Of a DNA stretch of 64,000 nucleotides, positions 1 to 64,000 are shown piece by piece. The DNA comes from Mangrovibacterium diazotrophicum (GTDB taxonomy: Bacteria; Bacteroidota; Bacteroidia; Bacteroidales; Prolixibacteraceae). Made by a program: the position numbers and the translations under genes. The notes beneath the pieces are model-generated. The model saw only the letters and a list, made by a program, of their open reading frames with translations. It searched no databases and was not told where the DNA came from. The DNA lies in the NCBI RefSeq assembly GCF_003610535.1, contig NZ_RAPN01000001.1, positions 2,157,320 to 2,221,319 on the forward strand, in the 5' to 3' direction. Position 1 is the first letter of the stretch. Each line of letters starts with the position of its first letter.

Positions 1-1
1 T

Positions 2-595
2 ACCGGCAGTATGCCCGAGTTGGTCGACGGTGTCCTCTACAACGTGGGCTACCTCTGTAAACGCGACGGTGCTGTCGAGCGTTTTGAGAAACTGCACGTA
101 ACACCCGACGAAGCCAAAGTATGGGGATTGCAGGGCGGCAGCCAGCTGCGCACTTTCGACACCGACTGCGGCAAAATCGGCATCCTGATTTGTTACGACG
201 TGGAGTTCCCCGAGTTGAGTCGCCTGTTGGCACTTGATGGCATGGACATCCTTTTTGTGCCCTACCTCACCGACACGCAAAACGGTTATTCTCGGGTTCG
301 ATTCTGCGCGCAGGCCCGTGCTATCGAGAACGAATGTTATGTGGCAATAACCGGTAGCGTTGGTAACTTACCCAAAGTTCACAACATGGATATTCAGTAT
401 GGCCAGTCGATGGTATTCACGCCTTGCGACTTTTCGTTCCCGGCCAACGGAATTAAGGCAGAAGCAACGCCGAACACCGAAATGATCCTCATTGCCGATG
501 TCGACATTGATATGCTGCGTGAGTTGAACCAGTTTGGAGCGGTTCGCAATCTTCGGGATCGCCGTACCGACATTTACCAACTGAAGATGAAATAG
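2..595 (+). CDS. Carbon-nitrogen hydrolase (nitrilase superfamily), C-terminal part, cut by window edge
   Basis: The reading frame is open at the left edge, so the 5' part of the gene is missing; the first ATG seen (position 11) is internal. Two catalytic elements of the nitrilase fold are visible: the Lys region FEKLHVTPDE and the nucleophile Cys in ILICYDVEFPEL. The third element, the N-terminal Glu, would lie outside the window. The sequence GSMPE..LYN and the TPDE motif resemble the C-terminal half of Bacteroidota proteins that fuse a GNAT acetyltransferase to a carbon-nitrogen hydrolase, but the fusion cannot be confirmed here. The substrate is unknown, probably a small amide or nitrile. 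The stop is followed within 15 nt by a strong palindrome. Confidence 0.85.
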   Translation, partial: TGSMPELVDGVLYNVGYLCKRDGAVERFEKLHVTPDEAKVWGLQGGSQLRTFDTDCGKIGILICYDVEFPELSRLLALDGMDILFVPYLTDTQNGYSRVRFCAQARAIENECYVAITGSVGNLPKVHNMDIQYGQSMVFTPCDFSFPANGIKAEATPNTEMILIADVDIDMLRELNQFGAVRNLRDRRTDIYQLKMK

Positions 596-610
596 ACCGG
601 GCACATGGGG

Positions 611-647
611 TGAGGGATGACATCTCTTGTACAGATGTCATCCCTCA
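611..647. repeat. Perfect 15-bp inverted repeat without a T-run
   Basis: TGAGGGATGACATCT (611-625) and AGATGTCATCCCTCA (633-647) are exact reverse complements around the 7-nt loop CTTGTAC. The element lies between a hydrolase stop and a VOC gene. No poly-T follows on either strand, so it is not a standard intrinsic terminator. It could be a REP-like palindrome or a Rho-region or mRNA-end stabilising hairpin; function unknown. Confidence 0.75.
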
Positions 648-747
648 ACACTTCGTCTACCCTCTCAATGCAAACGGTGACCATGACCTTCGAACAAAAT
701 TCCTCTTAGTTTTGTATTTTGGAGAATCAAAAACTCCAAACTCAACC

Positions 748-1179
748 ATGGAACCAATTATCGACCACATTCAGATTACCGTAAAAGATTTGGCAAAAGC
801 CGAAGTGTTTTACGATGCCCTGTTTCCTTTGCTGGGCTTCGACCCGAAACGGAAAGTAAAAGCCCACATTGCAGAACACGATTTCGATGTTATCGAATAC
901 AGCCACCCGAAGCTGGCTTTTGCGATTACTTCGCCACGGCAAGCTTTTAAAGATGAAGCTGTTCACCGCCGTAAACCCGGAGCACTGCATCATTTAGCGT
1001 TTAAAGCCGAAACACGTGCCGAAATAAACCAATTATACCAGGCTCTTCTCCGCATGCAAGCAACCGTTGTGACTGCTCCCCAATTGTACCCCGAATACAG
1101 CCCGGATTACTACGCTGTCTTTTTTAAAGATCCCGACGGAATTAAGTACGAACTGGTGTGTACCAAAAACGAAAGCTGA
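748..1179 (+). CDS. VOC-family (glyoxalase/bleomycin-resistance fold) protein
   Basis: A 143-residue protein of the vicinal oxygen chelate superfamily. It begins IDHIQITVKDLAKAEVFYDALFP, the usual first beta-alpha unit with a metal-ligand-type His, has LHHLAFKAE in the middle, and ends FKDPDGIKYELV, the classic final VOC strand. The length fits a two-module VOC monomer. The start at 748 is chosen because homology begins there; the frame is open further upstream, but that extension reads through the 611-647 palindrome and looks like noncoding DNA. The sequence does not separate a glyoxalase, a dioxygenase and a resistance protein, so the substrate is unassigned. Confidence 0.85.
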   Translation: MEPIIDHIQITVKDLAKAEVFYDALFPLLGFDPKRKVKAHIAEHDFDVIEYSHPKLAFAITSPRQAFKDEAVHRRKPGALHHLAFKAETRAEINQLYQALLRMQATVVTAPQLYPEYSPDYYAVFFKDPDGIKYELVCTKNES

Positions 1180-1244
1180 AGAATCGCGCCCTTTCAGCAA
1201 ACTTCTGTACATTCGCGCTTGTTACAAACTGCAAAAATAGATTC

Positions 1245-1802
1245 ATGCGAAAACTGACAGCTTTTGTTTTTACAACGCTCAACGGATATTACAAAGGAGA
1301 AGGCGATAATATTGACTGGCACAGCAACGGCCTCGAGGAAATTGAATTTGCGCAACACAAACTGCAGGAAGGGAAAACCTTGCTGTTTGGACGCAAAACC
1401 TTCGAAATGATGCGCAACTTTTGGGTAAGCCCGATGGCCTACGAATTGTTTCCAACGATTGCCTTGCGCATCAACCAGACCGAAAAACTCGTTTGCAGCA
1501 ACAGCCTTGAAAAAACCGACTGGAACAATACCACGATTATCAATGGCGATATGATTGAAAAGCTGAAAGCATTGAAAGAAACCGAAGGTGAAGACATAAC
1601 CCTGATGGGAAGTGGAAGCCTTTTGTCGCAGTTAGCCGAAGAAGATCTGATTGATGAATACGAACTGATGATTGACCCGGTACTGATCGGCAAAGGGGAT
1701 ACCCTTTTCGATGGCCTGACTCGTGAATTGCATCTGCAAATGACCGACGCCCGCCTTTTCCGCGAGAGCGGTACTTTATTGTTGTACTATAAAAAAGTGT
1801 AA
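1245..1802 (+). CDS. Dihydrofolate reductase family protein (RibD C-terminal-like)
   Basis: A 185-residue protein of the DHFR/RibD-C fold. It starts RKLTAFVFTTLNGYY, the first strand of the fold, has GKTLLFGRKTFEMM (nucleotide-binding region) around residues 45-60, and DITLMGSGSLLSQL followed by DEYELMIDPVLIGKG, the conserved central and C-terminal strands. The family uses NAD(P)H to reduce pteridine-like or other small substrates; the precise substrate is unknown, and small members like this are usually not the essential folate enzyme. The start at 1245 is preferred over an upstream in-frame codon at 1158 that overlaps the VOC gene and adds residues without similarity. Confidence 0.8.
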   Translation: MRKLTAFVFTTLNGYYKGEGDNIDWHSNGLEEIEFAQHKLQEGKTLLFGRKTFEMMRNFWVSPMAYELFPTIALRINQTEKLVCSNSLEKTDWNNTTIINGDMIEKLKALKETEGEDITLMGSGSLLSQLAEEDLIDEYELMIDPVLIGKGDTLFDGLTRELHLQMTDARLFRESGTLLLYYKKV

Positions 1803-1885
1803 TCCAGTTGAGAGTTGACGGTTGACAGTTAGGAGTTTCAAGTTCGGCTCTTTACCCTTCGCTCTCTGCCCTTATCCCTTTGCCC
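1803..1885. repeat. Patterned low-complexity intergenic spacer
   Basis: The 83-nt gap between two genes is built of drifting short words: GTTGAGAGTTGACGGTTGAC and then pyrimidine words such as TTACCCTT, CTCTGCCC and TTATCCCTTTGCCC. No gene, promoter or terminator is visible. It is one of five spacers of this style in the window (see the entries near 5.1, 9.7, 11.0 and 21.9 kb). Confidence 0.5.
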
Positions 1886-2419
1886 ATGAAAAAATACAAA
1901 ACCTTCGAAACCGAACGACTACGGATGCGTCCGACAACCGAAGCCGATGCTGATTTCATCTTCGAGTTGATGACCTCCCCGAAATGGCTGACTAACATTG
2001 GTAGCCGTGGATTGGAAACGCCCGATGATGCGGCAAAATATGTTCGCGAACGCATGCTGGCTCAGCTCGAACGACTGGGCTTTGGCAATTACACCATCCT
2101 GCGTAAAACCGATGGGGTGAGAATCGGGGTTTGTGGTTTGCATGATCGCGAGGGTTTGGAAGGAGTTGATATCGGCTATGCATTCCTGGAAGAATACGAA
2201 GGAAAAGGATACGCCACCGAAGCAGCTCTACGAATCAAACAGGCGGCTTTTGAAGATTTTCTGATAACCGTTCTGTACGCCATTACTACGCACAAAAATG
2301 TGGCATCGCAACGCGTACTCGAAAAGCTGGGCATGCATTGGGAGAAAACCGTTAACATGCCCAACGATCCGGAAGAGCTGCGACTGTACGAATTATCCGT
2401 AGAGGAATACTCGAAGTAA
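1886..2419 (+). CDS. GNAT-family N-acetyltransferase (RimJ/RimL type)
   Basis: A 177-residue acetyltransferase of the RimJ/RimL branch. It opens KTFETERLRMRPTTEADADFIFELM, the family start; YAFLEEYEGKGYATEA near residues 100-115 is the acetyl-CoA pyrophosphate-binding loop; THKNVASQRVLEKLGM is the usual C-terminal signature. The family acetylates ribosomal-protein N-termini or small amines, and the substrate cannot be told from the sequence. The ATG at 1886 is chosen over a TTG six bases upstream. The gene stands alone on the plus strand after a patterned spacer. Confidence 0.85.
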   Translation: MKKYKTFETERLRMRPTTEADADFIFELMTSPKWLTNIGSRGLETPDDAAKYVRERMLAQLERLGFGNYTILRKTDGVRIGVCGLHDREGLEGVDIGYAFLEEYEGKGYATEAALRIKQAAFEDFLITVLYAITTHKNVASQRVLEKLGMHWEKTVNMPNDPEELRLYELSVEEYSK

Positions 2420-2516
2420 AGAGGCTCGTGCAAACTTGTTTTAAATCTTCTTCTAGTTGTTTGCCAACAAAGTGCAGAAAGGTAACCCTCAGTTAGTTTA
2501 GTCGGTAAAATAGCGC

Positions 2517-2963
2517 ATGATCACCAAATTTATTCTATTGGCTGTTTTCGGAATTGCAATGGCTCATGTTGAGGGTGTTGTTGTGGTGTACTTGCGAAAG
2601 GCTGTCGGTCTGCTGGAGCCTGAGGCTGATTCACCCAAAGTCCTCGAGCAAATACCTAAAAGATTAGTAAAAATCGAAATGACGCGGGAGGCGGCAACGA
2701 TTGTTATGCTGGTTAGCTTGGCTATTTTAACAGGAGAAGGCTGGCTTGAACAACTGATGATTTTCCTTTGGACTTTCGCGTTCTGGGATATGTTCTATTA
2801 CGTCTCTCTGTACGCTGTCATCAAATGGCCACCCAGTTTAAAAACAACGGATGTGTTGTTTCTCATTCCCCGCCCTTGGATTGCGCCAGTTTGGTTCCCG
2901 GTGACGATTTCATCGTTAACGACCTTATTAATTGGTGCATTATATCTGTTTCCTTTTCTTTAA
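2517..2963 (+). CDS. Hypothetical multi-pass membrane protein
   Basis: I do not recognise the family. The 148-residue product has about four hydrophobic segments: near residues 1-28, 58-72, 75-100 and 115-148. Polar stretches between them include LEPEADSPKVLEQIPKRL and WPPSLKTTDVLF. A conserved-looking His-Glu pair (MAHVEG) sits in the first segment. There is no signal-peptidase site. The gene stands alone; about 220 nt of apparently noncoding DNA separate it from the downstream esterase. Predicted to be an inner membrane protein; function unknown. Confidence 0.6.
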   Translation: MITKFILLAVFGIAMAHVEGVVVVYLRKAVGLLEPEADSPKVLEQIPKRLVKIEMTREAATIVMLVSLAILTGEGWLEQLMIFLWTFAFWDMFYYVSLYAVIKWPPSLKTTDVLFLIPRPWIAPVWFPVTISSLTTLLIGALYLFPFL

Positions 2964-3184
2964 AAATAAAGCCGACTCTTAAACGAGCGAGTCCTTAAAG
3001 CTTCCCTGGTCAATCCTGATCGCATTTTTCTCAAAACACCCCTAAATAATCTCAACTCCAAATAGGACTTTCGTCGCTATTCGGTGTCATTAACTTGAAA
3101 AACCAGTAACAAGAGTGCCCGAATTGAAAATCGGCCTGGTATTACTGACCGGACAAATCGAATTACCAAGCTAAACCCGATACA

Positions 3185-4219
3185 ATGAAAAAATATTTCA
3201 GTCTGTTCGCCTTGCTTTTTTGCATCCAGCTCGCATTAATTGCACAGTCCGAAAGTGGAACTGTAATAACCGATTCCATTTTTTCTCAAAATCTGGAAAA
3301 TAACTATGGTGAAAACCCAACGCGAGCGGTATCAGTATACCTTCCGCCGGGCTACAATGAAAGTACAAAGCATTACCCGGTTATCTATTTCCTTCATGGT
3401 TTCACGGGCGATAACAAGGTGATGGACTACATCTCCGGCTTGCTGGATCAAGCCATTGCCACCCATCGCATAAGACCTTGCATTATGGTGATTCCTGATG
3501 AAAAGACCACCTATGACGGGAGTTTTTACAGCAATAGCGAACTCTTTGGAAACTGGGAAGATTTCACGGCCTTCGACCTCGTTAGCTACGTGGATAAAAA
3601 CTACCGGACGATTGCCAACAAAGACAGTCGCGGGATCACAGGGCACAGCATGGGCGGTTATGGAGCACTAAAAATAGCGATGCTCCATCCCGAAATTTTC
3701 AGCAGCGTTTATGCCCTCAGCCCTGGAGTCCTGACAATCGTGCGAGAGTACGGTCCCAACAGCGATACCTACAGGGAACTGTCAACCGTTAAAACACAAG
3801 AAGAACTCGATAAAACCTACTTCGGGAAAGTTATTATCGCCTTCGGAAAATCTTGGACACCAAATCCCAACAATCCGCCCTTTTTCTGCGACCTGCCTTT
3901 CACCTATGAAGGTGATGAACTCATCGTTCACAAGGACATTCTTGAAAAATGGTATGCCAATATGCCTTTGTATATGATCGACGACTACCTTGATAACCTT
4001 AAAAAATTGAAAGCCATTAAGCTGGATTGGGGAAGAAATGCAGGTGATCGGTTCACCATCATGTGCAGTATGTTCAGCCAGCGTTTAGAGAATGTGGGGA
4101 TCAAGCATTTTGCAGAAGAATATATCGGCACACATGTCAACAATATCTACACCCCCGATGGACGTATTCCGAACCAGATGTTGCCTTTCTTCAATTACTA
4201 CCTGAACTTTGAAGAGTAA
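3185..4219 (+). CDS. Secreted alpha/beta-hydrolase, esterase D-like
   Basis: A 344-residue exported esterase. Residues 1-21 form a signal peptide (MKKYFSLFALLFCIQLALIA followed by Q). The body is the putative-esterase fold: VYLPPGYNESTKHYPVIYFLHGF supplies the oxyanion strand, and GHSMGGYGALKIAMLHPE carries the nucleophile Ser. Asp and His of the triad should lie in the C-terminal half; H313 in IGTHVNN is a plausible His. Relatives act on carbohydrate esters (feruloyl or acetyl) or on S-formylglutathione. A periplasmic location makes a polysaccharide-ester substrate the better guess, but this is inference. It is monocistronic and converges on the arginine operon across a shared terminator. 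Confidence 0.85.
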   Translation: MKKYFSLFALLFCIQLALIAQSESGTVITDSIFSQNLENNYGENPTRAVSVYLPPGYNESTKHYPVIYFLHGFTGDNKVMDYISGLLDQAIATHRIRPCIMVIPDEKTTYDGSFYSNSELFGNWEDFTAFDLVSYVDKNYRTIANKDSRGITGHSMGGYGALKIAMLHPEIFSSVYALSPGVLTIVREYGPNSDTYRELSTVKTQEELDKTYFGKVIIAFGKSWTPNPNNPPFFCDLPFTYEGDELIVHKDILEKWYANMPLYMIDDYLDNLKKLKAIKLDWGRNAGDRFTIMCSMFSQRLENVGIKHFAEEYIGTHVNNIYTPDGRIPNQMLPFFNYYLNFEE

Positions 4220-4230
4220 AATAAGCATAT

Positions 4231-4267
4231 AAAAAAGCTCCGTCTCTAGTGAGAACGGAGCCTTTTC
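4231..4267. terminator. Bidirectional intrinsic terminator between esterase and argB
   Basis: GCTCCGT (4237-4243) pairs with ACGGAGC (4255-4261). T-rich tails lie on both sides: TTTT after the stem on the plus strand and TTTTTT on the minus strand. It ends the esterase transcript and the ten-gene arginine/proline operon. Confidence 0.85.
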
Positions 4268-4299
4268 AGATTGTATTTAAAAAACTTATTTGTTCTTGA

Positions 4300-5076
4300 T
4301 TATTCGGGTAACAAAGTTGTTCCGCCGATTTGCAATCCCGGGATATTGGTAATGCGGATTTTTGAAACACCGCGTTTAATGGCGGCAAAACTGTTGTCTA
4401 GTTTTGGAATCATTCCGGCATGAATAGCGCCGCTTTCCTGCAAGGCTTTAAATTGCGTGTGGTTCAGCGAGGCAATCACCGAGCTATCGTCTTCCGAATC
4501 TTCCAGCACACCTGGTTTCTCGAAACAGAACACCAATTCCACATCGAAATGTTCGGCAAAAGCCACGGCCGCTTCGGCAGCAATGGTATCTGCATTTACA
4601 TTCAACAGGCTGCCCTGCTTATCATGCGACAAGGGTGCCAGCACCGGAATCACCTGCTTATCCAGCAGTAGGTTCAACTCTTCCACATTCACGGCAACAA
4701 TGTCGCCCACATAACCATAGTCAATATCTTTCACCGGTCGTTTTACCGCCTGCATGTAATTCAGATCGGCACCGGTAATGCCAATGGCATTTAGGCCCAG
4801 CGCCTGTAATTGGGCCACAATATTTTTGTTGACGAGTCCACCATAAACCATGGTCACAACCTCCAGCATCGCCTGATCGGTAATGCGGCGGCCATCCACC
4901 ATCTTGGTTTCAATCCCGAGGCGTTCCGCCATCGCGGTTGCAGAGCGTCCACCTCCGTGCACCAATGCTTTTATTCCTTCGAGTTTCGAAAAGCGGTCAA
5001 GCAAATCAGCCAATGAGTCTTTCTCTTCAACCACTTTACCACCAACTTTTACGAGAGTGAGTTTTTGCTTAGTCAT
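4300..5076 (-). CDS. argB: Acetylglutamate/N-succinylglutamate kinase
   Basis: A 258-residue amino-acid kinase that phosphorylates the gamma-carboxyl of N-acylglutamate, step 2 of arginine synthesis. It shows the N-terminal nucleotide loop KVGGKVVE, the substrate loop HGGGRSATAMAERLGI near residues 39-55, and LNVNADTIAAEAAVA, the usual ATP/substrate segment. The length is normal for ArgB. Because the operon's transcarbamylase looks succinyl-specific, N-succinylglutamate is the likely substrate here; this is inferred from context, not from ArgB residues. It is the last gene of the operon, 103 nt after argF' across a patterned spacer. Confidence 0.93.
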   Translation of the reverse strand: MTKQKLTLVKVGGKVVEEKDSLADLLDRFSKLEGIKALVHGGGRSATAMAERLGIETKMVDGRRITDQAMLEVVTMVYGGLVNKNIVAQLQALGLNAIGITGADLNYMQAVKRPVKDIDYGYVGDIVAVNVEELNLLLDKQVIPVLAPLSHDKQGSLLNVNADTIAAEAAVAFAEHFDVELVFCFEKPGVLEDSEDDSSVIASLNHTQFKALQESGAIHAGMIPKLDNSFAAIKRGVSKIRITNIPGLQIGGTTLLPE

Positions 5077-5179
5077 AAAATGTAAAATATCGAATTCCTA
5101 AAATGTACAATATTGAATAACCAATATCCAAGTTTGAATCTTCTTCCTTGGATATTTTAAATTGGATATTCGATATTTT
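5077..5179. repeat. Patterned spacer between argF' and argB with an inverted repeat
   Basis: The spacer is made of variants of the word ATATTGGATATTCGATATT read on both strands. AATATCCAAG (5123-5132) and CTTGGATATT (5147-5156) form an exact 10-bp inverted repeat with a 14-nt loop, and a further ATTGGATATTCGATATT follows. It is GC-poor, has no T-run after a GC stem, and lies inside a transcribed operon. Confidence 0.55.
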
Positions 5180-6139
5180 TTATTTCTTATCGCCGATTTG
5201 GTCCAACAATATCTTCAGTACAGCCTGAGCTGAGAAGAGGCGATTTCCGGCTTCTTCTACAACAATCGAGTTCGGGCCATCGATCACTGAGTCGGCCACT
5301 ATCATGTTCCGGCGAACTGGCAAACAGTGCATGAACTTCGCATTGTTGGTCACTGCCATCTGGCGATCACTCACGGTCCAATCACGATCTTTCGATAGGA
5401 TTTTTCCATAGTCGTTGTAAGCCGCCCAGTTTTTCGCGTAGATGAAATCTGCACCTTCAAACGCTTTCATTTGGTCGTATTCCGGTTTTAGGTCGCCCAT
5501 GAACTCCGGAGCCAGTTCGTAGCCTTCCGGGTGAGTCACCACCAATTCGTAATCGGTCTCGCGCATCCACTCCACAAACGAGTTCGGCACAGCCTGCGGC
5601 AAAGCGCGTGGGTGCGGCGCCCAGGTCATCACAACCTTCGGACGGGCTTTGGTTTTGTGCTCTTCAATAGTCAGGTGGTCGGCAAACGACTGCAGCGGAT
5701 GGCGGGTTGCCGCCTCCATGCTCACCACCGGCACTCCAGCATAGTCGATAAACTGCTGGATAATTTTTTCCTCATAATCGTCAGCTCTGTTTTCAAAGCG
5801 GGCGAACGAACGCACACCGATGATGTCGCAATATTTCCCGATTACCGGCACAGCTTCGCGGATATGTTCCGGCTTGTCACCGTCCATAATCACACCCAGC
5901 TCGGTTTCCAGCTTCCAGCCACCTTCGTTAATATCAAACACAATCACGTTCATGCCCAGATTCAATCCGGCCTTTTGCGTGCTCAAACGAGTTCGCAAAC
6001 TGGAGTTAAAAAAGACGAGCAAAAGCGTCTTGTTCTTCCCTAACGATTGGTATTTGTAAGGATCTTTTTTTAATTCCAAAGCCAATTTCAAGGCTTCATC
6101 CAGGTTGTCTAAATCGTGAACCGAAGTGAAATGTTTCAT
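5180..6139 (-). CDS. argF': N-succinyl-L-ornithine transcarbamylase
   Basis: A 319-residue carbamoyltransferase. It contains the carbamoyl-phosphate motif FFNSSLRTRLST (residues 44-55), RHPLQSFADHLTIEE, and the C-terminal MHCLPVRRNMIV. Overall it closely follows the Bacteroides fragilis SOTCase that I remember. The residue known to decide acyl specificity is Pro90 in SOTCase and Glu in N-acetylornithine transcarbamylases; here residue 90 is Pro, in MDGDKPEH. This points to N-succinylornithine as substrate and N-succinylcitrulline as product. Carbamoyl phosphate would come from the divergent carAB. Minus-strand operon, between proA and argB. Confidence 0.92.
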   Translation of the reverse strand: MKHFTSVHDLDNLDEALKLALELKKDPYKYQSLGKNKTLLLVFFNSSLRTRLSTQKAGLNLGMNVIVFDINEGGWKLETELGVIMDGDKPEHIREAVPVIGKYCDIIGVRSFARFENRADDYEEKIIQQFIDYAGVPVVSMEAATRHPLQSFADHLTIEEHKTKARPKVVMTWAPHPRALPQAVPNSFVEWMRETDYELVVTHPEGYELAPEFMGDLKPEYDQMKAFEGADFIYAKNWAAYNDYGKILSKDRDWTVSDRQMAVTNNAKFMHCLPVRRNMIVADSVIDGPNSIVVEEAGNRLFSAQAVLKILLDQIGDKK

Positions 6140-6250
6140 ATCTGTTGTTAGTTGAATTTTCTGTTAAAATGTTTTTTTTGTTGATCTGTTGAATCGTAGA
6201 ACTGCCCCACCAAATTATCCCTGTCTTACTTTCAGGATGACGATTCTCGC

Positions 6251-6273
6251 TAATAATTAATCAATAATTATTA
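6251..6273. repeat. AT-only inverted repeat between proA and argF'
   Basis: TAATAATT (6251-6258) and AATTATTA (6266-6273) are exact reverse complements around AATCAAT, ending at the proA stop codon. It contains no GC pairs, so it is too weak to terminate alone. It may be an operator-like site or simply AT-rich spacer. The remainder of the 134-nt gap shows nothing else. Confidence 0.35.
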
Positions 6274-7521
6274 TCAATTTCGAACTTGTCCCTCACCGTC
6301 GATCAGCCATTTGTAGCTGGTTAGTTCTTCTAAAGCCATTGGGCCGCGGGCGTGCAATTTTTGGGTTGAAATGCCAATTTCGGCGCCCAAACCAAACTGC
6401 GCTCCATCGGTAAAAGCAGTGGAAACATTGCAGTACACCGAAGAAGCGTCCACCAATTTGCGAAACAAATCCTGGAGTTGTTCATTCTCGGTAACAATGC
6501 ACTCGCTGTGTTTCGAACTGTACTCGGCAATGTGATCGAGCGCCTCATCGAAACTGGATACCGTCTTCACCGACATTTTATAATCGAGGAACTCGGTTCC
6601 GAATGATTCTTCGTTAGCCCATTCCAATAAGGTTGAAGGGTAATTTCCTTCCAATGCATTGTGAGCTTGCTCGTCTGCATAAACCACCACATTGCACTCG
6701 GGCAATTTGCTGCAGATTTCAGCCAAATCACCCAACCGACTTTCGTGGATCACCAGGCAGTCGAGCGAGTTGCATACGCTTGGACGCCGGGTTTTCGAAT
6801 TGAAAACAATCTCTTTGCCTTTGGCCGTATCGCCAAATTCATCGAAATAAGTGTGGCAAATTCCCGCCCCTGTCTCAATAACCGGGATGGTTGCATTTTT
6901 GCGCACAAATTCAATCAATCCTTGCGAACCGCGGGGGATAATCAAATCAACAAATCCGCGGGCATTCAGAATCTGAGCAGTCGCCTCGCGGTCTGCCGGT
7001 AGCAAAGCCAGAATATTTTTATCGATCCCATGCTTTTCCAAGACACCGTGGATCACCTTTACAATCGCCGTATTGGAGTCGATGGCGTCGCTTCCGCCTT
7101 TCAACACACAGGCATTACCCGATTTCAGGCAAAGCGAGAACACATCGAAGGTCACATTCGGACGCGCTTCGTAAATGATACCGATGACGCCAAAAGCAAC
7201 CGATACCTTTTTGATGCGCATGCCATTAGGGCGAACAGTTTCGCTGAGCACGCGTCCAACCGGAGACGGCAATGAAGCTACATTGCGAATATCATCTGCG
7301 ATACCGACAATACGCTCTGCCGTCAATTTCAGACGATCGTATTTCGGGTCAGCCGGGTCCATCCGTGCCAAATCTTTTTGGTTTTCAGCCAAAATTGCTT
7401 CTGTGTTTGCAACAGCAGCATCGGCGACATCCAACAAAATAGCATTGATGTTTTCGACTGACAGCAGATTCAATTTCCTGCTGGCTTTCAATGTAAGTTC
7501 CAGTTGTTTTTTAACCTCCAT
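6274..7521 (-). CDS. proA: Glutamate-5-semialdehyde dehydrogenase
   Basis: A 415-residue enzyme of the aldehyde dehydrogenase superfamily that reduces gamma-glutamyl phosphate with NADPH to glutamate semialdehyde, step 2 of proline synthesis. Visible motifs: [14 protein letters not shown] and [13 protein letters not shown] (cofactor region), [13 protein letters not shown], and the catalytic-Cys segment [13 protein letters not shown]. The C-terminal [16 protein letters not shown] is typical of ProA. The length matches the family. It lies 249 nt after proB with a GC-rich hairpin just before its start, so its expression may be set separately within the operon. Confidence 0.95.
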
Positions 7522-7544
7522 AATGCAAGTTTACAAAATTAAAA

Positions 7545-7572
7545 GTCCCCTTCCCTGGGGGAGGAAGGGGAC
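7545..7572. repeat. Perfect 10-bp GC-rich hairpin upstream of proA
   Basis: GTCCCCTTCC (7545-7554) and GGAAGGGGAC (7563-7572) pair exactly around an 8-nt loop. On the minus strand the hairpin ends 24 nt before the proA ATG and is followed by TTTTAATTTTG, a broken T-rich tract. It may be an attenuator or processing site between proB and proA, or a repeat. The rest of the 249-nt gap holds a wider 9-bp inverted pair (CTCAGAATA 7575-7583 with TATTCTGAG 7643-7651) and no gene. Confidence 0.6.
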
Positions 7573-7770
7573 AACTCAGAATATCTTATTAGAATTTGTT
7601 GTAGTCAACAAAAGGGGGTTATTAGAAAAGGGTATATTGAGTTATTCTGAGCTTATATATCTTTAGTTTTGGTTCAAAATTTTCTCCCCCAAAAATAAGC
7701 AATGAACGTCAATTTATCACAATACAGCTCGATTTTATTTAAAAAATTAACCTGAAATCAAACCGTGCTT

Positions 7771-8862
7771 TCAATCTTCAATTAAATACAAATAATCGTA
7801 GTGTACAATTGGCTTTTTATACTTGGTTCCGGCCTCCGTCTCTGCCTTCTCAGATTCGAACTGGGCTTTACCCCAACCGACCAAATTTCCTTGCTCATCG
7901 ACAATCTTTACAATGTCTCCTTTTTCAAAGCTTCCTTTCACATCAACGACGCCAATCAGCAACAAACTGGTCGCCATTTCCGAGTAAAGTGCGTCGCGGG
8001 CTCCCTGGTTGATCACCAACTCGCCTTTGGCAAAACTGTCAGAATAAGCAATCCATTTTTTGACGTTGGAAGCCTTGCGTGCTTCGGCTTTGAACAAAGT
8101 GTGTTTCGCCTGCCGGTCCACCCGCAAAATATCCGTCAGAATATGGTCTTTCAAGCCACTGGCAATATGAACCTCAATTCCTTCTTTGGCTACTTTACGT
8201 GCGATCGAACTTTTCGTTAACATACCTCCGCGTCCAAAACCGGATTTCTGCTTCGAAACATTTTTCATCCAGTCCTTGTCTTTCGCGTCGATCTCTTCAA
8301 TGATGTTTGACGTGGGCAACGAAGGGTCACCATCGTAAATACCCTCAACATTACTCAATATAATCAGCGCTTCCGAATTCTGCATGGATGCGATCAAGCC
8401 CGAAAGCTCGTCGTTATCGGTGAACATCAACTCTGAAACTGAAATGGTATCATTCTCATTGACAATCGGGAGAACCCGGTTCTCCAGCAAAGTAGTGATA
8501 CAATTTTTCATGTTCAGGTAGTGGTCCCTGTCCGCAAAATTATCTTTGGTCGTCAACACCTGCGCGCAAACGATCCCGTGTTCGCGGAAGAAATCGGCGT
8601 AGCGATTTATCAGCTTCACCTGCCCTACCGCCGAGCACAACTGCCGGGCAGAAACGGTATCCAGCTTTTTTTGCAGTTTCAGTTCGCTGCGACCGGCGGC
8701 CACAGCACCCGATGACACCAAAATAACCTCAACTCCTTTTTGATGAAGCCAGGCAAGCTGATCGACCAAATGCGCGATGCGGGCCACATTCAATGTCCCG
8801 TCAGACTTGGTTAGAACGTTACTACCGACCTTTACGGTAACTTTTTTATAGCGTAAGCTCAT
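7771..8862 (-). CDS. proB: Glutamate 5-kinase with PUA-like C-terminal domain
   Basis: A 363-residue kinase that phosphorylates L-glutamate at the gamma-carboxyl, step 1 of proline synthesis. The amino-acid kinase domain (about residues 1-255) shows TVKVGSNVLTKSDGTLN, VSSGAVAAGRSEL, NENDTISVSELMFTDNDELSGLIA and KSGFGRGGMLTK. The remaining roughly 100 residues (GELVINQGARDALYSEMATSLL onward) fit the PUA domain of full-length ProB. ProB is usually feedback-inhibited by proline. It starts 13 nt after proC and precedes proA in the combined arginine/proline operon. Confidence 0.94.
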   Translation of the reverse strand: MSLRYKKVTVKVGSNVLTKSDGTLNVARIAHLVDQLAWLHQKGVEVILVSSGAVAAGRSELKLQKKLDTVSARQLCSAVGQVKLINRYADFFREHGIVCAQVLTTKDNFADRDHYLNMKNCITTLLENRVLPIVNENDTISVSELMFTDNDELSGLIASMQNSEALIILSNVEGIYDGDPSLPTSNIIEEIDAKDKDWMKNVSKQKSGFGRGGMLTKSSIARKVAKEGIEVHIASGLKDHILTDILRVDRQAKHTLFKAEARKASNVKKWIAYSDSFAKGELVINQGARDALYSEMATSLLLIGVVDVKGSFEKGDIVKIVDEQGNLVGWGKAQFESEKAETEAGTKYKKPIVHYDYLYLIED

Positions 8863-8875
8863 AGTGCATCAGGGC

Positions 8876-9667
8876 TTAACCGATTTTATTATACGATGCA
8901 ATCAACCCCTGAATAACAGACGAGCTAAAACCTTGATGTTCCATCTCGTTGATCCCGGTAATGGTCACCCCGCGCGGCGTCGTTACTTTGTCGATTTCGC
9001 GCTCCGGGTGATTTCCGGTATCCATAATTAACTGCACAGCTCCTTTTACAGTCTGTGCGGTAATAAATTGAGCCATCTCTGCACCAAAGCCCATCTCGAT
9101 TCCGCCTTGCATGGCAGCGCGTACATAACGTAGCGCGAAAGCAGTTCCGCAAGAAGCCAAAACCGTTGCAGCTCCCATCAGCTCTTCCGAGATAATAACA
9201 GTCTCTCCCAATTGGTCGAACAACTCTTTTACCATTTCCAGGCAATCTTTCGTGTTACCATTTCCGGCAATACAAGTCATTGATTCCTGAATAGAGATCG
9301 CCGTATTTGGCATCACACGAAGAATCTTCTTATCGGCACCTGCCATTTCGGCCAGGTCCTTTAAGTTGACGCCTGCGACAATCGACACCAGAATTTTATC
9401 TGGAGTCAGCACGTCCTTCAACAGCTCGATGACGCCTTGAATGTGATAAGGTTTAACAGCGAAAATCACCAGCTCGGCAGACTTTACAGCTTCAGCATTG
9501 TCAGAAGTTGCTGCAAATCCCAAGGCTTTCAGCTCGTTTAGTTTCGCTTCGCGCGGATCGGAAATTGAAATAGAAGATGCCGGGAGATATCCTGACTTCA
9601 GAATCCCGTTAGCGATTGCACCACCCATATTTCCTGCGCCAATAATGGCAATTTTTCCGACTTTCAT
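8876..9667 (-). CDS. proC: Pyrroline-5-carboxylate reductase
   Basis: A 263-residue NAD(P)H-dependent reductase catalysing the last step of proline synthesis. It opens KIAIIGAGNMGGAIANGILKSG, a Rossmann dinucleotide-binding motif, contains VIFAVKPYHIQGV and RVMPNTAISIQESMT (family signatures), and ends with the segment VTTPRGVTITGINEMEHQGF, which matches the conserved C-terminal P5CR signature. The length is standard. It sits between argD and proB. Its 5' side is a patterned spacer of about 155 nt; no promoter was identified there. Confidence 0.95.
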   Translation of the reverse strand: MKVGKIAIIGAGNMGGAIANGILKSGYLPASSISISDPREAKLNELKALGFAATSDNAEAVKSAELVIFAVKPYHIQGVIELLKDVLTPDKILVSIVAGVNLKDLAEMAGADKKILRVMPNTAISIQESMTCIAGNGNTKDCLEMVKELFDQLGETVIISEELMGAATVLASCGTAFALRYVRAAMQGGIEMGFGAEMAQFITAQTVKGAVQLIMDTGNHPEREIDKVTTPRGVTITGINEMEHQGFSSSVIQGLIASYNKIG

Positions 9668-9689
9668 GTGTTCAATGTTTTATGCCGAA

Positions 9690-9800
9690 CCGGATACGAT
9701 CGTCTGTCATTTGGCATTGATTGTCATTTATTGTTTTTCGTCACAACGAATGACTATAAATGACTTCTTAAATGACAACAAATGACTGTAGCGAATCGCT
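9690..9800. repeat. Patterned GTCATTT/AAATGAC spacer between argD and proC
   Basis: The spacer repeats the word GTCATTT on one side (GTCATTTGGCATTGATTGTCA, starting near 9706) and its reverse complement on the other (AATGACTATAAATGACTTC, then AAATGACAACAAATGACTG). The two sides can fold back on each other. Word copies are imperfect and irregularly spaced, so it is not a simple tandem repeat. No ORF, no T-run. Confidence 0.6.
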
Positions 9801-9822
9801 CTCACAGTCCGGAGTTGTTATG

Positions 9823-10965
9823 CTACGCTTCCGCGTATAATTCGTTCAATACTTTTTCAAATTTAGAGATAAAATACGCTGCTTCTTCCATGGTCAAACT
9901 CAGCGGTGGCAACAACCGGATGATGTTCGTTCCCGAAACGCCGGTGAAGACTTTCTCTTCCGTCAGCAATTTTGAACGAATTTCTTTAATCGGCTCTTCA
10001 AACTCCAAACCGATCATCAAGCCGTGCCCACGAACTTCTTTGATTTGCTTGTAGCCCGCCAGTTTTTCCATCAGGTATTCACCAACTTTTGCAGCATTTT
10101 CAACCAGCTTCTCCTGTTCCATAATTTCGAGAACAGCGATGCCAGCTGCGCAAGCCAGGTAATTTCCACCGAAGGTAGTTCCCAACATTCCATACCAAGG
10201 CTTCAATTCAGGTTGAATTAACAAGCCACCGATCGGAAAGCCGTTCCCCATTCCTTTGGCAGTGGTAATCAAATCGGGCTTTACATCGGTGTATTGGAAA
10301 GCGAAAAACTTTCCGCTACGTCCGTACCCCGATTGAATTTCATCCAAAATAAGCAGTGTGCCATACTTTTTACATTGGCGTTCCAGCTCTTCAAGGAAGG
10401 CAGGATCGGGGACACGAATTCCCCCGATTCCCTGAATGCCCTCTACAATGATTGCTGCAACATCTTCAGCCTTTAAATGCAGCACTACTTGCTCAATATC
10501 GTTTAGCGGCAGGATAACCGCATTTTCTGTTTCGTTTACCGGAGCTACAATTTTCGGATTGTCGGTAATAGCCACCGCTGCCGATGTACGACCGTGAAAT
10601 CCTTTATTGAAGCTGATAATTTTTTTACGTCCTGTTGCAAAAGAGGCCAGCTTGATGGCATTTTCGTTCGCTTCGGCTCCCGAGTTTACCAGGAACAACT
10701 GATAATCGTCCAAGCCGGACGCTTTGCCCAACTTGTCGGCCAATTCCTGTTGCTGCGGGATAACTACCGAGTTACTGTAAAAACCGATCTGGTTAAGCTG
10801 ATCGATAATTTTTTGCACATAGTGCGGATGACTGTGTCCCACTGAAATTACGGCATGTCCCCCGTACAAATCCAAGTATTTATTGCCCTCGCTGTCCCAC
10901 ATGTAAGAGCCTTCAGCCTTTACTGGAGTGATATTAAACAGCGGATATACATCGAAAAGTTTCAT
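9823..10965 (-). CDS. argD: N-acyl (acetyl/succinyl)-ornithine aminotransferase
   Basis: A 380-residue class-III PLP aminotransferase that converts N-acylglutamate semialdehyde to N-acylornithine with glutamate as amino donor. It shows YLDLYGGHAVISVGHSHP, the pyridoxal-pocket segment FLVNSGAEANENAIKLA, the helper-Asp region LILDEIQSGYGRSGKF, and the Schiff-base Lys in TTAKGMGNGFPIGG. The length is typical. The N-succinyl substrate is inferred from ArgF' in the same operon. Located between argC and proC, with an 87-nt patterned spacer upstream. Confidence 0.93.
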   Translation of the reverse strand: MKLFDVYPLFNITPVKAEGSYMWDSEGNKYLDLYGGHAVISVGHSHPHYVQKIIDQLNQIGFYSNSVVIPQQQELADKLGKASGLDDYQLFLVNSGAEANENAIKLASFATGRKKIISFNKGFHGRTSAAVAITDNPKIVAPVNETENAVILPLNDIEQVVLHLKAEDVAAIIVEGIQGIGGIRVPDPAFLEELERQCKKYGTLLILDEIQSGYGRSGKFFAFQYTDVKPDLITTAKGMGNGFPIGGLLIQPELKPWYGMLGTTFGGNYLACAAGIAVLEIMEQEKLVENAAKVGEYLMEKLAGYKQIKEVRGHGLMIGLEFEEPIKEIRSKLLTEEKVFTGVSGTNIIRLLPPLSLTMEEAAYFISKFEKVLNELYAEA

Positions 10966-11052
10966 AATTTTTCAAAGTAAAAAGTAAAAAGCTACAAGCT
11001 TCAAGTTCCGAACATCTGAAAATCCGAGAATCCAGATATCCGAAAATCTGTC
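10966..11052. repeat. Patterned spacer between argC and argD
   Basis: The 87-nt gap is composed of drifting words: AAAGTAAAAAGTAAAAAGC, then CTACAAGCTTCAAGTTC, then AAAATCCGAGAATCCAGATAT followed by CCGAAAATC. No gene or terminator is seen. Same style as the other four spacers. Confidence 0.55.
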
Positions 11053-12027
11053 TTAAAATGAAACCGGTTTTAAATTCAGCCCGGTCTTCTCGTCCAACCC
11101 AAATTGCAGGTTCATATTTTGAACAGCTTGTCCTGATGCGCCTTTCAGCAAATTATCTGTTACGCTCAAAATCATCAGTTTGCTGCCATGTTTTTCTAAA
11201 TGCAAAATGGCCTTGTTGGTGTTAACCACCTGCTTCACATCCGGGTTTTCCTTCGTAACAAAAACAAACGGATGCTCGGCATAATAGCTTTCATACAGAC
11301 TCACTGCCTCGTCCAACGTGCCGGCAAATTCGGTATAAGTTGAAACGAAAATGCCGCGAGTGTGATTTCCGCGCACCGGGATAAAGTTGATGGCTTTATC
11401 GTAGCCTGGTTGCAGTTGTTTCACACTTTGGGTAATCTCACCCAAATGCTGGTGTTGAAACGCTTTGTAAACCGAAACGTTACCACTACGCCAGCTGAAG
11501 TGAGAGGTTGACGACGGAGCCTGTCCCGCGCCTGTTGATCCGGTGATTGCATGAACGTGCAACTCGTCGGTGAGCAGGCCGGCTGCGGCAAGGGGCAACA
11601 TTGTCAATTGGATTCCCGTTGCAAAGCATCCCGGGTTGGCAATGTGCCCCGATTGTCGGATTGTTTCGCGGTTCAATTCCGGCAAACCGTACACAAAGTC
11701 ATTTCCTTCAGCTTTCAAACGGTAGTCGTGACTCAGGTCAATAATTTTGACAGTTGAAGGAATGTCATTCGCGGTGACAAACTCCTTCGATTTTCCGTGG
11801 CCCATGCACAGGAAGATCACATCGCTCAGACTAAAGTCGGGTTCAGCGACAAAAGTCAGATCAGTGTCTCCCAGCAGGTCGCGGTGCACTTCGTAGATTG
11901 GGTTACCCGCGTTACTGCTACTCTGGATGAATGCCAGTTCAGCTTGCGGGTGGTTCAACAAAATCCGGATCAATTCGCCTGCCGTGTAACCGGCTCCTCC
12001 AATAATTCCAACTTTGATTTTGCTCAT
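11053..12027 (-). CDS. argC: N-acyl-gamma-glutamyl-phosphate reductase
   Basis: A 324-residue NADPH-dependent dehydrogenase for step 3 of arginine synthesis. It begins KVGIIGGAGYTAGELIRILLNHP, the dinucleotide-binding motif and ArgC signature, and carries the catalytic Cys in HIANPGCFATGIQL. FIPVRGNHTRGIFVS and DNLLKGASGQAVQNMN are also characteristic. The length fits the single-domain type. It follows argG by only 9 nt, so the two are cotranscribed and probably translationally close. Confidence 0.95.
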   Translation of the reverse strand: MSKIKVGIIGGAGYTAGELIRILLNHPQAELAFIQSSSNAGNPIYEVHRDLLGDTDLTFVAEPDFSLSDVIFLCMGHGKSKEFVTANDIPSTVKIIDLSHDYRLKAEGNDFVYGLPELNRETIRQSGHIANPGCFATGIQLTMLPLAAAGLLTDELHVHAITGSTGAGQAPSSTSHFSWRSGNVSVYKAFQHQHLGEITQSVKQLQPGYDKAINFIPVRGNHTRGIFVSTYTEFAGTLDEAVSLYESYYAEHPFVFVTKENPDVKQVVNTNKAILHLEKHGSKLMILSVTDNLLKGASGQAVQNMNLQFGLDEKTGLNLKPVSF

Positions 12028-12036
12028 CGCTCCGGA

Positions 12037-13230
12037 CTAATATTTTTTATTGACTGAATTGTAAATTTTTAAGGATGTACCCAAAATTTTGGTGAAGCCT
12101 TTCACATCGTCGGCAGTCCAGGCTTTATTCATTTCACCGTATTCACCGAAATCAGATTTCATCAGGTCGTAAGGTGAATCGATGCCAACCAATACAAATT
12201 GATAAGGACGCAATTTCACGATAACTTTACCGGAAACTGAAGCCTGTGTGCTTTCGAGGAATTTCTCGATATCGCGCATCACCGGATCCAGGTAAAGCGA
12301 CTCGTGCAGGAACATGCCATACCAAGTGCTCAACTGCTCTTTCCAGTACATTTGCCATTTGGTCAAAGTGTGCTTTTCGAGCATTTGGTGCGCTTTAATA
12401 ATGATCATCGGCGCAGCGGCTTCAAAACCAACACGGCCTTTGATACCGATGATGGTATCGCCAATGTGCATGTCGCGCCCAATCGCATATTTCGATGCAA
12501 TGGCTTCCAGATCACGAATGGCTTCAACCGTATTGAAGTAGCGTTTTCCGTCCACGCCTTTCAATTCACCTTCTACAAAATCGAGTGTGATTTCGCGCTC
12601 ACCTTGTTCGGTCAACTGAGAAGGGTAAGCCGATTCCGGCAATGTTTTATCTGAAGTCAGGGTTTCTTTTCCGCCAATACTGGTTCCCCAAAGGCCTTTA
12701 TTAATCGAGTAGGCCATTTTGCTCCAGTCGGCTTCAACTCCGTGTTTTTTCAGGTAATCAATTTCTTCCTGACGCGTCAACACTAAGTCACGTGTTGGAG
12801 TCAGAATTTTGATATCCGGCGCTAAAACTTCAAAGGTCAGGTCAAAACGCACCTGATCGTTTCCGGCACCGGTACTTCCGTGCGCCACATATTTAGCGCC
12901 AATTTTTTTCGCATATTCAATAATGGCAATCGCCTGAAATATACGCTCCGAACTAACTGAAATGGGGTAAGTATTGTTTCGCAACACGTTTCCGAAAACC
13001 ATGTATTTAATACTCTTCTCGTAGTACGTGTCGGTTACATCAAGGGTAACATGTTTGGCTGAGCCCAGCTCGTAAGCTTTTTTCTCAATTGTTTCCAGCT
13101 CTTCTTTTCCAAAACCTCCGGTGTTGGCGATCGCTGTGTAAACTTCCAAACCTTTTTCTACTGACAAGTATTTTGCACAAAACGAGGTATCCAACCCGCC
13201 ACTGTATGCTAATACTACCTTATCTTTCAT
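12037..13230 (-). CDS. argG: Argininosuccinate synthase
   Basis: A 397-residue ATP-dependent ligase joining citrulline and aspartate. The N-terminal ATP pyrophosphatase loop is KVVLAYSGGLDTSFCAKYL; AHGSTGAGNDQVRFD is the conserved substrate segment near residues 115-130. In a succinyl pathway a deacylase must act between ArgF' and ArgG; neither that deacylase nor argH is in this window. The gene lies 158 nt after the acyltransferase and 9 nt before argC. Confidence 0.95.
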   Translation of the reverse strand: MKDKVVLAYSGGLDTSFCAKYLSVEKGLEVYTAIANTGGFGKEELETIEKKAYELGSAKHVTLDVTDTYYEKSIKYMVFGNVLRNNTYPISVSSERIFQAIAIIEYAKKIGAKYVAHGSTGAGNDQVRFDLTFEVLAPDIKILTPTRDLVLTRQEEIDYLKKHGVEADWSKMAYSINKGLWGTSIGGKETLTSDKTLPESAYPSQLTEQGEREITLDFVEGELKGVDGKRYFNTVEAIRDLEAIASKYAIGRDMHIGDTIIGIKGRVGFEAAAPMIIIKAHQMLEKHTLTKWQMYWKEQLSTWYGMFLHESLYLDPVMRDIEKFLESTQASVSGKVIVKLRPYQFVLVGIDSPYDLMKSDFGEYGEMNKAWTADDVKGFTKILGTSLKIYNSVNKKY

Positions 13231-13388
13231 TTTAGTTGATTTTTAAAAAAGTGATGACACAAATCCAGCATTTACTGAAAACTTACAACTTTACTAACCT
13301 TACAACCTGCCGGAACTACTGTTTAACAATTAATCCTGAAAATTCCTATGATACTTACTTGTTCCAAACAGGCCTTTTATGAAAAAAA

Positions 13389-14102
13389 TTAATCCTGAAA
13401 TGACTGCCGAACAGTGCCACCACTTATATCTTGTTTTACTCTTTTAAACACATTAAAGTTTAATTCTTTACCCCCATTCATCGATTTTGGTTTTAATTTC
13501 CCAATCATCTCGATCAAGGATATTTTCTTCGGCTTAACCTCTGCTGCTTGCTTGGCTTTTTCCCAGGCCGGGTCGAACAACATTCCGGTGCACAAACACT
13601 TGGAACGTCCGGTACGCTGCAGAATATCGTAGTTCACGCAGCTCTGACAACCTTTCCAGAAACTCTCATCATCTGTCAATTCCGAGAATGTTACCGGACG
13701 GTATCCCAACTCGTGGTTGATTTTCATCACCGCCAAGCCGGTCGTCAAACCGAATATTTTTGCATCGGGGAATTTTTTTCGCGACAATTCAAAAGCTTTC
13801 TTTTTGATCTCGCGAGCCAAACCTCCACCACGATAATCTTTTACAACGATCAAACCTGAGTTGGCAACAAAACGGTTGTGCCCCCATGATTCGACGTAAC
13901 AAAAACCAGCAAACTTCTCACCATCGAGTGCTATAATTGCTTTGCCTTCGCTGATTTTAGTGGTAATATACTCATCGGTACGACGAGCGATACCAGTGCC
14001 ACGCTCTTTCGATGCCGCATCGATGGTGTCGTTAATAACGGTCACATACTTCAGATGAGACTCATCTGCAACAACTACTTTTACTTCTCCGAATGTCTTC
14101 AT
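13389..14102 (-). CDS. GNAT acyltransferase, candidate N-succinyl/acetylglutamate synthase
   Basis: A GNAT-fold protein of 237 residues from the ATG at 14102, which lies 4 nt after argR; an ATG at 14117 would overlap argR. The acyl-CoA loop is VVKDYRGGGLAREIKKKAF near residues 86-104. After the fold comes an unusual four-cysteine motif, C152-x2-C155-x13-C169-x-C171, that could bind a metal. No classical argA or argJ is present, and the gene sits between argR and argG, as does the Bacteroides thetaiotaomicron gene that I recall being assigned genetically to N-succinylglutamate synthesis. Step 1 of the pathway is therefore the best call; the acyl donor is inferred. Confidence 0.8.
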   Translation of the reverse strand: MKTFGEVKVVVADESHLKYVTVINDTIDAASKERGTGIARRTDEYITTKISEGKAIIALDGEKFAGFCYVESWGHNRFVANSGLIVVKDYRGGGLAREIKKKAFELSRKKFPDAKIFGLTTGLAVMKINHELGYRPVTFSELTDDESFWKGCQSCVNYDILQRTGRSKCLCTGMLFDPAWEKAKQAAEVKPKKISLIEMIGKLKPKSMNGGKELNFNVFKRVKQDISGGTVRQSFQD

Positions 14103-14106
14103 TTCT

Positions 14107-14592
14107 CTACTTGCCAATCTTGTCCTGTAACTTAGGCATTATTAATACCAGACTATTTTTAAGATCCCGAGGGCTAACTCCTTCCCGCATTACCAGTAAA
14201 ATGGTATCATCTCCGGCAATACTCCCCAAAATCTCGTATGGTTCTGCATTATCTAAAACGGCAGCAATGCTGCTGGCATACCCAGGTCGTGTTCTCATGA
14301 CGGCCAGGTTACCGGAAAAACTCAAATCGCGAAAACCGTCTGCCAGAAAATTCACTTCATCACTCGCGTCGCGGCTTTCAACGTTCATGCCTTCCGGTAT
14401 CACGTACATATAGCCCAAATCGCCCGAAGGCACTTTAGCTACTTTTAAGGCTTTCAGATCGCGCGACAATGTTGCCTGAGTCAGATCAAATCCCTGTGCG
14501 TGCAACTTCACCAACAATTCATCCTGGCTGCGTATTTCGCTGGAGGTGATGATCTGTTTTATGGCTAATTGTCTGCTAACGCGATTCTTCAT
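14107..14592 (-). CDS. argR: Arginine repressor/regulator ArgR
   Basis: A 161-residue regulator. The N-terminal winged helix includes RQLAIKQIITSSEIRSQDEL and the DNA-reading segment TQATLSRDLKALKVAKVP. The C-terminal domain contains GSIAGDDTILLV, the arginine-binding/hexamerisation motif. The start at 14592 is preferred because homology begins MKNRVSRQ; a further upstream ATG would read through the promoter region. It is the first gene of the operon and divergent from carA, a position from which it can control both directions. Autoregulation is likely but not shown. Confidence 0.93.
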   Translation of the reverse strand: MKNRVSRQLAIKQIITSSEIRSQDELLVKLHAQGFDLTQATLSRDLKALKVAKVPSGDLGYMYVIPEGMNVESRDASDEVNFLADGFRDLSFSGNLAVMRTRPGYASSIAAVLDNAEPYEILGSIAGDDTILLVMREGVSPRDLKNSLVLIMPKLQDKIGK

Positions 14593-14593
14593 T

Positions 14594-14611
14594 TTTGTAT
14601 ATATATGCAAA
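14594..14611. promoter_or_regulatory. Near-palindrome at the argR start, possible operator
   Basis: TTTGTATATATATGCAAA is an 18-bp palindrome with one mismatched pair, directly upstream of the argR ATG. It does not match the E. coli ARG box (TGAAT-N4-ATTCA) well, but position and symmetry suit an autoregulatory operator. AT-rich chance symmetry is the alternative. Confidence 0.35.
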
Positions 14612-14618
14612 TACACTG

Positions 14619-14648
14619 CAAATTTATTCATTATTTGTAAAAAACAAA
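14619..14648 (-). promoter_or_regulatory. Bacteroidota-type promoter for the argR operon
   Basis: On the minus strand TTTG (14645-14648) is followed after 18 nt by TAAATTTG (14619-14626), matching the -33 TTTG and -7 TAnnTTTG elements of the Bacteroidota primary sigma factor. Transcription would start about 20 nt before the argR ATG. Confidence 0.6.
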
Positions 14649-14651
14649 TTT

Positions 14652-14677
14652 TAATTCAGGAATTATTTCTATTTTTG
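14652..14677 (+). promoter_or_regulatory. carA promoter -7 box with adjacent palindrome
   Basis: TATTTTTG (14670-14677) is an exact TAnnTTTG box. No good TTTG lies at the usual upstream distance. Instead a palindrome TAATTC-AG-GAATTA (14652-14665) occupies the -33 region, where a bound regulator such as ArgR could block or activate. Transcription would start near 14685, giving a leader of about 160 nt before carA. Confidence 0.5.
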
Positions 14678-14773
14678 TACCGGATTTAAAAAACGGGGTG
14701 TTAAGCCCTATATGAAAAAGCGATAGATTAATTTCTGAAAAAGTGAACAGAAAACATCAAAACAATAGAAAAT

Positions 14774-14842
14774 ATGCACAATGCGTTTGACCTACTTCCC
14801 GTAGACAGACGCATTTTTTTTAATCAATATAAGCGATCATAG
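14774..14842 (+). CDS. Putative carA leader peptide (22 codons)
   Basis: This ORF starts ATG at 14774 and stops TAG at 14840-14842, two nt before the carA ATG. It begins MHNAFDLLPVDRR and reads straight through the terminator hairpin at 14780-14815, with adjacent Arg codons AGA CGC in the 3' arm. An A-rich stretch precedes the ATG, the usual Bacteroidota initiation context. The arrangement recalls the E. coli pyrBI leader, whose ribosome prevents termination when RNA polymerase slows at low UTP. Either pyrimidine or arginine supply could be sensed. Not proven to be translated. Confidence 0.6.
   Translation: MHNAFDLLPVDRRIFFNQYKRS
14780..14821 (+). terminator. Attenuator terminator in the carA leader
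   Basis: AATGCGTTTG (14780-14789) pairs with CAGACGCATT (14806-14815, one G-U pair). A small internal loop follows, then CTAC/GTAG closes the loop TTCCC. Eight T residues follow (14814-14821). It is a full intrinsic terminator 24 nt upstream of the carA start, so carAB expression requires readthrough. Confidence 0.8.
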
Positions 14843-14844
14843 AA

Positions 14845-15930
14845 ATGACAGAGGCAAAAAAAGTCAGTTTGGTTTTAGAAGACGGAACCCGTTTCGAGGG
14901 CGTATCTTTCGGATATGAGAAGTCGGTTGCTGGCGAGGTAGTTTTTTACACTGCAATGACCGGTTATCCAGAAAGTTTAACAGATCCTTCATATACGGGA
15001 CAGATCCTGGTATCTACCTTCCCGTTGATCGGGAACTACGGAGTACCTTCTGATGAACTCAAGAACAACATCAACGAGTTCTACGAGTCTAACAAAGTGC
15101 ACATTAGTGGTCTAATCATCTCCGATTATTCTGCCGAGTACAGTCACTGGAATGCCATTAAAAGCCTTGGCGACTGGTTGAAAGAATCCAACGTTCCGGG
15201 GATTTACGGTATCGACACACGTGCATTGACCAAAATACTTCGCGTAAAAGGTTCCATGTTGGGCAAAATTGAATTTGAAGATGACGCAATTGAATTTTAT
15301 GACCCGAATGCTGAAAACCTGGTAGCTGTAGCCAGCACAAAAGAAAAAGAAGTATACGGCGACGGAGAACACAAAGTGGTGTTGGTAGACTGTGGTGTGA
15401 AAAATAACATCATCCGCTGCCTGCTGAACCGCAATGCAACTGTGATCCGCGTGCCTTGGGACTACGATTTCACCCAGGAAGAATACGACGGCGTTTTCTT
15501 ATCAAACGGACCTGGCGACCCTGCCAAATGCGGAACCACTGTTGAAAACATCCGCAAAGCTATCGCCATGGAAAAACCAATCATGGGTATCTGCCTGGGC
15601 AACCAATTGCTCGCCCGTGCTGCCGGAGCCGAAACTTACAAACTGAAATTCGGACACCGCAGCCACAACCAACCTGTATTACTAAACGGAACTGATCGCT
15701 GCTTTATCACCTCTCAAAACCACGGCTATGCCGTTGCTCCGGACTCCCTTCCTGCCGACTGGGAACCGATGTTTATCAATGTTAACGACGACACCAACGA
15801 AGGTATTCGCCACAAAACGAAACCTTTCTTCTCTACACAATTCCACCCGGAGGCCTGCAGTGGCCCGGTTGACACGGAATATCTGTTTGACGAATTCATC
15901 GAAAACATTGTAAAATTCAAAAAGGGCTAA
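14845..15930 (+). CDS. carA: Carbamoyl-phosphate synthase small subunit
   Basis: A 361-residue glutamine amidotransferase subunit that passes ammonia to CarB. The N-terminal CPSase small-subunit domain includes LVLEDGTRFEGVSFGYEKS and YTAMTGYPESLTDPSYTGQI. The class-I GATase domain carries the nucleophile Cys in IMGICLGNQLLARA and the catalytic His-Glu in FHPEACSGP. Carbamoyl phosphate feeds arginine (ArgF') and pyrimidines (pyrE is also in this window). The start at 14845 follows the leader stop by 2 nt, which suggests translational coupling to the leader. carB begins 45 nt later. Confidence 0.96.
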   Translation: MTEAKKVSLVLEDGTRFEGVSFGYEKSVAGEVVFYTAMTGYPESLTDPSYTGQILVSTFPLIGNYGVPSDELKNNINEFYESNKVHISGLIISDYSAEYSHWNAIKSLGDWLKESNVPGIYGIDTRALTKILRVKGSMLGKIEFEDDAIEFYDPNAENLVAVASTKEKEVYGDGEHKVVLVDCGVKNNIIRCLLNRNATVIRVPWDYDFTQEEYDGVFLSNGPGDPAKCGTTVENIRKAIAMEKPIMGICLGNQLLARAAGAETYKLKFGHRSHNQPVLLNGTDRCFITSQNHGYAVAPDSLPADWEPMFINVNDDTNEGIRHKTKPFFSTQFHPEACSGPVDTEYLFDEFIENIVKFKKG

Positions 15931-15975
15931 CAAAATATCTCAAACCAGAGAAAAAGGAGCACAAACATTAAAATT

Positions 15976-18900
15976 ATGGTACGTTTAAACACAAGTATAA
16001 AGAAAGCAATTGTTCTGGGGTCGGGTGCCCTCAAAATTGGTGAAGCCGGCGAGTTCGACTACTCCGGTTCACAGGCACTGAAAGCCTTAAAAGAAGAAGG
16101 CGTTGAAACCATTCTGATTAACCCGAACATTGCCACAATCCAAACTTCGGAAGAAATTGCCGACAAAATTTATTTCCTTCCGGTTACGGCTTACTTTGTT
16201 GAGCAGGTCATCAAGAAAGAAAACCCGGATGGAATTTTGCTGGCATTCGGTGGTCAAACAGCACTGAACTGCGGTGTTGACTTATTCCGCCAGGGAATTC
16301 TCGAAAAATACAACATCCAGGTTGTAGGTACTCCGGTACAAAGTATCATCGACACCGAAGACCGCGAAATCTTTGCCGGCATCCTGAAAGAAATCGATGT
16401 ACTGACACCACGCAGTATCGCCTGTACAAACATGGCCGAAGGTAGAGCAGCCGCTGAAAAACTGGGCTTCCCGATCATCGTCCGCGCAGCCTACACATTG
16501 GGTGGTTTAGGTAGCGGTTTCTGCAGTAACGAAAAAGAATTGGACAAACTGCTTGCAAGCGCATTCTCTTACTCTCCGCAGGTGTTGGTTGAGGAATCGC
16601 TTAAAGGGTGGAAAGAAGTTGAATACGAAGTTGTTCGTGACAAGTACGACAACTGTATCACTGTGTGTAACATGGAAAACTTCGACCCGCTAGGTATACA
16701 CACAGGTGAGTCAATCGTTATTGCACCGTCTCAAACCCTTTCAAACTCAGAATACCACAAACTTCGTCAAATCGCTATTAAAATTATTCGCCGCATCGGT
16801 GTAGTTGGTGAGTGTAACGTACAGTTCACGCTCGATCCCCACTCGGAAGACTACCGTGTGATTGAGGTGAATGCCCGTCTGTCCCGTTCATCAGCCCTGG
16901 CGTCAAAAGCAACCGGCTATCCGCTGGCCTTTGTAGCAGCCAAATTAGGTTTGGGCTACGGTTTGCACGAGCTGAAAAACTCGGTTACCAAAGTAACCAC
17001 AGCTTGTTTCGAGCCTGCACTGGACTACGTGGTTTGTAAAATTCCACGTTGGGACTTGAATAAATTCAGCGGCGTATCCAAAAACCTGGGTAGCTCCATG
17101 AAATCAGTTGGTGAGATCATGTCCATCGGCCGCAGCTTCGAGGAAGCCATCCAAAAAGGTATCCGGATGGTCGGCTTGGGCATGCACGGTTTCGTTGCTA
17201 ACAAAGAAGAAATCACCATCGACGAGATTGATGAAGAATTGGTAAACCCGACTGACCGACGCATCTTCGCGATTGCAGCGGCCTTTGCGAAAGGTTACAC
17301 CGTTGATCAAATCCACGAGAAAACAAAAATCGATCGTTGGTTCCTGCAAAAGCTGAAGAACATCGATACGCTGAAAAATACACTGAGCACCAAATCGACT
17401 ATTGAAGAACTGGACGACACCTTGTTGTTGGATGCCAAAAAAGCCGGGTTCTCCGATTTCCAGATTGCTCGTTTGGTTTTGGACTGCCCGAACAAAGAAA
17501 TCAACGACGGACTGTTGAAAGTTCGTGCTTACCGGAAAGCCAAAAACATCACCCCATTTGTGAAGCAAATTGACACATTGGCCGGTGAATACCCTGCTCA
17601 AACCAACTACCTGTATTTGACTTACCATGGAACAGAACATGATGTTGAATTCACGCAAGACGACAAATCAGTTGTTGTTTTGGGATCAGGTGCCTACCGA
17701 ATCGGTAGCTCGGTTGAGTTCGACTGGTGTTCAGTGAACGCAATCAACACCATCCGCAAGGAAGGTCACCGCGCAATCATGATCAACTACAACCCGGAAA
17801 CTGTAAGTACCGACTACGATACTTGCGACCGACTGTACTTTGACGAGCTGACTTTCGAGCGCGTAATGGACATCTATGAAATGGAGAATCCGAAAGGGGT
17901 AATCGTTTCGGTGGGTGGACAGATTCCGAACAACCTGGCGATGAAACTGTACAAGCAGGAAGTTCCAATCCTGGGTACTTCGGCTCTGAAAATTGACAAC
18001 GCAGAAGACCGCAAAAAATTCAGCGCCCTGTTGGATGAAATCGGGGTTGACCAGCCTCGCTGGAGCGAACTGACCAGCATAGACGATATCTACAAGTTTA
18101 TCGAAACTGTAGGCTATCCGGTGTTGATCCGTCCTTCGTATGTACTTTCAGGTGCTGCCATGAACGTGGTATCGAACCCGGATCAGCTGGAGCACTTCCT
18201 GCAAATGGCTGCTGATGTTTCGAAAGAACACCCGGTTGTAGTGACCGAGTTCATCGAGCAAGCTAAAGAAATTGAAATTGACGCCGTAGCCGATAAAGGT
18301 GAAATGGTTGCCTACGCAATCTCGGAACACGTTGAATTCGCCGGTGTACACTCCGGTGATGCCACCATCGTATTCCCACCGCAAAAACTTTATGTCGAAA
18401 CGATCCGCCGCATCAAGAAGATTTCGCGCGAGATCGCCAAAGCTCTGGAGATTTCAGGTCCGTTCAACATGCAGTTCCTGGCAAAAGATAACGACATTAA
18501 AGTAATTGAGTGTAACCTGCGTGCTTCGCGAAGCTTCCCATTCGTTTCGAAAGTAATGAAGATCAACCTGATTGAAATTGCAACGAAAGTAATGATGGGC
18601 GCGCCTTACACCAAACCGGACAAATCGCTGTTCGAACTGGATTACGTAGGCGTGAAAGCACCGCAATTCTCCTTCCACCGTCTGTTGAATGCCGACCCTG
18701 TTTTGGGTGTCGACATGTCATCTACCGGGGAGGTGGCCTGTATCGGCGAAAACTTCTACGAAGCCATTCTGAAGTCGATGCTTTCAGTAGGATACAAATT
18801 CCCTGAAAAGAACGTGCTAATCTCTTCGGGCCAGGCCCGCTCGAAACTGGAATTGCTGAATAGCGCCCGCATGTTGCAGGATCGCGGATTCAACATTTAC

Positions 18901-19215
18901 GCCACAGAAGGCACGCACCGCTTCCTGCGCGAAAATAAAGTAGACTCGACCATGTTGCACTGGCCGGACGAAGAAGATCTTCAGCCAAACACAATCGACT
19001 ACCTGCGCGACAAAAAGATCGACCTGGTTGTGAATATCCCGAAAAACTATTCGAAACGGGAATTGAGCAACGGTTACAAAATCCGTCGTGCCTCAATCGA
19101 CTACAACATTCCGTTGATTACAAACGCCCGCGTAGCAAGTGCATTTATCTACGCTGTTTGCAAATACAAAATTGACGATATCGCTATCAAAGCCTGGGAA
19201 GAATACAAATCGTAA
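15976..19215 (+). CDS. carB: Carbamoyl-phosphate synthase large subunit
   Basis: A 1079-residue, full-length CarB. Two homologous ATP-grasp halves are visible: the first begins KAIVLGSGALKIGEAGEFDYSG and the second VVVLGSGAYRIGSSVEFDW near residue 560. The C-terminal roughly 140 residues (from about 940, ISSGQARSKLELLNSARML) form the MGS-like allosteric domain that binds UMP or ornithine in relatives. The enzyme makes carbamoyl phosphate from bicarbonate, ammonia and two ATP. It is the second gene of the carAB operon and ends in a clear terminator. Confidence 0.97.
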   Translation: MVRLNTSIKKAIVLGSGALKIGEAGEFDYSGSQALKALKEEGVETILINPNIATIQTSEEIADKIYFLPVTAYFVEQVIKKENPDGILLAFGGQTALNCGVDLFRQGILEKYNIQVVGTPVQSIIDTEDREIFAGILKEIDVLTPRSIACTNMAEGRAAAEKLGFPIIVRAAYTLGGLGSGFCSNEKELDKLLASAFSYSPQVLVEESLKGWKEVEYEVVRDKYDNCITVCNMENFDPLGIHTGESIVIAPSQTLSNSEYHKLRQIAIKIIRRIGVVGECNVQFTLDPHSEDYRVIEVNARLSRSSALASKATGYPLAFVAAKLGLGYGLHELKNSVTKVTTACFEPALDYVVCKIPRWDLNKFSGVSKNLGSSMKSVGEIMSIGRSFEEAIQKGIRMVGLGMHGFVANKEEITIDEIDEELVNPTDRRIFAIAAAFAKGYTVDQIHEKTKIDRWFLQKLKNIDTLKNTLSTKSTIEELDDTLLLDAKKAGFSDFQIARLVLDCPNKEINDGLLKVRAYRKAKNITPFVKQIDTLAGEYPAQTNYLYLTYHGTEHDVEFTQDDKSVVVLGSGAYRIGSSVEFDWCSVNAINTIRKEGHRAIMINYNPETVSTDYDTCDRLYFDELTFERVMDIYEMENPKGVIVSVGGQIPNNLAMKLYKQEVPILGTSALKIDNAEDRKKFSALLDEIGVDQPRWSELTSIDDIYKFIETVGYPVLIRPSYVLSGAAMNVVSNPDQLEHFLQMAADVSKEHPVVVTEFIEQAKEIEIDAVADKGEMVAYAISEHVEFAGVHSGDATIVFPPQKLYVETIRRIKKISREIAKALEISGPFNMQFLAKDNDIKVIECNLRASRSFPFVSKVMKINLIEIATKVMMGAPYTKPDKSLFELDYVGVKAPQFSFHRLLNADPVLGVDMSSTGEVACIGENFYEAILKSMLSVGYKFPEKNVLISSGQARSKLELLNSARMLQDRGFNIYATEGTHRFLRENKVDSTMLHWPDEEDLQPNTIDYLRDKKIDLVVNIPKNYSKRELSNGYKIRRASIDYNIPLITNARVASAFIYAVCKYKIDDIAIKAWEEYKS

Positions 19216-19237
19216 ATCATCCTGACTAAAAATAATA

Positions 19238-19269
19238 AACCCGCTTCCAATTCATGGAAGCGGGTTTTT
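19238..19269. terminator. Intrinsic terminator after carB, shared with aqpZ
   Basis: CCCGCTTCCA (19240-19249) pairs exactly with TGGAAGCGGG (19255-19264); flanking AA/TT extends the stem to 12 bp, followed by TTTTT. On the minus strand the tail is TTTATTATTTTT, so it can also serve the convergent aquaporin gene. Confidence 0.88.
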
Positions 19270-19286
19270 CGCTATTATTTAACCCA

Positions 19287-19973
19287 TTATTCATGTACCG
19301 GCGAAAGGTATTTATATACCAATCCTGCCAAAATCGCTCCAATTATGGGGGCCAGCCAGAACAACCAAAGTTGCCCCAAAGCCCAGTCGCCGACAAACAA
19401 AGCCTGGCTCGTACTACGAGCAGGGTTTACCGAAGTATTTGTCACCGGGATCGAAATCAAGTGAATCAAAGTCAAGGCCAAACCAATGGCGATGCCCGCA
19501 AAACCTGCAGGAGCTTTGGGATGTGTTGCACCAAGAATCACGATTAAGAAAATGAAGGTCATCACTACCTCGCACACGAAACCAGACAGCAAGCTGTAAC
19601 CACCCGGAGAATGCTCACCATAGCCATTCGCGGCAAATCCACCCAATTCAAAACCCGGTTTCCCGCTTGCAATCGTATACAAAACAGCCGCCGCTGCAAT
19701 ACCACCTAAAACCTGGGCAATAATGTACGGGATCAGGTCTTTCCCGTCAAACCGACCGCCAATCCACAGCCCTACCGACACCGCCGGATTCAAGTGGCAC
19801 CCGGAAATGTGTCCGATTGCATACGCCATTGTCAAAACTGTTAAACCAAACGCTAAAGCTACACCAGCAAAACCAATTCCCAATTCGGGGAAAGCGGCGG
19901 CTAACACGGCACTACCGCAACCACCCAGAACCAACCAAAAGGTTCCGATAAACTCGGCAACAAGTTTTTTCAT
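19287..19973 (-). CDS. aqpZ: Aquaporin Z
   Basis: A 228-residue inner-membrane water channel with six membrane segments. Both half-helix signatures are present: [11 protein letters not shown] near residue 60 and [14 protein letters not shown] near residue 185. The N-terminus [24 protein letters not shown] and the small residues around the selectivity region match AqpZ rather than the glycerol facilitator. Monocistronic; it ends against the carB terminator. Its upstream region (19974-20218) has no clear promoter match on either strand. Confidence 0.93.
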
Positions 19974-20218
19974 GTTTAAATTTTTAAAGAGGATTAAGGA
20001 AATGATTCATAGAATAATATGAAAAGGTAAATATGAGATGAGATTCTTCAAATTACGACATCTATCTGACATATAAAAGATCCTGTACGTAAAACACGAA
20101 AATTAATTCGACAACAAACTCCCGAAAAATGATTTAAACATTACTTTTCAGTTTTTACAACAATTGATTAACTGTAGAATGAGTATTTTGCAGGCCCATT
20201 TATATCAAACATTTAGCT

Positions 20219-20788
20219 ATGAAGCGGATTGTTACTTATTTCATGCAAGGCCTTGTTTTCGTGGCACCTCTGGCCATCACGATATACATTATTTTTGTGA
20301 TTTTCGATTTCATTGACGGCCTGCTTCGCGACCTGCTCGCCTCGTGGACCGGTCATATTGTGCCAGGACTTGGCCTTTTGATTATCCTGGTTCTACTCAC
20401 GCTGCTCGGTCTGCTGGGGGAATACATTGTCTTCAACCCTTTCAAGCGAATTTGGGAGCGTCTGCTTAACCGGGCTCCTCTACTAAAGGTGATCTACTCC
20501 TCATTGGTTGACTTGTTTTCGGCCTTCGTTGGCAAAGAAAAAAAGTTCAACAAACCGGTGCTCGTTTGTATTAACAAAGAGAACAAACTATGGAAAATCG
20601 GCTTCCTGACGCAAAAAAGCATGGAAGAACTGAACATGCCGGGCATGGTTGCCGTTTATTTCCCACACTCGTACAACTTCTCCGGCGAACTGTTTATGGT
20701 TGAAACATCTGCCGTTCAGAAATTGGACATGCCACCGGCCGAAGCGATGAAATTCGTGGTGTCGGGCGGTGTAACCCGGGTGAACTAA
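20219..20788 (+). CDS. DUF502 family membrane protein
   Basis: A 189-residue protein of the DUF502 family. It starts with two adjacent hydrophobic segments (TYFMQGLVFVAPLAITIYII and VPGLGLLIILVLLTLLGLLG), followed by NRAPLLKVIYSSLVDLFSAFVG, the conserved signature, and a soluble C-terminal domain of beta strands ending VSGGVTRVN. The biochemical role is unknown. It probably sits in one operon with the TerC gene 40 nt downstream. Confidence 0.85.
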   Translation: MKRIVTYFMQGLVFVAPLAITIYIIFVIFDFIDGLLRDLLASWTGHIVPGLGLLIILVLLTLLGLLGEYIVFNPFKRIWERLLNRAPLLKVIYSSLVDLFSAFVGKEKKFNKPVLVCINKENKLWKIGFLTQKSMEELNMPGMVAVYFPHSYNFSGELFMVETSAVQKLDMPPAEAMKFVVSGGVTRVN

Positions 20789-20828
20789 AAGGCTTATTTC
20801 GACCAGATAAACGAAACTAAATAGAAGA

Positions 20829-21881
20829 ATGATTGCTCCGGAACTGTTACTCATGGCGGGTTTTCTCGTCCTTATTGTGGTTGTGTTGATGATCGACCTA
20901 TTGTGGGTTGGTCGTAACTCGCATGTCGTATCGGCCAAAGAAGCGTTTATTTGGTCTGGCGTGTGGATTGGGCTTGCGTTGCTATTCTACCTGTTCCTGC
21001 ATCAATGGGGACATTTGCTCCACGGAATCAACAGCCCGGAGAAACTGGCGGTGGTGCAGCAAAAATTTGCGCCCGGTCTGCGGTTTAAAACTTCCGGCTT
21101 CGAAAGTATGCTGCAGGAATACCGCAACTACATGTCGTTAACCTACATTACTGGTTATTTTATCGAAAAGACACTGTCGGTCGACAATATCTTTGTGATC
21201 CTGCTCATCCTGCGCGGCTTTTCTGTTCCGCTCGAGAACTACAAAACAGTTTTGTTCTGGGGTGTACTGGGAGCAGTAGTGCTCCGCTTCATTTTCATTT
21301 TTGCAGGTGCCGCTTTGATTCACCAGTTCGAATGGATTTTGCTGATTTTTGGCGGGTTCCTGGTCTTTCAAGGTGGAAAAATCCTCTTTCAAAGGGAAGA
21401 GGAAACCAAAGACCCGCATGATTACGCCATTGTCAGATATCTCTCGCGGCATTTCAACATTTCCAAGGAATACCACAGCAACAAATTTTGGCTGCGCCTG
21501 GATGGACGCCTATTCCTAACACCGCTATGCGTAGTCTTGGTGCTCATTGAATTCACCGACCTACTTTTTGCAATGGATTCCATACCCGCAGTATTCTCCA
21601 TTTCACTCGATCCGTTTGTTGTGTTTTTCTCCAACATTTTTGCCATCATCGGGCTGCGCGCACTCTTCTTTTTAATTGCCAACATGGTCGACAAATTCCG
21701 TTTCCTCAACTATGGGGTCAGCATCCTGCTAATCTTCGTGGGGCTCAAACTATTGTTCCACACGCACCTCGACTCCATCGGTTTCAAACCGGCCTATTCA
21801 CTTTTGTTTATCGGCTTGGTTTTAATTGGTAGCGTTTTATTGTCAGTCCTTATTAAACCCCGCGAAACCATGACTGATTAG
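20829..21881 (+). CDS. TerC/Alx family integral membrane protein
   Basis: A 350-residue multi-pass protein of the TerC family, whose characterised members export manganese or similar cations. The two intramembrane acidic motifs are clear: FIEKTLSVDNIFVILLILR near residue 112 and FTDLLFAMDSIPAVFSISLD near residue 241. GVLGAVVLRFIFIFAGAALI is the conserved third segment. A roughly 45-residue loop between the first two helices and FEWILLIFGGFLVFQGGK are normal for the larger Alx-like branch. Metal specificity is inferred from family only. Confidence 0.88.
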   Translation: MIAPELLLMAGFLVLIVVVLMIDLLWVGRNSHVVSAKEAFIWSGVWIGLALLFYLFLHQWGHLLHGINSPEKLAVVQQKFAPGLRFKTSGFESMLQEYRNYMSLTYITGYFIEKTLSVDNIFVILLILRGFSVPLENYKTVLFWGVLGAVVLRFIFIFAGAALIHQFEWILLIFGGFLVFQGGKILFQREEETKDPHDYAIVRYLSRHFNISKEYHSNKFWLRLDGRLFLTPLCVVLVLIEFTDLLFAMDSIPAVFSISLDPFVVFFSNIFAIIGLRALFFLIANMVDKFRFLNYGVSILLIFVGLKLLFHTHLDSIGFKPAYSLLFIGLVLIGSVLLSVLIKPRETMTD

Positions 21882-21920
21882 GACGAAACTATTCAAAAAA
21901 TACTAGTGAAACATGAATAA

Positions 21921-22015
21921 AGAGTAGCAACAAGTAGAAAGCCGCACGCTGCAAGATTACATAGGATTGTTTAGAGCTTGGGGCTTGGAACCCAAAACTC
22001 GAAACTCTAAACATG
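21921..22015. repeat. Patterned spacer between terC and the ABC exporter
   Basis: GTTTAGAG (21969-21976) and CTCTAAAC (22005-22012) form an exact inverted repeat. Between them run drifting words CTTGGGGCTTGGAACCC and AAAACTCGAAACTC; just upstream are AGAGTAGCAACAAGTAGAAAG and CACGCTGCAAG. No ORF and no terminator-like T-run. Same style as the four other spacers. Confidence 0.55.
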
Positions 22016-22070
22016 TCAACACTTCAACAATCCTCCTCTTACCTGTTTTTTCCGGCAATTGACCGATTGC

Positions 22071-22103
22071 TTTAGGCTGAAAGAATTCGTTTTCTTAAAT
22101 TTG
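22071..22103 (+). promoter_or_regulatory. Candidate promoter of the ABC exporter operon
   Basis: TAAATTTG (22096-22103) matches TAnnTTTG exactly. TTTA (22071-22074) stands at 21 nt upstream in place of TTTG. Transcription would start about 45 nt before the ATPase ATG. Confidence 0.4.
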
Positions 22104-22157
22104 GATTTCATCATGAAAATTCTGTTTTCAAAATAGATTAAATTCAAACTCACACTT

Positions 22158-23084
22158 ATGGAATTGTTCAAGGCAACAGAGGTTGTTAAAGACTATGCCG
22201 GTCACCGGGCACTTGATCATGTCAGCATCTCGGTCGAGGAAGGAACGGTTTTCGGGCTTTTAGGTCCGAACGGGGCAGGAAAAACAACCCTGATTCGAAT
22301 CATCAACCAAATCACTGCTCCCGATTCAGGCGAAGTGTATTTTATGGGGCGAAAAACGAAGTCGACCGACATTCAATACATCGGCTACCTACCCGAAGAA
22401 CGCGGACTTTATAAAAAAATGAAAGTCGGCGAACAGGCTTTGTACCTCGCTCAGTTGAAGGGGATGAAAAAACAAGATGCCTTGCGCAATCTCAAGAAGT
22501 GGTTCGAGAAGTTTGAAATACAACCGTGGTGGAACAAGAAAGTAGAAGAGCTTTCGAAAGGGATGGCGCAGAAAGTTCAATTCATTACAACAGTGATCCA
22601 CGAGCCAAAGCTTCTAATTTTCGACGAACCCTTCAGCGGATTCGATCCCATCAATACGAAGCTTCTGAAAAATGAAATCCTCAACCTGAAAGAGCAAGGA
22701 GCAACAATCATCTTTTCAACCCATAACATGGCCTCTGTGGAAGAAGTTTGTGACCACATTGCTTTGATCAACAAATCGAAAAAAATTCTGGACGGCAATA
22801 TTTACGATATCAAAGAACAATACAAGCTCGGCATTTACGAGATTGAAACGCCTGAGCTAACACCGGTGAATCCGCTTTTCGCGGGTAATGGATTTGAACT
22901 GCTGGAACAGGAAATTAAAGGCAACCGCCAGCGAATCATGTTCCGCAAAGCCGATGGAGAAAGCAACCGGGAGGTCCTGCAGAAATTAACCTCGAATTTG
23001 GAGATTTCTGCCTTCCGTGAAGTTATCCCGAGCATGAACGAAGTATTTATTCAAGTTGTAGAACAAGCCAACCAAACGAAATAG
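22158..23084 (+). CDS. ABC transporter ATP-binding protein (NatA-like)
   Basis: A 308-residue ATPase of the ABC-2 exporter class. Walker A is LLGPNGAGKTTLIRI near residue 35; the signature is VEELSKGMAQKVQF; Walker B is KLLIFDEPFSGFDP, with the H-loop in FSTHNM. The C-terminal roughly 75 residues form the DUF4162-like extension usual in NatA-type proteins. Two nt separate it from the permease gene, so the pair forms one transporter. The substrate is not predictable; relatives export sodium, drugs or lipids. Confidence 0.93.
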   Translation: MELFKATEVVKDYAGHRALDHVSISVEEGTVFGLLGPNGAGKTTLIRIINQITAPDSGEVYFMGRKTKSTDIQYIGYLPEERGLYKKMKVGEQALYLAQLKGMKKQDALRNLKKWFEKFEIQPWWNKKVEELSKGMAQKVQFITTVIHEPKLLIFDEPFSGFDPINTKLLKNEILNLKEQGATIIFSTHNMASVEEVCDHIALINKSKKILDGNIYDIKEQYKLGIYEIETPELTPVNPLFAGNGFELLEQEIKGNRQRIMFRKADGESNREVLQKLTSNLEISAFREVIPSMNEVFIQVVEQANQTK

Positions 23085-23086
23085 CC

Positions 23087-24433
23087 ATGAACAAATCACT
23101 GCTCATTTTAAAGCGCGAATACCTCACCCGCGTTCGAAAAAAGTCATTTATTATTATGACTTTGTTGTTCCCTTTTTTAATGGCTGCGATGACGATTTTA
23201 CCAGCCTGGCTTGCCATGCAGGATGATAAAGAAGAACGCACCATCGCCGTTTACGATGCTACCGGCATTTTCCTCGGACGGTTGGACGGAAACGAATACA
23301 CCAAGTTTCATTATATGCCCGAAGAGGAATACCAAAAGGCAAAATCCGACATCAAGGGCAGTCCCTATTACGCCGTTCTGTTTATTCCCCCCAATATCCT
23401 GAGCTCAAACCGGGCACAGTTATTCTCGGACAAACAGGTTACCATTGATGTAAAATCGATGATAAACGACCGATTGGAAAAACTGATTGAAAGCGACAAA
23501 AAGCAGCGTGTTATCGACGAATCCGGAATCCCTGATTTAGAGCAACAATTGGCTGCAACTCACACCAACATCAAGCTCGACACCATTAAAGTGGGCGAAA
23601 ACGGTGAGACCGCGAAGAGTTCGACCGAAATAGCAATGGGCTTGGGCTATTTGGCCGGATTCATTATTTACATGTTTGTATTAATGTACGGCATGATGGT
23701 TATGCGCGGGGTTATGGAAGAAAAAACAAACCGGATTGTTGAAGTCATCATTTCATCTGTAAAACCAATGCAGCTCATGTTTGGGAAGATTGTCGGCATT
23801 GGGTTGGTTGGCCTCACCCAGATTCTGTTCTGGCTTATCATCGGCACTGCAATCGTGACCGGAGCAAAAGCCTTTTCCGGCACCGGCCAGGTTCAAGCGA
23901 TTGAAACGAGCCAAAACCTAATGACCACGCCTGGAATAACCGCAGCGCAGCCTATGCAGGCGGAACAGCAGAATGCAGTGATGCAGGCTTTCGACTCGCT
24001 CAGCAATTTAAACCTGCCACTCATCTTCGGAAGTTTTATTTTCTACTTTTTAGGCGGATTCCTGATCTATTCTTCAATCATGGGAGCTATTGGCTCGGCT
24101 GTCGATCAGGATGAAGACTCGCAGCAACTGATGTTCCCGGTTATGCTCCCGTTAATCTTCTCCATCGTTATTTTATTCCCGGTTGTCAAGAATCCGGAAG
24201 GAGCCCTTGCTTTTTGGGCGTCCATGGTACCATTCACCTCTCCTGTCATCATGATGGTGCGTGTTCCTTTTGGAATACCAACCTGGCAATTAATCCTATC
24301 AATGAGTATTTTAGCGGCATCAATCGTGGGAGTAATCTGGATTGCAGGCAAAATTTACAGAACCGGAATCTTAATGTACGGCAAAAAACCCAACTTTAAA
24401 GAAATTATTAAATGGCTGCGATATCGAAATTAA
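23087..24433 (+). CDS. ABC-2 transporter permease (NatB-like)
   Basis: A 448-residue permease. An N-terminal helix (SFIIMTLLFPFLMAAMTILP) is followed by a periplasmic region of about 150 residues, then five or six helices from about residue 190 (MGLGYLAGFIIYMFVLMYGMM onward). EEKTNRIVEVIISSVKPMQLMFGKIVGIGLVGL is the conserved coupling region of the NatB/ABC-2 class (here cited by segments). It is the partner of the ATPase 2 nt upstream. No terminator was found directly after it; the cysK leader begins within about 60 nt. Confidence 0.92.
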   Translation: MNKSLLILKREYLTRVRKKSFIIMTLLFPFLMAAMTILPAWLAMQDDKEERTIAVYDATGIFLGRLDGNEYTKFHYMPEEEYQKAKSDIKGSPYYAVLFIPPNILSSNRAQLFSDKQVTIDVKSMINDRLEKLIESDKKQRVIDESGIPDLEQQLAATHTNIKLDTIKVGENGETAKSSTEIAMGLGYLAGFIIYMFVLMYGMMVMRGVMEEKTNRIVEVIISSVKPMQLMFGKIVGIGLVGLTQILFWLIIGTAIVTGAKAFSGTGQVQAIETSQNLMTTPGITAAQPMQAEQQNAVMQAFDSLSNLNLPLIFGSFIFYFLGGFLIYSSIMGAIGSAVDQDEDSQQLMFPVMLPLIFSIVILFPVVKNPEGALAFWASMVPFTSPVIMMVRVPFGIPTWQLILSMSILAASIVGVIWIAGKIYRTGILMYGKKPNFKEIIKWLRYRN

Positions 24434-24496
24434 TTTTTCAAAAACGTGACTATTCTCAGATTTTTTATTTATAATTGTTCCAGATAAGAAAACGAC

Positions 24497-24577
24497 ATGA
24501 ATAAATACTTCTTCTATATGTGCATGTGTTGCTGTATGAAAATGCAAAAGGAGGAAGGTATGTGTCTGCTTCAATAG
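24497..24577 (+). CDS. Putative cysteine-rich cysK leader peptide (26 codons)
   Basis: This ORF encodes 26 residues starting MNKYFFYMCMCCCMKMQ and ending GMCLLQ, stop TAG at 24575-24577. Five of 26 codons are Cys, four of them within codons 9-13 (TGC ATG TGT TGC TGT), and five besides the start are Met. It lies upstream of cysK with an intrinsic terminator between. The composition, position and downstream RNA pairing options are those of a classical amino-acid attenuator that senses charged tRNA-Cys. A weak -7-like box TATAATTG lies at 24470-24477. Translation is not demonstrated. Confidence 0.75.
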   Translation: MNKYFFYMCMCCCMKMQKEEGMCLLQ

Positions 24578-24630
24578 CGATTCTATTTAAACAATCATAT
24601 AGAGCCTTCCCGAAACGGAAGGCTTTTTTT
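24503..24630 (+). promoter_or_regulatory. Four-segment transcription attenuator upstream of cysK
   Basis: Segment 1 CTTCTTC (24508-24514) can pair with segment 2 GAGGAAG (24551-24557, one G-U); the Cys codons lie in the loop. Segment 2 GGAAGG (24553-24558) can instead pair with segment 3 CCTTCC (24605-24610). Segment 3 and segment 4 (24617-24624) form the terminator. A ribosome stalled at the Cys codons would mask segment 1 and free 2 to block the terminator; rapid translation to the stop would cover 2 and allow termination. The logic is inferred from pairing; no folding energy was computed. Confidence 0.7.
24603..24630 (+). terminator. Intrinsic terminator (attenuator) before cysK
   Basis: AGCCTTCC (24603-24610) pairs exactly with GGAAGGCT (24617-24624) around CGAAAC, and a run of seven T follows (24624-24630). 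It stands 39 nt before the cysK ATG, so cysK transcripts initiated upstream must pass it. Confidence 0.88.
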
Positions 24631-24668
24631 ATGCTTCGAAATTTTAAAACCCTATAAAATTAAAACAA

Positions 24669-25580
24669 ATGAAAGTTAACAACATCTTGGAAACCATCGG
24701 CAACTCGCCGCTAGTTCGTTTAAATCGTCTGTTCCCTGCAGACTATGAAGTATATGTAAAAGTTGAAAAAACAAACCCAGGAGGTAGCATCAAGGATCGT
24801 ATCGCGTTGGAAATGGTTGAAGCAGCCGAACGCGACGGTATCTTGAAACCCGACACCTTGCTGGTTGAGCCAACTTCGGGAAACACCGGTATTGGCTTGG
24901 CGTTGGTAGCTGCAGTAAAAGGCTACAAACTGATTTTGGTGATGCCGGAATCAATGTCGATTGAAAGACGCCGCATTTTGACAGCCTACGGCGCTGAACT
25001 GGTTTTGACACCAAAAGAAAAAGGGATGAAAGGTGCCATTGCCAAAGCGGAAGAAATCGCAGCAGAAAACCCAAATTCATGGATTCCATCGCAATTTGAC
25101 AATGCGGCCAATATCGAAGCTCACCGCAAAAACACGGCGAAAGAGATTTTGGCAGATCTTCCGGAAGGATTTGACTACCTGATTACCGGTGTTGGTACTG
25201 GCGGGCACATTTCAGGTGTTAGCGAAGTTGTAAAAGCAAAATTCCCGAACATTAAAACATTTGCAGTTGAACCGGAATCGTCTCCGGTTATCAGTGGTGG
25301 AGCACCTGGGCCTCACCCAATCCAGGGAATTGGCGCAGGTTTCATTCCGAAAAACCTGTTAACAGATTTACTGGACGGAACAATCCAGGTATCGAAAGAT
25401 GAAGCTTTTGAATACGCCAAAAGAGCAGCAAAAGAAGAAGGTTTGTTTATCGGAATTTCTTCGGGTGCCTCCCTGGCCGCTATCGCGAAAAAACTCCAGG
25501 AACTTCCGAAAGGTTCAAAAATTGTCACTTTCAGCTACGATACCGGCGAACGCTACCTATCAGTTGAAGGACTATTTTAA
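24669..25580 (+). CDS. cysK: Cysteine synthase A (O-acetylserine sulfhydrylase)
   Basis: A 303-residue PLP enzyme that makes cysteine from O-acetylserine and sulfide. The Schiff-base Lys is in [16 protein letters not shown] near residue 42; [15 protein letters not shown] and the phosphate-binding loop [13 protein letters not shown] are present, as is the C-terminal [10 protein letters not shown]. The length is typical for CysK. Expression probably depends on the Cys-codon leader upstream, a rare direct link between leader content and enzyme product. Monocistronic, followed by a strong terminator. Confidence 0.95.
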
Positions 25581-25618
25581 ACGAACATTTCAATATAAAT
25601 ATGGGAAACACCCTATTA

Positions 25619-25647
25619 AACCAGCTCTTTTACGGGCTGGTTTTTTT
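25619..25647. terminator. Intrinsic terminator after cysK
   Basis: AACCAGC (25619-25625) pairs with GCTGGTT (25636-25642), extended inward by T-G and C-G pairs, and followed by seven T (25641-25647). Confidence 0.88.
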
Positions 25648-25673
25648 ATTGAATTATTTCAATGCGAGTACTT

Positions 25674-26393
25674 CTATTTCTGTGGAAAAACTGTGTCTGA
25701 TACTAAACTCTTCTTTGTTTTAATCGTCACCCGTAATTCATCTTGCACGTAAATCAAAAGCGCATACAAGAATAAGCTAACACCCAACATCTCGAAAAAT
25801 TCTTCAAACGTATAAAGCACCGCATATAAAACATCAGAACCACCGCTATCTTCAACTTTACCCCCAATCATTTCAAAACCTATAGCTCCCGCAACATATA
25901 TACCTCCTGAAATCCAAAATAACGTTCTAATACGTCCTGGAATAAACGGTAAAAACTTTATCAAATAAACTACACCTACAATCGACGCGATGATTCCAAA
26001 AGGGAGTACCCACGCATAATGAAAGAATCCTGTTAGGTTAAACTTCATTTGAATTAGCCCATTCACAACTTCGTGTATTTGAGCCGATTCGTCGATTGAC
26101 ATATACAGAAACCCGACAGCTAATCCAAACCAATACCTTTTCAGACGACTCTCTTGACTTTGATGTACAAAACCAATATAAAAAAGCAATAATGCCGTCA
26201 ACAGCAACAACATACTAGAAAAGAAAGTAGGTACGTTTGACTCTTTATTGAAGTCAAATAACTTAATATATGAATGACTCCCATCTCCCGTTGAAACCTT
26301 CAACCAAACTACTATACAGTTTGCCACTAAAAGAATTACCATGATCGCCAACAACAAACGGAAAACACGAGTCGCTTTAATCTTTAATTTCAT
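25674..26393 (-). CDS. Hypothetical membrane protein with DESAQIHE motif (pair member B)
   Basis: I do not recognise the family. From the ATG at 26393 the product has 239 residues and about six or seven hydrophobic segments. A charged motif DESAQIHE occurs at residues 101-108 next to a membrane segment, and EEFFEMLG at 197-204. The upstream gene (member A) has DDLFLIHE at exactly residues 101-108 and a similar acidic motif near its end, so the two look like diverged paralogues. The start chosen lies 1 nt after the stop of A; a longer ATG start at 26447 would overlap A. Base composition is clearly more AT-rich than the neighbours, which suggests transfer. Confidence 0.7.
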   Translation of the reverse strand: MKLKIKATRVFRLLLAIMVILLVANCIVVWLKVSTGDGSHSYIKLFDFNKESNVPTFFSSMLLLLTALLLFYIGFVHQSQESRLKRYWFGLAVGFLYMSIDESAQIHEVVNGLIQMKFNLTGFFHYAWVLPFGIIASIVGVVYLIKFLPFIPGRIRTLFWISGGIYVAGAIGFEMIGGKVEDSGGSDVLYAVLYTFEEFFEMLGVSLFLYALLIYVQDELRVTIKTKKSLVSDTVFPQK

Positions 26394-26394
26394 C

Positions 26395-27027
26395 TTATCT
26401 CTTTTCGTTTGTTTTCTGAATAATAAAATCAAATGCAGTTTGAACATAATAGCCTGTCCAACAAACTATACCTACCCACTTTGTTCCATCTTCTGCCAAA
26501 GTATGTAAATCTCCCTTTTCCCAAAAATAAGGTTGAAGTTCATCCGCTATTACAGAAGCACCTAACATGGAAAATGCTATCAGTAACATCCCGTAATGCG
26601 TATTTTGCACAATTTTTCTAAATAAAAAAAGATGTAAACTAACAACGCCTCCAAGTAACAATACAATCGATTTCTCCCCTCCACGTATCCACGTCCCGGA
26701 GTGCTCATGTATTAAAAATAAATCATCAAACATCAGATAAGCGCTAATAATTGCTACAACCAGAAAAAAATTTAGCAATTGTCGATCTGCTAATTTTAGA
26801 AGTAGCGACGAAGTAAAAAGACAAATCGCAGCAGTGACTCCCCACAAAAAAATCCCCAATGTAGAGATAGCCCCCGCATAAAAGGGCAAATTTCCCAATG
26901 TCGTTACATCCCTTGTAAAGAAAATCAAACGAATTCCCTCCAACCTTGACGCCGCTATTGCTAGTATTAAGACAAATAAAGCAGGCACGATTGCGTACAG
27001 ATATCGAAAAAGTTGATGTTTTTTCAA
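26395..27027 (-). CDS. Hypothetical membrane protein with DDLFLIHE motif (pair member A)
   Basis: A 210-residue polytopic protein, family not recognised. Hydrophobic segments lie near residues 10-27, 50-75, 84-100, 120-137, 147-162 and 183-203. The motif DDLFLIHE (101-108), ADELQPYFWE (161-170) and EDGTKWVG (179-186) place several acidic residues and one His at membrane boundaries, as in metal-binding membrane enzymes, though this is only an analogy. It is the first gene of a two-gene minus-strand unit with member B. The region is AT-rich compared with flanking cysK and ppx. Confidence 0.7.
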   Translation of the reverse strand: MKKHQLFRYLYAIVPALFVLILAIAASRLEGIRLIFFTRDVTTLGNLPFYAGAISTLGIFLWGVTAAICLFTSSLLLKLADRQLLNFFLVVAIISAYLMFDDLFLIHEHSGTWIRGGEKSIVLLLGGVVSLHLFLFRKIVQNTHYGMLLIAFSMLGASVIADELQPYFWEKGDLHTLAEDGTKWVGIVCWTGYYVQTAFDFIIQKTNEKR

Positions 27028-27321
27028 TGTGAAAGTATTTTAGTTATTAAACCAGTCAATATCGCATTTTGGAAAGTAATCTGTTTATCAAAAACAGAAT
27101 CAGGTGTACCAGTTTGCTAAAGTTACAAATTTGAAATATAACATATACAACGAAACATTTATCTTAATGAAATATTTACAATTGTTTTGCAATCTTATTT
27201 TCACAGAATCGCAACCAGCTACTTTTTTTTCACAAAAACAAAGCTATAAATTCAGGCGCAACATCTTAAATTCAAACCAAAGCTTTCAGGGAATACTTTT
27301 ACTTTTGAAGAAAAAAAGCAA

Positions 27322-28236
27322 ATGAAGCTCGCAGTCATCGACCTCGGAACAAATACCTGCAATTTAGTTATCGCTGAAATAGACGGACAGAACTATCAAA
27401 TCCTCCACCAGGGAAAAGTAGGAGTAAAACTGGGCAAAGGTGGAATTAACAAGAAAATGCTCACCGCCGAAGCGTTTGAGCGTGCTGTCTCTGCATTGAA
27501 AAAGCATCAGGAAACGATTGCCCGATTTGATGCACACAAAACGATCACCATCGCAACTTCTGCTGTGCGGGATGCCGATAACAAAGCTGAATTCACGCAA
27601 GCACTATTTGATGCAACAGGCTTGGAGCTTTCCGTTATCTCCGGAGAGGAAGAAGCGCGCTTGATTTTCGATGGCGTGACGCTGGCTTTGGACCAAATAC
27701 CGGCCAACAGCCTGATTATGGATATCGGGGGTGGCAGTAATGAGTTTATTCAAACTGAATCTAACAGAGTATTCTGGAAAGAAAGTTTCCCACTGGGGAT
27801 GGCCCGAGTTGTGGATGGATTTAAGATTTCGGATCCTATTCTACCATCTGAAATCATCGCTATTGAAAGCTGGTTCGCATCCGGTCTAGCAAATCTTTGG
27901 AATCAGTTTAACGGAAAACGGGCGACTCAACTCATCGGCTGCTCCGGCGCTTTCGACACGCTTGCCGACCTGATAGATGATACCGCCCCAGGAACAAAAG
28001 CCCGGATTACCCAGGATATCAGTCTAAATGAATTCAATTTAATCGCCGATATGATTATTCGTTCAACCAAATCAGAGCGAGAGAAACTTAAAGCAATGGA
28101 ACCTTTGCGCGTCGAAATGATCGTACCTGCTTTCATCCTCATTCGCTTAGTTTTGCGAAAACTGAATATTTCAAAAATCACACAGACCGACTTCGCTCTT
28201 CGTGAAGGCGTTTTGAAGGAATGGATTAATCGTTAA
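27322..28236 (+). CDS. Ppx/GppA phosphatase family protein
   Basis: A 304-residue member of the exopolyphosphatase/guanosine pentaphosphatase family, sugar-kinase/Hsp70-like fold. It shows KLAVIDLGTNTCNLVIAEI (phosphate 1 loop), TIATSAVRDADN, SGEEEARLIFDGV, and NSLIMDIGGGSNEFI (phosphate 2 loop). It lacks the C-terminal HD-like domain of the long Ppx form, as do other short members. Likely degrades polyphosphate or pppGpp; which is not decidable here. A -7-like TACTTTTG occurs at 27300-27307. The 294-nt upstream gap is AT-rich and shows nothing else that I trust. Confidence 0.88.
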   Translation: MKLAVIDLGTNTCNLVIAEIDGQNYQILHQGKVGVKLGKGGINKKMLTAEAFERAVSALKKHQETIARFDAHKTITIATSAVRDADNKAEFTQALFDATGLELSVISGEEEARLIFDGVTLALDQIPANSLIMDIGGGSNEFIQTESNRVFWKESFPLGMARVVDGFKISDPILPSEIIAIESWFASGLANLWNQFNGKRATQLIGCSGAFDTLADLIDDTAPGTKARITQDISLNEFNLIADMIIRSTKSEREKLKAMEPLRVEMIVPAFILIRLVLRKLNISKITQTDFALREGVLKEWINR

Positions 28237-28266
28237 ATTTGTTCTAATACTGAAAATCGCACAGAC

Positions 28267-29430
28267 ATGTCAAAAATACTCGTAATCGACGACGAACGCA
28301 GCATTCGTAATACTTTAAAGGACATCCTTGAATATGAAAAATACCAGGTAGATCTCGCTGAAGAAGGAACTGCGGGACTGGAAATGATCAAAAAGAGTGA
28401 GTACGACATCATCTTGTGCGACATCAAAATGCCGGGAATGGACGGTATTGAAGTGTTGGAAAAAATTTCAGAATCTGGAATTGATACACCTGTTGTGATG
28501 ATTTCCGGACACGGAAACATTGACACGGCAGTGGAGTCGATCAAGAAAGGTGCTTTCGACTTCATTGAAAAACCACTGGATTTAAATCGCTTACTCATTA
28601 CCATTCGTAATGCCATGGATAAATCAAACCTGATTACCGAGACGAAGGTGCTGAAAAAGAAAGTTAGCAAGAAATATGAGATTGTGGGTGAATCCGAAGC
28701 TATTCGAAAAATTACCGACATGGCCGACCGTGTTGCCCCAACGGAAGCACGCGTGTTAATTACAGGCTCAAACGGCACAGGCAAAGAACTCATTGCCCGC
28801 CGCTTACACGAGAAAAGTAACCGTGCGGCCCAGCCGTTCGTCGAAGTTAACTGCGCGGCCATTCCGTCTGAGTTAATTGAAAGTGAATTGTTCGGGCACG
28901 AGAAAGGCGCATTCACCTCTGCCTTAAAACAACGAAAAGGAAAATTTGAGCAAGCCGATGGCGGAACGCTGTTTCTTGATGAAATAGGCGATATGAGCCT
29001 CTCTGCCCAAGCAAAAGTTTTGCGAGCACTTCAGGAAAACATTGTTACCCGAGTTGGAGGCGACAAACCGACCAAAGTGGATGTACGCGTTATCGCGGCT
29101 ACCAATAAAAACCTGAGCGATGAAATTGAAAAAGGGAATTTCAGAGAAGACTTATACCATCGTTTGAGCGTGATCTTGATAAAAGTACCTGCACTAAATG
29201 AACGTCCAGACGACATTCCGCTGTTAGCCAATCACTTTATTGAGCAAATTTGCGGTGAATACGGCATGCCGCAAAAAACGATTACCGAAGATGCGATTGA
29301 AAAGCTACAAGAGATGCGGTGGACCGGTAATATCCGCGAATTCAGAAACGTCATTGAACGACTGATTATTCTTTGCGACAAAACAATTTCCGGAGCCGAC
29401 GTTGATGCATTTGCCGCACCTTTAAAATAA
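28267..29430 (+). CDS. NtrC-family sigma-54 response regulator lacking a DNA-binding domain
   Basis: A 387-residue protein. The receiver domain (1-120) has acidic pocket DDE at 8-10, phospho-acceptor Asp52 in CDIKMPGMDG and Lys102. The AAA+ domain (about 138-375) has Walker A GSNGTGKE (167-174), sigma-54 loop GAFTSA (214-219, G-to-S variant of GAFTGA), Walker B GGTLFLDE (232-239) and NFREDLYHRL. It ends 28 residues after WTGNIREF (352-359), where a Fis-type helix-turn-helix normally follows; none is present. It may act from solution or bind DNA through a partner. No sensor kinase adjoins it. 31 nt after ppx. Confidence 0.9.
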   Translation: MSKILVIDDERSIRNTLKDILEYEKYQVDLAEEGTAGLEMIKKSEYDIILCDIKMPGMDGIEVLEKISESGIDTPVVMISGHGNIDTAVESIKKGAFDFIEKPLDLNRLLITIRNAMDKSNLITETKVLKKKVSKKYEIVGESEAIRKITDMADRVAPTEARVLITGSNGTGKELIARRLHEKSNRAAQPFVEVNCAAIPSELIESELFGHEKGAFTSALKQRKGKFEQADGGTLFLDEIGDMSLSAQAKVLRALQENIVTRVGGDKPTKVDVRVIAATNKNLSDEIEKGNFREDLYHRLSVILIKVPALNERPDDIPLLANHFIEQICGEYGMPQKTITEDAIEKLQEMRWTGNIREFRNVIERLIILCDKTISGADVDAFAAPLK

Positions 29431-29616
29431 ATCGCAAAATCCACATTCCTACAACAGTCATATTTTCAACACATTCAGAAATATTTTGCCTAAAAAATGC
29501 CCTATTCCTAAATAAATGTGAATGAATTTTAAACCAGACTAAAACATCTTTAGATTTTTGTTGTTTAGTATGACATAAAAGTTTGACGTTCTTTCACAAA
29601 AGATATTTAAAAGGTT

Positions 29617-29723
29617 AACCTCTGAGTGCGGTAAGTTTATTTGTTGTTGTCATGGCGTATTTTTTTAACATCTAATTCGGGTAGCGTGCCCGAAGTACTG
29701 ACCGTTATTCAGAGGTTTTTTTT
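29617..29723 (+). ncRNA. Candidate structured small RNA ending in a terminator
   Basis: AACCTCTGA (29617-29625) pairs exactly with TCAGAGGTT (29709-29717). Inside, CGGT-A-AGT (29629-29636) pairs with ACT-G-ACCG (29697-29704). An apical hairpin TTCGGG/CCCGAA (29676-29681 and 29689-29694) tops the structure, and eight T follow (29716-29723). The long closing stem with an asymmetric internal bubble could be a stand-alone sRNA; a 6S-like identity was considered but the bubble is one-sided. The rest of the 476-nt gap (29431-29616 and 29724-29906) holds no ORF or other signal that I can support. Confidence 0.5.
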
Positions 29724-29906
29724 GTTTTTCTTTGCAGCCCTCTGCAATAAAAAGATCGAATATCTTCGATAAATCTGACTCTTGCGAATTCTTCGACTAA
29801 ATAGCTTTAGAACTACTAAAAATTACATTATAATTTTAATAATTTAGGCAACTAATCGAATTGCATCCCATCCATTTCCGTGTGCAACATATCGACCAAA
29901 TCGCTT

Positions 29907-31481
29907 ATGAAAAACTGTAGTTCCTCCAGCTTGTTTCTGTATCTTTTTATAGGGATTTTTGTGGTGGTGTTTTTTTTCATGGGCTACCATCGGATATGGG
30001 ATGCCGGTCCTCAATCAATTCATGCTTGGCGACAAAGTGACAGTTACGCTCAGGCATTGACTTTTTATCACGAGGATTTGTCGCTTTGGGAACCTCACTT
30101 GCTTTTTACGGGCGAAAACGGAGATCGACAGGCAATTAGCGAATTCCCTATTTTGTATTGGTTAACGGCTAAAATATGGAAAATAACCGGACCTCACCCA
30201 GCAGTTCTTCGCCTCATTGATCTGCTGCTACTTTGGTTAGGTCTGTTTTTTCTTGCCCGACTAATATATGAGATGACAAATGACTGGTATTGGTCGTCAT
30301 TTACAGCACTCTTAACTTTTAGTTCTCCGGTTTTAGGTTATTATTCATTCAACTTTATACCAAACGTTCCAGCTTTCGGCCTCTCCCTAATCGGCTTGTA
30401 CTTTCTTTTTCGCTTTCACCGCTACGACGAAAACACAGACCTTGCCATAGCCACTGCACTGTACATTTTAGCAAGCCTGATTAAGGTTACCGCTTTGTTT
30501 TCACTGCTTGCACTTTCAGGCTCGCTCATTTTGGTTTACTCTCGTCCAAAGACAGCAAACCGGAGGAAAATATTAAAAATCGTAGCTTCTCTTTTTATCG
30601 TGCTTGCCGTTTACCTCGTCTGGAACCGCTATGCACATTCGTACAACCAACAGCACTTAAACGGCTTGTTTAATCAGTCAATCATTCCAATTTGGGAACT
30701 AATCCCATCACAAATCTCGGAAATAGCCAATAAAGCGTACCACCATATCTTACCACAATATTTTTACCCACCAGCCTATTACATCATCATTCTGCTTTTT
30801 GTCTTTCTTGCTTTTAATTTTAAAAAGATCGACAAAGTCTGGATAAATGCAACCTTGCTGCTATTTGCAGGAATTGGATTATTCAAAATTCTCTTTTTTC
30901 AGGGGTTGGATGAACATGATTACTTTCTGACAAATACCCTGATGTTCATCCCTTTTGTATCGATCTGTATGTTTGATTTCTTTCGGAAAAAGAAACTCAA
31001 TTTAAACTCGCCATACATCAAGATCCCGGCGTCTTTCATGCTGATTTTCCTGCTGAATTACAGCATGATTGTTACACGTTCACATTACAATCCGCATCAA
31101 AAAGCAGTAACCCGGAACATTCATCTTTCAAAAGCCAAACAAGACTATTGGGCCTACGTTTACTGGACCTTGGAACTACAGGACTTTCAGTATCGGGGAA
31201 TTAACGATTATATGCGTGAGATTGGAATCACCTACAACGATTTGGTTATCTCGCTGGGAGACTATTCTCCTAACCGCACTTTGTGCTGGATGGAAACGAA
31301 GGGTTTTACAGACTATTATTCCTCGCACTTACCACTCCCCGAGCGAATTGAAAAATTAAAAGCGATGGGAGCCAAATATCTTGTTTACAATGAAAACGAC
31401 AAAATAGATTTAACGAATGTCGATCTCGGACCACAAATTGGCCAATACAACAAAATTCAAATTTACCGGATCGCACGCTAG
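29907..31481 (+). CDS. GT-C-type membrane glycosyltransferase-like protein
   Basis: A 524-residue multi-pass protein. The first helix (LFLYLFIGIFVVVFFFMGYH) is followed by an extracytoplasmic loop with SIHAWRQSDSYAQAL, the acidic/His region typical of GT39/ArnT-like glycosyltransferases, then about ten helices and a soluble C-terminal tail of about 120 residues. Such enzymes move sugars from polyprenyl-phosphate carriers on the periplasmic face. The ATG at 29907 is preferred to a GTG nine codons upstream. It overlaps the convergent gene by 4 nt. Substrate unknown; the nearby GtrB-like gene could supply the donor. Confidence 0.75.
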   Translation: MKNCSSSSLFLYLFIGIFVVVFFFMGYHRIWDAGPQSIHAWRQSDSYAQALTFYHEDLSLWEPHLLFTGENGDRQAISEFPILYWLTAKIWKITGPHPAVLRLIDLLLLWLGLFFLARLIYEMTNDWYWSSFTALLTFSSPVLGYYSFNFIPNVPAFGLSLIGLYFLFRFHRYDENTDLAIATALYILASLIKVTALFSLLALSGSLILVYSRPKTANRRKILKIVASLFIVLAVYLVWNRYAHSYNQQHLNGLFNQSIIPIWELIPSQISEIANKAYHHILPQYFYPPAYYIIILLFVFLAFNFKKIDKVWINATLLLFAGIGLFKILFFQGLDEHDYFLTNTLMFIPFVSICMFDFFRKKKLNLNSPYIKIPASFMLIFLLNYSMIVTRSHYNPHQKAVTRNIHLSKAKQDYWAYVYWTLELQDFQYRGINDYMREIGITYNDLVISLGDYSPNRTLCWMETKGFTDYYSSHLPLPERIEKLKAMGAKYLVYNENDKIDLTNVDLGPQIGQYNKIQIYRIAR

Positions 31482-33745
31482 ATCGGAGCCTTAAGCGGAC
31501 GGTTATCCAGCCAACGATCGGAACCAATTGTCTGCAATACATGGGTATCGTCTCGCCGGATCATAACTTGATCGAAAATATATAATTTCCGGGGCAACAC
31601 CGTGTTGCGAACTGAGATCTTCAGCGGCGGAGCATCGCGAAGGAGTTTAATCGGAATCTCAAACAACGCGCGGTCGCCATCCAAAGCTTTCAGATAATGC
31701 GGAATATCATCATAAGTATAGCCGATTGTTTTCGCTTCCTCGTCTTTTTGAAAATGCTCAACGACGAAGCGAACGGCTCCATCATCGGAGTAGTGGCGCA
31801 ACCATAACGACAGCAAATACTGGTCGCCCTCCTTCCCTTCGGTAATCGTTTCATCCAGCAAGGTATTCCATTCGACTGACCTTATCGGCATTGGTATTGT
31901 CGTGGAAAAAAAGTACGCTGAGGTATCGGTTGACAAACTTGTCCCCTTGCCTGTGAATTGAAGTGAATCGAGTAACGACTTCTGATGATCGGCGTACCGT
32001 TTGGGAAAAACAGCAATACTATCCGGCGATAACGAATAGAGTTCAAAGTCGGGGCCTGAACACAAGTAAAGCGCCCCATCCAACAAACGTTGATCCGAAT
32101 GCCCCGGATTAAAATCATTGGATTTCATCACTAGAAAATCCCTTCGATCCGATAAATCATCAACAAATTCGATTCGATTTAGCGGCTCCAGAAAAAGATT
32201 ATAATTTCGAAAAGTTTGCGCAATAGAAGTCCTTCCCATCATCACGGCAGTCGTTGGTAATCCGGTTTTTAACGAAACCAAGAAACAGTTCTTCAGCGCA
32301 TCATCGCCTTGCTGAATCCAAATATTCTCAGAACCAACGTGAAAATAAGGTAACGGAATGATTGCCTGATATTTTTGCACATCAATTTTTTCTACCCAGG
32401 CATTTTCATCCTCCTTATTTTGTTGATCTGCCAAAGCCGGAAACTTATTCTGAAGGTGTGGCGAAAGTTGATGACTTTGATACCACGCCTCAACATGCAA
32501 CAATAAAAGCGCAGCCCAAATGAGAACTGTTTTCACCTTGGAAGACCGACCATTGTCGCTCCACCTCCACAAAATGGTAAATACCAAGATATTAATCACA
32601 TAATAAAAAAGCCATGAGAAACGTGCTAATGCCCTCAATTGTTTTAGTGGCCCCAGGTACTCGACGATACTCTCCAAACCAGCTTTGAATGGCAATCCGA
32701 ATGAAAGCAACAACGCCGCAATTCCGGCTAAAACCCAGAACGCCAAAACCCGGTCCTTTTCATTGATTTCAATCCTATGCCGTCGTAACAATTTGCCTAC
32801 TCCTATCGCAATTCCAGTCAGCGTTCCTATCGTTGCAACTCCGCCAATATAAGCCCAGGATTCCCAGTCCAAATGTCGAAAAACGCCAATGTAGGCAGGA
32901 ACCCACTCCCATGGTTTTCCATGTGGTAAGAAAACACTGACCGGATGTGCCAGGTAAACCAAGAAACCGTAAGGATGAGAAGGTCTGTCATTCACAAAAT
33001 CCTGAGAATGGAGCAAAAACAATAAAAGAAATACCGGTAAAACATATTGAATTCCCAAGTGCGCGAATGCATTCCAAAGCGACCGTTTCGAAAATCCATC
33101 TTCGCCCCACAATCCCAACCAAAAGAACATCATCAACAGCGCAAAAAAACCGGCAAAATACATGTGCATCATACTCGCCGTAAAAACGACGATACCAATC
33201 TGCAGGCTGATTTGAAAACTTCGGGTTTGTACAAATCGATTCAATAAATAGAGAATTGCTGGAATCCATAAAATGTACGACAGCGTAAAATGCCCGGCCA
33301 ACCGGTCAATCTGCGGCGAAAGAAAACAAACTCCAACCGCGACAATGGCCGAATACCACCAAGGTAATTTCAAGTCGAAAAACAGCAAGAAAAGAAAAAA
33401 CGCCCCCAGTACGATCCCTGCTAACATCGACAGATTAATAATTCCAACCAGCTGACCTCGAAGATCGACCCCGTGCTTTGCCAGAAATTTGATTGGGTTA
33501 ACCAGGGGATACAAATTATCGGTGAAAATAACCGACTCGCCAACAGGATAGTTCATTCCTTCGAAGTGCACATAAGTTGAATCGAAACTGGCGTGATACA
33601 GCGCTCCGTAGTACGATTTAAAGCCGTCACCCGAAGACGAAAAGTAATACTGATTCGGTGATTGAATTAACTTACCAAAATGAGCGAAGAGCAGAAGCAA
33701 GCTCAAGCCAAGTGTCAGCATTATTCCTTTCAGTTGATTATTCAA
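31478..33745 (-). CDS. Large polytopic membrane protein, probable GT-C/YfhO-like
   Basis: A 755-residue protein. About ten to twelve helices fill residues 1-430. The first loop carries SSSGDGFKSYYGALYHASFD, an acidic motif where GT-C enzymes place their catalytic carboxylate. Residues about 440-755 form a soluble periplasmic domain with beta-rich character. This architecture fits lipid-linked-sugar glycosyltransferases such as YfhO, but no specific family was recognised with certainty. It is divergent from the GT2 gene (56 nt between starts) and convergent with the previous GT-C gene, so the three likely work on one surface glycan. Confidence 0.65.
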   Translation of the reverse strand: MNNQLKGIMLTLGLSLLLLFAHFGKLIQSPNQYYFSSSGDGFKSYYGALYHASFDSTYVHFEGMNYPVGESVIFTDNLYPLVNPIKFLAKHGVDLRGQLVGIINLSMLAGIVLGAFFLFLLFFDLKLPWWYSAIVAVGVCFLSPQIDRLAGHFTLSYILWIPAILYLLNRFVQTRSFQISLQIGIVVFTASMMHMYFAGFFALLMMFFWLGLWGEDGFSKRSLWNAFAHLGIQYVLPVFLLLFLLHSQDFVNDRPSHPYGFLVYLAHPVSVFLPHGKPWEWVPAYIGVFRHLDWESWAYIGGVATIGTLTGIAIGVGKLLRRHRIEINEKDRVLAFWVLAGIAALLLSFGLPFKAGLESIVEYLGPLKQLRALARFSWLFYYVINILVFTILWRWSDNGRSSKVKTVLIWAALLLLHVEAWYQSHQLSPHLQNKFPALADQQNKEDENAWVEKIDVQKYQAIIPLPYFHVGSENIWIQQGDDALKNCFLVSLKTGLPTTAVMMGRTSIAQTFRNYNLFLEPLNRIEFVDDLSDRRDFLVMKSNDFNPGHSDQRLLDGALYLCSGPDFELYSLSPDSIAVFPKRYADHQKSLLDSLQFTGKGTSLSTDTSAYFFSTTIPMPIRSVEWNTLLDETITEGKEGDQYLLSLWLRHYSDDGAVRFVVEHFQKDEEAKTIGYTYDDIPHYLKALDGDRALFEIPIKLLRDAPPLKISVRNTVLPRKLYIFDQVMIRRDDTHVLQTIGSDRWLDNRPLKAPI

Positions 33746-33801
33746 GGTGTTGTCTTTTATTACACCACAAATAAACTATATTTACAGAAACAAGCTAACC
33801 T

Positions 33802-34740
33802 TTGACGCCAAAAGCAAAAATATCATTGGTGATTCCCTGCTACAATGAGGAAGCAGCAATCGAATCATTTTACACCGAATTAGTTCGACAATTACCCGAC
33901 GATTACCAATTTGAAATTATTTTAGTTGACGACGGCAGCAAAGATGGAACACTCAACTGTATCAAAAATCTCGCTGAGCAGGATGAGCATGTCAGTTACA
34001 TTTCATTCTCCCGCAACTTTGGACACCAAAACGCGTTGAAAGCGGGCTTTGATCATGCTTCGGGCGACTGCGCGATTTGTATGGATGCTGACCTTCAACA
34101 CCCTCCGGAACTCATCAAAACCTTCATTGAAAAATGGGAGGAGGGACACGATATCGTGCATTCAATTCGGACCGACGAGTCGACAATTGGCAAACGAAAA
34201 AAATACAGTTCGAAGGTTTTCTACAAAATCCTTAACCATTTCTCCGATGTGGAAATTCAAAGTGGAATGGCAGACTTTCGCTTGATTGATCGCAAGGTGC
34301 TCGATCAACTCACAAACTTTTCGGAGAACTTCATTTTTTACAGGGGACTCTTCCCTTGGATGGGCTTCCGGCAGACAAGCATCAGTTATGTGGCAAACGA
34401 ACGAATTGCCGGGCAAACCAAATATACATTTGGGAAAATGGTGCGCTTCGCCTCGATCGGGCTGACCTCTTTCAGCGTAAAACCACTTCGATATTCGATT
34501 TACCTGGGCTTGCTGTTTGCATTTTTAGCTTTCACCTACCTGATCTACGCAGTGCTGGTTTACCTGTTTACCGATTGGGCCATCACTGGTTGGACATCAT
34601 TGGTTGTCAGCATCATGTTTTTTGGCGGCATCAACCTGATTATGTTGGGAGTAATTGGTGAATACCTCGGGAAACTATTCATCGAAAGCAAGCGACGCCC
34701 CAACTATCTGGTCGCAGAAAGCAATCTTAACAAGCGATAG
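33802..34740 (+). CDS. GT2 polyprenyl-phosphate glycosyltransferase (GtrB/DPM1-like)
   Basis: A 312-residue family-2 glycosyltransferase with a membrane anchor. The GT-A domain shows SLVIPCYNEEAAIE, ILVDDGSKDGT and CMDADLQHPPELI (the DxD metal site); two C-terminal helices lie near residues 232-255 and 265-290. Relatives load glucose, mannose or formamido-arabinose onto undecaprenyl phosphate. Translation appears to start at TTG (33802), because no ATG or GTG precedes the conserved first strand closely enough. Donor synthesis for the adjacent GT-C proteins is the natural role, by inference. Confidence 0.88.
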   Translation: MTPKAKISLVIPCYNEEAAIESFYTELVRQLPDDYQFEIILVDDGSKDGTLNCIKNLAEQDEHVSYISFSRNFGHQNALKAGFDHASGDCAICMDADLQHPPELIKTFIEKWEEGHDIVHSIRTDESTIGKRKKYSSKVFYKILNHFSDVEIQSGMADFRLIDRKVLDQLTNFSENFIFYRGLFPWMGFRQTSISYVANERIAGQTKYTFGKMVRFASIGLTSFSVKPLRYSIYLGLLFAFLAFTYLIYAVLVYLFTDWAITGWTSLVVSIMFFGGINLIMLGVIGEYLGKLFIESKRRPNYLVAESNLNKR

Positions 34741-34810
34741 CCCGAGCACTGCAGCTGCAACTTTTCGCTGATAAACCTAATATTTCTTCAGCTTTCCGAA
34801 TTTTATCGTT

Positions 34811-34818
34811 TATATTTG
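34811..34818 (+). promoter_or_regulatory. Candidate -7 box for coaD
   Basis: TATATTTG matches TAnnTTTG exactly and ends 23 nt before the coaD ATG. No TTTG is found at the normal upstream distance, so this is a half-match. Confidence 0.35.
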
Positions 34819-34841
34819 GGAGACTGATTCAAATTCAAATC

Positions 34842-35315
34842 ATGGAGAAAATTGCCATATTTCCCGGGTCGTTCGACCCCTTTACCATCGGACATGAAAG
34901 TGTTGTACGCCGGGCCCTGCCTATGTTTGATAAAGTGATTATCATGATTGGCTACAACACCAAAAAACAATCCTTTTTCCCGCTTGAAAAAAGATTGGGC
35001 TGGATCGCCCAGGTATTTCAGGATCAACCGAAAGTTGAAGTCAGAAAACACGAGGGACTGACCGTTGATTTTGCACGCTCTGTAAACGCCAATTATATCC
35101 TGCGCGGCTTGCGAACATCTGCCGATTTTGAGTACGAACGAGCTATCGCCCAAATGAATAAAAAATTATACCCACAAATCGAGACTGTGTTTTTGCTGAC
35201 CATGCCCGAACACACGCCAATAAATTCATCAATTGTACGGGATATCATTCTGCATGGAGGCGACGCCAGCATGTTTATTCCAAGCGGCTTAAACATGGAC
35301 GAATTTACGATTTAA
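34842..35315 (+). CDS. coaD: Phosphopantetheine adenylyltransferase
   Basis: A 157-residue nucleotidyltransferase for the penultimate step of coenzyme A synthesis (4'-phosphopantetheine + ATP to dephospho-CoA). The nucleotide motif is IFPGSFDPFTIGHESVV (TxGH at residues 17-20); LRGLRTSADFEYE and the C-terminal INSSIVRDIILHGGD correspond to the conserved substrate and ATP loops. Standard length. The next gene starts 1 nt after its stop. Confidence 0.95.
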   Translation: MEKIAIFPGSFDPFTIGHESVVRRALPMFDKVIIMIGYNTKKQSFFPLEKRLGWIAQVFQDQPKVEVRKHEGLTVDFARSVNANYILRGLRTSADFEYERAIAQMNKKLYPQIETVFLLTMPEHTPINSSIVRDIILHGGDASMFIPSGLNMDEFTI

Positions 35316-35316
35316 C

Positions 35317-36735
35317 ATGCGAGAACTGGTTCTTTTCATCGGAGCGTTGCTGCTGTTTGTCAACGCTGAAGCTCAAACTCAGGCTGTACGAATATTCGGA
35401 AATGCACCCGATTATGCCGGGCGAAAAATTGCCTTACAGGTCTCCAATGACCCGGTAAGCGATCATACTGAAACGTTGGTTGAGTTGAACATTCTGCCGG
35501 ATGGCTCCTTTGACGAATCTGTCTTGATCAATCAAACCACCTGTTGCTTTGCGACTTTCGATCGGTGGAAAGCGGTAATTTACCTGCAACCGACACAAAG
35601 CTATGAGCTTGTTTTTCCACCCTCCCAACCATTAACAGAGCAGGAAAAACGCAATCCGTTTTTCAGAAGCTCAGAGATCGCCTTTGGCTTGAAAGATCTA
35701 CCGGAAAGTGACATTAACCGGTTGATCCAGAAATTTGAATCGGCCTATAACGACGAAGAGAACCGCTACTTCAACGAGATTTTCAAAGATAAATCGACCG
35801 CGGCTGCAGACCTGATGCTTAGCGATCTGAATAGCCAGTTCCCCAAAAGTGAAAACAGCTATTTCGAAAATTACAAATTCTTCCGACTGACGGCGATTCG
35901 TTTCGCGTTGAGCCAAGACAAGACAAATTCATTTGTAAAAACATATATCGACAGAACACCCATCGATTTTAACCTGCCTCCGTTCAGGGAAATTTTCGAT
36001 CAACAGTTTACCAATTTCTTCTACCAGGAAAGCAACAAAATCGGAGGCGATCAATTCCGCGTACTCGTTGGTACGGCCAACCTCTCGGGAATAGAAAATA
36101 ACCTGACCAAACAAAAAGGTTGGAGTACCAAATTGAGCCGCATGGTGATTTTAAAAGGAATTAGCGATGGTTATTACCAGGCGCAGTTCAATCCGCAAAC
36201 CATGCTGGTTCTGCTAGCCAAAATAGCACAAAGCGACTGGACACCCGCAGAGAAATCAACAGCTGCTTTCTTAAAAAGCAAATTGATTTTCCTGACAAAA
36301 GGCACCGCCGCACCAGATTTAGCACTAAAAACACTGAATGGTGATGCCATAAAACTAAGCTCCTTAAAAGGAAAAATGACCTACCTGAGTTTTACAACTG
36401 TCACGAATCCGATTTGCCGCCAGCACCTGGATGAAATGAAAAAGTTCGGGCAGCAATTTGCCTCGAACGTTGAATTTGTAACAGTTTTACCGGAAGCTGA
36501 TTTGGCTCGAAAGGAAGTGATTTTGCAGCAAAACTGGCCGGGTAAAATTTTAATTGCCGACGACAAGGCAATCGAAACTTACCGGGTTAAAACGTTCCCA
36601 ACGGCATTCCTGCTCGACGAAGACCAAACATTCATCGCCTCCCCGGCACTAAATCCATTGGATGGCCTTCAGCAACAACTAGCGGGAATTTTAAAAAACA
36701 AACGAATTGAAGAGCTTCGGAATCAGGCTAAATAA
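35317..36735 (+). CDS. Exported TlpA-like thioredoxin-fold protein without CxxC
   Basis: A 472-residue periplasmic protein with signal peptide RELVLFIGALLLFVNAEAQ. Residues about 25-320 are a helical/beta region of the kind found ahead of thioredoxin domains in Bacteroidota. The C-terminal roughly 145 residues (GTAAPDLALKTLNGDAIKLSSL onward) match the redoxin fold, including the cis-Pro region VKTFPTAFLLDED. The active-site CxxC is replaced by TNPICRQH with a single Cys, so normal dithiol exchange is unlikely. It follows coaD by 1 nt and overlaps the convergent NUDIX gene by 13 nt. Function unknown. Confidence 0.8.
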   Translation: MRELVLFIGALLLFVNAEAQTQAVRIFGNAPDYAGRKIALQVSNDPVSDHTETLVELNILPDGSFDESVLINQTTCCFATFDRWKAVIYLQPTQSYELVFPPSQPLTEQEKRNPFFRSSEIAFGLKDLPESDINRLIQKFESAYNDEENRYFNEIFKDKSTAAADLMLSDLNSQFPKSENSYFENYKFFRLTAIRFALSQDKTNSFVKTYIDRTPIDFNLPPFREIFDQQFTNFFYQESNKIGGDQFRVLVGTANLSGIENNLTKQKGWSTKLSRMVILKGISDGYYQAQFNPQTMLVLLAKIAQSDWTPAEKSTAAFLKSKLIFLTKGTAAPDLALKTLNGDAIKLSSLKGKMTYLSFTTVTNPICRQHLDEMKKFGQQFASNVEFVTVLPEADLARKEVILQQNWPGKILIADDKAIETYRVKTFPTAFLLDEDQTFIASPALNPLDGLQQQLAGILKNKRIEELRNQAK

Positions 36736-37349
36736 GTTGACAGTAATTCGTTGAGATTGCCGTAAGTTTCCTGCCGGACTTCATCCAGGCGTTCTTCCGG
36801 AAACCATTGTATCTCGGTGATATCTTCCTCGATTTGTGGCTGAGGGATTTCGCTTCCACTATAAATCATCTCGAACCAATAGGTTTCTTTCCATACCCAA
36901 TTGTCCGAACTGGGCAAATAAGGAGAGCGGTAGATGTGAAAGGTAGACTGAAGTTGTCTGGTCATTTGCAAATTGCTGATACCACACTCCTCCTCCACTT
37001 CGCGCAAAGCAGCTTCGGCGACTGTCTCCCCGTCTTCTATTTTCCCTTTCGGCAAATCCCACTTCCCCAACCGACGAATGAAAAGAATCTCGCCCGACAA
37101 ATTTCTGACAATTCCTCCGGCAGCAGGCATTTGATTCATCTTGGAGAGAAGCTCGGCAAGCAAGTCTTTTTCAATCAAACATTTAAAGATAGGTTGTTCA
37201 GCATGTTTCTGTTTATCAAGTCGTTTCAGAAGGGCAAAAAAATCATCAACGCCTTGAATTTCAACATATTCCCCAATGTTACCCAAACGTAAATTCTTGT
37301 TTTCGGGGGTCAAAAGGATCAAACACTCATTAAAAAAAACTTTGTACAT
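36723..37349 (-). CDS. NUDIX hydrolase
   Basis: A 208-residue protein. An N-terminal region of about 65 residues precedes the Nudix domain, whose box is complete: GKIEDGETVAEAALREVEEECG (first Gly to last Gly, residues given here as GKIED... to ...EECG). GKWDLPKGK precedes it. The family hydrolyses nucleoside diphosphates linked to another group; the substrate is unknown. The start MYKVFFNE at 37349 is preferred over upstream ATGs, because those run into the pyrE promoter. Divergent from pyrE, convergent with the TlpA-like gene. Confidence 0.88.
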   Translation of the reverse strand: MYKVFFNECLILLTPENKNLRLGNIGEYVEIQGVDDFFALLKRLDKQKHAEQPIFKCLIEKDLLAELLSKMNQMPAAGGIVRNLSGEILFIRRLGKWDLPKGKIEDGETVAEAALREVEEECGISNLQMTRQLQSTFHIYRSPYLPSSDNWVWKETYWFEMIYSGSEIPQPQIEEDITEIQWFPEERLDEVRQETYGNLNELLSTYLA

Positions 37350-37352
37350 TTG
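37345..37352 (+). promoter_or_regulatory. Candidate -7 box for pyrE
   Basis: TACATTTG matches TAnnTTTG exactly, 30 nt before the pyrE ATG, and overlaps the NUDIX start codon on the other strand. The -33 element is not recognisable. Confidence 0.4.
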
Positions 37353-37382
37353 CTGCGAACTAAGAAAAAACATTAAATCATT

Positions 37383-38018
37383 ATGCAAGATATCCACTTG
37401 GAAGTAACAAAAAAGCTTGTTCAAATTAACACAATAAAAATCCAACCAACAAGTCCGTTTACCTGGGCTTCAGGCTGGAAAGCACCGATTTACTGTGACA
37501 ACCGGAAATTGTTGTCATACCCGGAAGCCAGAACTTTTATCTGCAAACAATTTGCGAAAATCGTTCGTGAGAAATACCCTCAAGCAGAAGTAATCGCCGG
37601 GGTAGCAACCGGAGCAATTGCTCATGGTGTATTGGTGGCTGAAGAATTGGGATTACCTTTTATCTACGTTCGTTCAAGCCCGAAAGGACACGGCTTGGAA
37701 AACCTGATCGAAGGTGATTTGAAAGCAGGTCAAAAAGTTGTGGTAATCGAAGATTTGGTTTCAACAGGATTGAGCAGTCTGAAAGCTGCTGAAGCCATCC
37801 AAACTGCCGGCGGAGCTGAAGTGCTGGGCATGTTGGCGATCTTCACATACAACTTCCCTGTTGCGAAAGAAGCTTTTGATAAAGCTGGTATTGAACTGAC
37901 AACATTGAGCCGCTACCAAACATTGATTGAAGTTGCTTTGGAATCGGGCGACATCGAAGAGAGCCAGGTTGAGTCGTTGAACAAATGGCGTGAAGATCCG
38001 GCAAACTGGGGAAAATAA
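37383..38018 (+). CDS. pyrE: Orotate phosphoribosyltransferase
   Basis: A 211-residue type-I phosphoribosyltransferase that converts orotate and PRPP to OMP in pyrimidine synthesis. It shows TWASGWKAPIYCDNRKLLSYPE at the start of the core, VIAGVATGAIAHG, and the PRPP-binding loop VVVIEDLVSTGLSS near residues 120-133. Length is typical. It is followed by a strong terminator, so it is probably monocistronic. It shares the pathway with carAB in this window. Confidence 0.95.
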   Translation: MQDIHLEVTKKLVQINTIKIQPTSPFTWASGWKAPIYCDNRKLLSYPEARTFICKQFAKIVREKYPQAEVIAGVATGAIAHGVLVAEELGLPFIYVRSSPKGHGLENLIEGDLKAGQKVVVIEDLVSTGLSSLKAAEAIQTAGGAEVLGMLAIFTYNFPVAKEAFDKAGIELTTLSRYQTLIEVALESGDIEESQVESLNKWREDPANWGK

Positions 38019-38046
38019 TCCAGAAACAAACAATATCTATAAGTGC

Positions 38047-38073
38047 AATCCCCGGCCCTGTCGGGGATTTTTC
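38047..38073 (+). terminator. Intrinsic terminator after pyrE
   Basis: AATCCCCG (38047-38054) pairs exactly with CGGGGATT (38062-38069) around GCCCTGT and is followed by TTTTT. Confidence 0.9.
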
Positions 38074-38148
38074 TGTTTTATATTTTTAACTTCGAACACC
38101 AATTGAAAGGACCAAACGAAAAACTCCTTTCCAAAAAATCAGACCAAT

Positions 38149-38598
38149 ATGGGACTTCAAAAATATGTAAGCGACATTAAAACGATCGAACAAAACCACG
38201 AGATCGTTTACAACTACCTGTCGAATTTCGAAAACCTGTCAACCTATGTCAACGACGGGCTGCTGGCGAAAATGAACGAATCGGTTCCGCAAATAAAAGT
38301 TACCGATTTCGAATCCGATTCAGACTCCTGTCGGTTCAACATTTCCGGAATGGGCCAGGCTGAAATTCGAATCATCGACCGCGAGCCTCATAAAACAATT
38401 AAAATCAACAGCTCCGGCAATCTTCCGGTGGGCATCACCTTCTGGATTCAGTTGTTACCAGTCGATGCATACCAATCAAAAATCAAATTGACGTTGCATG
38501 CAGAAATGAGCATGATGATCAAAATGATGGTCAACAAGAAACTGGAAGAAGGCATCAACCAGCTCGCTGACATGCTGACAAAACTGCCGTACGCCTAA
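38149..38598 (+). CDS. SRPBCC (START-like) fold protein
   Basis: A 149-residue protein of the polyketide-cyclase/START-like class. It begins with a strand and EIVYNYLSNFENLSTYV, the standard first helix pair of the fold, continues through antiparallel strands (FNISGMGQAEIRIIDREPHK and WIQLLPVDAYQSKIKLTLHAE), and ends with the long helix MVNKKLEEGINQLADMLTKL. No catalytic residues can be named. Such proteins bind lipids or other hydrophobic ligands. It is followed by mnmH after 42 nt. Confidence 0.8.
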   Translation: MGLQKYVSDIKTIEQNHEIVYNYLSNFENLSTYVNDGLLAKMNESVPQIKVTDFESDSDSCRFNISGMGQAEIRIIDREPHKTIKINSSGNLPVGITFWIQLLPVDAYQSKIKLTLHAEMSMMIKMMVNKKLEEGINQLADMLTKLPYA

Positions 38599-38640
38599 TC
38601 CCGCGTCCACGGGATCTTTCAACGAAAGGCTCATTAGAAG

Positions 38641-39672
38641 ATGATAACCAAAATTAAAATCGATCAATATTTCAGCACCCACTCGGGGTTGCCGTTGATT
38701 GATGTGCGTTCGCCGGGCGAATTCCAAAAAGGACACATTCCCGGTGCGTTCAATGTCCCGCTATTTTCAGACGATGAACGGGCACAGGTTGGAACGATGT
38801 ACGTTCGCCAGTCACGCGAGAAAGCGATCGAGTTGGGTTATCGGTTTGTTACGCCGAAGTTGATCGATTTCATTACACAATCCGAACAAATTGCGCCCAG
38901 CAAAGAAGTCGTCGTTCATTGCTGGCGGGGAGGAATGCGTAGTGCTGCCTTTGCTCAGCACCTTTCCGACAATGGCTTTCAGCAGGTTTACCTGATCGAA
39001 GGTGGCTATAAAGCATTTCGGAACTTCGTGCTCAAAACCTTCGACTTCCCATTCAAACTAAATGTGCTAGGCGGTTTTACCGGCAGTGGAAAAACCCGAA
39101 TCCTCGAGTCAATTCGGGAGATGGGACATCAGGTTGTGGATTTGGAACAACTGGCCAACCACAAAGGCTCAGCTTTTGGTGGCATTGGGCTGCCGAAACA
39201 GCCAAGTGTGGAGCAGTTCGAAAATGACGTATTCGAAGATTTTCGCAAACTGGACTTTTCGAAACCGATTTGGCTGGAAGATGAAAGCCACAACATCGGG
39301 CATGTGAAAATCCCGATTAACCTTTTCAGACAAATGCGGGAGCATCCGTTGCTCTTTCTGGATATTCCGAGAGAAAAACGAGCAGAGCATCTTGTGGAAG
39401 AATACGGCAAGTGCAATAATGAAGAACTGGCAAGTGCCATCGGGCGCATCCAAAAGCGTCTGGGTGGTTTGGCTGTAAAAAACGCACTTCAATACCTGGA
39501 AGAAGGAAACTATTTTGAAGTTGCCAGAATCACGTTATTTTATTACGATAAATCTTACCTCAAGGGGATGCGAATGAGGGAACAATCCAAGGTTGTCACG
39601 ATCACACTAGAAGATACGGATGCCGCAAAAAATGCCGAACTAATTTTAAATCAAACAGAAAGCTATGTCTGA
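38641..39672 (+). CDS. mnmH: tRNA 2-selenouridine synthase
   Basis: A 343-residue protein with an N-terminal rhodanese domain ([21 protein letters not shown]; active Cys in [15 protein letters not shown], about residue 97) and a C-terminal P-loop domain ([14 protein letters not shown] near residue 145). MnmH/SelU replaces sulfur by selenium at the wobble 2-thiouridine of certain tRNAs, using selenophosphate. Its gene overlaps selD by 8 nt, a direct coupling of selenium donor and user. No selA or selB is in the window. Confidence 0.93.
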
Positions 39673-40696
39673 TATAAGACTCACACAATATAGCCACGGA
39701 GCCGGTTGCGGCTGCAAAATCTCGCCTCAAGTATTGAGCACAATTCTGCACAACACGGTTGGATCAGTCACCGATCCGCGATTGCTCGTGGGCAACGAAA
39801 GTCGCGACGACGCCGCTGTTTATGACATGAACGACGGGACAGCAGTCATCAGCACAACCGACTTCTTCATGCCCATTGTCGACGATCCGTTTACATTTGG
39901 CAAAATTGCGGCAACCAATGCAATCAGCGATGTTTATGCCATGGGCGGCAAACCCTTGTTGGCAATTGCCATTCTCGGATGGCCGGTTGACAAACTGCCT
40001 GCGGAAGTGGCCCAACAAGTGATGGACGGTGGTCGTCAGGCCTGCAAAGATGCCGGAATAACACTTGCCGGCGGACACAGCATTGACAGTCCTGAACCTA
40101 TTTTCGGGCTGGCCGTGACCGGACAGGTTGAATTAAAAAAGCTGAAACGGAATGACACAGCAACTGAAGGGTGTTTGCTCTACCTGACCAAACCTCTTGG
40201 CGTTGGTGTACTGACAACTGCTCAGAAACAAGGCAAGTTAAAACCGGAACATGCAAACCTTGCTCCCGACTCCATGACGAAGCTCAACACAGTAGGACTG
40301 GAGCTGGCCGAAATTGACGGAGTGAAAGCGATGACCGACGTCACCGGCTTTGGATTGCTCGGGCACCTGGCTGAAATGTGTGAAGGGAGCAATTTATCAG
40401 CAACCATCGAACTGGATAAAGTTCCGCGTCTGCCGGATGTTGATTCATATATAAATCAAAACTGCATACCGGGAGGCACACACCGAAATTGGAGTAGCTA
40501 TGGCTGCAACATTAGTCTGAATGATGAGAGCGACCGGTTTATTCTTTGCGATCCGCAAACCAGCGGCGGCCTGTTGATTGCCGTCGACCTGGCAGCACAA
40601 GCGGAGGTTGAACAAATCCTGCAAAATCATCATTTTCAAACCACTCCTCTGGGCGTCCTAAAAGCAAAAGGCGCAAAATTAATTGAGGTTTTTTAA
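39665..40696 (+). CDS. selD: Selenide, water dikinase (selenophosphate synthetase)
   Basis: A 343-residue enzyme that makes selenophosphate from selenide and ATP. The N-terminal flexible loop is [15 protein letters not shown], with the catalytic Cys and Lys as in E. coli SelD; it is a Cys, not a Sec, form. [25 protein letters not shown] and [21 protein letters not shown] are family signatures, as is [14 protein letters not shown]. Translated from within the end of mnmH. The local purpose is tRNA selenation; other uses cannot be excluded. Confidence 0.95.
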
Positions 40697-40831
40697 ACGA
40701 TTGGACATCCCGCGAGTCCAAAAAATGATTTTTGTAAAATACCGGTGAGCAATTTGCCGGAAAAACTGTTATTACAACTAAACAGCAAAAATCGGGTCAA
40801 AGCCGATTCAAAAAAAACAGGGTAAACGATT

Positions 40832-41542
40832 ATGAAGCTATTTAAGAAAGAAGATAAAATGAGTTCGCTGGTTACGGCAAATTCAAACTTATTACCGGTC
40901 ATCAATCGCTTTGGCATCCGTTTGGGTTTTAAGGAAAAAACCATCGGTGAGATTTGCCATGAACAAGATGTCAACCCTGATTTCTTCCTGGCAATTGTCA
41001 ACACCTACACCGAGGAGAATTATTTCCCGGAAAAAGAATTACTTTCTTTCTCGCCGCTCCTGTTGATCGATTACCTGAAGACAACCCACAACTATTACAT
41101 CGGCTACGTACTTCCCAAAATTGAGACCCTGCTCGAACGCGTCATTGCCAGCTGCAAGGAAGGTTGTACTAGTTTGAAGATGATCAGCTCATTCTACCAG
41201 AAATACAAAGCAGAACTGCTACTGCACCTGCAACACGAAGATGAAAAAGAGTTTCCCTACATTGTTGATCTACTTAAAACCCGGAAACTTCGGGAAGGAC
41301 AAAAGTCGATCGCAGAATATGAAACGGAACATACCGACGTTGAAGAAAAACTGAGTGACTTAAAAAATCTTTTGATCAAATATGTTGAGCCGGGCTACAA
41401 TCACAACGACATGAACGAGTTTGTGCAAGCCCTTTTTCAGTTTGAAAAAGACCTTTACGATCACGCCCGGATTGAAGATGCAATTTTGATCAAACAGGTA
41501 GAAATGTTGGAAGAAGAAATAAAAACAAACGCTGTTCAGTAA
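40832..41542 (+). CDS. Hemerythrin-domain protein, RIC/YtfE-like
   Basis: A 236-residue protein. Residues 11-60 (LVTANSNLLPVINRFGIRLG then KTIGEICHEQDVNPDFFLAI) resemble the N-terminal domain of ScdA/YtfE proteins but lack its Cys pair. The C-terminal hemerythrin-like bundle offers iron ligands H86, H135 with E139, H167, and H211 with E215. Relatives repair iron-sulfur clusters after nitric oxide or oxidative damage, or sense these. The gene shares its last base with the start of the LuxR gene, so the two are translated as a pair and the protein may be the sensor for that regulator (inference). Confidence 0.82.
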   Translation: MKLFKKEDKMSSLVTANSNLLPVINRFGIRLGFKEKTIGEICHEQDVNPDFFLAIVNTYTEENYFPEKELLSFSPLLLIDYLKTTHNYYIGYVLPKIETLLERVIASCKEGCTSLKMISSFYQKYKAELLLHLQHEDEKEFPYIVDLLKTRKLREGQKSIAEYETEHTDVEEKLSDLKNLLIKYVEPGYNHNDMNEFVQALFQFEKDLYDHARIEDAILIKQVEMLEEEIKTNAVQ

Positions 41543-42144
41543 TGGAAGAAAACGTATTTATTATTCATCCATCTGAAATTCTTCGGAAAGGACTCGCGTG
41601 GATTCTAAAAGAGTATTTCAAGATTGAGATTACGCAATTAAGCGAAATCAACGACATTGCTTCGTTTACCGGAATCAGTGGAAGTCTGATTATTATCATC
41701 ATTCAAAAAGGGCTGGGTTTGCCGCCCGAAGTCGATGAACGTTTGCGCAGAAACAACAACCTGTATTTGGTTAGTCTCAGTGCATCTACTGATACCGAAG
41801 GCCTTACTGCCGGATATGATTACGACTTGAATGTACTGGATTCGAATCTCGAAATTCAAAAGCTAATCCAGGTGATCCGGAAGTCGGCAACAAAAGCCAA
41901 AACACAAACCTTCGAGAACGGCGACCTCACCCAACGTGAAAAGGACGTGATTCGCCACATTGCGCTTGGGTTATCGAACAAAGAAATGGCTGACAAACTG
42001 AATATCAGCATCCACACCGTTATTTCACACCGGAAAAACATTACGGAAAAACTGAATATCAAATCAATTTCGGGGCTGACTGTTTATGCAATCATGAACA
42101 ACCTGCTTGACATCTCCGACATCAACCCGGAAGAACTGATTTAA
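41542..42144 (+). CDS. LuxR-type regulator with degenerate receiver
   Basis: A 200-residue protein. The C-terminal LuxR helix-turn-helix is complete (LTQREKDVIRHIALGLSNKE and MADKLNISIHTVISHRKNI, about residues 129-190). The N-terminal roughly 115 residues have receiver-like alternation, but where the phospho-acceptor Asp should be the sequence reads SLIIIIIQKGL, without Asp. It therefore probably does not answer to a histidine kinase and may instead respond to the hemerythrin protein encoded just upstream (TAATG overlap). Confidence 0.85.
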   Translation: MEENVFIIHPSEILRKGLAWILKEYFKIEITQLSEINDIASFTGISGSLIIIIIQKGLGLPPEVDERLRRNNNLYLVSLSASTDTEGLTAGYDYDLNVLDSNLEIQKLIQVIRKSATKAKTQTFENGDLTQREKDVIRHIALGLSNKEMADKLNISIHTVISHRKNITEKLNIKSISGLTVYAIMNNLLDISDINPEELI

Positions 42145-42242
42145 ACCCTGCAGAATTCCCTCATGTTTCCCCAATATCCCAACATTTAGGGATTGACCTT
42201 CAGGCTGAATCGCACGAACTTTGGAGGACAAAAGATTCAGTC

Positions 42243-42611
42243 ATGAAGTATGAAACATTAAACGGGAAACTATTCATTTGTTCCAGCTGTAAAAAAATCC
42301 ACCTCGAATTCGGCAACATTGGCATGGACTTTCAATCTGAAAAAACATTGAAAGAAATGCTGACTTACCTAAATGGCGTGAAACAAACGAGCCAAAGCTT
42401 CCCAAATCAAGACATGCCTTACCGTCGGACAATCATGATCCCTTTCGAGAATACCAATCTGAAAATTTTATTGAATGACGATGAGATTGAAGAATTAACC
42501 TCACTCTTCACTCATTTCATCGCCTTAATGAACGGAGAAAAGATAACCGTCGGGCAAAAAGAAATCCCGATGAAAATCTTCAACGGGATCTCGTCTATTC
42601 GTTTAAACTAA
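42243..42611 (+). CDS. Small CxxC protein, DUF6686-like
   Basis: A 122-residue protein that opens with FICSSCKKIHLEFGNIGMDF, a single CxxC followed by a His, and continues as a mixed alpha/beta domain with YRRTIMIPFENTNLKILLND. I believe it belongs to a Bacteroidota family of unknown function (DUF6686), but I cannot verify that. It lies 98 nt after the LuxR gene in the same direction and may belong to the same stress cassette. It ends 3 nt from the convergent S41 peptidase gene. Confidence 0.65.
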   Translation: MKYETLNGKLFICSSCKKIHLEFGNIGMDFQSEKTLKEMLTYLNGVKQTSQSFPNQDMPYRRTIMIPFENTNLKILLNDDEIEELTSLFTHFIALMNGEKITVGQKEIPMKIFNGISSIRLN

Positions 42612-42614
42612 CTT

Positions 42615-44012
42615 TTACTGATTCAGAACCGGCAACGATTTATTAAGCGGAACATACAGGTTCCGTTTCTTTTCGAGCAGTTTCGTTGCGAAGCGATCAC
42701 CGGCTACATCAATTTTAGCCGATTTTGTTGATGCTGTTGCGGTGCCACCAATCAGGCTAATTGCCTGCGCCAGGTATGGGTCATCGGTATCACCGAAAGG
42801 ATAGCGGGCACTGGAAGCTGTTATCGCATAATCAGGATCCAAACCATCTACAAAATCCGTATAACCATCCGCATTTGCGTACTTCATAACGACGGGCAAC
42901 ATACACCATTCGTCGTTATCATCTGGCATTACCCACATCCCGGTGTATTTACCGTAAGTTGCCTGTCCGATTTTAATGACATCCATGTATGGCTGAAGAC
43001 CGATCATGGTCAATTCACTGGCAGAAGCTGTTCCTCCGGTGGTTAAGAAATACACCGTACTCAAATTCAAATTGCTTGAATTATCCTCGAATTTATAATT
43101 CAGGTAGTCTTCAAAATCAGCGTCACTTTCGAGGTAGGCCTGCAGACCGGAATTGTACTGCATTTTAACCAAGGTCTCGTGCGCCGAAACTACACTCGCC
43201 GGAGCAATTGCCGATGCCAAATAAGAGGCGGCATCAATCTCCCCTCCGGGGTTGTAACGCAAATCGACGATCAAGTCGGTAATTCCGGCTGTTTTAAATT
43301 CAGTGAAAATATCATCCAGCGACTGCAGGAATTTATCATCATCGCCGGCAACATATTCCACATAAACCAGGTAACCAACACTTTTACCATCAACATCCAG
43401 CACGGCGTGGTAAATCGCCGGATCAGTCGTCGTTTCAATAGCTGTCAATGAAAGTGTTTCTCCGGCAACTAAACTTCCGTTTGAAATAGATGCGATTTGC
43501 AGGGTGCAGGAACTAGCGCTAAAAATATTGGAATACTGTTCCGAGTAGTTGTCGGCAGTAATGGATTCACCGTTTACTTTCAAAATGACATCACCCCGTT
43601 CAAGGCCGCCAACTTCGGCAGCCGACTCGGGATAAACGTAGTCAACAACGAAGCAAATCTCTTCGTAATTTGCATCGACCCAATAGGCCGTGTAATCAAA
43701 GCCCATCGTTACCTGAACGCCACTGAACTCTGCTGCCAGCGAAGCGTAATCGTCGGTAATCCACGACCAACTGTCATCGGTGTAAAGTAACTTGCTAAAA
43801 TATTCTGACGGATCTTCTTCCTGTGTTTCGTCAATGTCCGGCAGTTCATCGTTCCACAGGTAATAAAGCTCCATATTCTCTTTAATCCACTCATTCACAG
43901 CCAGTGTTTCCTCACTGACCGGATTGACAATGATCTCTTCATCTTTATGACACGCATTGAACGAGAAAAGCAGCACAACAAGAAGCGAGATAGTCGTAAG
44001 TTGTTTTTTCAT
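42615..44012 (-). CDS. S41 family peptidase, lipoprotein
   Basis: A 465-residue C-terminal-processing-type protease. A lipoprotein signal (TISLLVVLLFSFNAC, Cys21) anchors it to a membrane. A PDZ domain lies near residues 120-180 (GLERGDVILKVNGESITAD). The catalytic region contains the Ser in TTGGTASASELTMIG and a Lys downstream in QATYGKYTG, the S41 dyad. The substrate is unknown; periplasmic protein trimming is likely. Monocistronic; 99 nt separate it from birA upstream, with no promoter match. Confidence 0.87.
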   Translation of the reverse strand: MKKQLTTISLLVVLLFSFNACHKDEEIIVNPVSEETLAVNEWIKENMELYYLWNDELPDIDETQEEDPSEYFSKLLYTDDSWSWITDDYASLAAEFSGVQVTMGFDYTAYWVDANYEEICFVVDYVYPESAAEVGGLERGDVILKVNGESITADNYSEQYSNIFSASSCTLQIASISNGSLVAGETLSLTAIETTTDPAIYHAVLDVDGKSVGYLVYVEYVAGDDDKFLQSLDDIFTEFKTAGITDLIVDLRYNPGGEIDAASYLASAIAPASVVSAHETLVKMQYNSGLQAYLESDADFEDYLNYKFEDNSSNLNLSTVYFLTTGGTASASELTMIGLQPYMDVIKIGQATYGKYTGMWVMPDDNDEWCMLPVVMKYANADGYTDFVDGLDPDYAITASSARYPFGDTDDPYLAQAISLIGGTATASTKSAKIDVAGDRFATKLLEKKRNLYVPLNKSLPVLNQ

Positions 44013-44111
44013 TTTGAATCTCTTAATACATTATTCGGTATAAAGTAAGTCCATCTGACGGGTTGAAAACCCTACCCCATTTTCGAAGAAACCAAATGTA
44101 GGCAAACACTT

Positions 44112-44861
44112 TTAAATTAGATAACTCACTTCTTTAAAATGGTAGGCTCTCACATTCTTGCTTTCATCTTCGACCAGGAGCTGGCCAATCTCATTTACAC
44201 CAATAATCTTACCAAAGTATTTTCCCTGATCATCTTTAAACCAGTGCCACTCATTCAAGCGGTAGAGCTTGGATACAAACAGGTCGCTGACTTCTTCGTA
44301 TTCACCCTTGGCCAATTTTTGATAAAAAAGGTCAATGTGCGACAATAGCTCTTTCAGCTGTTCCTCCAGGTCACGTGTTTCCCCTGTGAGCTGAAAAAGT
44401 GAAACCGGGTTCGGCGCGTCCGAAACAAATTTTTCCTGGTTAATATTCAAACCTATTCCGATAATGGATTGAAGAATTTCACCGCGCATGATGCCATTCT
44501 CGATTAAAATTCCACAGATTTTGCGATCACCGACATACACATCATTGGGCCATTTAATCCTGACCTGATCGACAAAACGACTCAGGTAACGTTCCAGTCC
44601 CAGGCAAACCACCTTCGACAACATGTAAGATTTCTCGATCGGCAAAAAATTTGGACGGATGTAAATTGAAAAAGTGAGGTTTTTACCGGCTGCACTTTCC
44701 CACTTATTGGCCAGGTGTCCACGCCCTGCTGTCTGTGCTACTGCCAAAAAGACAGTACCCTCTTTCACCTCATTTTCACGCACTTGATCGGTGGCATAGT
44801 TATTGGTACTTGGGGTTTGTTCCAATATTATGATGCTTTGACCTATAATCTGACACTCCAT
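44112..44861 (-). CDS. birA: Biotin-[acetyl-CoA-carboxylase] ligase
   Basis: A 249-residue biotin protein ligase of the short type, without the N-terminal repressor helix-turn-helix. It shows QTPSTNNYATDQ, the biotin/ATP loop TAGRGHLANKWES, and RIKWPNDVYVGDRKICGILIE. It attaches biotin to carboxylase carrier domains through biotinyl-AMP. Divergent from rsfS across 121 nt. Confidence 0.93.
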   Translation of the reverse strand: MECQIIGQSIIILEQTPSTNNYATDQVRENEVKEGTVFLAVAQTAGRGHLANKWESAAGKNLTFSIYIRPNFLPIEKSYMLSKVVCLGLERYLSRFVDQVRIKWPNDVYVGDRKICGILIENGIMRGEILQSIIGIGLNINQEKFVSDAPNPVSLFQLTGETRDLEEQLKELLSHIDLFYQKLAKGEYEEVSDLFVSKLYRLNEWHWFKDDQGKYFGKIIGVNEIGQLLVEDESKNVRAYHFKEVSYLI

Positions 44862-44956
44862 TTTTGAGTTTTTTTAACAAACTAGTATAAACTATTTTTT
44901 TAATTTTCAGGTTATTACCCTTTGCAGTTAAAAACATCAAAATAAACGAAAAAATT

Positions 44957-44964
44957 TATCTTTG
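44957..44964 (+). promoter_or_regulatory. Candidate -7 box for the rsfS-ftsH operon
   Basis: TATCTTTG matches TAnnTTTG exactly and ends 18 nt before the rsfS ATG. The nearest TTTG upstream (44921-44924) is 32 nt away, longer than usual. Confidence 0.4.
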
Positions 44965-44982
44965 TATTTCTAATAGAAATTT

Positions 44983-45363
44983 ATGACGAAAACGCAGACA
45001 GAGAAGGACAGTGAAAGTCGACTTAATGCAGTTATTGAAGGTATAGATCGAAAAAAGGGACTGGATATAATCAAAATTGACTTAACAAAAATAAATCACT
45101 CCGAATGTAATTATTTCATCATTTGCCACGGCAATTCCACTACCCATGTGGATGCCATAGCCCGTTCAGTAGAAGATACAGTTGAAGAAATGATCGGAGA
45201 ACGAGCCTGGCATAAGGACGGCTACAAAAATTCACTATGGATTTTGCTGGATTATGCCGATATCATGGTTCACGTGTTCCAACATGAAACCCGCGACTTC
45301 TACGACTTGGAGAACCTTTGGGCAGACGGGGTAATTGAAGAAATAAATTTAGAAAACAAGTAA
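44983..45363 (+). CDS. rsfS: Ribosome silencing factor RsfS
   Basis: A 126-residue protein that binds ribosomal protein L14 and blocks subunit joining when nutrients are scarce. The conserved core includes KKGLDIIKIDLTKINHSECNYFIICHGNS cited by segments, VEEMIGERAWHKDGYKNS and WILLDYADIMVHVFQHETRDFYDLENLWAD. Typical length. It is the first gene of the operon continuing with ftsH 5 nt downstream. Confidence 0.94.
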   Translation: MTKTQTEKDSESRLNAVIEGIDRKKGLDIIKIDLTKINHSECNYFIICHGNSTTHVDAIARSVEDTVEEMIGERAWHKDGYKNSLWILLDYADIMVHVFQHETRDFYDLENLWADGVIEEINLENK

Positions 45364-45368
45364 GCACA

Positions 45369-47399
45369 ATGGCTGATAAAAACACAAATAAAAACAAGCA
45401 GCGTCCTAATTTGGGAAATTTCAGAGCGGGAGCCAAGCCTCCTAAGTTCAATCCTTACTGGATTTACGGGATTGTAATTGTCCTGTTTTTAGCCGTCCAA
45501 TATTTTAGTTTTGGCGGTGGCCCCGTTGAGACGAATTGGCAGGAAGTAAAAAATACCATGGTGAAAAACCACGACATCTCGAAAATTGTGGTTGTCAACC
45601 GGGAAGAAGCGCAAATTTACCTGAAGGAAAGCAGCTACGAAAAATACAAAGACAAGCTGAACAAAGGTTTCAATGCCCCGTCACAAATGGGACCGCACTA
45701 CTATTACACCATTGGTTCGGTTGATACTTTTGAAGAAAACCTGCGAAATGCGCAAGCTGAGTTCGCAGAAAACGAAAAAATAACGGTCGAGTACAAGACT
45801 GTCCACAACTACTTCAGCGAAATCCTGAGCTGGATTTTTCCATTCCTTTTAATCATAGGTATTTGGTGGTGGATCTTCCGCCGCATGAGCAAAGGAACCG
45901 GAGGCGGCGGTGGTGCCGGCAATATTTTCAGCGTTGGAAAATCGCAGGCAAAAGTATTCGACAAGGACTCTCGCGTTAACACAACGTTTAAAGATGTAGC
46001 CGGATTGTCGGAAGCAAAACAGGAAGTTGAAGAGATCGTAGAGTTCCTGAAAAATCCATCGAAATACACCAAACTGGGAGGTAAAATCCCGAAAGGTGCC
46101 TTATTGGTTGGCCCTCCGGGAACCGGTAAAACCTTGTTGGCAAAAGCTGTTGCCGGCGAAGCCAATGTACCGTTCTTCTCTATGTCGGGTTCCGACTTCG
46201 TGGAAATGTTTGTTGGGGTTGGTGCATCGCGTGTTCGCGACTTGTTTAAACAAGCCAAAGAAAAATCGCCCTGTATCGTATTTATCGACGAGATTGACGC
46301 CATTGGCCGTGCCCGTGGTAAAAACCCGAACATGGGATCGAACGATGAGCGCGAAAATACCCTGAACCAGTTGTTGACTGAAATGGATGGTTTCGACACC
46401 AACTCCGGAGTTATCATTCTGGCAGCTACCAACCGCGCCGATATTCTGGACCGCGCCCTGATGCGTGCCGGACGTTTCGACCGTCAGATTCATGTTGAAT
46501 TGCCCGACCTGAATGAGCGTCGCGATATTTTCAAAGTACACCTTCGTCCGTTGAAACTGGCAGAAGAAGTGGAAGTTAATTTCCTGGCCAAACAAACACC
46601 GGGCTTCTCGGGTGCCGATATTGCCAATGTTTGTAACGAAGCAGCCTTGATTGCTGCCCGTAACAACCACGAGAAAGTAGGCAAACAAGACTTTTTAGAT
46701 GCTGTTGACCGAATCATCGGCGGTTTGGAAAAGAAAAACAAAATCATCTCAAAAGAAGAGAAAAAACGGATTGCCTACCACGAAGCAGGTCACGCTACCA
46801 TTAGCTGGTTGCTCGAACATGCACACCCGTTGGTGAAAGTGACCATCGTTCCGCGCGGAAAAGCACTGGGTGCTGCCTGGTACTTGCCTGAAGAACGTTC
46901 GATCACTACAAAAGAGCAATTGCTGGATGAAATGTGTTCGACCCTTGGAGGACGCGCTGCCGAGCAATTGGCGTTTGGCAACATCTCTTCGGGTGCTCAA
47001 AACGACCTCGAAAAAGTAACCAAGACCGCTTATGCGATGATCAGCATTTACGGTATGAGTGATAAAGTTGGTAATTTCAGCTATTACGACTCAACCGGCC
47101 AAAGCGACTTTGGTTTCACCAAACCATACAGCGAAAAAACAGCTGAATTGATCGATGCAGAAGCAAAAGCCATGATTGACGAACAATACCAACGTGCGTT
47201 GAAAGTATTGGCTGATGCGGCAGAAGGACATCACCAACTGGCTGAAAAACTGTTGGAAAGAGAGGTCATCTTCGGTGAAGACCTGGAACAGATTTTCGGT
47301 AAACGCCCTTGGCAGAAAGACGAGCTTCCCGGCAACGGAAATGCTTCAACGCCGGAAATTGGTACAGAAGAGAAACCGAAGGATGTAACCCAGTTGTAA
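45369..47399 (+). CDS. ftsH: ATP-dependent zinc metalloprotease FtsH
   Basis: A 676-residue membrane protease that removes damaged and regulatory membrane proteins. Two membrane segments (about residues 33-51 and 155-175) flank a periplasmic domain. The AAA+ domain shows Walker [15 protein letters not shown], Walker [16 protein letters not shown] and the second region [12 protein letters not shown]. The zinc site is HEAGHA (about residue 467) with a downstream acidic ligand. The C-terminal tail is rich in charge. In this operon it may tune CdsA/PssA-type membrane lipid enzymes, an inference from position. Confidence 0.96.
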
Positions 47400-47424
47400 G
47401 AAAAATCAGAAAATACAATAGACC

Positions 47425-48057
47425 ATGTCGTCCAGAGAAAACATTTTAAACCGCTTGAAACAGGGGCGGGAAAGCCGCCCTGCCGTTACGCTTGAAAAAC
47501 CGGATTTCGAAGCTCCCATCTATCACGAGCCGAAAGGCAGCCTGGCTGATTGGTTCCAGGAAAACCTGGAGTTGGTAGCGGGTAAAGTTTACCGTCCTAA
47601 GAACCTGGCGGAAGCGGTTGAAATGGTGGCCTCTTTCAAAAAAGAAGAGAACTGGACGAACATTTTCTGTACTGATCCTCTGCTGCAAAAAGCACTGACT
47701 GGGTCTGTCGACTACCAGCAAAACGATGAAGAATTTCTGAATCTTCAGGTCGGCATTACCCCCTGCGAATTTTTGGTAGCTCACCTGGGATCGGTAATGA
47801 TTAGCGCCGGGGGTGCTTCGGGACGTCGCCTGCATGTTTTCCCTGAAACGCACATCGTCATTGCACACCAACGTCAATTGGTGAAGTTTTTGGATGATGC
47901 CATGGAAGCCATTCAAGCGAAGTACCACGGGAATATCCCCAGCTCAATCACCAATATTACCGGGCCAAGCCGTACCGCCGATATCGAAAAAACATTGGTT
48001 ATGGGTATGCACGGTCCGAAAAAACTGATCGTATTACTTTGCGATGAACCTTTTTAA
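47425..48057 (+). CDS. LUD-domain (LutC/YkgG-like) protein
   Basis: A 210-residue protein with the LUD fold: LAHLGSVMISAGGASGRRL and ITNITGPSRTADIEKTLVMGMHGPK are the typical substrate-binding segments. Relatives take part in lactate oxidation with LutA and LutB. No lutAB is present here, and Bacteroidota often carry this gene alone next to ftsH, so its role may be different. It is 25 nt after ftsH. Confidence 0.85.
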   Translation: MSSRENILNRLKQGRESRPAVTLEKPDFEAPIYHEPKGSLADWFQENLELVAGKVYRPKNLAEAVEMVASFKKEENWTNIFCTDPLLQKALTGSVDYQQNDEEFLNLQVGITPCEFLVAHLGSVMISAGGASGRRLHVFPETHIVIAHQRQLVKFLDDAMEAIQAKYHGNIPSSITNITGPSRTADIEKTLVMGMHGPKKLIVLLCDEPF

Positions 48058-48068
48058 ATCAAGCCGGA

Positions 48069-48275
48069 ATGGAAACGAACTTTGTATTGGTTTTCACAAC
48101 TGCAGAAGCCTTTAAAGCTGAAATAGCGAAGGAAATTCTGGACGACAACGACATCAAATGCGTGGTGATGAACCAACAAGATTCGGTGATTCCGTCGATT
48201 GGTGAAATTGAAATTTATGTGCACGAAAATGATCTGGAGCTCGCTCTGGACATCCTCAAAAAGTTGAAAAATTGA
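48069..48275 (+). CDS. DUF2007-like small protein
   Basis: A 68-residue protein, ferredoxin-like beta-alpha-beta pattern: FVLVFTTAEAFKAEIAKEIL, then DDNDIKCVVMNQQDS, and EIEIYVHENDLELALDILKKL. It resembles the DUF2007 signal-transducing-like family. No catalytic residues. Its TGA stop overlaps the TTG start of cdsA (TTGA), so the two are translationally coupled. Confidence 0.75.
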   Translation: METNFVLVFTTAEAFKAEIAKEILDDNDIKCVVMNQQDSVIPSIGEIEIYVHENDLELALDILKKLKN

Positions 48276-49087
48276 AAAACCTGCTCGTCCGGTCACTCAC
48301 CGGGATTGTCTTTGTTGCGGTCATGCTTGCCAGCCTGTTTTTAGGCGAATTCACTTACGGAATCCTTTTCTTGGCCATTTTACTGGGCATGTTGTACGAG
48401 TTTTTCAACATCACCGGCTCTTTGGGATTTCAACCACACCGTTTCATAGCATCGCTGACGGGTGCATTGACTTTTGTGCTTAGTTTTCTGATAGCATCGC
48501 AACGAATCAGCCCACTGTGGTTTTTCAGCATTTTCCCTTTCATTCTGATTACCTTTGTGAACGAACTGTTTGCCAATAAAAAACATTCGCTCCAAAATAT
48601 CGCCATCAGCCTCTCGGCGCTCATTTATGCAGCGTTGCCAATGAGCCTGAGCAACTACCTGGTATTCTCTAAATTCCATGGTGCCTACTCGGCTAACTTG
48701 TTTCTGGCGCTTTTAATCATCATTTGGGTGTACGACTCGGGTGCCTACCTGTTTGGTGTCAGCTTTGGTAAACATCGCCTGTTCGAGCGCATTTCCCCTA
48801 AAAAATCATGGGAAGGTGCCATTGGCGGAACATTACTAGCCTTGGGAGCGGCGGCAGTCATTGCCCAATATATCACTCAAATCTCATTGGTGCACTGGCT
48901 CATCCTCGGCTTTTTGATCGTGGTGGCCTCCACACTGGGCGACCTGACCGAATCGATGATCAAACGGCAATTTGGGGTGAAGGATAGTGGCAGCATCTTC
49001 CCCGGTCACGGCGGAATACTCGACCGCTTCGACTCCTTGTTATTTGCGATCCCTGTTTTTGTCTGCTACCTCGAAGTCTTCATTTAA
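48272..49087 (+). CDS. cdsA: Phosphatidate cytidylyltransferase
   Basis: A 271-residue polytopic enzyme making CDP-diacylglycerol from phosphatidate and CTP. The C-terminal family signature is present: KRQFGVKDSGSIFPGHGGIL then DRFDSLLFA. WVYDSGAYLFGVSFGKHRLF and ISPKKSWEGAIGG also match. The start is a TTG that overlaps the preceding stop; no ATG is available before the first helix. Product feeds pssA in the same operon. Confidence 0.93.
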   Translation: MKNLLVRSLTGIVFVAVMLASLFLGEFTYGILFLAILLGMLYEFFNITGSLGFQPHRFIASLTGALTFVLSFLIASQRISPLWFFSIFPFILITFVNELFANKKHSLQNIAISLSALIYAALPMSLSNYLVFSKFHGAYSANLFLALLIIIWVYDSGAYLFGVSFGKHRLFERISPKKSWEGAIGGTLLALGAAAVIAQYITQISLVHWLILGFLIVVASTLGDLTESMIKRQFGVKDSGSIFPGHGGILDRFDSLLFAIPVFVCYLEVFI

Positions 49088-49240
49088 CTTCTTTTGAAAC
49101 GTTTTCGAGCAAAGCAATGCAAATTTCCTTATTTTTGCAGCGCTTATTGCGGGAACACTTGTCCGAATGAAACAATAAATCGGTCAATTTCGCGTAAGTG
49201 TAATTTGACATTTGCTATTAAAAACGACATTTTAAAATTC

Positions 49241-49897
49241 ATGAAATTTCATCCGGCGGGACATAAAATCATTCGTAACACATTCATCCTGGTAATCGCT
49301 TTTAACCTGATTGGTTGGCTGTTTGTTAGTCATTCATTTTTCAGTGGTTTAATCAGCCTGGCAACCTTGGTTGTGCTGGTTTTAGTTCTGCAGTTTTTCC
49401 GTTACCCCGACCGGAAAGTCGCGGTGAATCCCAAGAACATTATTTCACCGGCTGACGGTAAAGTATGTGTGATTGAGGAAACAGAAGAAAAGTTGTACCT
49501 GAAACGTAAATGCCTAAAGGTTTCCATCTTCATGTCGCCGCTGAACGTGCACATCAACTGGGTACCGGTTCCGGGAAAAGTAACTTTCTCGATGCATAAA
49601 GAAGGTGAGTTTTACGCCGCTTTCAAAGATAAATCGGCCGACGAAAACGAACGCTATTGCACCGCTTTCCAACTAGCCGACGGACGCGAAATTATGGCAA
49701 ACCAGGTTGCCGGAGCCATGGCTCGCCGCATCCTGAACTTCCTGAAAAAAGACCAGCAAGTCACTCAAGATATGGAAATGGGCTTCATCCGCTTCGGATC
49801 ACGCGTCGACCTGTACCTTCCGCTCGACACCAAACTGAACGTGAAACTGGGTGATAAAGTAACCGGATCGCAAACAATTATTGGAGAATTAAGCTAA
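49241..49897 (+). CDS. psd: Phosphatidylserine decarboxylase (short type)
   Basis: A 218-residue proenzyme of the short archaetidyl/phosphatidylserine decarboxylase group. One or two N-terminal membrane segments (about residues 14-50) precede the core with IISPADGKVCVIEE and SIFMSPLNVHINWVPVPGKV. The self-cleavage site that creates the pyruvoyl cofactor is the GS in FIRFGSRVDLYLP. The ATG at 49241 is chosen because the in-frame codons upstream (from 49094) have no similarity. Makes phosphatidylethanolamine. The 153-nt gap before it holds nothing clear. Confidence 0.92.
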   Translation: MKFHPAGHKIIRNTFILVIAFNLIGWLFVSHSFFSGLISLATLVVLVLVLQFFRYPDRKVAVNPKNIISPADGKVCVIEETEEKLYLKRKCLKVSIFMSPLNVHINWVPVPGKVTFSMHKEGEFYAAFKDKSADENERYCTAFQLADGREIMANQVAGAMARRILNFLKKDQQVTQDMEMGFIRFGSRVDLYLPLDTKLNVKLGDKVTGSQTIIGELS

Positions 49898-50643
49898 TGA
49901 GAACTGTTCGTGATTTCTTTTATTGGGTTCCCAATTTTATCACGGCCATGAACCTGGCTTCAGGCTGCGTGGCTGTTTTCCTGGGTATACAAGGTTATAT
50001 TGGTATTGCTGCATTACTGATTGCGGCAGCCTCTGTTTTCGACTTCATGGACGGTATGGCTGCCCGCCTGCTGAACTCATACTCCGATGTTGGCAAAGAA
50101 ATGGACTCGCTGGCTGATTTGGTTTCCTTCGGTGTTGCACCCGGTGCCATTTTGGTTACCATGCTGCAACTGGCCATGTTCAACGAAGTGAGACCATTGT
50201 TGGAGATTGACGCCAACTGGATGCAGTGGATCTTCCTGTTGGCGGCGCTTTTGGTACCGGTTGCCGGAGCCTTCCGATTGGCTAAGTTCAACCTCGATAC
50301 CCGCCAAACAGAAAACTTCCTGGGCTTACCGATTCCGGCGAATGCACTGTTTTACGCCTCGCTGGCAGTAGTGGTTGCCTGGGGTAACAAACCAGCGCTC
50401 GAGCATATCATCCTCAACAGGTTCAACCTGTTGACCTGCATCGCGATTATTTCGGCCCTGATGATTTCGGAAGTACCGATGTTTTCGCTGAAATTTAAAA
50501 GCCTGAAATGGAAAGGCAACGAAATCCGTTTGGCATTCCTGGTATTGTGCGTGGTGATCTTTGCCGTGCTCAACATCTACGGCTTACCGCTCATCATGCT
50601 GAGCTACATCGCCATTTCACTGGTACAAAAGCTGATGGCTTAA
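49897..50643 (+). CDS. pssA: CDP-diacylglycerol-serine O-phosphatidyltransferase
   Basis: A 248-residue membrane enzyme of the CDP-alcohol phosphatidyltransferase family. The active-site pattern D-x2-DG-x2-AR-x8-G-x3-D-x3-D is complete in the segment that begins DFMDGMAARLLNSYSDVGKE and continues MDSLAD. About six to eight helices. It forms phosphatidylserine from CDP-diacylglycerol (from CdsA), which Psd then decarboxylates. The start overlaps the psd stop by 1 nt (TAATG). Last gene of the operon. Confidence 0.95.
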   Translation: MRTVRDFFYWVPNFITAMNLASGCVAVFLGIQGYIGIAALLIAAASVFDFMDGMAARLLNSYSDVGKEMDSLADLVSFGVAPGAILVTMLQLAMFNEVRPLLEIDANWMQWIFLLAALLVPVAGAFRLAKFNLDTRQTENFLGLPIPANALFYASLAVVVAWGNKPALEHIILNRFNLLTCIAIISALMISEVPMFSLKFKSLKWKGNEIRLAFLVLCVVIFAVLNIYGLPLIMLSYIAISLVQKLMA

Positions 50644-50687
50644 CCAGCTACAAATACGTCTTTAGCATTATTTTCAATCGATATAGA

Positions 50688-50717
50688 ACGGCCCCAATTG
50701 GGGTCGTTTTCTTTTTT
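50688..50717 (+). terminator. Intrinsic terminator after pssA
   Basis: CCCCAATTGGGG (50692-50703) is a perfect palindrome; ACG/CGT extends the stem with one G-T step. TTTTCTTTTTT follows. Confidence 0.85.
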
Positions 50718-51087
50718 GTTTGAATGAAATCGGAACATCAAATCCATTGAATTCATCATATCAATCTGCCGTACCATCCAGTTCCAACGCAGTATGAAAA
50801 ACGGAGAAAATAAGCTCTCTATTCTTTGCATAATTATTTCTTTCACTCATGATTACCTACAGTAAATAAAGCTTCCATCCGACTTATTCGAAACGCTAAA
50901 TTCGAAGTATCCCAAAACCACAAAACTTTTATTATCAGCTCTAAATTGAAACAAAATCGACACCCAATTTAAATTAATTCCAACTTAATCCAACAAGCCC
51001 AAAAACATCATTGGATAAACATAAATTTGACACCAAACCATTTATATTAGCTTAATAGAACTGGAACAACTAACTCACACTACCGTT
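50718..51087. other. Intergenic region with no recognised gene
   Basis: About 370 nt separate the pssA terminator from a beta-barrel gene. A 68-codon minus-strand frame exists but looks like chance. TTTGACACC at about 51027 could be a -33 element, yet no TAnnTTTG follows. I see no tRNA, repeat or further hairpin. Confidence 0.6.
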
Positions 51088-51831
51088 ATGAACAAAAAAC
51101 TTTTATTCAGTGCTCTAATGGTGCTTCTATCGCTGTACATACAAGCCCAGAGCCAGCTGCAACAGGTGGAGTTCACGAAAGACAAGAATTCCCCCAGACT
51201 GTTCTTTTCCGTCGAAGGCGGACTCTCCTACCTCACGGTAAGCGTGAAAGATGAAAAAGAAGCGATGGTCCAATCGGGCGCTGACGCCAATGACGTCGAT
51301 GAGTTTTACTCCGATTTTAAACTGGGCTACCATGCCCGCGCAACGGCCGGTTTGATGTTTTCGAAAAATCTGGGAGCCGGAATCAAATACCGCTACTTCA
51401 ATAGCAATGCTAAAATGATGACTTTCCTGGATCCACAGGATGGTATGAACTTGTATTACGGTGAGCTCAGCGAAAATGTCTACCTCAACTTCGTCGGAGG
51501 CAGCTTTGTTGCCAACAGAGAATTATCTGAACACTGGGCAATCGGCATCGATTACGGCGTTGGACTTACACTGCTGCACGATGAGACGGTAGCGCTCAAC
51601 TACCGGATATTGACAACCGGAGCAACTTTGAGCCTTGACCTTGGCTTCCGGGCCGAATACAAAATTACACCCCGGCTATCGACCAGCGTGCAGGCCGCGC
51701 TTTATCTCGCGAACTTCAAAACGGTGACCATGGACGACGGCTACCAAAAAGAAACCATCGACCTGGACAAAGACCAGTACCTGAACTACTCGGCCATTGA
51801 CCTGTCGGCCGGATTCGTCTATCGCTTTTAG
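51088..51831 (+). CDS. Outer-membrane beta-barrel protein
   Basis: A 247-residue exported protein: signal peptide KKLLFSALMVLLSLYIQAQ, then alternating amphipathic strands (FFSVEGGLSYLTVSV, YHARATAGLMFSKNLGAGIK, ATLSLDLGFRAEYKITPR) and a final strand ending in Phe (IDLSAGFVYRF), the usual mark of an outer-membrane barrel. Eight to ten strands are likely. Function unknown. It lies 23 nt before the lipoprotein gene, so both are probably exported together. Confidence 0.8.
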   Translation: MNKKLLFSALMVLLSLYIQAQSQLQQVEFTKDKNSPRLFFSVEGGLSYLTVSVKDEKEAMVQSGADANDVDEFYSDFKLGYHARATAGLMFSKNLGAGIKYRYFNSNAKMMTFLDPQDGMNLYYGELSENVYLNFVGGSFVANRELSEHWAIGIDYGVGLTLLHDETVALNYRILTTGATLSLDLGFRAEYKITPRLSTSVQAALYLANFKTVTMDDGYQKETIDLDKDQYLNYSAIDLSAGFVYRF

Positions 51832-51854
51832 CCCATCAACTAAATCAAGAACCG

Positions 51855-53570
51855 ATGTTACACACAAAAAATAAAAATGGAAAAGCAGGCTTGCTAGCGA
51901 CGATCATCATCTTGTTTGTCTTGGCATTCAACGCTTGTAACAGCGACTTCCTGGAGAACCAGGAAAACGAAAGTTACTTCTACCTCGAAGACACCGTACT
52001 AATCACCAACCTGGCACAGGAATCTTCACTTACACTACTTATCCCGGATGCCGGTAATGCCAACTATACGGTATCGATCATTCCCAAATGGCTCGAAATT
52101 GACGAGATGCAAGGCCGCTTCAATAACAATACAGTGGAGTTGCACTACACGGTCAACCAACTGCCGGAGTTCAACCAAATGGGCTTTTACCAGGGGCAGT
52201 TCGCCATACACATTGAAGGACTGGGTACCTTCTACGGCGTCATCTACTACGGAAACCTCGGCAATCCAACGATGTCAATCAGTCCTACAAGTCTCAGTCT
52301 TGGCACATCTTTATCGGCTACCGTAAGAATTACAAACAGCTCACAATCCGGAATACTCGCCTGGCAAATCAGCGATTTACCCGATTGGCTGACAACGGAC
52401 CAAACCATAGGCTTCCTTTATCCGAGCGAAAGCATTGACATTACCTTCAACCGTGAGGTGACAAACGTGGAATACGGAGATTACGAGGGTACTATCAGCA
52501 TCCAGAATAACTCACCAACGCCCGATTTCAGGATTCCGGTTAGCATGAAAGTTGTCGATTACAACGATCCGAATTACCTGAAGCAGATTGATGGTGATGT
52601 TGTGGATGTGGAATACAACAAAACAGCGAACCTAATGGTGTTAGCCTGCAAATCGCCGAATATGCTTCACCTTTATCAAACAGCTGATAATACCATCACA
52701 TCAATCGCCCTCAACGAAACTCCGAATTGTGTGAGTATTGCCGAAGATGGCACCGGTATCCTTTTAGGAAACACCAACAGTACAGTCACAAAAATTGATG
52801 TAGCTGCCCCATCCAGCCCAACCGTTTACTCAATCGATTGTATCCCCTACGACATCGTTTACGGCTCGAACAACTGGTGCTACATAACGCCAACCGAAGA
52901 CCAATGGGTTTATTTCAGAAGTATGAACCTGGAAACAGGAGAGGTCACTAAATCCGCCCAGGAATATCCCGTTTACGAGAAAACGATCATCAAAAAAATC
53001 CCGGTAAAAGATCAGTTGCTTGGTACACGCACCACTTTGTCGCCAACAGGAATTCTGCTATTCGACCTTAGTCCCGGCATTGCAAAAGAGAACGTCAACT
53101 ATTGGCACGAAGGCATCGGACCATTCTGGTTCTCTGAAAATGGTGATAAGTTCTACTGCAACACCGGCAAGATTTACAGTACTCCGGAATACTCGGATGA
53201 AAATGTAAACAGCATCGATATTTCAGCGATTGGAGACTTAGGCACAAACTGGGACTATACGATTAAATGGGTAGACCAATGCGAAGCCGGGAACTCTCTC
53301 TTTGTACTTCGGCAAGGTCAGTCTTATAACAGCAATTGGGATACTTCCTATATCGAAGGTTTCAACTCCTACAATTACGTAAAAACTGGAACCTACGAAC
53401 CGTACCCGGTGCTTCTGACAATTAACGGAACCGAGTCGGCTTACGACACCAGGGCAGATTATGTATTTGCATCCAAAGAAGGGACCAGCATCTATTTGGT
53501 TAAAACCACAAAAAGCACCTACGAAATAGGCAACTACTGGTCGATTGAGAAAATCGACGTCGCCGAATAA
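51855..53570 (+). CDS. Lipoprotein with BACON-like domains and a propeller-like C-terminus
   Basis: A 571-residue protein, lipobox VLAFNAC (Cys28) after a hydrophobic segment. Two immunoglobulin-like repeats follow: residues about 40-130 (IIPKWLEIDEMQGRFNNNTV) and about 135-235 (ISPTSLSLGTSLSATVRITN, DLPDWLTTD), resembling BACON/abnormal-spindle-like domains. The C-terminal roughly 320 residues contain repeated four-strand units (VVDVEYNKTANLMVLACKSP and so on) suggesting a beta-propeller. Predicted surface or periplasmic binding protein. The partner may be the barrel encoded upstream. The ligand is unknown. Confidence 0.72.
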   Translation: MLHTKNKNGKAGLLATIIILFVLAFNACNSDFLENQENESYFYLEDTVLITNLAQESSLTLLIPDAGNANYTVSIIPKWLEIDEMQGRFNNNTVELHYTVNQLPEFNQMGFYQGQFAIHIEGLGTFYGVIYYGNLGNPTMSISPTSLSLGTSLSATVRITNSSQSGILAWQISDLPDWLTTDQTIGFLYPSESIDITFNREVTNVEYGDYEGTISIQNNSPTPDFRIPVSMKVVDYNDPNYLKQIDGDVVDVEYNKTANLMVLACKSPNMLHLYQTADNTITSIALNETPNCVSIAEDGTGILLGNTNSTVTKIDVAAPSSPTVYSIDCIPYDIVYGSNNWCYITPTEDQWVYFRSMNLETGEVTKSAQEYPVYEKTIIKKIPVKDQLLGTRTTLSPTGILLFDLSPGIAKENVNYWHEGIGPFWFSENGDKFYCNTGKIYSTPEYSDENVNSIDISAIGDLGTNWDYTIKWVDQCEAGNSLFVLRQGQSYNSNWDTSYIEGFNSYNYVKTGTYEPYPVLLTINGTESAYDTRADYVFASKEGTSIYLVKTTKSTYEIGNYWSIEKIDVAE

Positions 53571-53576
53571 AACAAA

Positions 53577-53609
53577 AACGGGCCACTCAAATCCTGAGCG
53601 GCCCGTTTT
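53577..53609. terminator. Bidirectional terminator between lipoprotein gene and cyd operon
   Basis: AACGGGCC (53577-53584) pairs with GGCCCGTT (53600-53607); inside, CTCA pairs with TGAG around AATCC. The minus-strand tail is TTTTTGTTTT and the plus-strand tail TTTT, so it best serves the cyd operon. Confidence 0.88.
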
Positions 53610-53618
53610 CTATTTCAA

Positions 53619-53750
53619 CTATTCTTCGTATTTCTTTTTAACGTGTTCCAACTTATCGTTGTACTTTTTCACAACGTACTGAACCAGGAAGAGCGAAACC
53701 GCAATCAACACCGGCCAGGTTAAAAATAAGAGTATCGATTTCCAGTACAT
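53619..53750 (-). CDS. 43-residue membrane protein after cydB (CydX-like position)
   Basis: This short gene follows the cydB stop by 12 nt and ends just before the operon terminator. The product begins MYWKSILLFLTWPVLIAVS, one hydrophobic helix (about residues 5-25), followed by a strongly charged tail rich in Lys and Glu. Position and topology match the small subunits (CydX, CydH) that stabilise cytochrome bd, but the sequence is not the classical CydX. It could be an oxidase subunit or assembly factor; inference from context. The length is below common gene-finding cut-offs. Confidence 0.7.
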   Translation of the reverse strand: MYWKSILLFLTWPVLIAVSLFLVQYVVKKYNDKLEHVKKKYEE

Positions 53751-53762
53751 GGGCAATTGTTT

Positions 53763-54893
53763 TTAGTATGAATGTGAATCTTCGCCGATTTCCTCAGCAT
53801 CAATTTTCTTACTGTTCATGGCTTTCCAAACCCACCAGATGTAGGCCAAAACGAATGGAACAAACAACGAAACATAGCTCATCGCTGTCAGCGTAAAGTG
53901 ACTGGATGACGCATTCTGAATGGTCAGTGATGACTGCAGATCGGCAATTGACGGGTAGAAGGCCGTATTGTTGAAACCGGCAACCAGCAACAACATCCAA
54001 ACCACCAGCACCGTTCCGCCGCCGGCAAACCAAATACCGCTTTCACTGCCTTTCAGCAAAGTGGCTCCGATTCCCCAAAGTACACCAACAACGCCCACCA
54101 ATAAAATGATGGTCACCAATGGCATAGCCAACAGGTTGTGCAGGTATTTGAAGCTTTCCATGCTAACCGTTCCGGTAGCCGGATCAACCGCGAAACCGTC
54201 CTTCAGCAACAAAGCGATCAGGAAGTACAGGAAGAACACCAAAAACGGAATGGCGTTGTAAAGCAATTGCTTTTTACTGCGCTCGTAAATATTGGCATCG
54301 TCAACCGAATTGATGAAGTACAAAGCACCCAACACGCGGGCCAGGAAGAACACAGCCAAACCAAGTGCCACATTGTGGAAAGTCAACACTGCTTCCAATC
54401 CGCGGAAAGGAGTTTCCCATTGCACGTTGTTCATCTCATTCAGGCTAAACATGGCACCGTTGAAGAATGTACCAACAGCTGTACCAACCAGGATTGTTGC
54501 AAAAGCACCATTCAATATCAGGAAGACTTCGTAGGTTTTTGCCCCCAGGAAGTTGGCCGGCTTTTTCCGGTATTCGTACGATACCGCCTGAATAATAAAG
54601 AAAAACAGGATGGCCATCCAAACCCAGTAGGCCCCCCCGAAAGAGGTGGCATAAAACAGCGGGAACGAGGCAAAGAAAGCACCACCAAAAGTCACCAAAG
54701 TGGTGAAGGTGAATTCCCATTTACGTCCCAAAGTATTCACGAGCAACGAGCGCTCCGTATCGTTTTTACCAATGGTATAAATCAACGTTTGACCGCCCTG
54801 CACGAAAGTCAGGAACACAAACAAAGCACCCAGCAGGGACACAATCACCCACCAGTATTGCTGTAACGCGAGATGTGATAAATTTTCGAACAT
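53763..54893 (-). CDS. cydB: Cytochrome bd oxidase subunit II
   Basis: A 376-residue inner-membrane protein with about nine helices, the structural partner of CydA. It starts LSHLALQQYWWVIVSLLGAL and contains GGAYWVWMAILFFFIIQAVSYEYRKKP, given here by its ends, typical of CydB. The second half has WGIGATLLKGSESGIWFAGG. It shares one base with cydA (TAATG), and the small membrane protein gene follows. Part of an oxygen-scavenging quinol oxidase. Confidence 0.94.
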   Translation of the reverse strand: MFENLSHLALQQYWWVIVSLLGALFVFLTFVQGGQTLIYTIGKNDTERSLLVNTLGRKWEFTFTTLVTFGGAFFASFPLFYATSFGGAYWVWMAILFFFIIQAVSYEYRKKPANFLGAKTYEVFLILNGAFATILVGTAVGTFFNGAMFSLNEMNNVQWETPFRGLEAVLTFHNVALGLAVFFLARVLGALYFINSVDDANIYERSKKQLLYNAIPFLVFFLYFLIALLLKDGFAVDPATGTVSMESFKYLHNLLAMPLVTIILLVGVVGVLWGIGATLLKGSESGIWFAGGGTVLVVWMLLLVAGFNNTAFYPSIADLQSSLTIQNASSSHFTLTAMSYVSLFVPFVLAYIWWVWKAMNSKKIDAEEIGEDSHSY

Positions 54894-56470
54894 TAGTTGT
54901 GCCCTCCTTCTTCTTTAACTTTCGGGCCAATTTTAATTTGGCGCATCATAATTTTGACTTCTGCAATCAACAGCACTGTGAAAATAGCGGCAAACAACCA
55001 GAAGGTTACCTGCACCGCGCTGGTACTGATTTTAGTAACAGCAGCCATTGTCGGCATCAAATCCTGGATAACCCAAGGCTGGCGACCAACTTCGGCCACA
55101 ATCCATCCGCATTGCGAGGCGATGTAAGCCAGCGGAATGGTCCAGATAGCCAGTTTGAGGAATTTGCGGTGTTTCTCCAATTTTCCTCTGATAACGAATA
55201 AGAACGAGAGGAAGAAGAACAAGATAAAATACATGCCCAGGAATACCATGATGTGGAAGCTGTAGAACGACAGCGGCACACTCGGGATCAGGACATGCGG
55301 GTCGGTGATGTAGCCGTACCCGAAGTATTTGAAATAATTTTCCTGGAAGTCTTTAGTTTGGAACTCGGCTTTGATGGACTCGGCCAACTCGGTGTTTCCA
55401 GCTTCTTTGGCTTCTTTAAACTCTTTCAATTTTAAAATGGCAGTTTTGCCACGCTCAATCTTTTCGTGAGCCGACATGATGCCGTACTTTTCATTTCCGT
55501 CAATCAAATCGTTGATCCCGGGAACGAAGGCATTCCAGTCCATGTAAGCCATGTACGACAGAATGTTCGGGATCTCCAACTTCATATTGAAGTCCATCAG
55601 GTTTTGGTTCGATTCATCGGTGTCGGTGGTCGACATGATCCCCAAAGCGATCAAACCGGCACGTTCGCTACCGTTGTACAAACCTTCGAAAGCTGCAAAT
55701 TTCATCGGCTGGTGTGTCGCAATGGTTCGCGCTGAACTGTCACCGGTGAAAATCACATAAATGGAAGACAGGAAACCGAACACTGCCGCAACAGCAATAC
55801 TTTTGCGGGCAAAAACGATTTCGCGCTTCTTCAAAATAAACCAGGCCGAAATACCGATGACAAAAATGGCGGCCAGCACAAATCCGGAAGAGGTGGTGTG
55901 CAGGAACTTCTCAACAGCCATCGGCGAGAACAACACCTCCCAAAAACTAACCATCTCGTTGCGGGCAGTCTCCGGGTTAAATTGCATCCCCACCGGACTT
56001 TGCATCCAGGCATTGGCTACCAGGATCCACAAGGCAGAAAGGTTCGCTCCGATTGCGGTCAGCCAGGTAGCTGCCAAGTGTACTTTTTTGCTAACTTTCT
56101 TCCATCCAAAGAACATGATGGCAATGAAAGTGGACTCCATGAAGAATGCCAGGATTCCTTCGATCGCCAGAGGCGCACCGAAAATATCACCAACAAACCA
56201 GGAATAATTGGACCAGTTGGTGCCGAACTCAAACTCAAGGATAATTCCGGTAGCCACCCCAATGGCGAAGTTAATTCCAAACAGGGTCATCCAGAACTTG
56301 GTGATTTTCTTCCACTCCGGGTTGCCGGTCTTCACATAAATTGTCTCCATAAAGGCGACAATAAACGAAATACCAAGCGTAAGCGGCACGAAAATCCAGT
56401 GATACATGGCCGTCAGGGCGAACTGTGCCCTCGACCAGTTTACTAAAGATACGTCGATTGCTTCTAACAT
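54893..56470 (-). CDS. cydA: Cytochrome bd oxidase subunit I
   Basis: A 525-residue heme-binding subunit. It opens VNWSRAQFALTAMYHWIFVP, which carries the heme-ligand His of the first helix, and shows VATGIILEFEFGTNWSNYS and GWIVAEVGRQPWVIQ, the two most conserved CydA segments. The periplasmic Q-loop (about residues 270-385) binds quinol. The complex reduces oxygen at low concentration without pumping. The divergent cco cluster encodes the other high-affinity oxidase. DUF4492 lies 8 nt upstream in the operon. Confidence 0.95.
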   Translation of the reverse strand: MLEAIDVSLVNWSRAQFALTAMYHWIFVPLTLGISFIVAFMETIYVKTGNPEWKKITKFWMTLFGINFAIGVATGIILEFEFGTNWSNYSWFVGDIFGAPLAIEGILAFFMESTFIAIMFFGWKKVSKKVHLAATWLTAIGANLSALWILVANAWMQSPVGMQFNPETARNEMVSFWEVLFSPMAVEKFLHTTSSGFVLAAIFVIGISAWFILKKREIVFARKSIAVAAVFGFLSSIYVIFTGDSSARTIATHQPMKFAAFEGLYNGSERAGLIALGIMSTTDTDESNQNLMDFNMKLEIPNILSYMAYMDWNAFVPGINDLIDGNEKYGIMSAHEKIERGKTAILKLKEFKEAKEAGNTELAESIKAEFQTKDFQENYFKYFGYGYITDPHVLIPSVPLSFYSFHIMVFLGMYFILFFFLSFLFVIRGKLEKHRKFLKLAIWTIPLAYIASQCGWIVAEVGRQPWVIQDLMPTMAAVTKISTSAVQVTFWLFAAIFTVLLIAEVKIMMRQIKIGPKVKEEGGHN

Positions 56471-56478
56471 GCGATTTT

Positions 56479-56703
56479 TTATTTGGTATTGGTTAAATTA
56501 TCGAGGACATGTTCACTTCGCTGCTCATCGGTGTCGAAGTTCGTTTTTAGGAAATTGGGAAAGAAAAACAACTTCAGAATAAAAAACATGATGAATAGCT
56601 TCACCAGAATGACAATCCATACTTGCTTTCCCCATCCGCTCATGTTTCTAAATCCTTCGACGTAGAAACGCCCTGTTCGTACAAGTAAATTCGGTCTGCT
56701 CAT
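56479..56703 (-). CDS. DUF4492 family protein, cyd-linked
   Basis: A 74-residue protein with a short basic N-terminus (GRFYVEGFRNMSGWGKQVW) and one hydrophobic helix (IVILVKLFIMFFILKLFFFP). It fits the DUF4492 family, which in Bacteroidota and Campylobacterota is regularly found immediately before cydA. A role in bd oxidase assembly or as an accessory subunit is inferred from that linkage. First gene of the cyd operon. Confidence 0.8.
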   Translation of the reverse strand: MSRPNLLVRTGRFYVEGFRNMSGWGKQVWIVILVKLFIMFFILKLFFFPNFLKTNFDTDEQRSEHVLDNLTNTK

Positions 56704-57038
56704 CGTATCGCTCCTCCGCTCTCAGGTTAAAATTTCCAACAACAAAGAAAACAAACAACAATGTTGGCACAATGTTGACTGATTTTTAATAGGATATTTT
56801 TATCTCTTTTTCTGTATATCAATCAATTATCTGAGATCAAAACCATTAGATAAACCGGCCGATACAGAAGTTTTTAAAAAAAAATGCCTATTTTCTATTT
56901 TAAACATTTGTTCTTTTCGTAAAGAAAAGGAATTTGTCCTTGGATGACAACCATAAAAATGGCATTTTACAACATCATTATCAACTATTCAGCAGGCAAA
57001 CTGTTAAATGCACGGCAGAAATAACAACCGAAAACTAA
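56704..57038. promoter_or_regulatory. Divergent control region between cyd and cco clusters
   Basis: This 335-nt region must hold the promoters of both oxidase clusters. ACAATGTTG occurs twice (56758-56766 and 56769-56777) as a direct repeat; the first copy is part of CAACAATGTTG, an 11-bp palindrome. ATCAA occurs twice near 56819-56845, but no canonical FNR box (TTGAT-N4-ATCAA) is present. No exact TTTG/TAnnTTTG pair was found. The repeat could be the binding site of an oxygen or redox regulator. Confidence 0.5.
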
Positions 57039-59450
57039 ATGACTGAGCAGCAAACCAAAACAAAGACAACCTGCATCCATTGCGGCGACGATTGCGGCAA
57101 ACATCCCATTATTTGGGACGAAAAACCCTTCTGCTGCAACGGTTGTCAAACGGTTTACCAGCTATTAAACAGCAAACAGCTTGGACGTTATTACGAAATT
57201 GAAAAAGTTCCGGGCATCAAAATTGAACAGCCGGAACCTGAAGCTTCCGATAAATTCAATTTCCTCGATCTTCCGGAGATTCAGACGAAATTGCTTGACT
57301 TCAGCGACGGTGGAATTTCCAAAGTCCGTTTTTTTATTCCGTCCATCCATTGTGCCTCCTGCATTTGGCTGCTCGAAAATCTGCATCTGCTTCACCAGGG
57401 TGTTATTCAGTCATCGGTAAATTTTCCCAAAAAGGAAGTCAGCATCACGTTCAAAGACGAAAAAATAAGTCTGCGCAAATTAGTTGAGCTCCTGGCGTCC
57501 ATCCATTATGTGCCAGAAATCAATCCGAAAGCGGATACGCAAGAACAAGGTTCGAAGTCAACACGCACATTATTACTAAAAATGGGTATTGCCGGCTTCA
57601 GCTTTCTGAACGCCATGATCTATCATTTCCCGCAATATTTGCCCGGCGCCAACGAACTGGAAGCTGGTTTTCGGCAGTTATTCGGCTGGCTGAGTTTTGC
57701 ACTAAGTATCCCAGTCCTGTTTTACTGCGCAAGCGACTACTTCCTATCAGCCTGGAAAAGCCTGAAAAAGAAAATCATCAGCATTGATTTACCCATTGCA
57801 CTGGGATTGATCACGTTATTTGTGCAAAGCACCATCGAGATTGTCAGCCACAGCGGAATCGGCTATTTCGATTCGCTCACCGGGCTGGTCTTTTTCCTGC
57901 TCATCGGCAAATGGTACCAGGGAATTACCTACGAAGCATTAACCTTTGAGCGCAATTATAAATCGTACTTCCCAGTGGCTGTTACCAAGCTCTCCGAAAA
58001 CGGGAAAGAAACCATCCCATTGGAACAGCTGCAAGCCGGAGACCGAATTCTGGTGCGCAACCAGGAACTCATCCCGGCCGACGCCACCATCGTTTCCGGT
58101 CAAGGCAACATTGACTACAGTTTTGTGACTGGTGAGTCGATTCCTGTTTCGAAACAAACCGGTGATTTTGTGTTTGCCGGTGGCCGTCAATCGGGAAGCG
58201 CGGTTGAATTGTTGGTTCAGAAAGAGGTAGAACAGAGCTACCTCACTCAACTGTGGAACCAAAGCCGGGGCCAAAAACAGGATGAAGCAAGCCTGTCGAA
58301 TCTGATCAACAAAGTCAGCCAATACTTCACCATCACCATCATCAGCATTGCGCTGGCAGCTGCTATCTACTGGCAATTCGCCGACAGCGCCAAATCGATT
58401 TTTGCCTTCACTTCGGTGCTCATCATCGCCTGTCCCTGTGCTTTGGCATTAACCATTCCGTTTACTTTCGGCAGCACCATGCGCCAGTTTGGTCGCAAAG
58501 GCTTCTACCTGAAAAATGCAGACGTCATCGAAAAGCTGTACCGCACAACAACTGTCGTTTTCGACAAAACAGGCACCATCACGCATGCACAATCGTCAAG
58601 GGTGCGTTTTGAAGGCAACCAACTGAAGCAGGAACAAATCGTCCTAATTCGTTCGCTCTGCAAACACTCGAGCCACCCGCTGAGCAAAACATTGTTCAAC
58701 CAACTGGAGGAAGGAACTATTTGGGAGGTGGAAAACTTCACCGAGCTTCCATCACTCGGGCTCAGCGGCACGGTCAACAAATGCAAAGTGAACCTCGGAT
58801 CACGCTATTTCGTGACAGGCCAAAAAGAAGGACAGGAAGAACTTCGCACACAGGTTTGGGTGAATATGGATGGCAAAACGCTGGGACATTTCCATTTCGA
58901 AAACCGCTATCGCGAAGGACTGGATGAAACAATTGACGAGCTGCATCAACATTACGATCTGCATTTGATAAGCGGGGACAACGAAGCCGAACGCGCCAAC
59001 CTGTTGCCACTGTTCAAAGATCACGCCCGGCTCAATTTCAACCAATCCCCAACCGACAAATTGGCTTACGTGCAAGAGCTGCAGGCAAACGGCAAAAACA
59101 CCTTGATGATCGGCGACGGACTGAACGATGCGGGAGCGCTGATGGAAAGCAAAGTGGGGCTGGTTATTGCCGACAACATTTACAACTTCACCCCAGCCTG
59201 CGACGCCATCCTGCAGGCATCCCAGTTCGGCAAGCTTGATCGTTTCCTGCAGTTCACCCGTACCAGTCTGACAATCGTCAAACTGAGTTTCGCCATCTCC
59301 TTCCTCTACAATCTGGTGGGTATTTCGTTTGCTGTTTCCGGCAACCTCTCTCCCATCGTCGCGGCCATTCTAATGCCCTTAAGTTCAGTCACCGTTGTGG
59401 CTTTTGCGACCTTCTCTGTTCGGGTTGCAGCCTCAAAAGCTATGCTGTAA
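57039..59450 (+). CDS. ccoI: Copper-transporting P-type ATPase for cbb3 assembly (CcoI/FixI)
   Basis: An 803-residue P1B ATPase. The N-terminus has a Cys-rich metal region (Cys12, 15, 19, 32, 33, 36), then a heavy-metal-associated site HCASC (105-108 region). About eight helices; the membrane metal site is ACPCALALTIPF. TGES, DKTGT and GDGLNDAGA mark the actuator, phosphorylation and nucleotide domains. CcoI delivers copper for the CuB centre of cbb3 oxidase. It heads the cco cluster; ccoS follows after 138 nt that contain a hairpin TTTGGGT/ACCCAAA (59531-59560). Confidence 0.94.
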   Translation: MTEQQTKTKTTCIHCGDDCGKHPIIWDEKPFCCNGCQTVYQLLNSKQLGRYYEIEKVPGIKIEQPEPEASDKFNFLDLPEIQTKLLDFSDGGISKVRFFIPSIHCASCIWLLENLHLLHQGVIQSSVNFPKKEVSITFKDEKISLRKLVELLASIHYVPEINPKADTQEQGSKSTRTLLLKMGIAGFSFLNAMIYHFPQYLPGANELEAGFRQLFGWLSFALSIPVLFYCASDYFLSAWKSLKKKIISIDLPIALGLITLFVQSTIEIVSHSGIGYFDSLTGLVFFLLIGKWYQGITYEALTFERNYKSYFPVAVTKLSENGKETIPLEQLQAGDRILVRNQELIPADATIVSGQGNIDYSFVTGESIPVSKQTGDFVFAGGRQSGSAVELLVQKEVEQSYLTQLWNQSRGQKQDEASLSNLINKVSQYFTITIISIALAAAIYWQFADSAKSIFAFTSVLIIACPCALALTIPFTFGSTMRQFGRKGFYLKNADVIEKLYRTTTVVFDKTGTITHAQSSRVRFEGNQLKQEQIVLIRSLCKHSSHPLSKTLFNQLEEGTIWEVENFTELPSLGLSGTVNKCKVNLGSRYFVTGQKEGQEELRTQVWVNMDGKTLGHFHFENRYREGLDETIDELHQHYDLHLISGDNEAERANLLPLFKDHARLNFNQSPTDKLAYVQELQANGKNTLMIGDGLNDAGALMESKVGLVIADNIYNFTPACDAILQASQFGKLDRFLQFTRTSLTIVKLSFAISFLYNLVGISFAVSGNLSPIVAAILMPLSSVTVVAFATFSVRVAASKAML

Positions 59451-59588
59451 AATAGCTCCGCAACTTTTTCATATTTTTTTGTTTATCTTGACAACAAAGG
59501 TTAACCTAGCTTGTTAATAGAAATTAATCGTTTGGGTGCAAAGTTTTTAACGAACCCAAAAATCATTAACTAACCAGCAAACCGGATT

Positions 59589-59789
59589 ATGTCAGTACTA
59601 TTCGTTTTAGTCATCATTGGTATTCTCGTTGCATCCGTTTTCCTGATTGCTTTTATTTGGGCTGTCCGCTCCGGACAATTTGATGACACCTACACGCCTT
59701 CCATCCGCATATTATTTGACGACCATATTTCATCCCCAACAACGGATGAACCCCAAAATGAATTAAAATCGAAACCAAAATCTACCTGA
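59589..59789 (+). CDS. ccoS: cbb3 oxidase assembly protein CcoS
   Basis: A 66-residue protein with one N-terminal helix (VLVIIGILVASVFLIAFIWAV) and the motif RSGQFDDTYTPSIRILFDD that is typical of CcoS. Needed for cofactor insertion into cbb3 oxidase. It lies between ccoI and ccoNO, 14 nt before the latter. Confidence 0.93.
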   Translation: MSVLFVLVIIGILVASVFLIAFIWAVRSGQFDDTYTPSIRILFDDHISSPTTDEPQNELKSKPKST

Positions 59790-59803
59790 AAAACGATTGA
59801 CTT

Positions 59804-61948
59804 ATGGAATTAGAGAAGTTTATGTATGACAACAAAATTACCCGCAATTTTGCTGTAGCAACTGTTGTATGGGGAGTTGTAGGATTGTTGATGGGCTTGA
59901 TTGTTGCCCTGCAAATATTTATCCCGGCGATGAACTTCAACCTGGAGTTCACCACTTTCGGACGCACCCGCCCGTTACACACCAACGCCGCTATTTTTGC
60001 GTTTGTCGGAAACGCCATTTTCACAGCTGTTTATTATTCCATGCAGCGATTGCTGAAAACACGCATGTTCAGCGACCTGCTCGGAAAAATTCACTTTTGG
60101 GGATGGCAGCTGATTATTGTTTCAGCGGCACTAACATTATTGGCCGGCTACACATCCGGTAAAGAATATGCGGAGCTGGAATGGCCGATTGACCTGGCAA
60201 TTACAATTGTTTGGGTAGTCTTCGGGATCAACATGTTCGGAACTTTGCTCATCCGGCGCACCAGCCATATTTACGTGGCTATTTGGTTTTACATTGCCAC
60301 CTGGGTGACTGTTGCGGTTTTGCACATTGTCAACTCCATCGAAATTCCATTCAGTGCTTTAAAATCGTACCCGGTTTATGCCGGCGTTCAGGACGCTTTG
60401 GTTCAGTGGTGGTATGGTCACAACGCGGTGGCTTTCTTCCTCACAACGCCATTTCTGGGGCTGATGTACTACTTTGTACCGAAAGCTGCCAACCGGCCAA
60501 TCTACTCCTATAAACTTTCAATCGTACACTTCTGGTCTCTCATTTTCATCTACATTTGGGCGGGACCACACCACTTGCTATATACCTCGCTGCCAAACTG
60601 GCTGCAGGCACTCGGAACAACATTCTCCATCATGCTGATCGCTCCAAGTTGGGGAGGTATGATAAATGGCTTGCTCACGTTGCGGGGTGCCTGGGACAAT
60701 GTTCGCCGTGACCCGATTCTGAAAATGTTTGTCGTGGGGATTACCGCTTACGGTATGGCGACCTTCGAGGGCCCGATGCTTTCGTTGAAAACTGTAAATG
60801 CCATCAGCCACTATACCGACTGGACCATTGGACACGTTCACATTGGTGCCCTGGGCTGGAACGGTTTGCTCACATTCGGTATGCTTTACTGGTTGATTCC
60901 GCGCTTGTACAATACCAAACTTTGGTCGACAAAATTGGCGAACGTACATTTCTGGCTAGCCACACTCGCTATTATTTTTTATGCCGTGCCGTTGTACATC
61001 GGCGGCATCACACAGGCCCTGATGTGGAAACAATTCACACCAGACGGCTTCCTGATATATCCGAACTTCCTGGAGACAGTCACTCAGCTGATCCCGATGT
61101 ATGCGATTCGCGCGTTTGGCGGAGCACTATATGTTACCGGTATGCTGCTGGCCGTATTCAACATCGTCAAAACAGCACAAGCCGGCACCTTCCTGAAAGA
61201 AGAACCGGGCGAAGCCCCGGCACTGACAACACAGGAGATGCCCAAACAGGCGAGCGAAAGCTGGCACGGATTTTTGGAGCGCAAACCAATTCGTTTCCTC
61301 ATCTTCGCCACAATTGCCATCCTGATTGGTGGTATTTTCGAAATCGTTCCGACTTACCTTGTGAAATCCAACATCTCGACTATTTCGAGCGTGCAACCAT
61401 ACACCCCGCTCGAATTGCAGGGTCGCGATATTTACGTGAAGGAAGGTTGTTACAACTGTCACTCGCAAATGATTCGCCCGTTCCGGTCCGAAGTTGAGCG
61501 TTACGGCGAGTATTCCAAAGCGGGCGAGTTTGTTTACGATCACCCCTTCCAGTTTGGCTCGAAACGAACCGGTCCTGATCTGGCTCGCGAGGGAGTGAAA
61601 ACCGGCAAGATTTACAAGCCCAATGCCTGGCATTACAACCACTTCATTGATCCGCAAAAGATGAATGAAGCGTCGATCATGCCGCCGTATCCATGGCTCG
61701 CTGAGAAAGACATCGACCTTTCATCAACGGCTGCCAAAATTCGGGTCATGAAAAAGCTGGGCGTTCCGTATCCCGACAATTACGAGCAACAAGCCAACGA
61801 GGATCTGAAAGCACAGGCTGAGGAAATTGCCCAAAACCTTCGCGAAGCGGGCATTAAAACGGAGAGTACCAAAGAAATTATTGCACTCATTGCATACATC
61901 CAACGGTTAGGAACCGACATCATGACTCCTGAACCGACAAACGAATAA
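59804..61948 (+). CDS. ccoNO: Fused cbb3 oxidase subunits I and II (CcoN-CcoO)
   Basis: A 714-residue fusion. CcoN (about 1-470) has twelve helices with heme and CuB ligands: RPLHTNAAIFAFVGNA, WWYGHNAVAFFLTTP, WAGPHHLLYTSLP and HWTIGH-like DWTIGHVHIGALGWNG. CcoO (about 505-714) has a helix, then the c-type heme site CYNCHSQMIRPF and GSKRTGPDLAREG. In most Proteobacteria the two are separate genes; the fusion is known from Bacteroidota. The complex is a proton-pumping high-affinity oxidase. Confidence 0.95.
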   Translation: MELEKFMYDNKITRNFAVATVVWGVVGLLMGLIVALQIFIPAMNFNLEFTTFGRTRPLHTNAAIFAFVGNAIFTAVYYSMQRLLKTRMFSDLLGKIHFWGWQLIIVSAALTLLAGYTSGKEYAELEWPIDLAITIVWVVFGINMFGTLLIRRTSHIYVAIWFYIATWVTVAVLHIVNSIEIPFSALKSYPVYAGVQDALVQWWYGHNAVAFFLTTPFLGLMYYFVPKAANRPIYSYKLSIVHFWSLIFIYIWAGPHHLLYTSLPNWLQALGTTFSIMLIAPSWGGMINGLLTLRGAWDNVRRDPILKMFVVGITAYGMATFEGPMLSLKTVNAISHYTDWTIGHVHIGALGWNGLLTFGMLYWLIPRLYNTKLWSTKLANVHFWLATLAIIFYAVPLYIGGITQALMWKQFTPDGFLIYPNFLETVTQLIPMYAIRAFGGALYVTGMLLAVFNIVKTAQAGTFLKEEPGEAPALTTQEMPKQASESWHGFLERKPIRFLIFATIAILIGGIFEIVPTYLVKSNISTISSVQPYTPLELQGRDIYVKEGCYNCHSQMIRPFRSEVERYGEYSKAGEFVYDHPFQFGSKRTGPDLAREGVKTGKIYKPNAWHYNHFIDPQKMNEASIMPPYPWLAEKDIDLSSTAAKIRVMKKLGVPYPDNYEQQANEDLKAQAEEIAQNLREAGIKTESTKEIIALIAYIQRLGTDIMTPEPTNE

Positions 61949-61951
61949 ACT

Positions 61952-62149
61952 ATGTGGAAAGAGCAGCTAAGTAATATTGAGCATGTTGAATTTTATGCCA
62001 TCATCGGCTTCTTTATCTTTTTCGTCTTCTTTGTATTGATTACGATTCACACGATGAAAATGGATAAAAGCAGAACCCAGGCCTATGGCAACCTTCCACT
62101 GGATGAAGAGGACCAAAACCAAGTTGAACAGCAAAATTTCACTTTATGA
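61952..62149 (+). CDS. ccoQ: CcoQ-like cbb3 oxidase subunit IV
   Basis: A 65-residue single-helix protein (EFYAIIGFFIFFVFFVLITI) with an acidic C-terminal tail. Position between ccoNO (3 nt) and ccoP (overlap ATGA) and topology identify it as the CcoQ/FixQ-type subunit. Sequence similarity in this group is low, so the call rests mostly on context. Confidence 0.82.
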   Translation: MWKEQLSNIEHVEFYAIIGFFIFFVFFVLITIHTMKMDKSRTQAYGNLPLDEEDQNQVEQQNFTL

Positions 62150-62751
62150 CAACCCAAAACAAAAAACAACAAGAATACGACGATCTTACACAGATAAAAT
62201 ACATTGGAGGCCACGACTATGACGGCATCCGCGAATTAGACAACCGCCTGCCACCCTGGTTGAAGTACCTGTTTTATCTGAGTATTGTTTTTTCGGTTTC
62301 TTACTTAATGCTGGTCTTTGTTTTTGAAGATGACAGTGTGATCCAGGAAAAAGAATACCAAAAAGAAATGGCCGCGGTGCACCAGGCCGAAGAGCAGGAA
62401 GCCGAGGCTGCCCCGGTTGAAAAGAAAGAGCGCACCAGAGAAGAAATGGTCGCCGCGGGACAGGTTACTTTCGAGAAAATCTGTTCGGTTTGCCACGGTA
62501 AATTTGGCGAAGGTTTGGTTGGTCCAAACATGACCGACGAATACTGGATTCACGGCGGAAGCTTTGAAAACATGAAAGAAGTTGTATTGAACGGTGTGAT
62601 TGAGAAAGGGATGATTTCGTATAAAAATCAGCTTTCGAATCAGCAAATCGACGATGTACTGACCTATATCGAAAGTTTGCAAGGAACCAACCCGCCGAAC
62701 CCGAAAGCACCGCAGGGCGAGAAATACTTTCCCGAAGAGACCACAGAATAA
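62146..62751 (+). CDS. ccoP: cbb3 oxidase subunit III (CcoP), mono-heme
   Basis: A 201-residue protein. An N-terminal domain contains WLKYLFYLSIVFSVSYLML, one helix, then a Glu-rich linker, and one cytochrome c domain with heme site CSVCHGKFGEGLVGPN and axial Met in the later KGMISYKNQLS. Typical CcoP has two heme c sites; only one CxxCH is seen here. It overlaps ccoQ by 4 nt. Confidence 0.92.
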   Translation: MTTQNKKQQEYDDLTQIKYIGGHDYDGIRELDNRLPPWLKYLFYLSIVFSVSYLMLVFVFEDDSVIQEKEYQKEMAAVHQAEEQEAEAAPVEKKERTREEMVAAGQVTFEKICSVCHGKFGEGLVGPNMTDEYWIHGGSFENMKEVVLNGVIEKGMISYKNQLSNQQIDDVLTYIESLQGTNPPNPKAPQGEKYFPEETTE

Positions 62752-62809
62752 CCGGTCGAAACCTGCCGGAGAGTCCATCGAAAAAACAACCAAAAAACCA
62801 GAATCAGTA

Positions 62810-64000
62810 ATGGAGTCAAACCAAAAACCGGATCATATTCAGGATTTAACCTTTCGCGACCGAATGGCAACGGTCGACAAGGAAGGAAAGCGGGTTTGGG
62901 TTTTCCCCAAAATGCCAAAAGGAAAGTTCACGAATTACCGACGGATTGTCGCTTATTTTCTACTGGCCTTTTTCTACCTGGCGCCACACATCAAACTGAA
63001 CGGCGATCCGTTGATTTTTTTAAACTTTCTGGATCGTCGCTTCGTGCTGTTGGGCCAGACGTTTTACCCGCAGGATTTCCATTTACTGGTTTTGTCATTC
63101 ATCACCTTGCTGGTTTTCATCATCCTGTTTACCGTAGTTTACGGCCGCATCTTTTGCGGATGGGCATGCCCGCAAACCGTTTTCATGGAATTCCTCTACC
63201 GACCGATTGAATACCTGATTGATGGCGACCGCAATAAACAACGAGAATTGGCGCGGCAGGAAATGAATGTCCCGAAACTACTTAAACGCATTGCCAAACA
63301 CACCATTTTTGTATTCATCTCCTTTTTTACGGTACTAACATTTTTGTCCTACATTATAGGCTGGCCTCAAGTTCGCATTCTTTTAGCGGGATGGCCGTTT
63401 CAAAACTTTGCGGGCTTCCTGGGAGTTGCAGCATTTACAGGGGCACATTACTTTGTTTTTGCCTGGTTCCGCGAGCAAGTATGCTCTCTGGTTTGTCCAT
63501 ACGGCCGGTTGCAGGGTGTGATGCTCGAGCAAAACTCCATCGTAGTTGCGTATGACTACATTCGAGGCGAACCACGGGGGCGAGGTAAAAATGAAGAAAA
63601 GGGAGATTGCATCGACTGCAAACGTTGTGTTGACGTTTGCCCAACGGGAATTGACATTCGCAACGGAACACAGTTGGAGTGTATCAACTGCACCGCTTGT
63701 ATCGACGCCTGCGCTTCGGTGATGTACACCGTCAACAAGCCCAAAGGTTTAATTCGCTACGCCTCGGAAAGATCGATTTCGGAAAAGAAAAAGGAAGTAA
63801 TGAATGCACGGGCCATTGCCTACTCGGTTGTGCTCGTCATTTTACTGGGTGTTGCCAGCTTTGCTTTTATGAACCGCGACGATGTTGAAACAACCATCGT
63901 TCGCACACAGGGCACACTCTTCCAGCAATACGGAGACGATGCGTTGAGCAACCTGTACGACCTGCAGATGATCAACAAATCATCGGGTAAAATTACGATG
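62810..64000 (+). CDS. ccoG: Cytochrome oxidase accessory protein CcoG (polyferredoxin), cut by window edge
   Basis: The frame is open at the right edge; 397 codons are visible. Helices (VAYFLLAFFYLAP and others) alternate with CGWACPQTVFMEF and CSLVCPYGRLQG. Two 4Fe-4S sites follow: CIDCKRCVDVCPTGI and CINCTACIDACASVM. CcoG reduces copper for delivery to cbb3 oxidase. The C-terminal Ig-like domain is only beginning at the edge. It starts 58 nt after ccoP with no ORF or terminator between. Confidence 0.94.
   Translation, partial: MESNQKPDHIQDLTFRDRMATVDKEGKRVWVFPKMPKGKFTNYRRIVAYFLLAFFYLAPHIKLNGDPLIFLNFLDRRFVLLGQTFYPQDFHLLVLSFITLLVFIILFTVVYGRIFCGWACPQTVFMEFLYRPIEYLIDGDRNKQRELARQEMNVPKLLKRIAKHTIFVFISFFTVLTFLSYIIGWPQVRILLAGWPFQNFAGFLGVAAFTGAHYFVFAWFREQVCSLVCPYGRLQGVMLEQNSIVVAYDYIRGEPRGRGKNEEKGDCIDCKRCVDVCPTGIDIRNGTQLECINCTACIDACASVMYTVNKPKGLIRYASERSISEKKKEVMNARAIAYSVVLVILLGVASFAFMNRDDVETTIVRTQGTLFQQYGDDALSNLYDLQMINKSSGKITM

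Follow-up and report, generated by a model that had tools for sequence, protein, structure and literature searches.

A probable cysteine-codon transcription attenuator upstream of cysK in a family of Bacteroidota

The window, a 64-kb stretch of DNA from a Prolixibacteraceae-like genome of about 5.8 Mb, carries on its forward strand the gene cysK for cysteine synthase A (24669-25580, 303 aa). The gene product matched the NCBIfam model TIGR01139 with 417.5 bits against a cut-off of 350.95, so that the gene is a true cysK and encodes the cysteine-forming enzyme that the original prediction had assumed. Among the matches returned for this CysK, the closest named relative was Sunxiuqinia sp. SZUA-417 (91%). 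A permease-like gene on the same strand stops at 24433, and downstream of it follows a leader peptide ORF of 26 codons (24497-24577, forward strand; MNKYFFYMCMCCCMKMQKEEGMCLLQ). Direct reading placed cysteine at codons 9, 11, 12, 13 and 23, as had been predicted. The putative regulatory codons read Met-Cys-Met-Cys-Cys-Cys (codons 8-13; 24518-24535, forward strand), where the tandem cysteines are conserved and in-frame ATG codons are enriched among relatives. The intrinsic terminator of the leader (24603-24630) is located between the leader ORF and the ATG of cysK at 24669. An independent terminator scanner found it with the arms AGAGCCTTCC and GGAAGGCTTT (stem 24603-24624, loop of 6) and with the predicted seven T (24624-24630, forward strand). 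Terminator-like sites were not commoner in a 2-kb scan than in shuffled sequences (2 found, 2.3 in shuffles), and the case therefore rests on conservation. A second terminator-like hairpin was seen directly 3' of cysK at 25618-25643, which is consistent with cysK being a single-gene transcript.

A candidate promoter element, TATAATTG (TAnnnTTG; 24470-24477, forward strand), resembles the -7 box of the Bacteroidota. Among 79 relatives, 46 had the motif TAnnnTTG no more than 60 nt 5' of the ATG of the leader, with 11.0 expected from shuffles, and 12 had the stricter TAnnTTTG in the same zone (4.8 expected). Transcription would then start at about 24482-24486, some 15 nt before the leader ORF.

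The four pairing segments were found in the window sequence where they had been predicted, all on the forward strand. Segment 1 (CTTCTTC, 24508-24514) is likely a protector arm for segment 2; it is paired in the minimum free energy fold, with p 0.05 against shuffles for the window. Segment 2 (GAGGAAGGT, 24551-24559, with GAGGAAGG at 24551-24558) is the putative 5' strand of the antiterminator and can pair with segment 1 as well. Its GGAAGGT is complementary to the GCCTTCC of segment 3 (24604-24610, CCTTCC at 24605-24610), which was recovered by the terminator scan and by a pairing search and would be common to antiterminator and terminator. Segment 4 (GGAAGGCT, 24617-24624) is the 3' arm of the terminator in the same scan. 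On the strength of the comparison described below, in which the pairing of segment 2 covaries across genera, we treat the segments 2, 3 and 4 as established. The minimum free energy fold of 24483-24636 contained both the 1:2 and the 3:4 hairpin and reached -37 kcal/mol, compared to -27.7 for shuffles (sd 3.5; z -2.65).

The conservation of the leader was analysed in the family of the window's genome, where cysK1-type matches were present in 98 of 140 genomes. The upstream region was readable in 96 of these, the contigs of L029 and G103 starting inside cysK. In 79 of the 96 genomes and in 14 of the 16 genera, cysK1 was preceded by a leader containing two or more Cys codons in tandem, with a terminator after it. 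This count omits L024, a false positive whose apparent leader sits in the upstream gene (80 reduced to 79); it includes both L129 and L131, which are identical over the last 150 nt, and does not recount loci that are copies of family genomes (L034-L043, L045, L068, L316, L322 and L323). Sunxiuqinia indica, Draconibacterium sediminis and Mariniphaga sediminis (L035, L042 and L043) carry the cysK leader. Of the 96 rows, 84 had a terminator no more than 200 nt from cysK. For a control, 1920 upstream regions were simulated with a second-order Markov model: 112 had a tandem-Cys ORF and 27 a terminator, and none had both. Both elements were likewise found in 0 of 88 upstream regions of other long ORFs from the window and the family loci; this set had initially held 91 regions, of which the three that scored were cysK genes missed by the name filter and were removed.

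Among the 17 exceptions, 12 had no terminator, and 11 of these 12 had no tandem-Cys ORF either. Leader and terminator thus tend to be lost together. Both were absent from all 8 genomes of the genus g3 and from L122, L167 and L179. In L162 no terminator was found, and the sole tandem-Cys ORF lies inside the upstream gene. Two loci with a terminator, L114 and L160, have Cys codons that by eye are scattered and not tandem, and were counted as misses. In L014, L019 and L024 the leader region is absent and the terminator is kept, no more than about 10 nt from the stop codon of the upstream gene. Outside the family, 149 usable loci contained five identical pairs, none of them with a positive, which left 144 distinct cysK loci (L104, L319 and L320 were too short and L315 had no usable cysK). 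Leader and terminator were present in 6 of the 144, including two Ignavibacteriales (L081 and L094), and a Cys-run ORF alone in 8; most loci were without leader and terminator. One further locus, L226, had scored and was rejected for an unconvincing 44-aa leader and weak hairpin (7 reduced to 6).

The antiterminator was then compared in 85 rows, 79 from the family and 6 from elsewhere, by searching for the best uninterrupted pairing between the terminator 5' arm and the stretch from the last tandem Cys codon to the terminator. The mean 2:3 score was 9.64, compared to 6.58 for shuffles; in single rows, p was at or below 0.05 in 50 of the 85, not in all. The arms differ between genomes and yet remain complementary, as in TGCAGAAAGGT/GCCTTTCTGCA (L135), ATTCAGGGAGG/CCTTCCTGAAT (L161), AATGGAAGG/CCTTCCATT (L176), AACGGGAGG/CCTTCCGTT (L233) and GGAAGGT/GCCTTCC in the window. 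When the arms were swapped among the 85 rows, the native 2:3 pairing was better in 2589 cases, worse in 265 and tied in 604. With 20 representatives (14 family genera and the 6 loci outside the family) the native pairing was better in 163, worse in 12 and tied in 15 cases, and the native total was not attained in any of 10,000 permutations of the arms. A negative-control region 5' of the Cys codons showed no such covariation (p 0.32). These comparisons, which counted covariation for 2:3, show that the putative antiterminator pairing covaries across genera. Relative to the leader frame, segment 2 started in each of the three phases (41, 23 and 15 of the 79 leaders); what is conserved is thus the pairing of the RNA rather than the peptide.

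The three pairs 1:2, 2:3 and 3:4 of the original prediction fared unequally. The leader RNA of the window folds into 1:2 and 3:4, and 2:3 covaries, but the 1:2 pairing is poorly supported across the set, with p at or below 0.05 against shuffles in 15 of 85 rows, though it is present in the window's genus. Its position also varied: it lies 5' of the Cys run in relatives of the window, and immediately 3' of the run in many g6 genomes.

A ribosome covers about 15 nt to either side. The end of the Cys run was separated from segment 2 by a median of 13 nt (quartiles 13-15), and the end of segment 2 from the end of the stop codon by a median of 15 nt (quartiles 13-20). The spacing thus fits the footprint: a ribosome stalled at the Cys codons would leave segment 2 free and a ribosome at the stop codon would cover it. 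Early folding was modelled with the partition function of the RNA before segment 4 exists, with a threshold of 0.5 for the probability of 2:3. The threshold was reached in 74 of the 79 leaders when the ribosome was placed at the first Cys codon of the run, in 64 when it stood at the last Cys codon and in 12 when it had arrived at the stop codon. Without a ribosome it was reached in 51, and protection by 1:2 is therefore weak or modest in most genomes. The same model applied to Escherichia coli leaders clearly separated the stalled from the finished ribosome for thrL and pheL. For trpL it gave 0.45 with the ribosome at the first Trp codon and 0.96 at the last; it barely separated leuL (0.52 at the first and 0.06 at the last Leu codon) and did not separate hisL, where the automatically picked 2:3 segment is probably not the published one. 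With segment 4 added, 3:4 won at equilibrium in almost every state of the model, and did so in 76 of the 79 leaders even when the ribosome stood at the first Cys codon, which means that the switch has to work kinetically. The terminator likewise won in four of the five E. coli controls (thrL, trpL, leuL and hisL; pheL alone differed), and equilibrium folding was rejected as an uninformative test of the switch.

Attenuation appears to be a control mode that is in use in this lineage, since His-codon leaders were found before hisG. In the window's own genome, the leader MKFNLGHHGHHHLFLFNGRP and a terminator precede hisG (L344, 1200-1330) and look like a classical his attenuator. Of 12 hisG-type loci that were read, 6 had a His leader, and in 5 of these 6 the best terminator followed the leader.

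Taken together, the conserved tandem Cys codons and terminator, the covarying 2:3 pairing, the ribosome-scale geometry and the His attenuator in the same genome argue for reading the leader before cysK as a cysteine attenuator of the classical type, in which the ribosome mediates the control of transcription; to this we assign a probability of about 0.9. The ORF with its Cys codons, the terminator, the pairing and the geometry follow from sequence and comparison; leader translation, kinetic competition and control by charged tRNA-Cys we infer from them. RNA polymerase would start about 15 nt 5' of the leader ORF. At low levels of Cys-tRNA, the ribosome would stall on the Cys codons 9-13 and cover segment 1, so that segment 2 could pair with segment 3 immediately once the latter emerges; the terminator hairpin 3:4 would then come too late and cysK would be transcribed. 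When Cys-tRNA is plentiful, the ribosome would reach the stop codon and cover segment 2, 3:4 would form and transcription would stop at the T tract. The comparison with the relatives suggests that cysK is turned on when cysteine is short. The original prediction had proposed attenuation by charged tRNA-Cys and a comparison with Bacteroidota relatives as its check; the tandem Cys codons and terminator in 79 of 96 genomes and the covariation of 2:3 support it.

In-frame Met codons beside the Cys codons were absent from the original prediction. Met makes up 18.5% of the residues before the Cys run in the family leaders. Among 72 distinct leaders, 47 carry a Met at position -1 and 43 carry one at -3. 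Before the run, 18 in-frame ATG codons were seen in 14 genus representatives where 1.6 were expected, and 0 and 2 in the other two frames (1.4 and 1.3 expected). For all 79 leaders the numbers were 137 in frame with 10.5 expected, and 2 and 6 in the other frames with 9.6 and 9.4 expected. The same attenuator might therefore read Met and Cys codons as a combined sulfur-amino-acid sensor, where a shortage of either charged tRNA raises cysK; the in-frame enrichment speaks for this, and we give it a somewhat lower than even chance. In addition, two g17 genomes have a leader with MRNFTSNMNMCMCSMMMCMCR together with a terminator before cysD; its Met codons come after Cys codons, and it too argues for sensing of both amino acids. 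On the other side, no Met was found in the four codons before the run in 5 of the 14 genus representatives (g9, g16, g18, g20 and g23; 2 of the 4 g9 leaders do have one), and the same holds for five of the six leaders from other families. Some internal ATGs are possibly alternative starts, as the script takes the most upstream ATG, and the Met counts are inflated by shared ancestry. A dual attenuator with interleaved Met and Cys codons (MCMCCC, MMMCCC), recruited to cysDN in the two g17 genomes (MNMCMCSMMMCMC leader), is proposed tentatively, as a hypothesis that extends the cysteine attenuator and does not replace it.

The g17 leader MRNFTSNMNMCMCSMMMCMCRAIRMRKWTSG (L364, 1205-1366, with one residue different in L377) and a terminator stand just 5' of cysD, and by eye ATGCGGAAG of this leader is able to pair with CTTCTGCAT in the terminator. 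Matches to cysD were present in 121 of the 140 genomes; among 30 loci that were read, a Met/Cys leader with a terminator was found in L376 (the same site as L364) and L377 only. A 44-aa ORF flagged before cysD in L387 was unlike the g17 leader and was rejected. The window genome's own cysD (L355) has no Cys leader. For PAPS-reductase-type genes, a Cys leader was found in 1 of 20 loci (L364), a set in which the script chose an ORF other than the matched gene in at least 4 (L351, L358, L360 and L362). At cysE and cysS the gene was taken to be the longest ORF spanning the centre of the locus. No tandem-Cys leader was found at 30 cysE loci, 21 of them matching at E<1e-40, apart from a short chance-like ORF at a weak non-cysE match (L270), which was rejected; at cysS the count was 0 of 25 loci of the relatives.

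Three further explanations of the cysK leader were considered. The Cys-rich peptide might itself be functional, as a metal- or thiol-binding or an arrest peptide, while the terminator ends a separate small RNA. The cysteines are clustered in the leader peptide, and a trans-acting leader peptide has been reported for peTrpL (PMC7298713). However, the reading frame shifts between groups relative to the RNA motif 3' of the Cys run, and inspection by eye showed no conservation of the peptide past the run, which makes a functional peptide very improbable. A riboswitch or T-box-like RNA could control the terminator in place of translation, since a terminator-controlled leader precedes an amino-acid gene here. 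No Rfam 15 family, T-box and Bacteroid-trp included, matched at gathering thresholds in the whole window; the best match at a relaxed threshold was Phe_leader (24.9 bits compared to 55, E 0.033), and the RNA between leader ORF and terminator is short and by eye little conserved, so that we hold this to be less probable still. That the ORF arose by chance and the terminator ends an upstream ABC transporter operon, as the permease-like gene ending at 24433 on the same strand might suggest, is contradicted by the absence of both elements together from the 1920 simulated and the 88 other upstream regions and by the 2:3 covariation, and can practically be dismissed.

Ribosome-mediated attenuation requires that RNA polymerase and ribosome run close together. 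As far as we found in the literature, this coupling has hardly been tested in Bacteroidota. A cysteine attenuator conserved in most of a family, with covarying pairs and ribosome-fitting spacing, would be evidence for such coupling in this phylum and would provide a ready reporter for coupling tests in cultured environmental species, the three named above among them. With it, cysK joins the genes possibly under charged tRNA-Cys control, and the testable hypothesis of Met-plus-Cys sensing arises; should the dual reading be true, a small attenuation-based sulfur regulon would exist in Bacteroidota.

The cysK leader resembles the E. coli leaders thrL, trpL, leuL, hisL and pheL in having a short ORF with tandem codons for the product amino acid, a segment 2 located 3' of them, competing 2:3 and 3:4 pairings and a T tract. 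It differs in that it would sense cysteine, perhaps with methionine, occurs in another phylum and targets cysK, and in the window's genus segment 1 precedes and segment 2 follows the Cys codons. Polycysteine leaderless short ORFs of mycobacteria are reportedly cysteine-responsive, to go by the title of a 2020 study by Canestrari (cited in PMC13236596). Actinobacterial cys leaders have been predicted with a Cys run near the stop codon and no conserved terminator hairpin (PMC1262725). The window leader shares with this mycobacterial and actinobacterial type the poly-Cys leader 5' of cysteine genes, but is of a different type, with its Cys run in the middle of the ORF and a strong terminator. Leaders resembling the actinobacterial polycysteine type and not that of the window were seen at cysK2-type genes in L182, L184 and L186 (g19 and g5), where a poly-Cys run such as CCCKCCCCC* reaches up to the leader stop; no convincing terminator was found there, L184 having a weak hairpin inside the leader. 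In the family f130 (L225, L227, L231 and L240), Cys-rich leaders just 5' of cysK have a G+C-rich hairpin adjoining their Cys codons on the 3' side, and a stalled ribosome might block this hairpin directly; the gene 5' of these leaders looks by eye like a serine acetyltransferase.

In the Bacteroidota themselves, the Bacteroid-trp RNA (RF01692), by its name located before trp genes, is a candidate cis-regulatory RNA (PMC2864571); it had 0 matches in the window's own genome. For Flavobacterium psychrophilum, strong indications that amino-acid operons are attenuated through leader peptides have been reported (PMC9723704), and a cysteine case may be among its leaders. Short ORFs in long 5' UTRs are described for B. 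thetaiotaomicron, none of them named for cysteine in the available part of that study (PMC7366714). The open-access library that was searched yielded no recognisable description of a cysteine attenuator ahead of cysK for this phylum. The motif uORFC-8-2 of the Rhodobacterales (PMC8632094) is predicted to sense Cys-tRNA before cysS and likewise combines tandem Cys codons, two in that case, in a short upstream ORF with an intrinsic terminator. It differs in controlling cysS, in having been found in one alpha-proteobacterial order and in having the Cys codons within the first stem; the window leader stands before cysK and not before cysS. The original prediction placed cysteine attenuators outside the textbook cases; as a kind they are not new (PMC1262725, PMC8632094 and, by its title, the mycobacterial study). 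Since all tested features fit the known kind except the weak 1:2 hairpin, the leader is counted with the cysteine attenuators, and what appears new, going by the open-access literature searched, is the cysK version in Bacteroidota.
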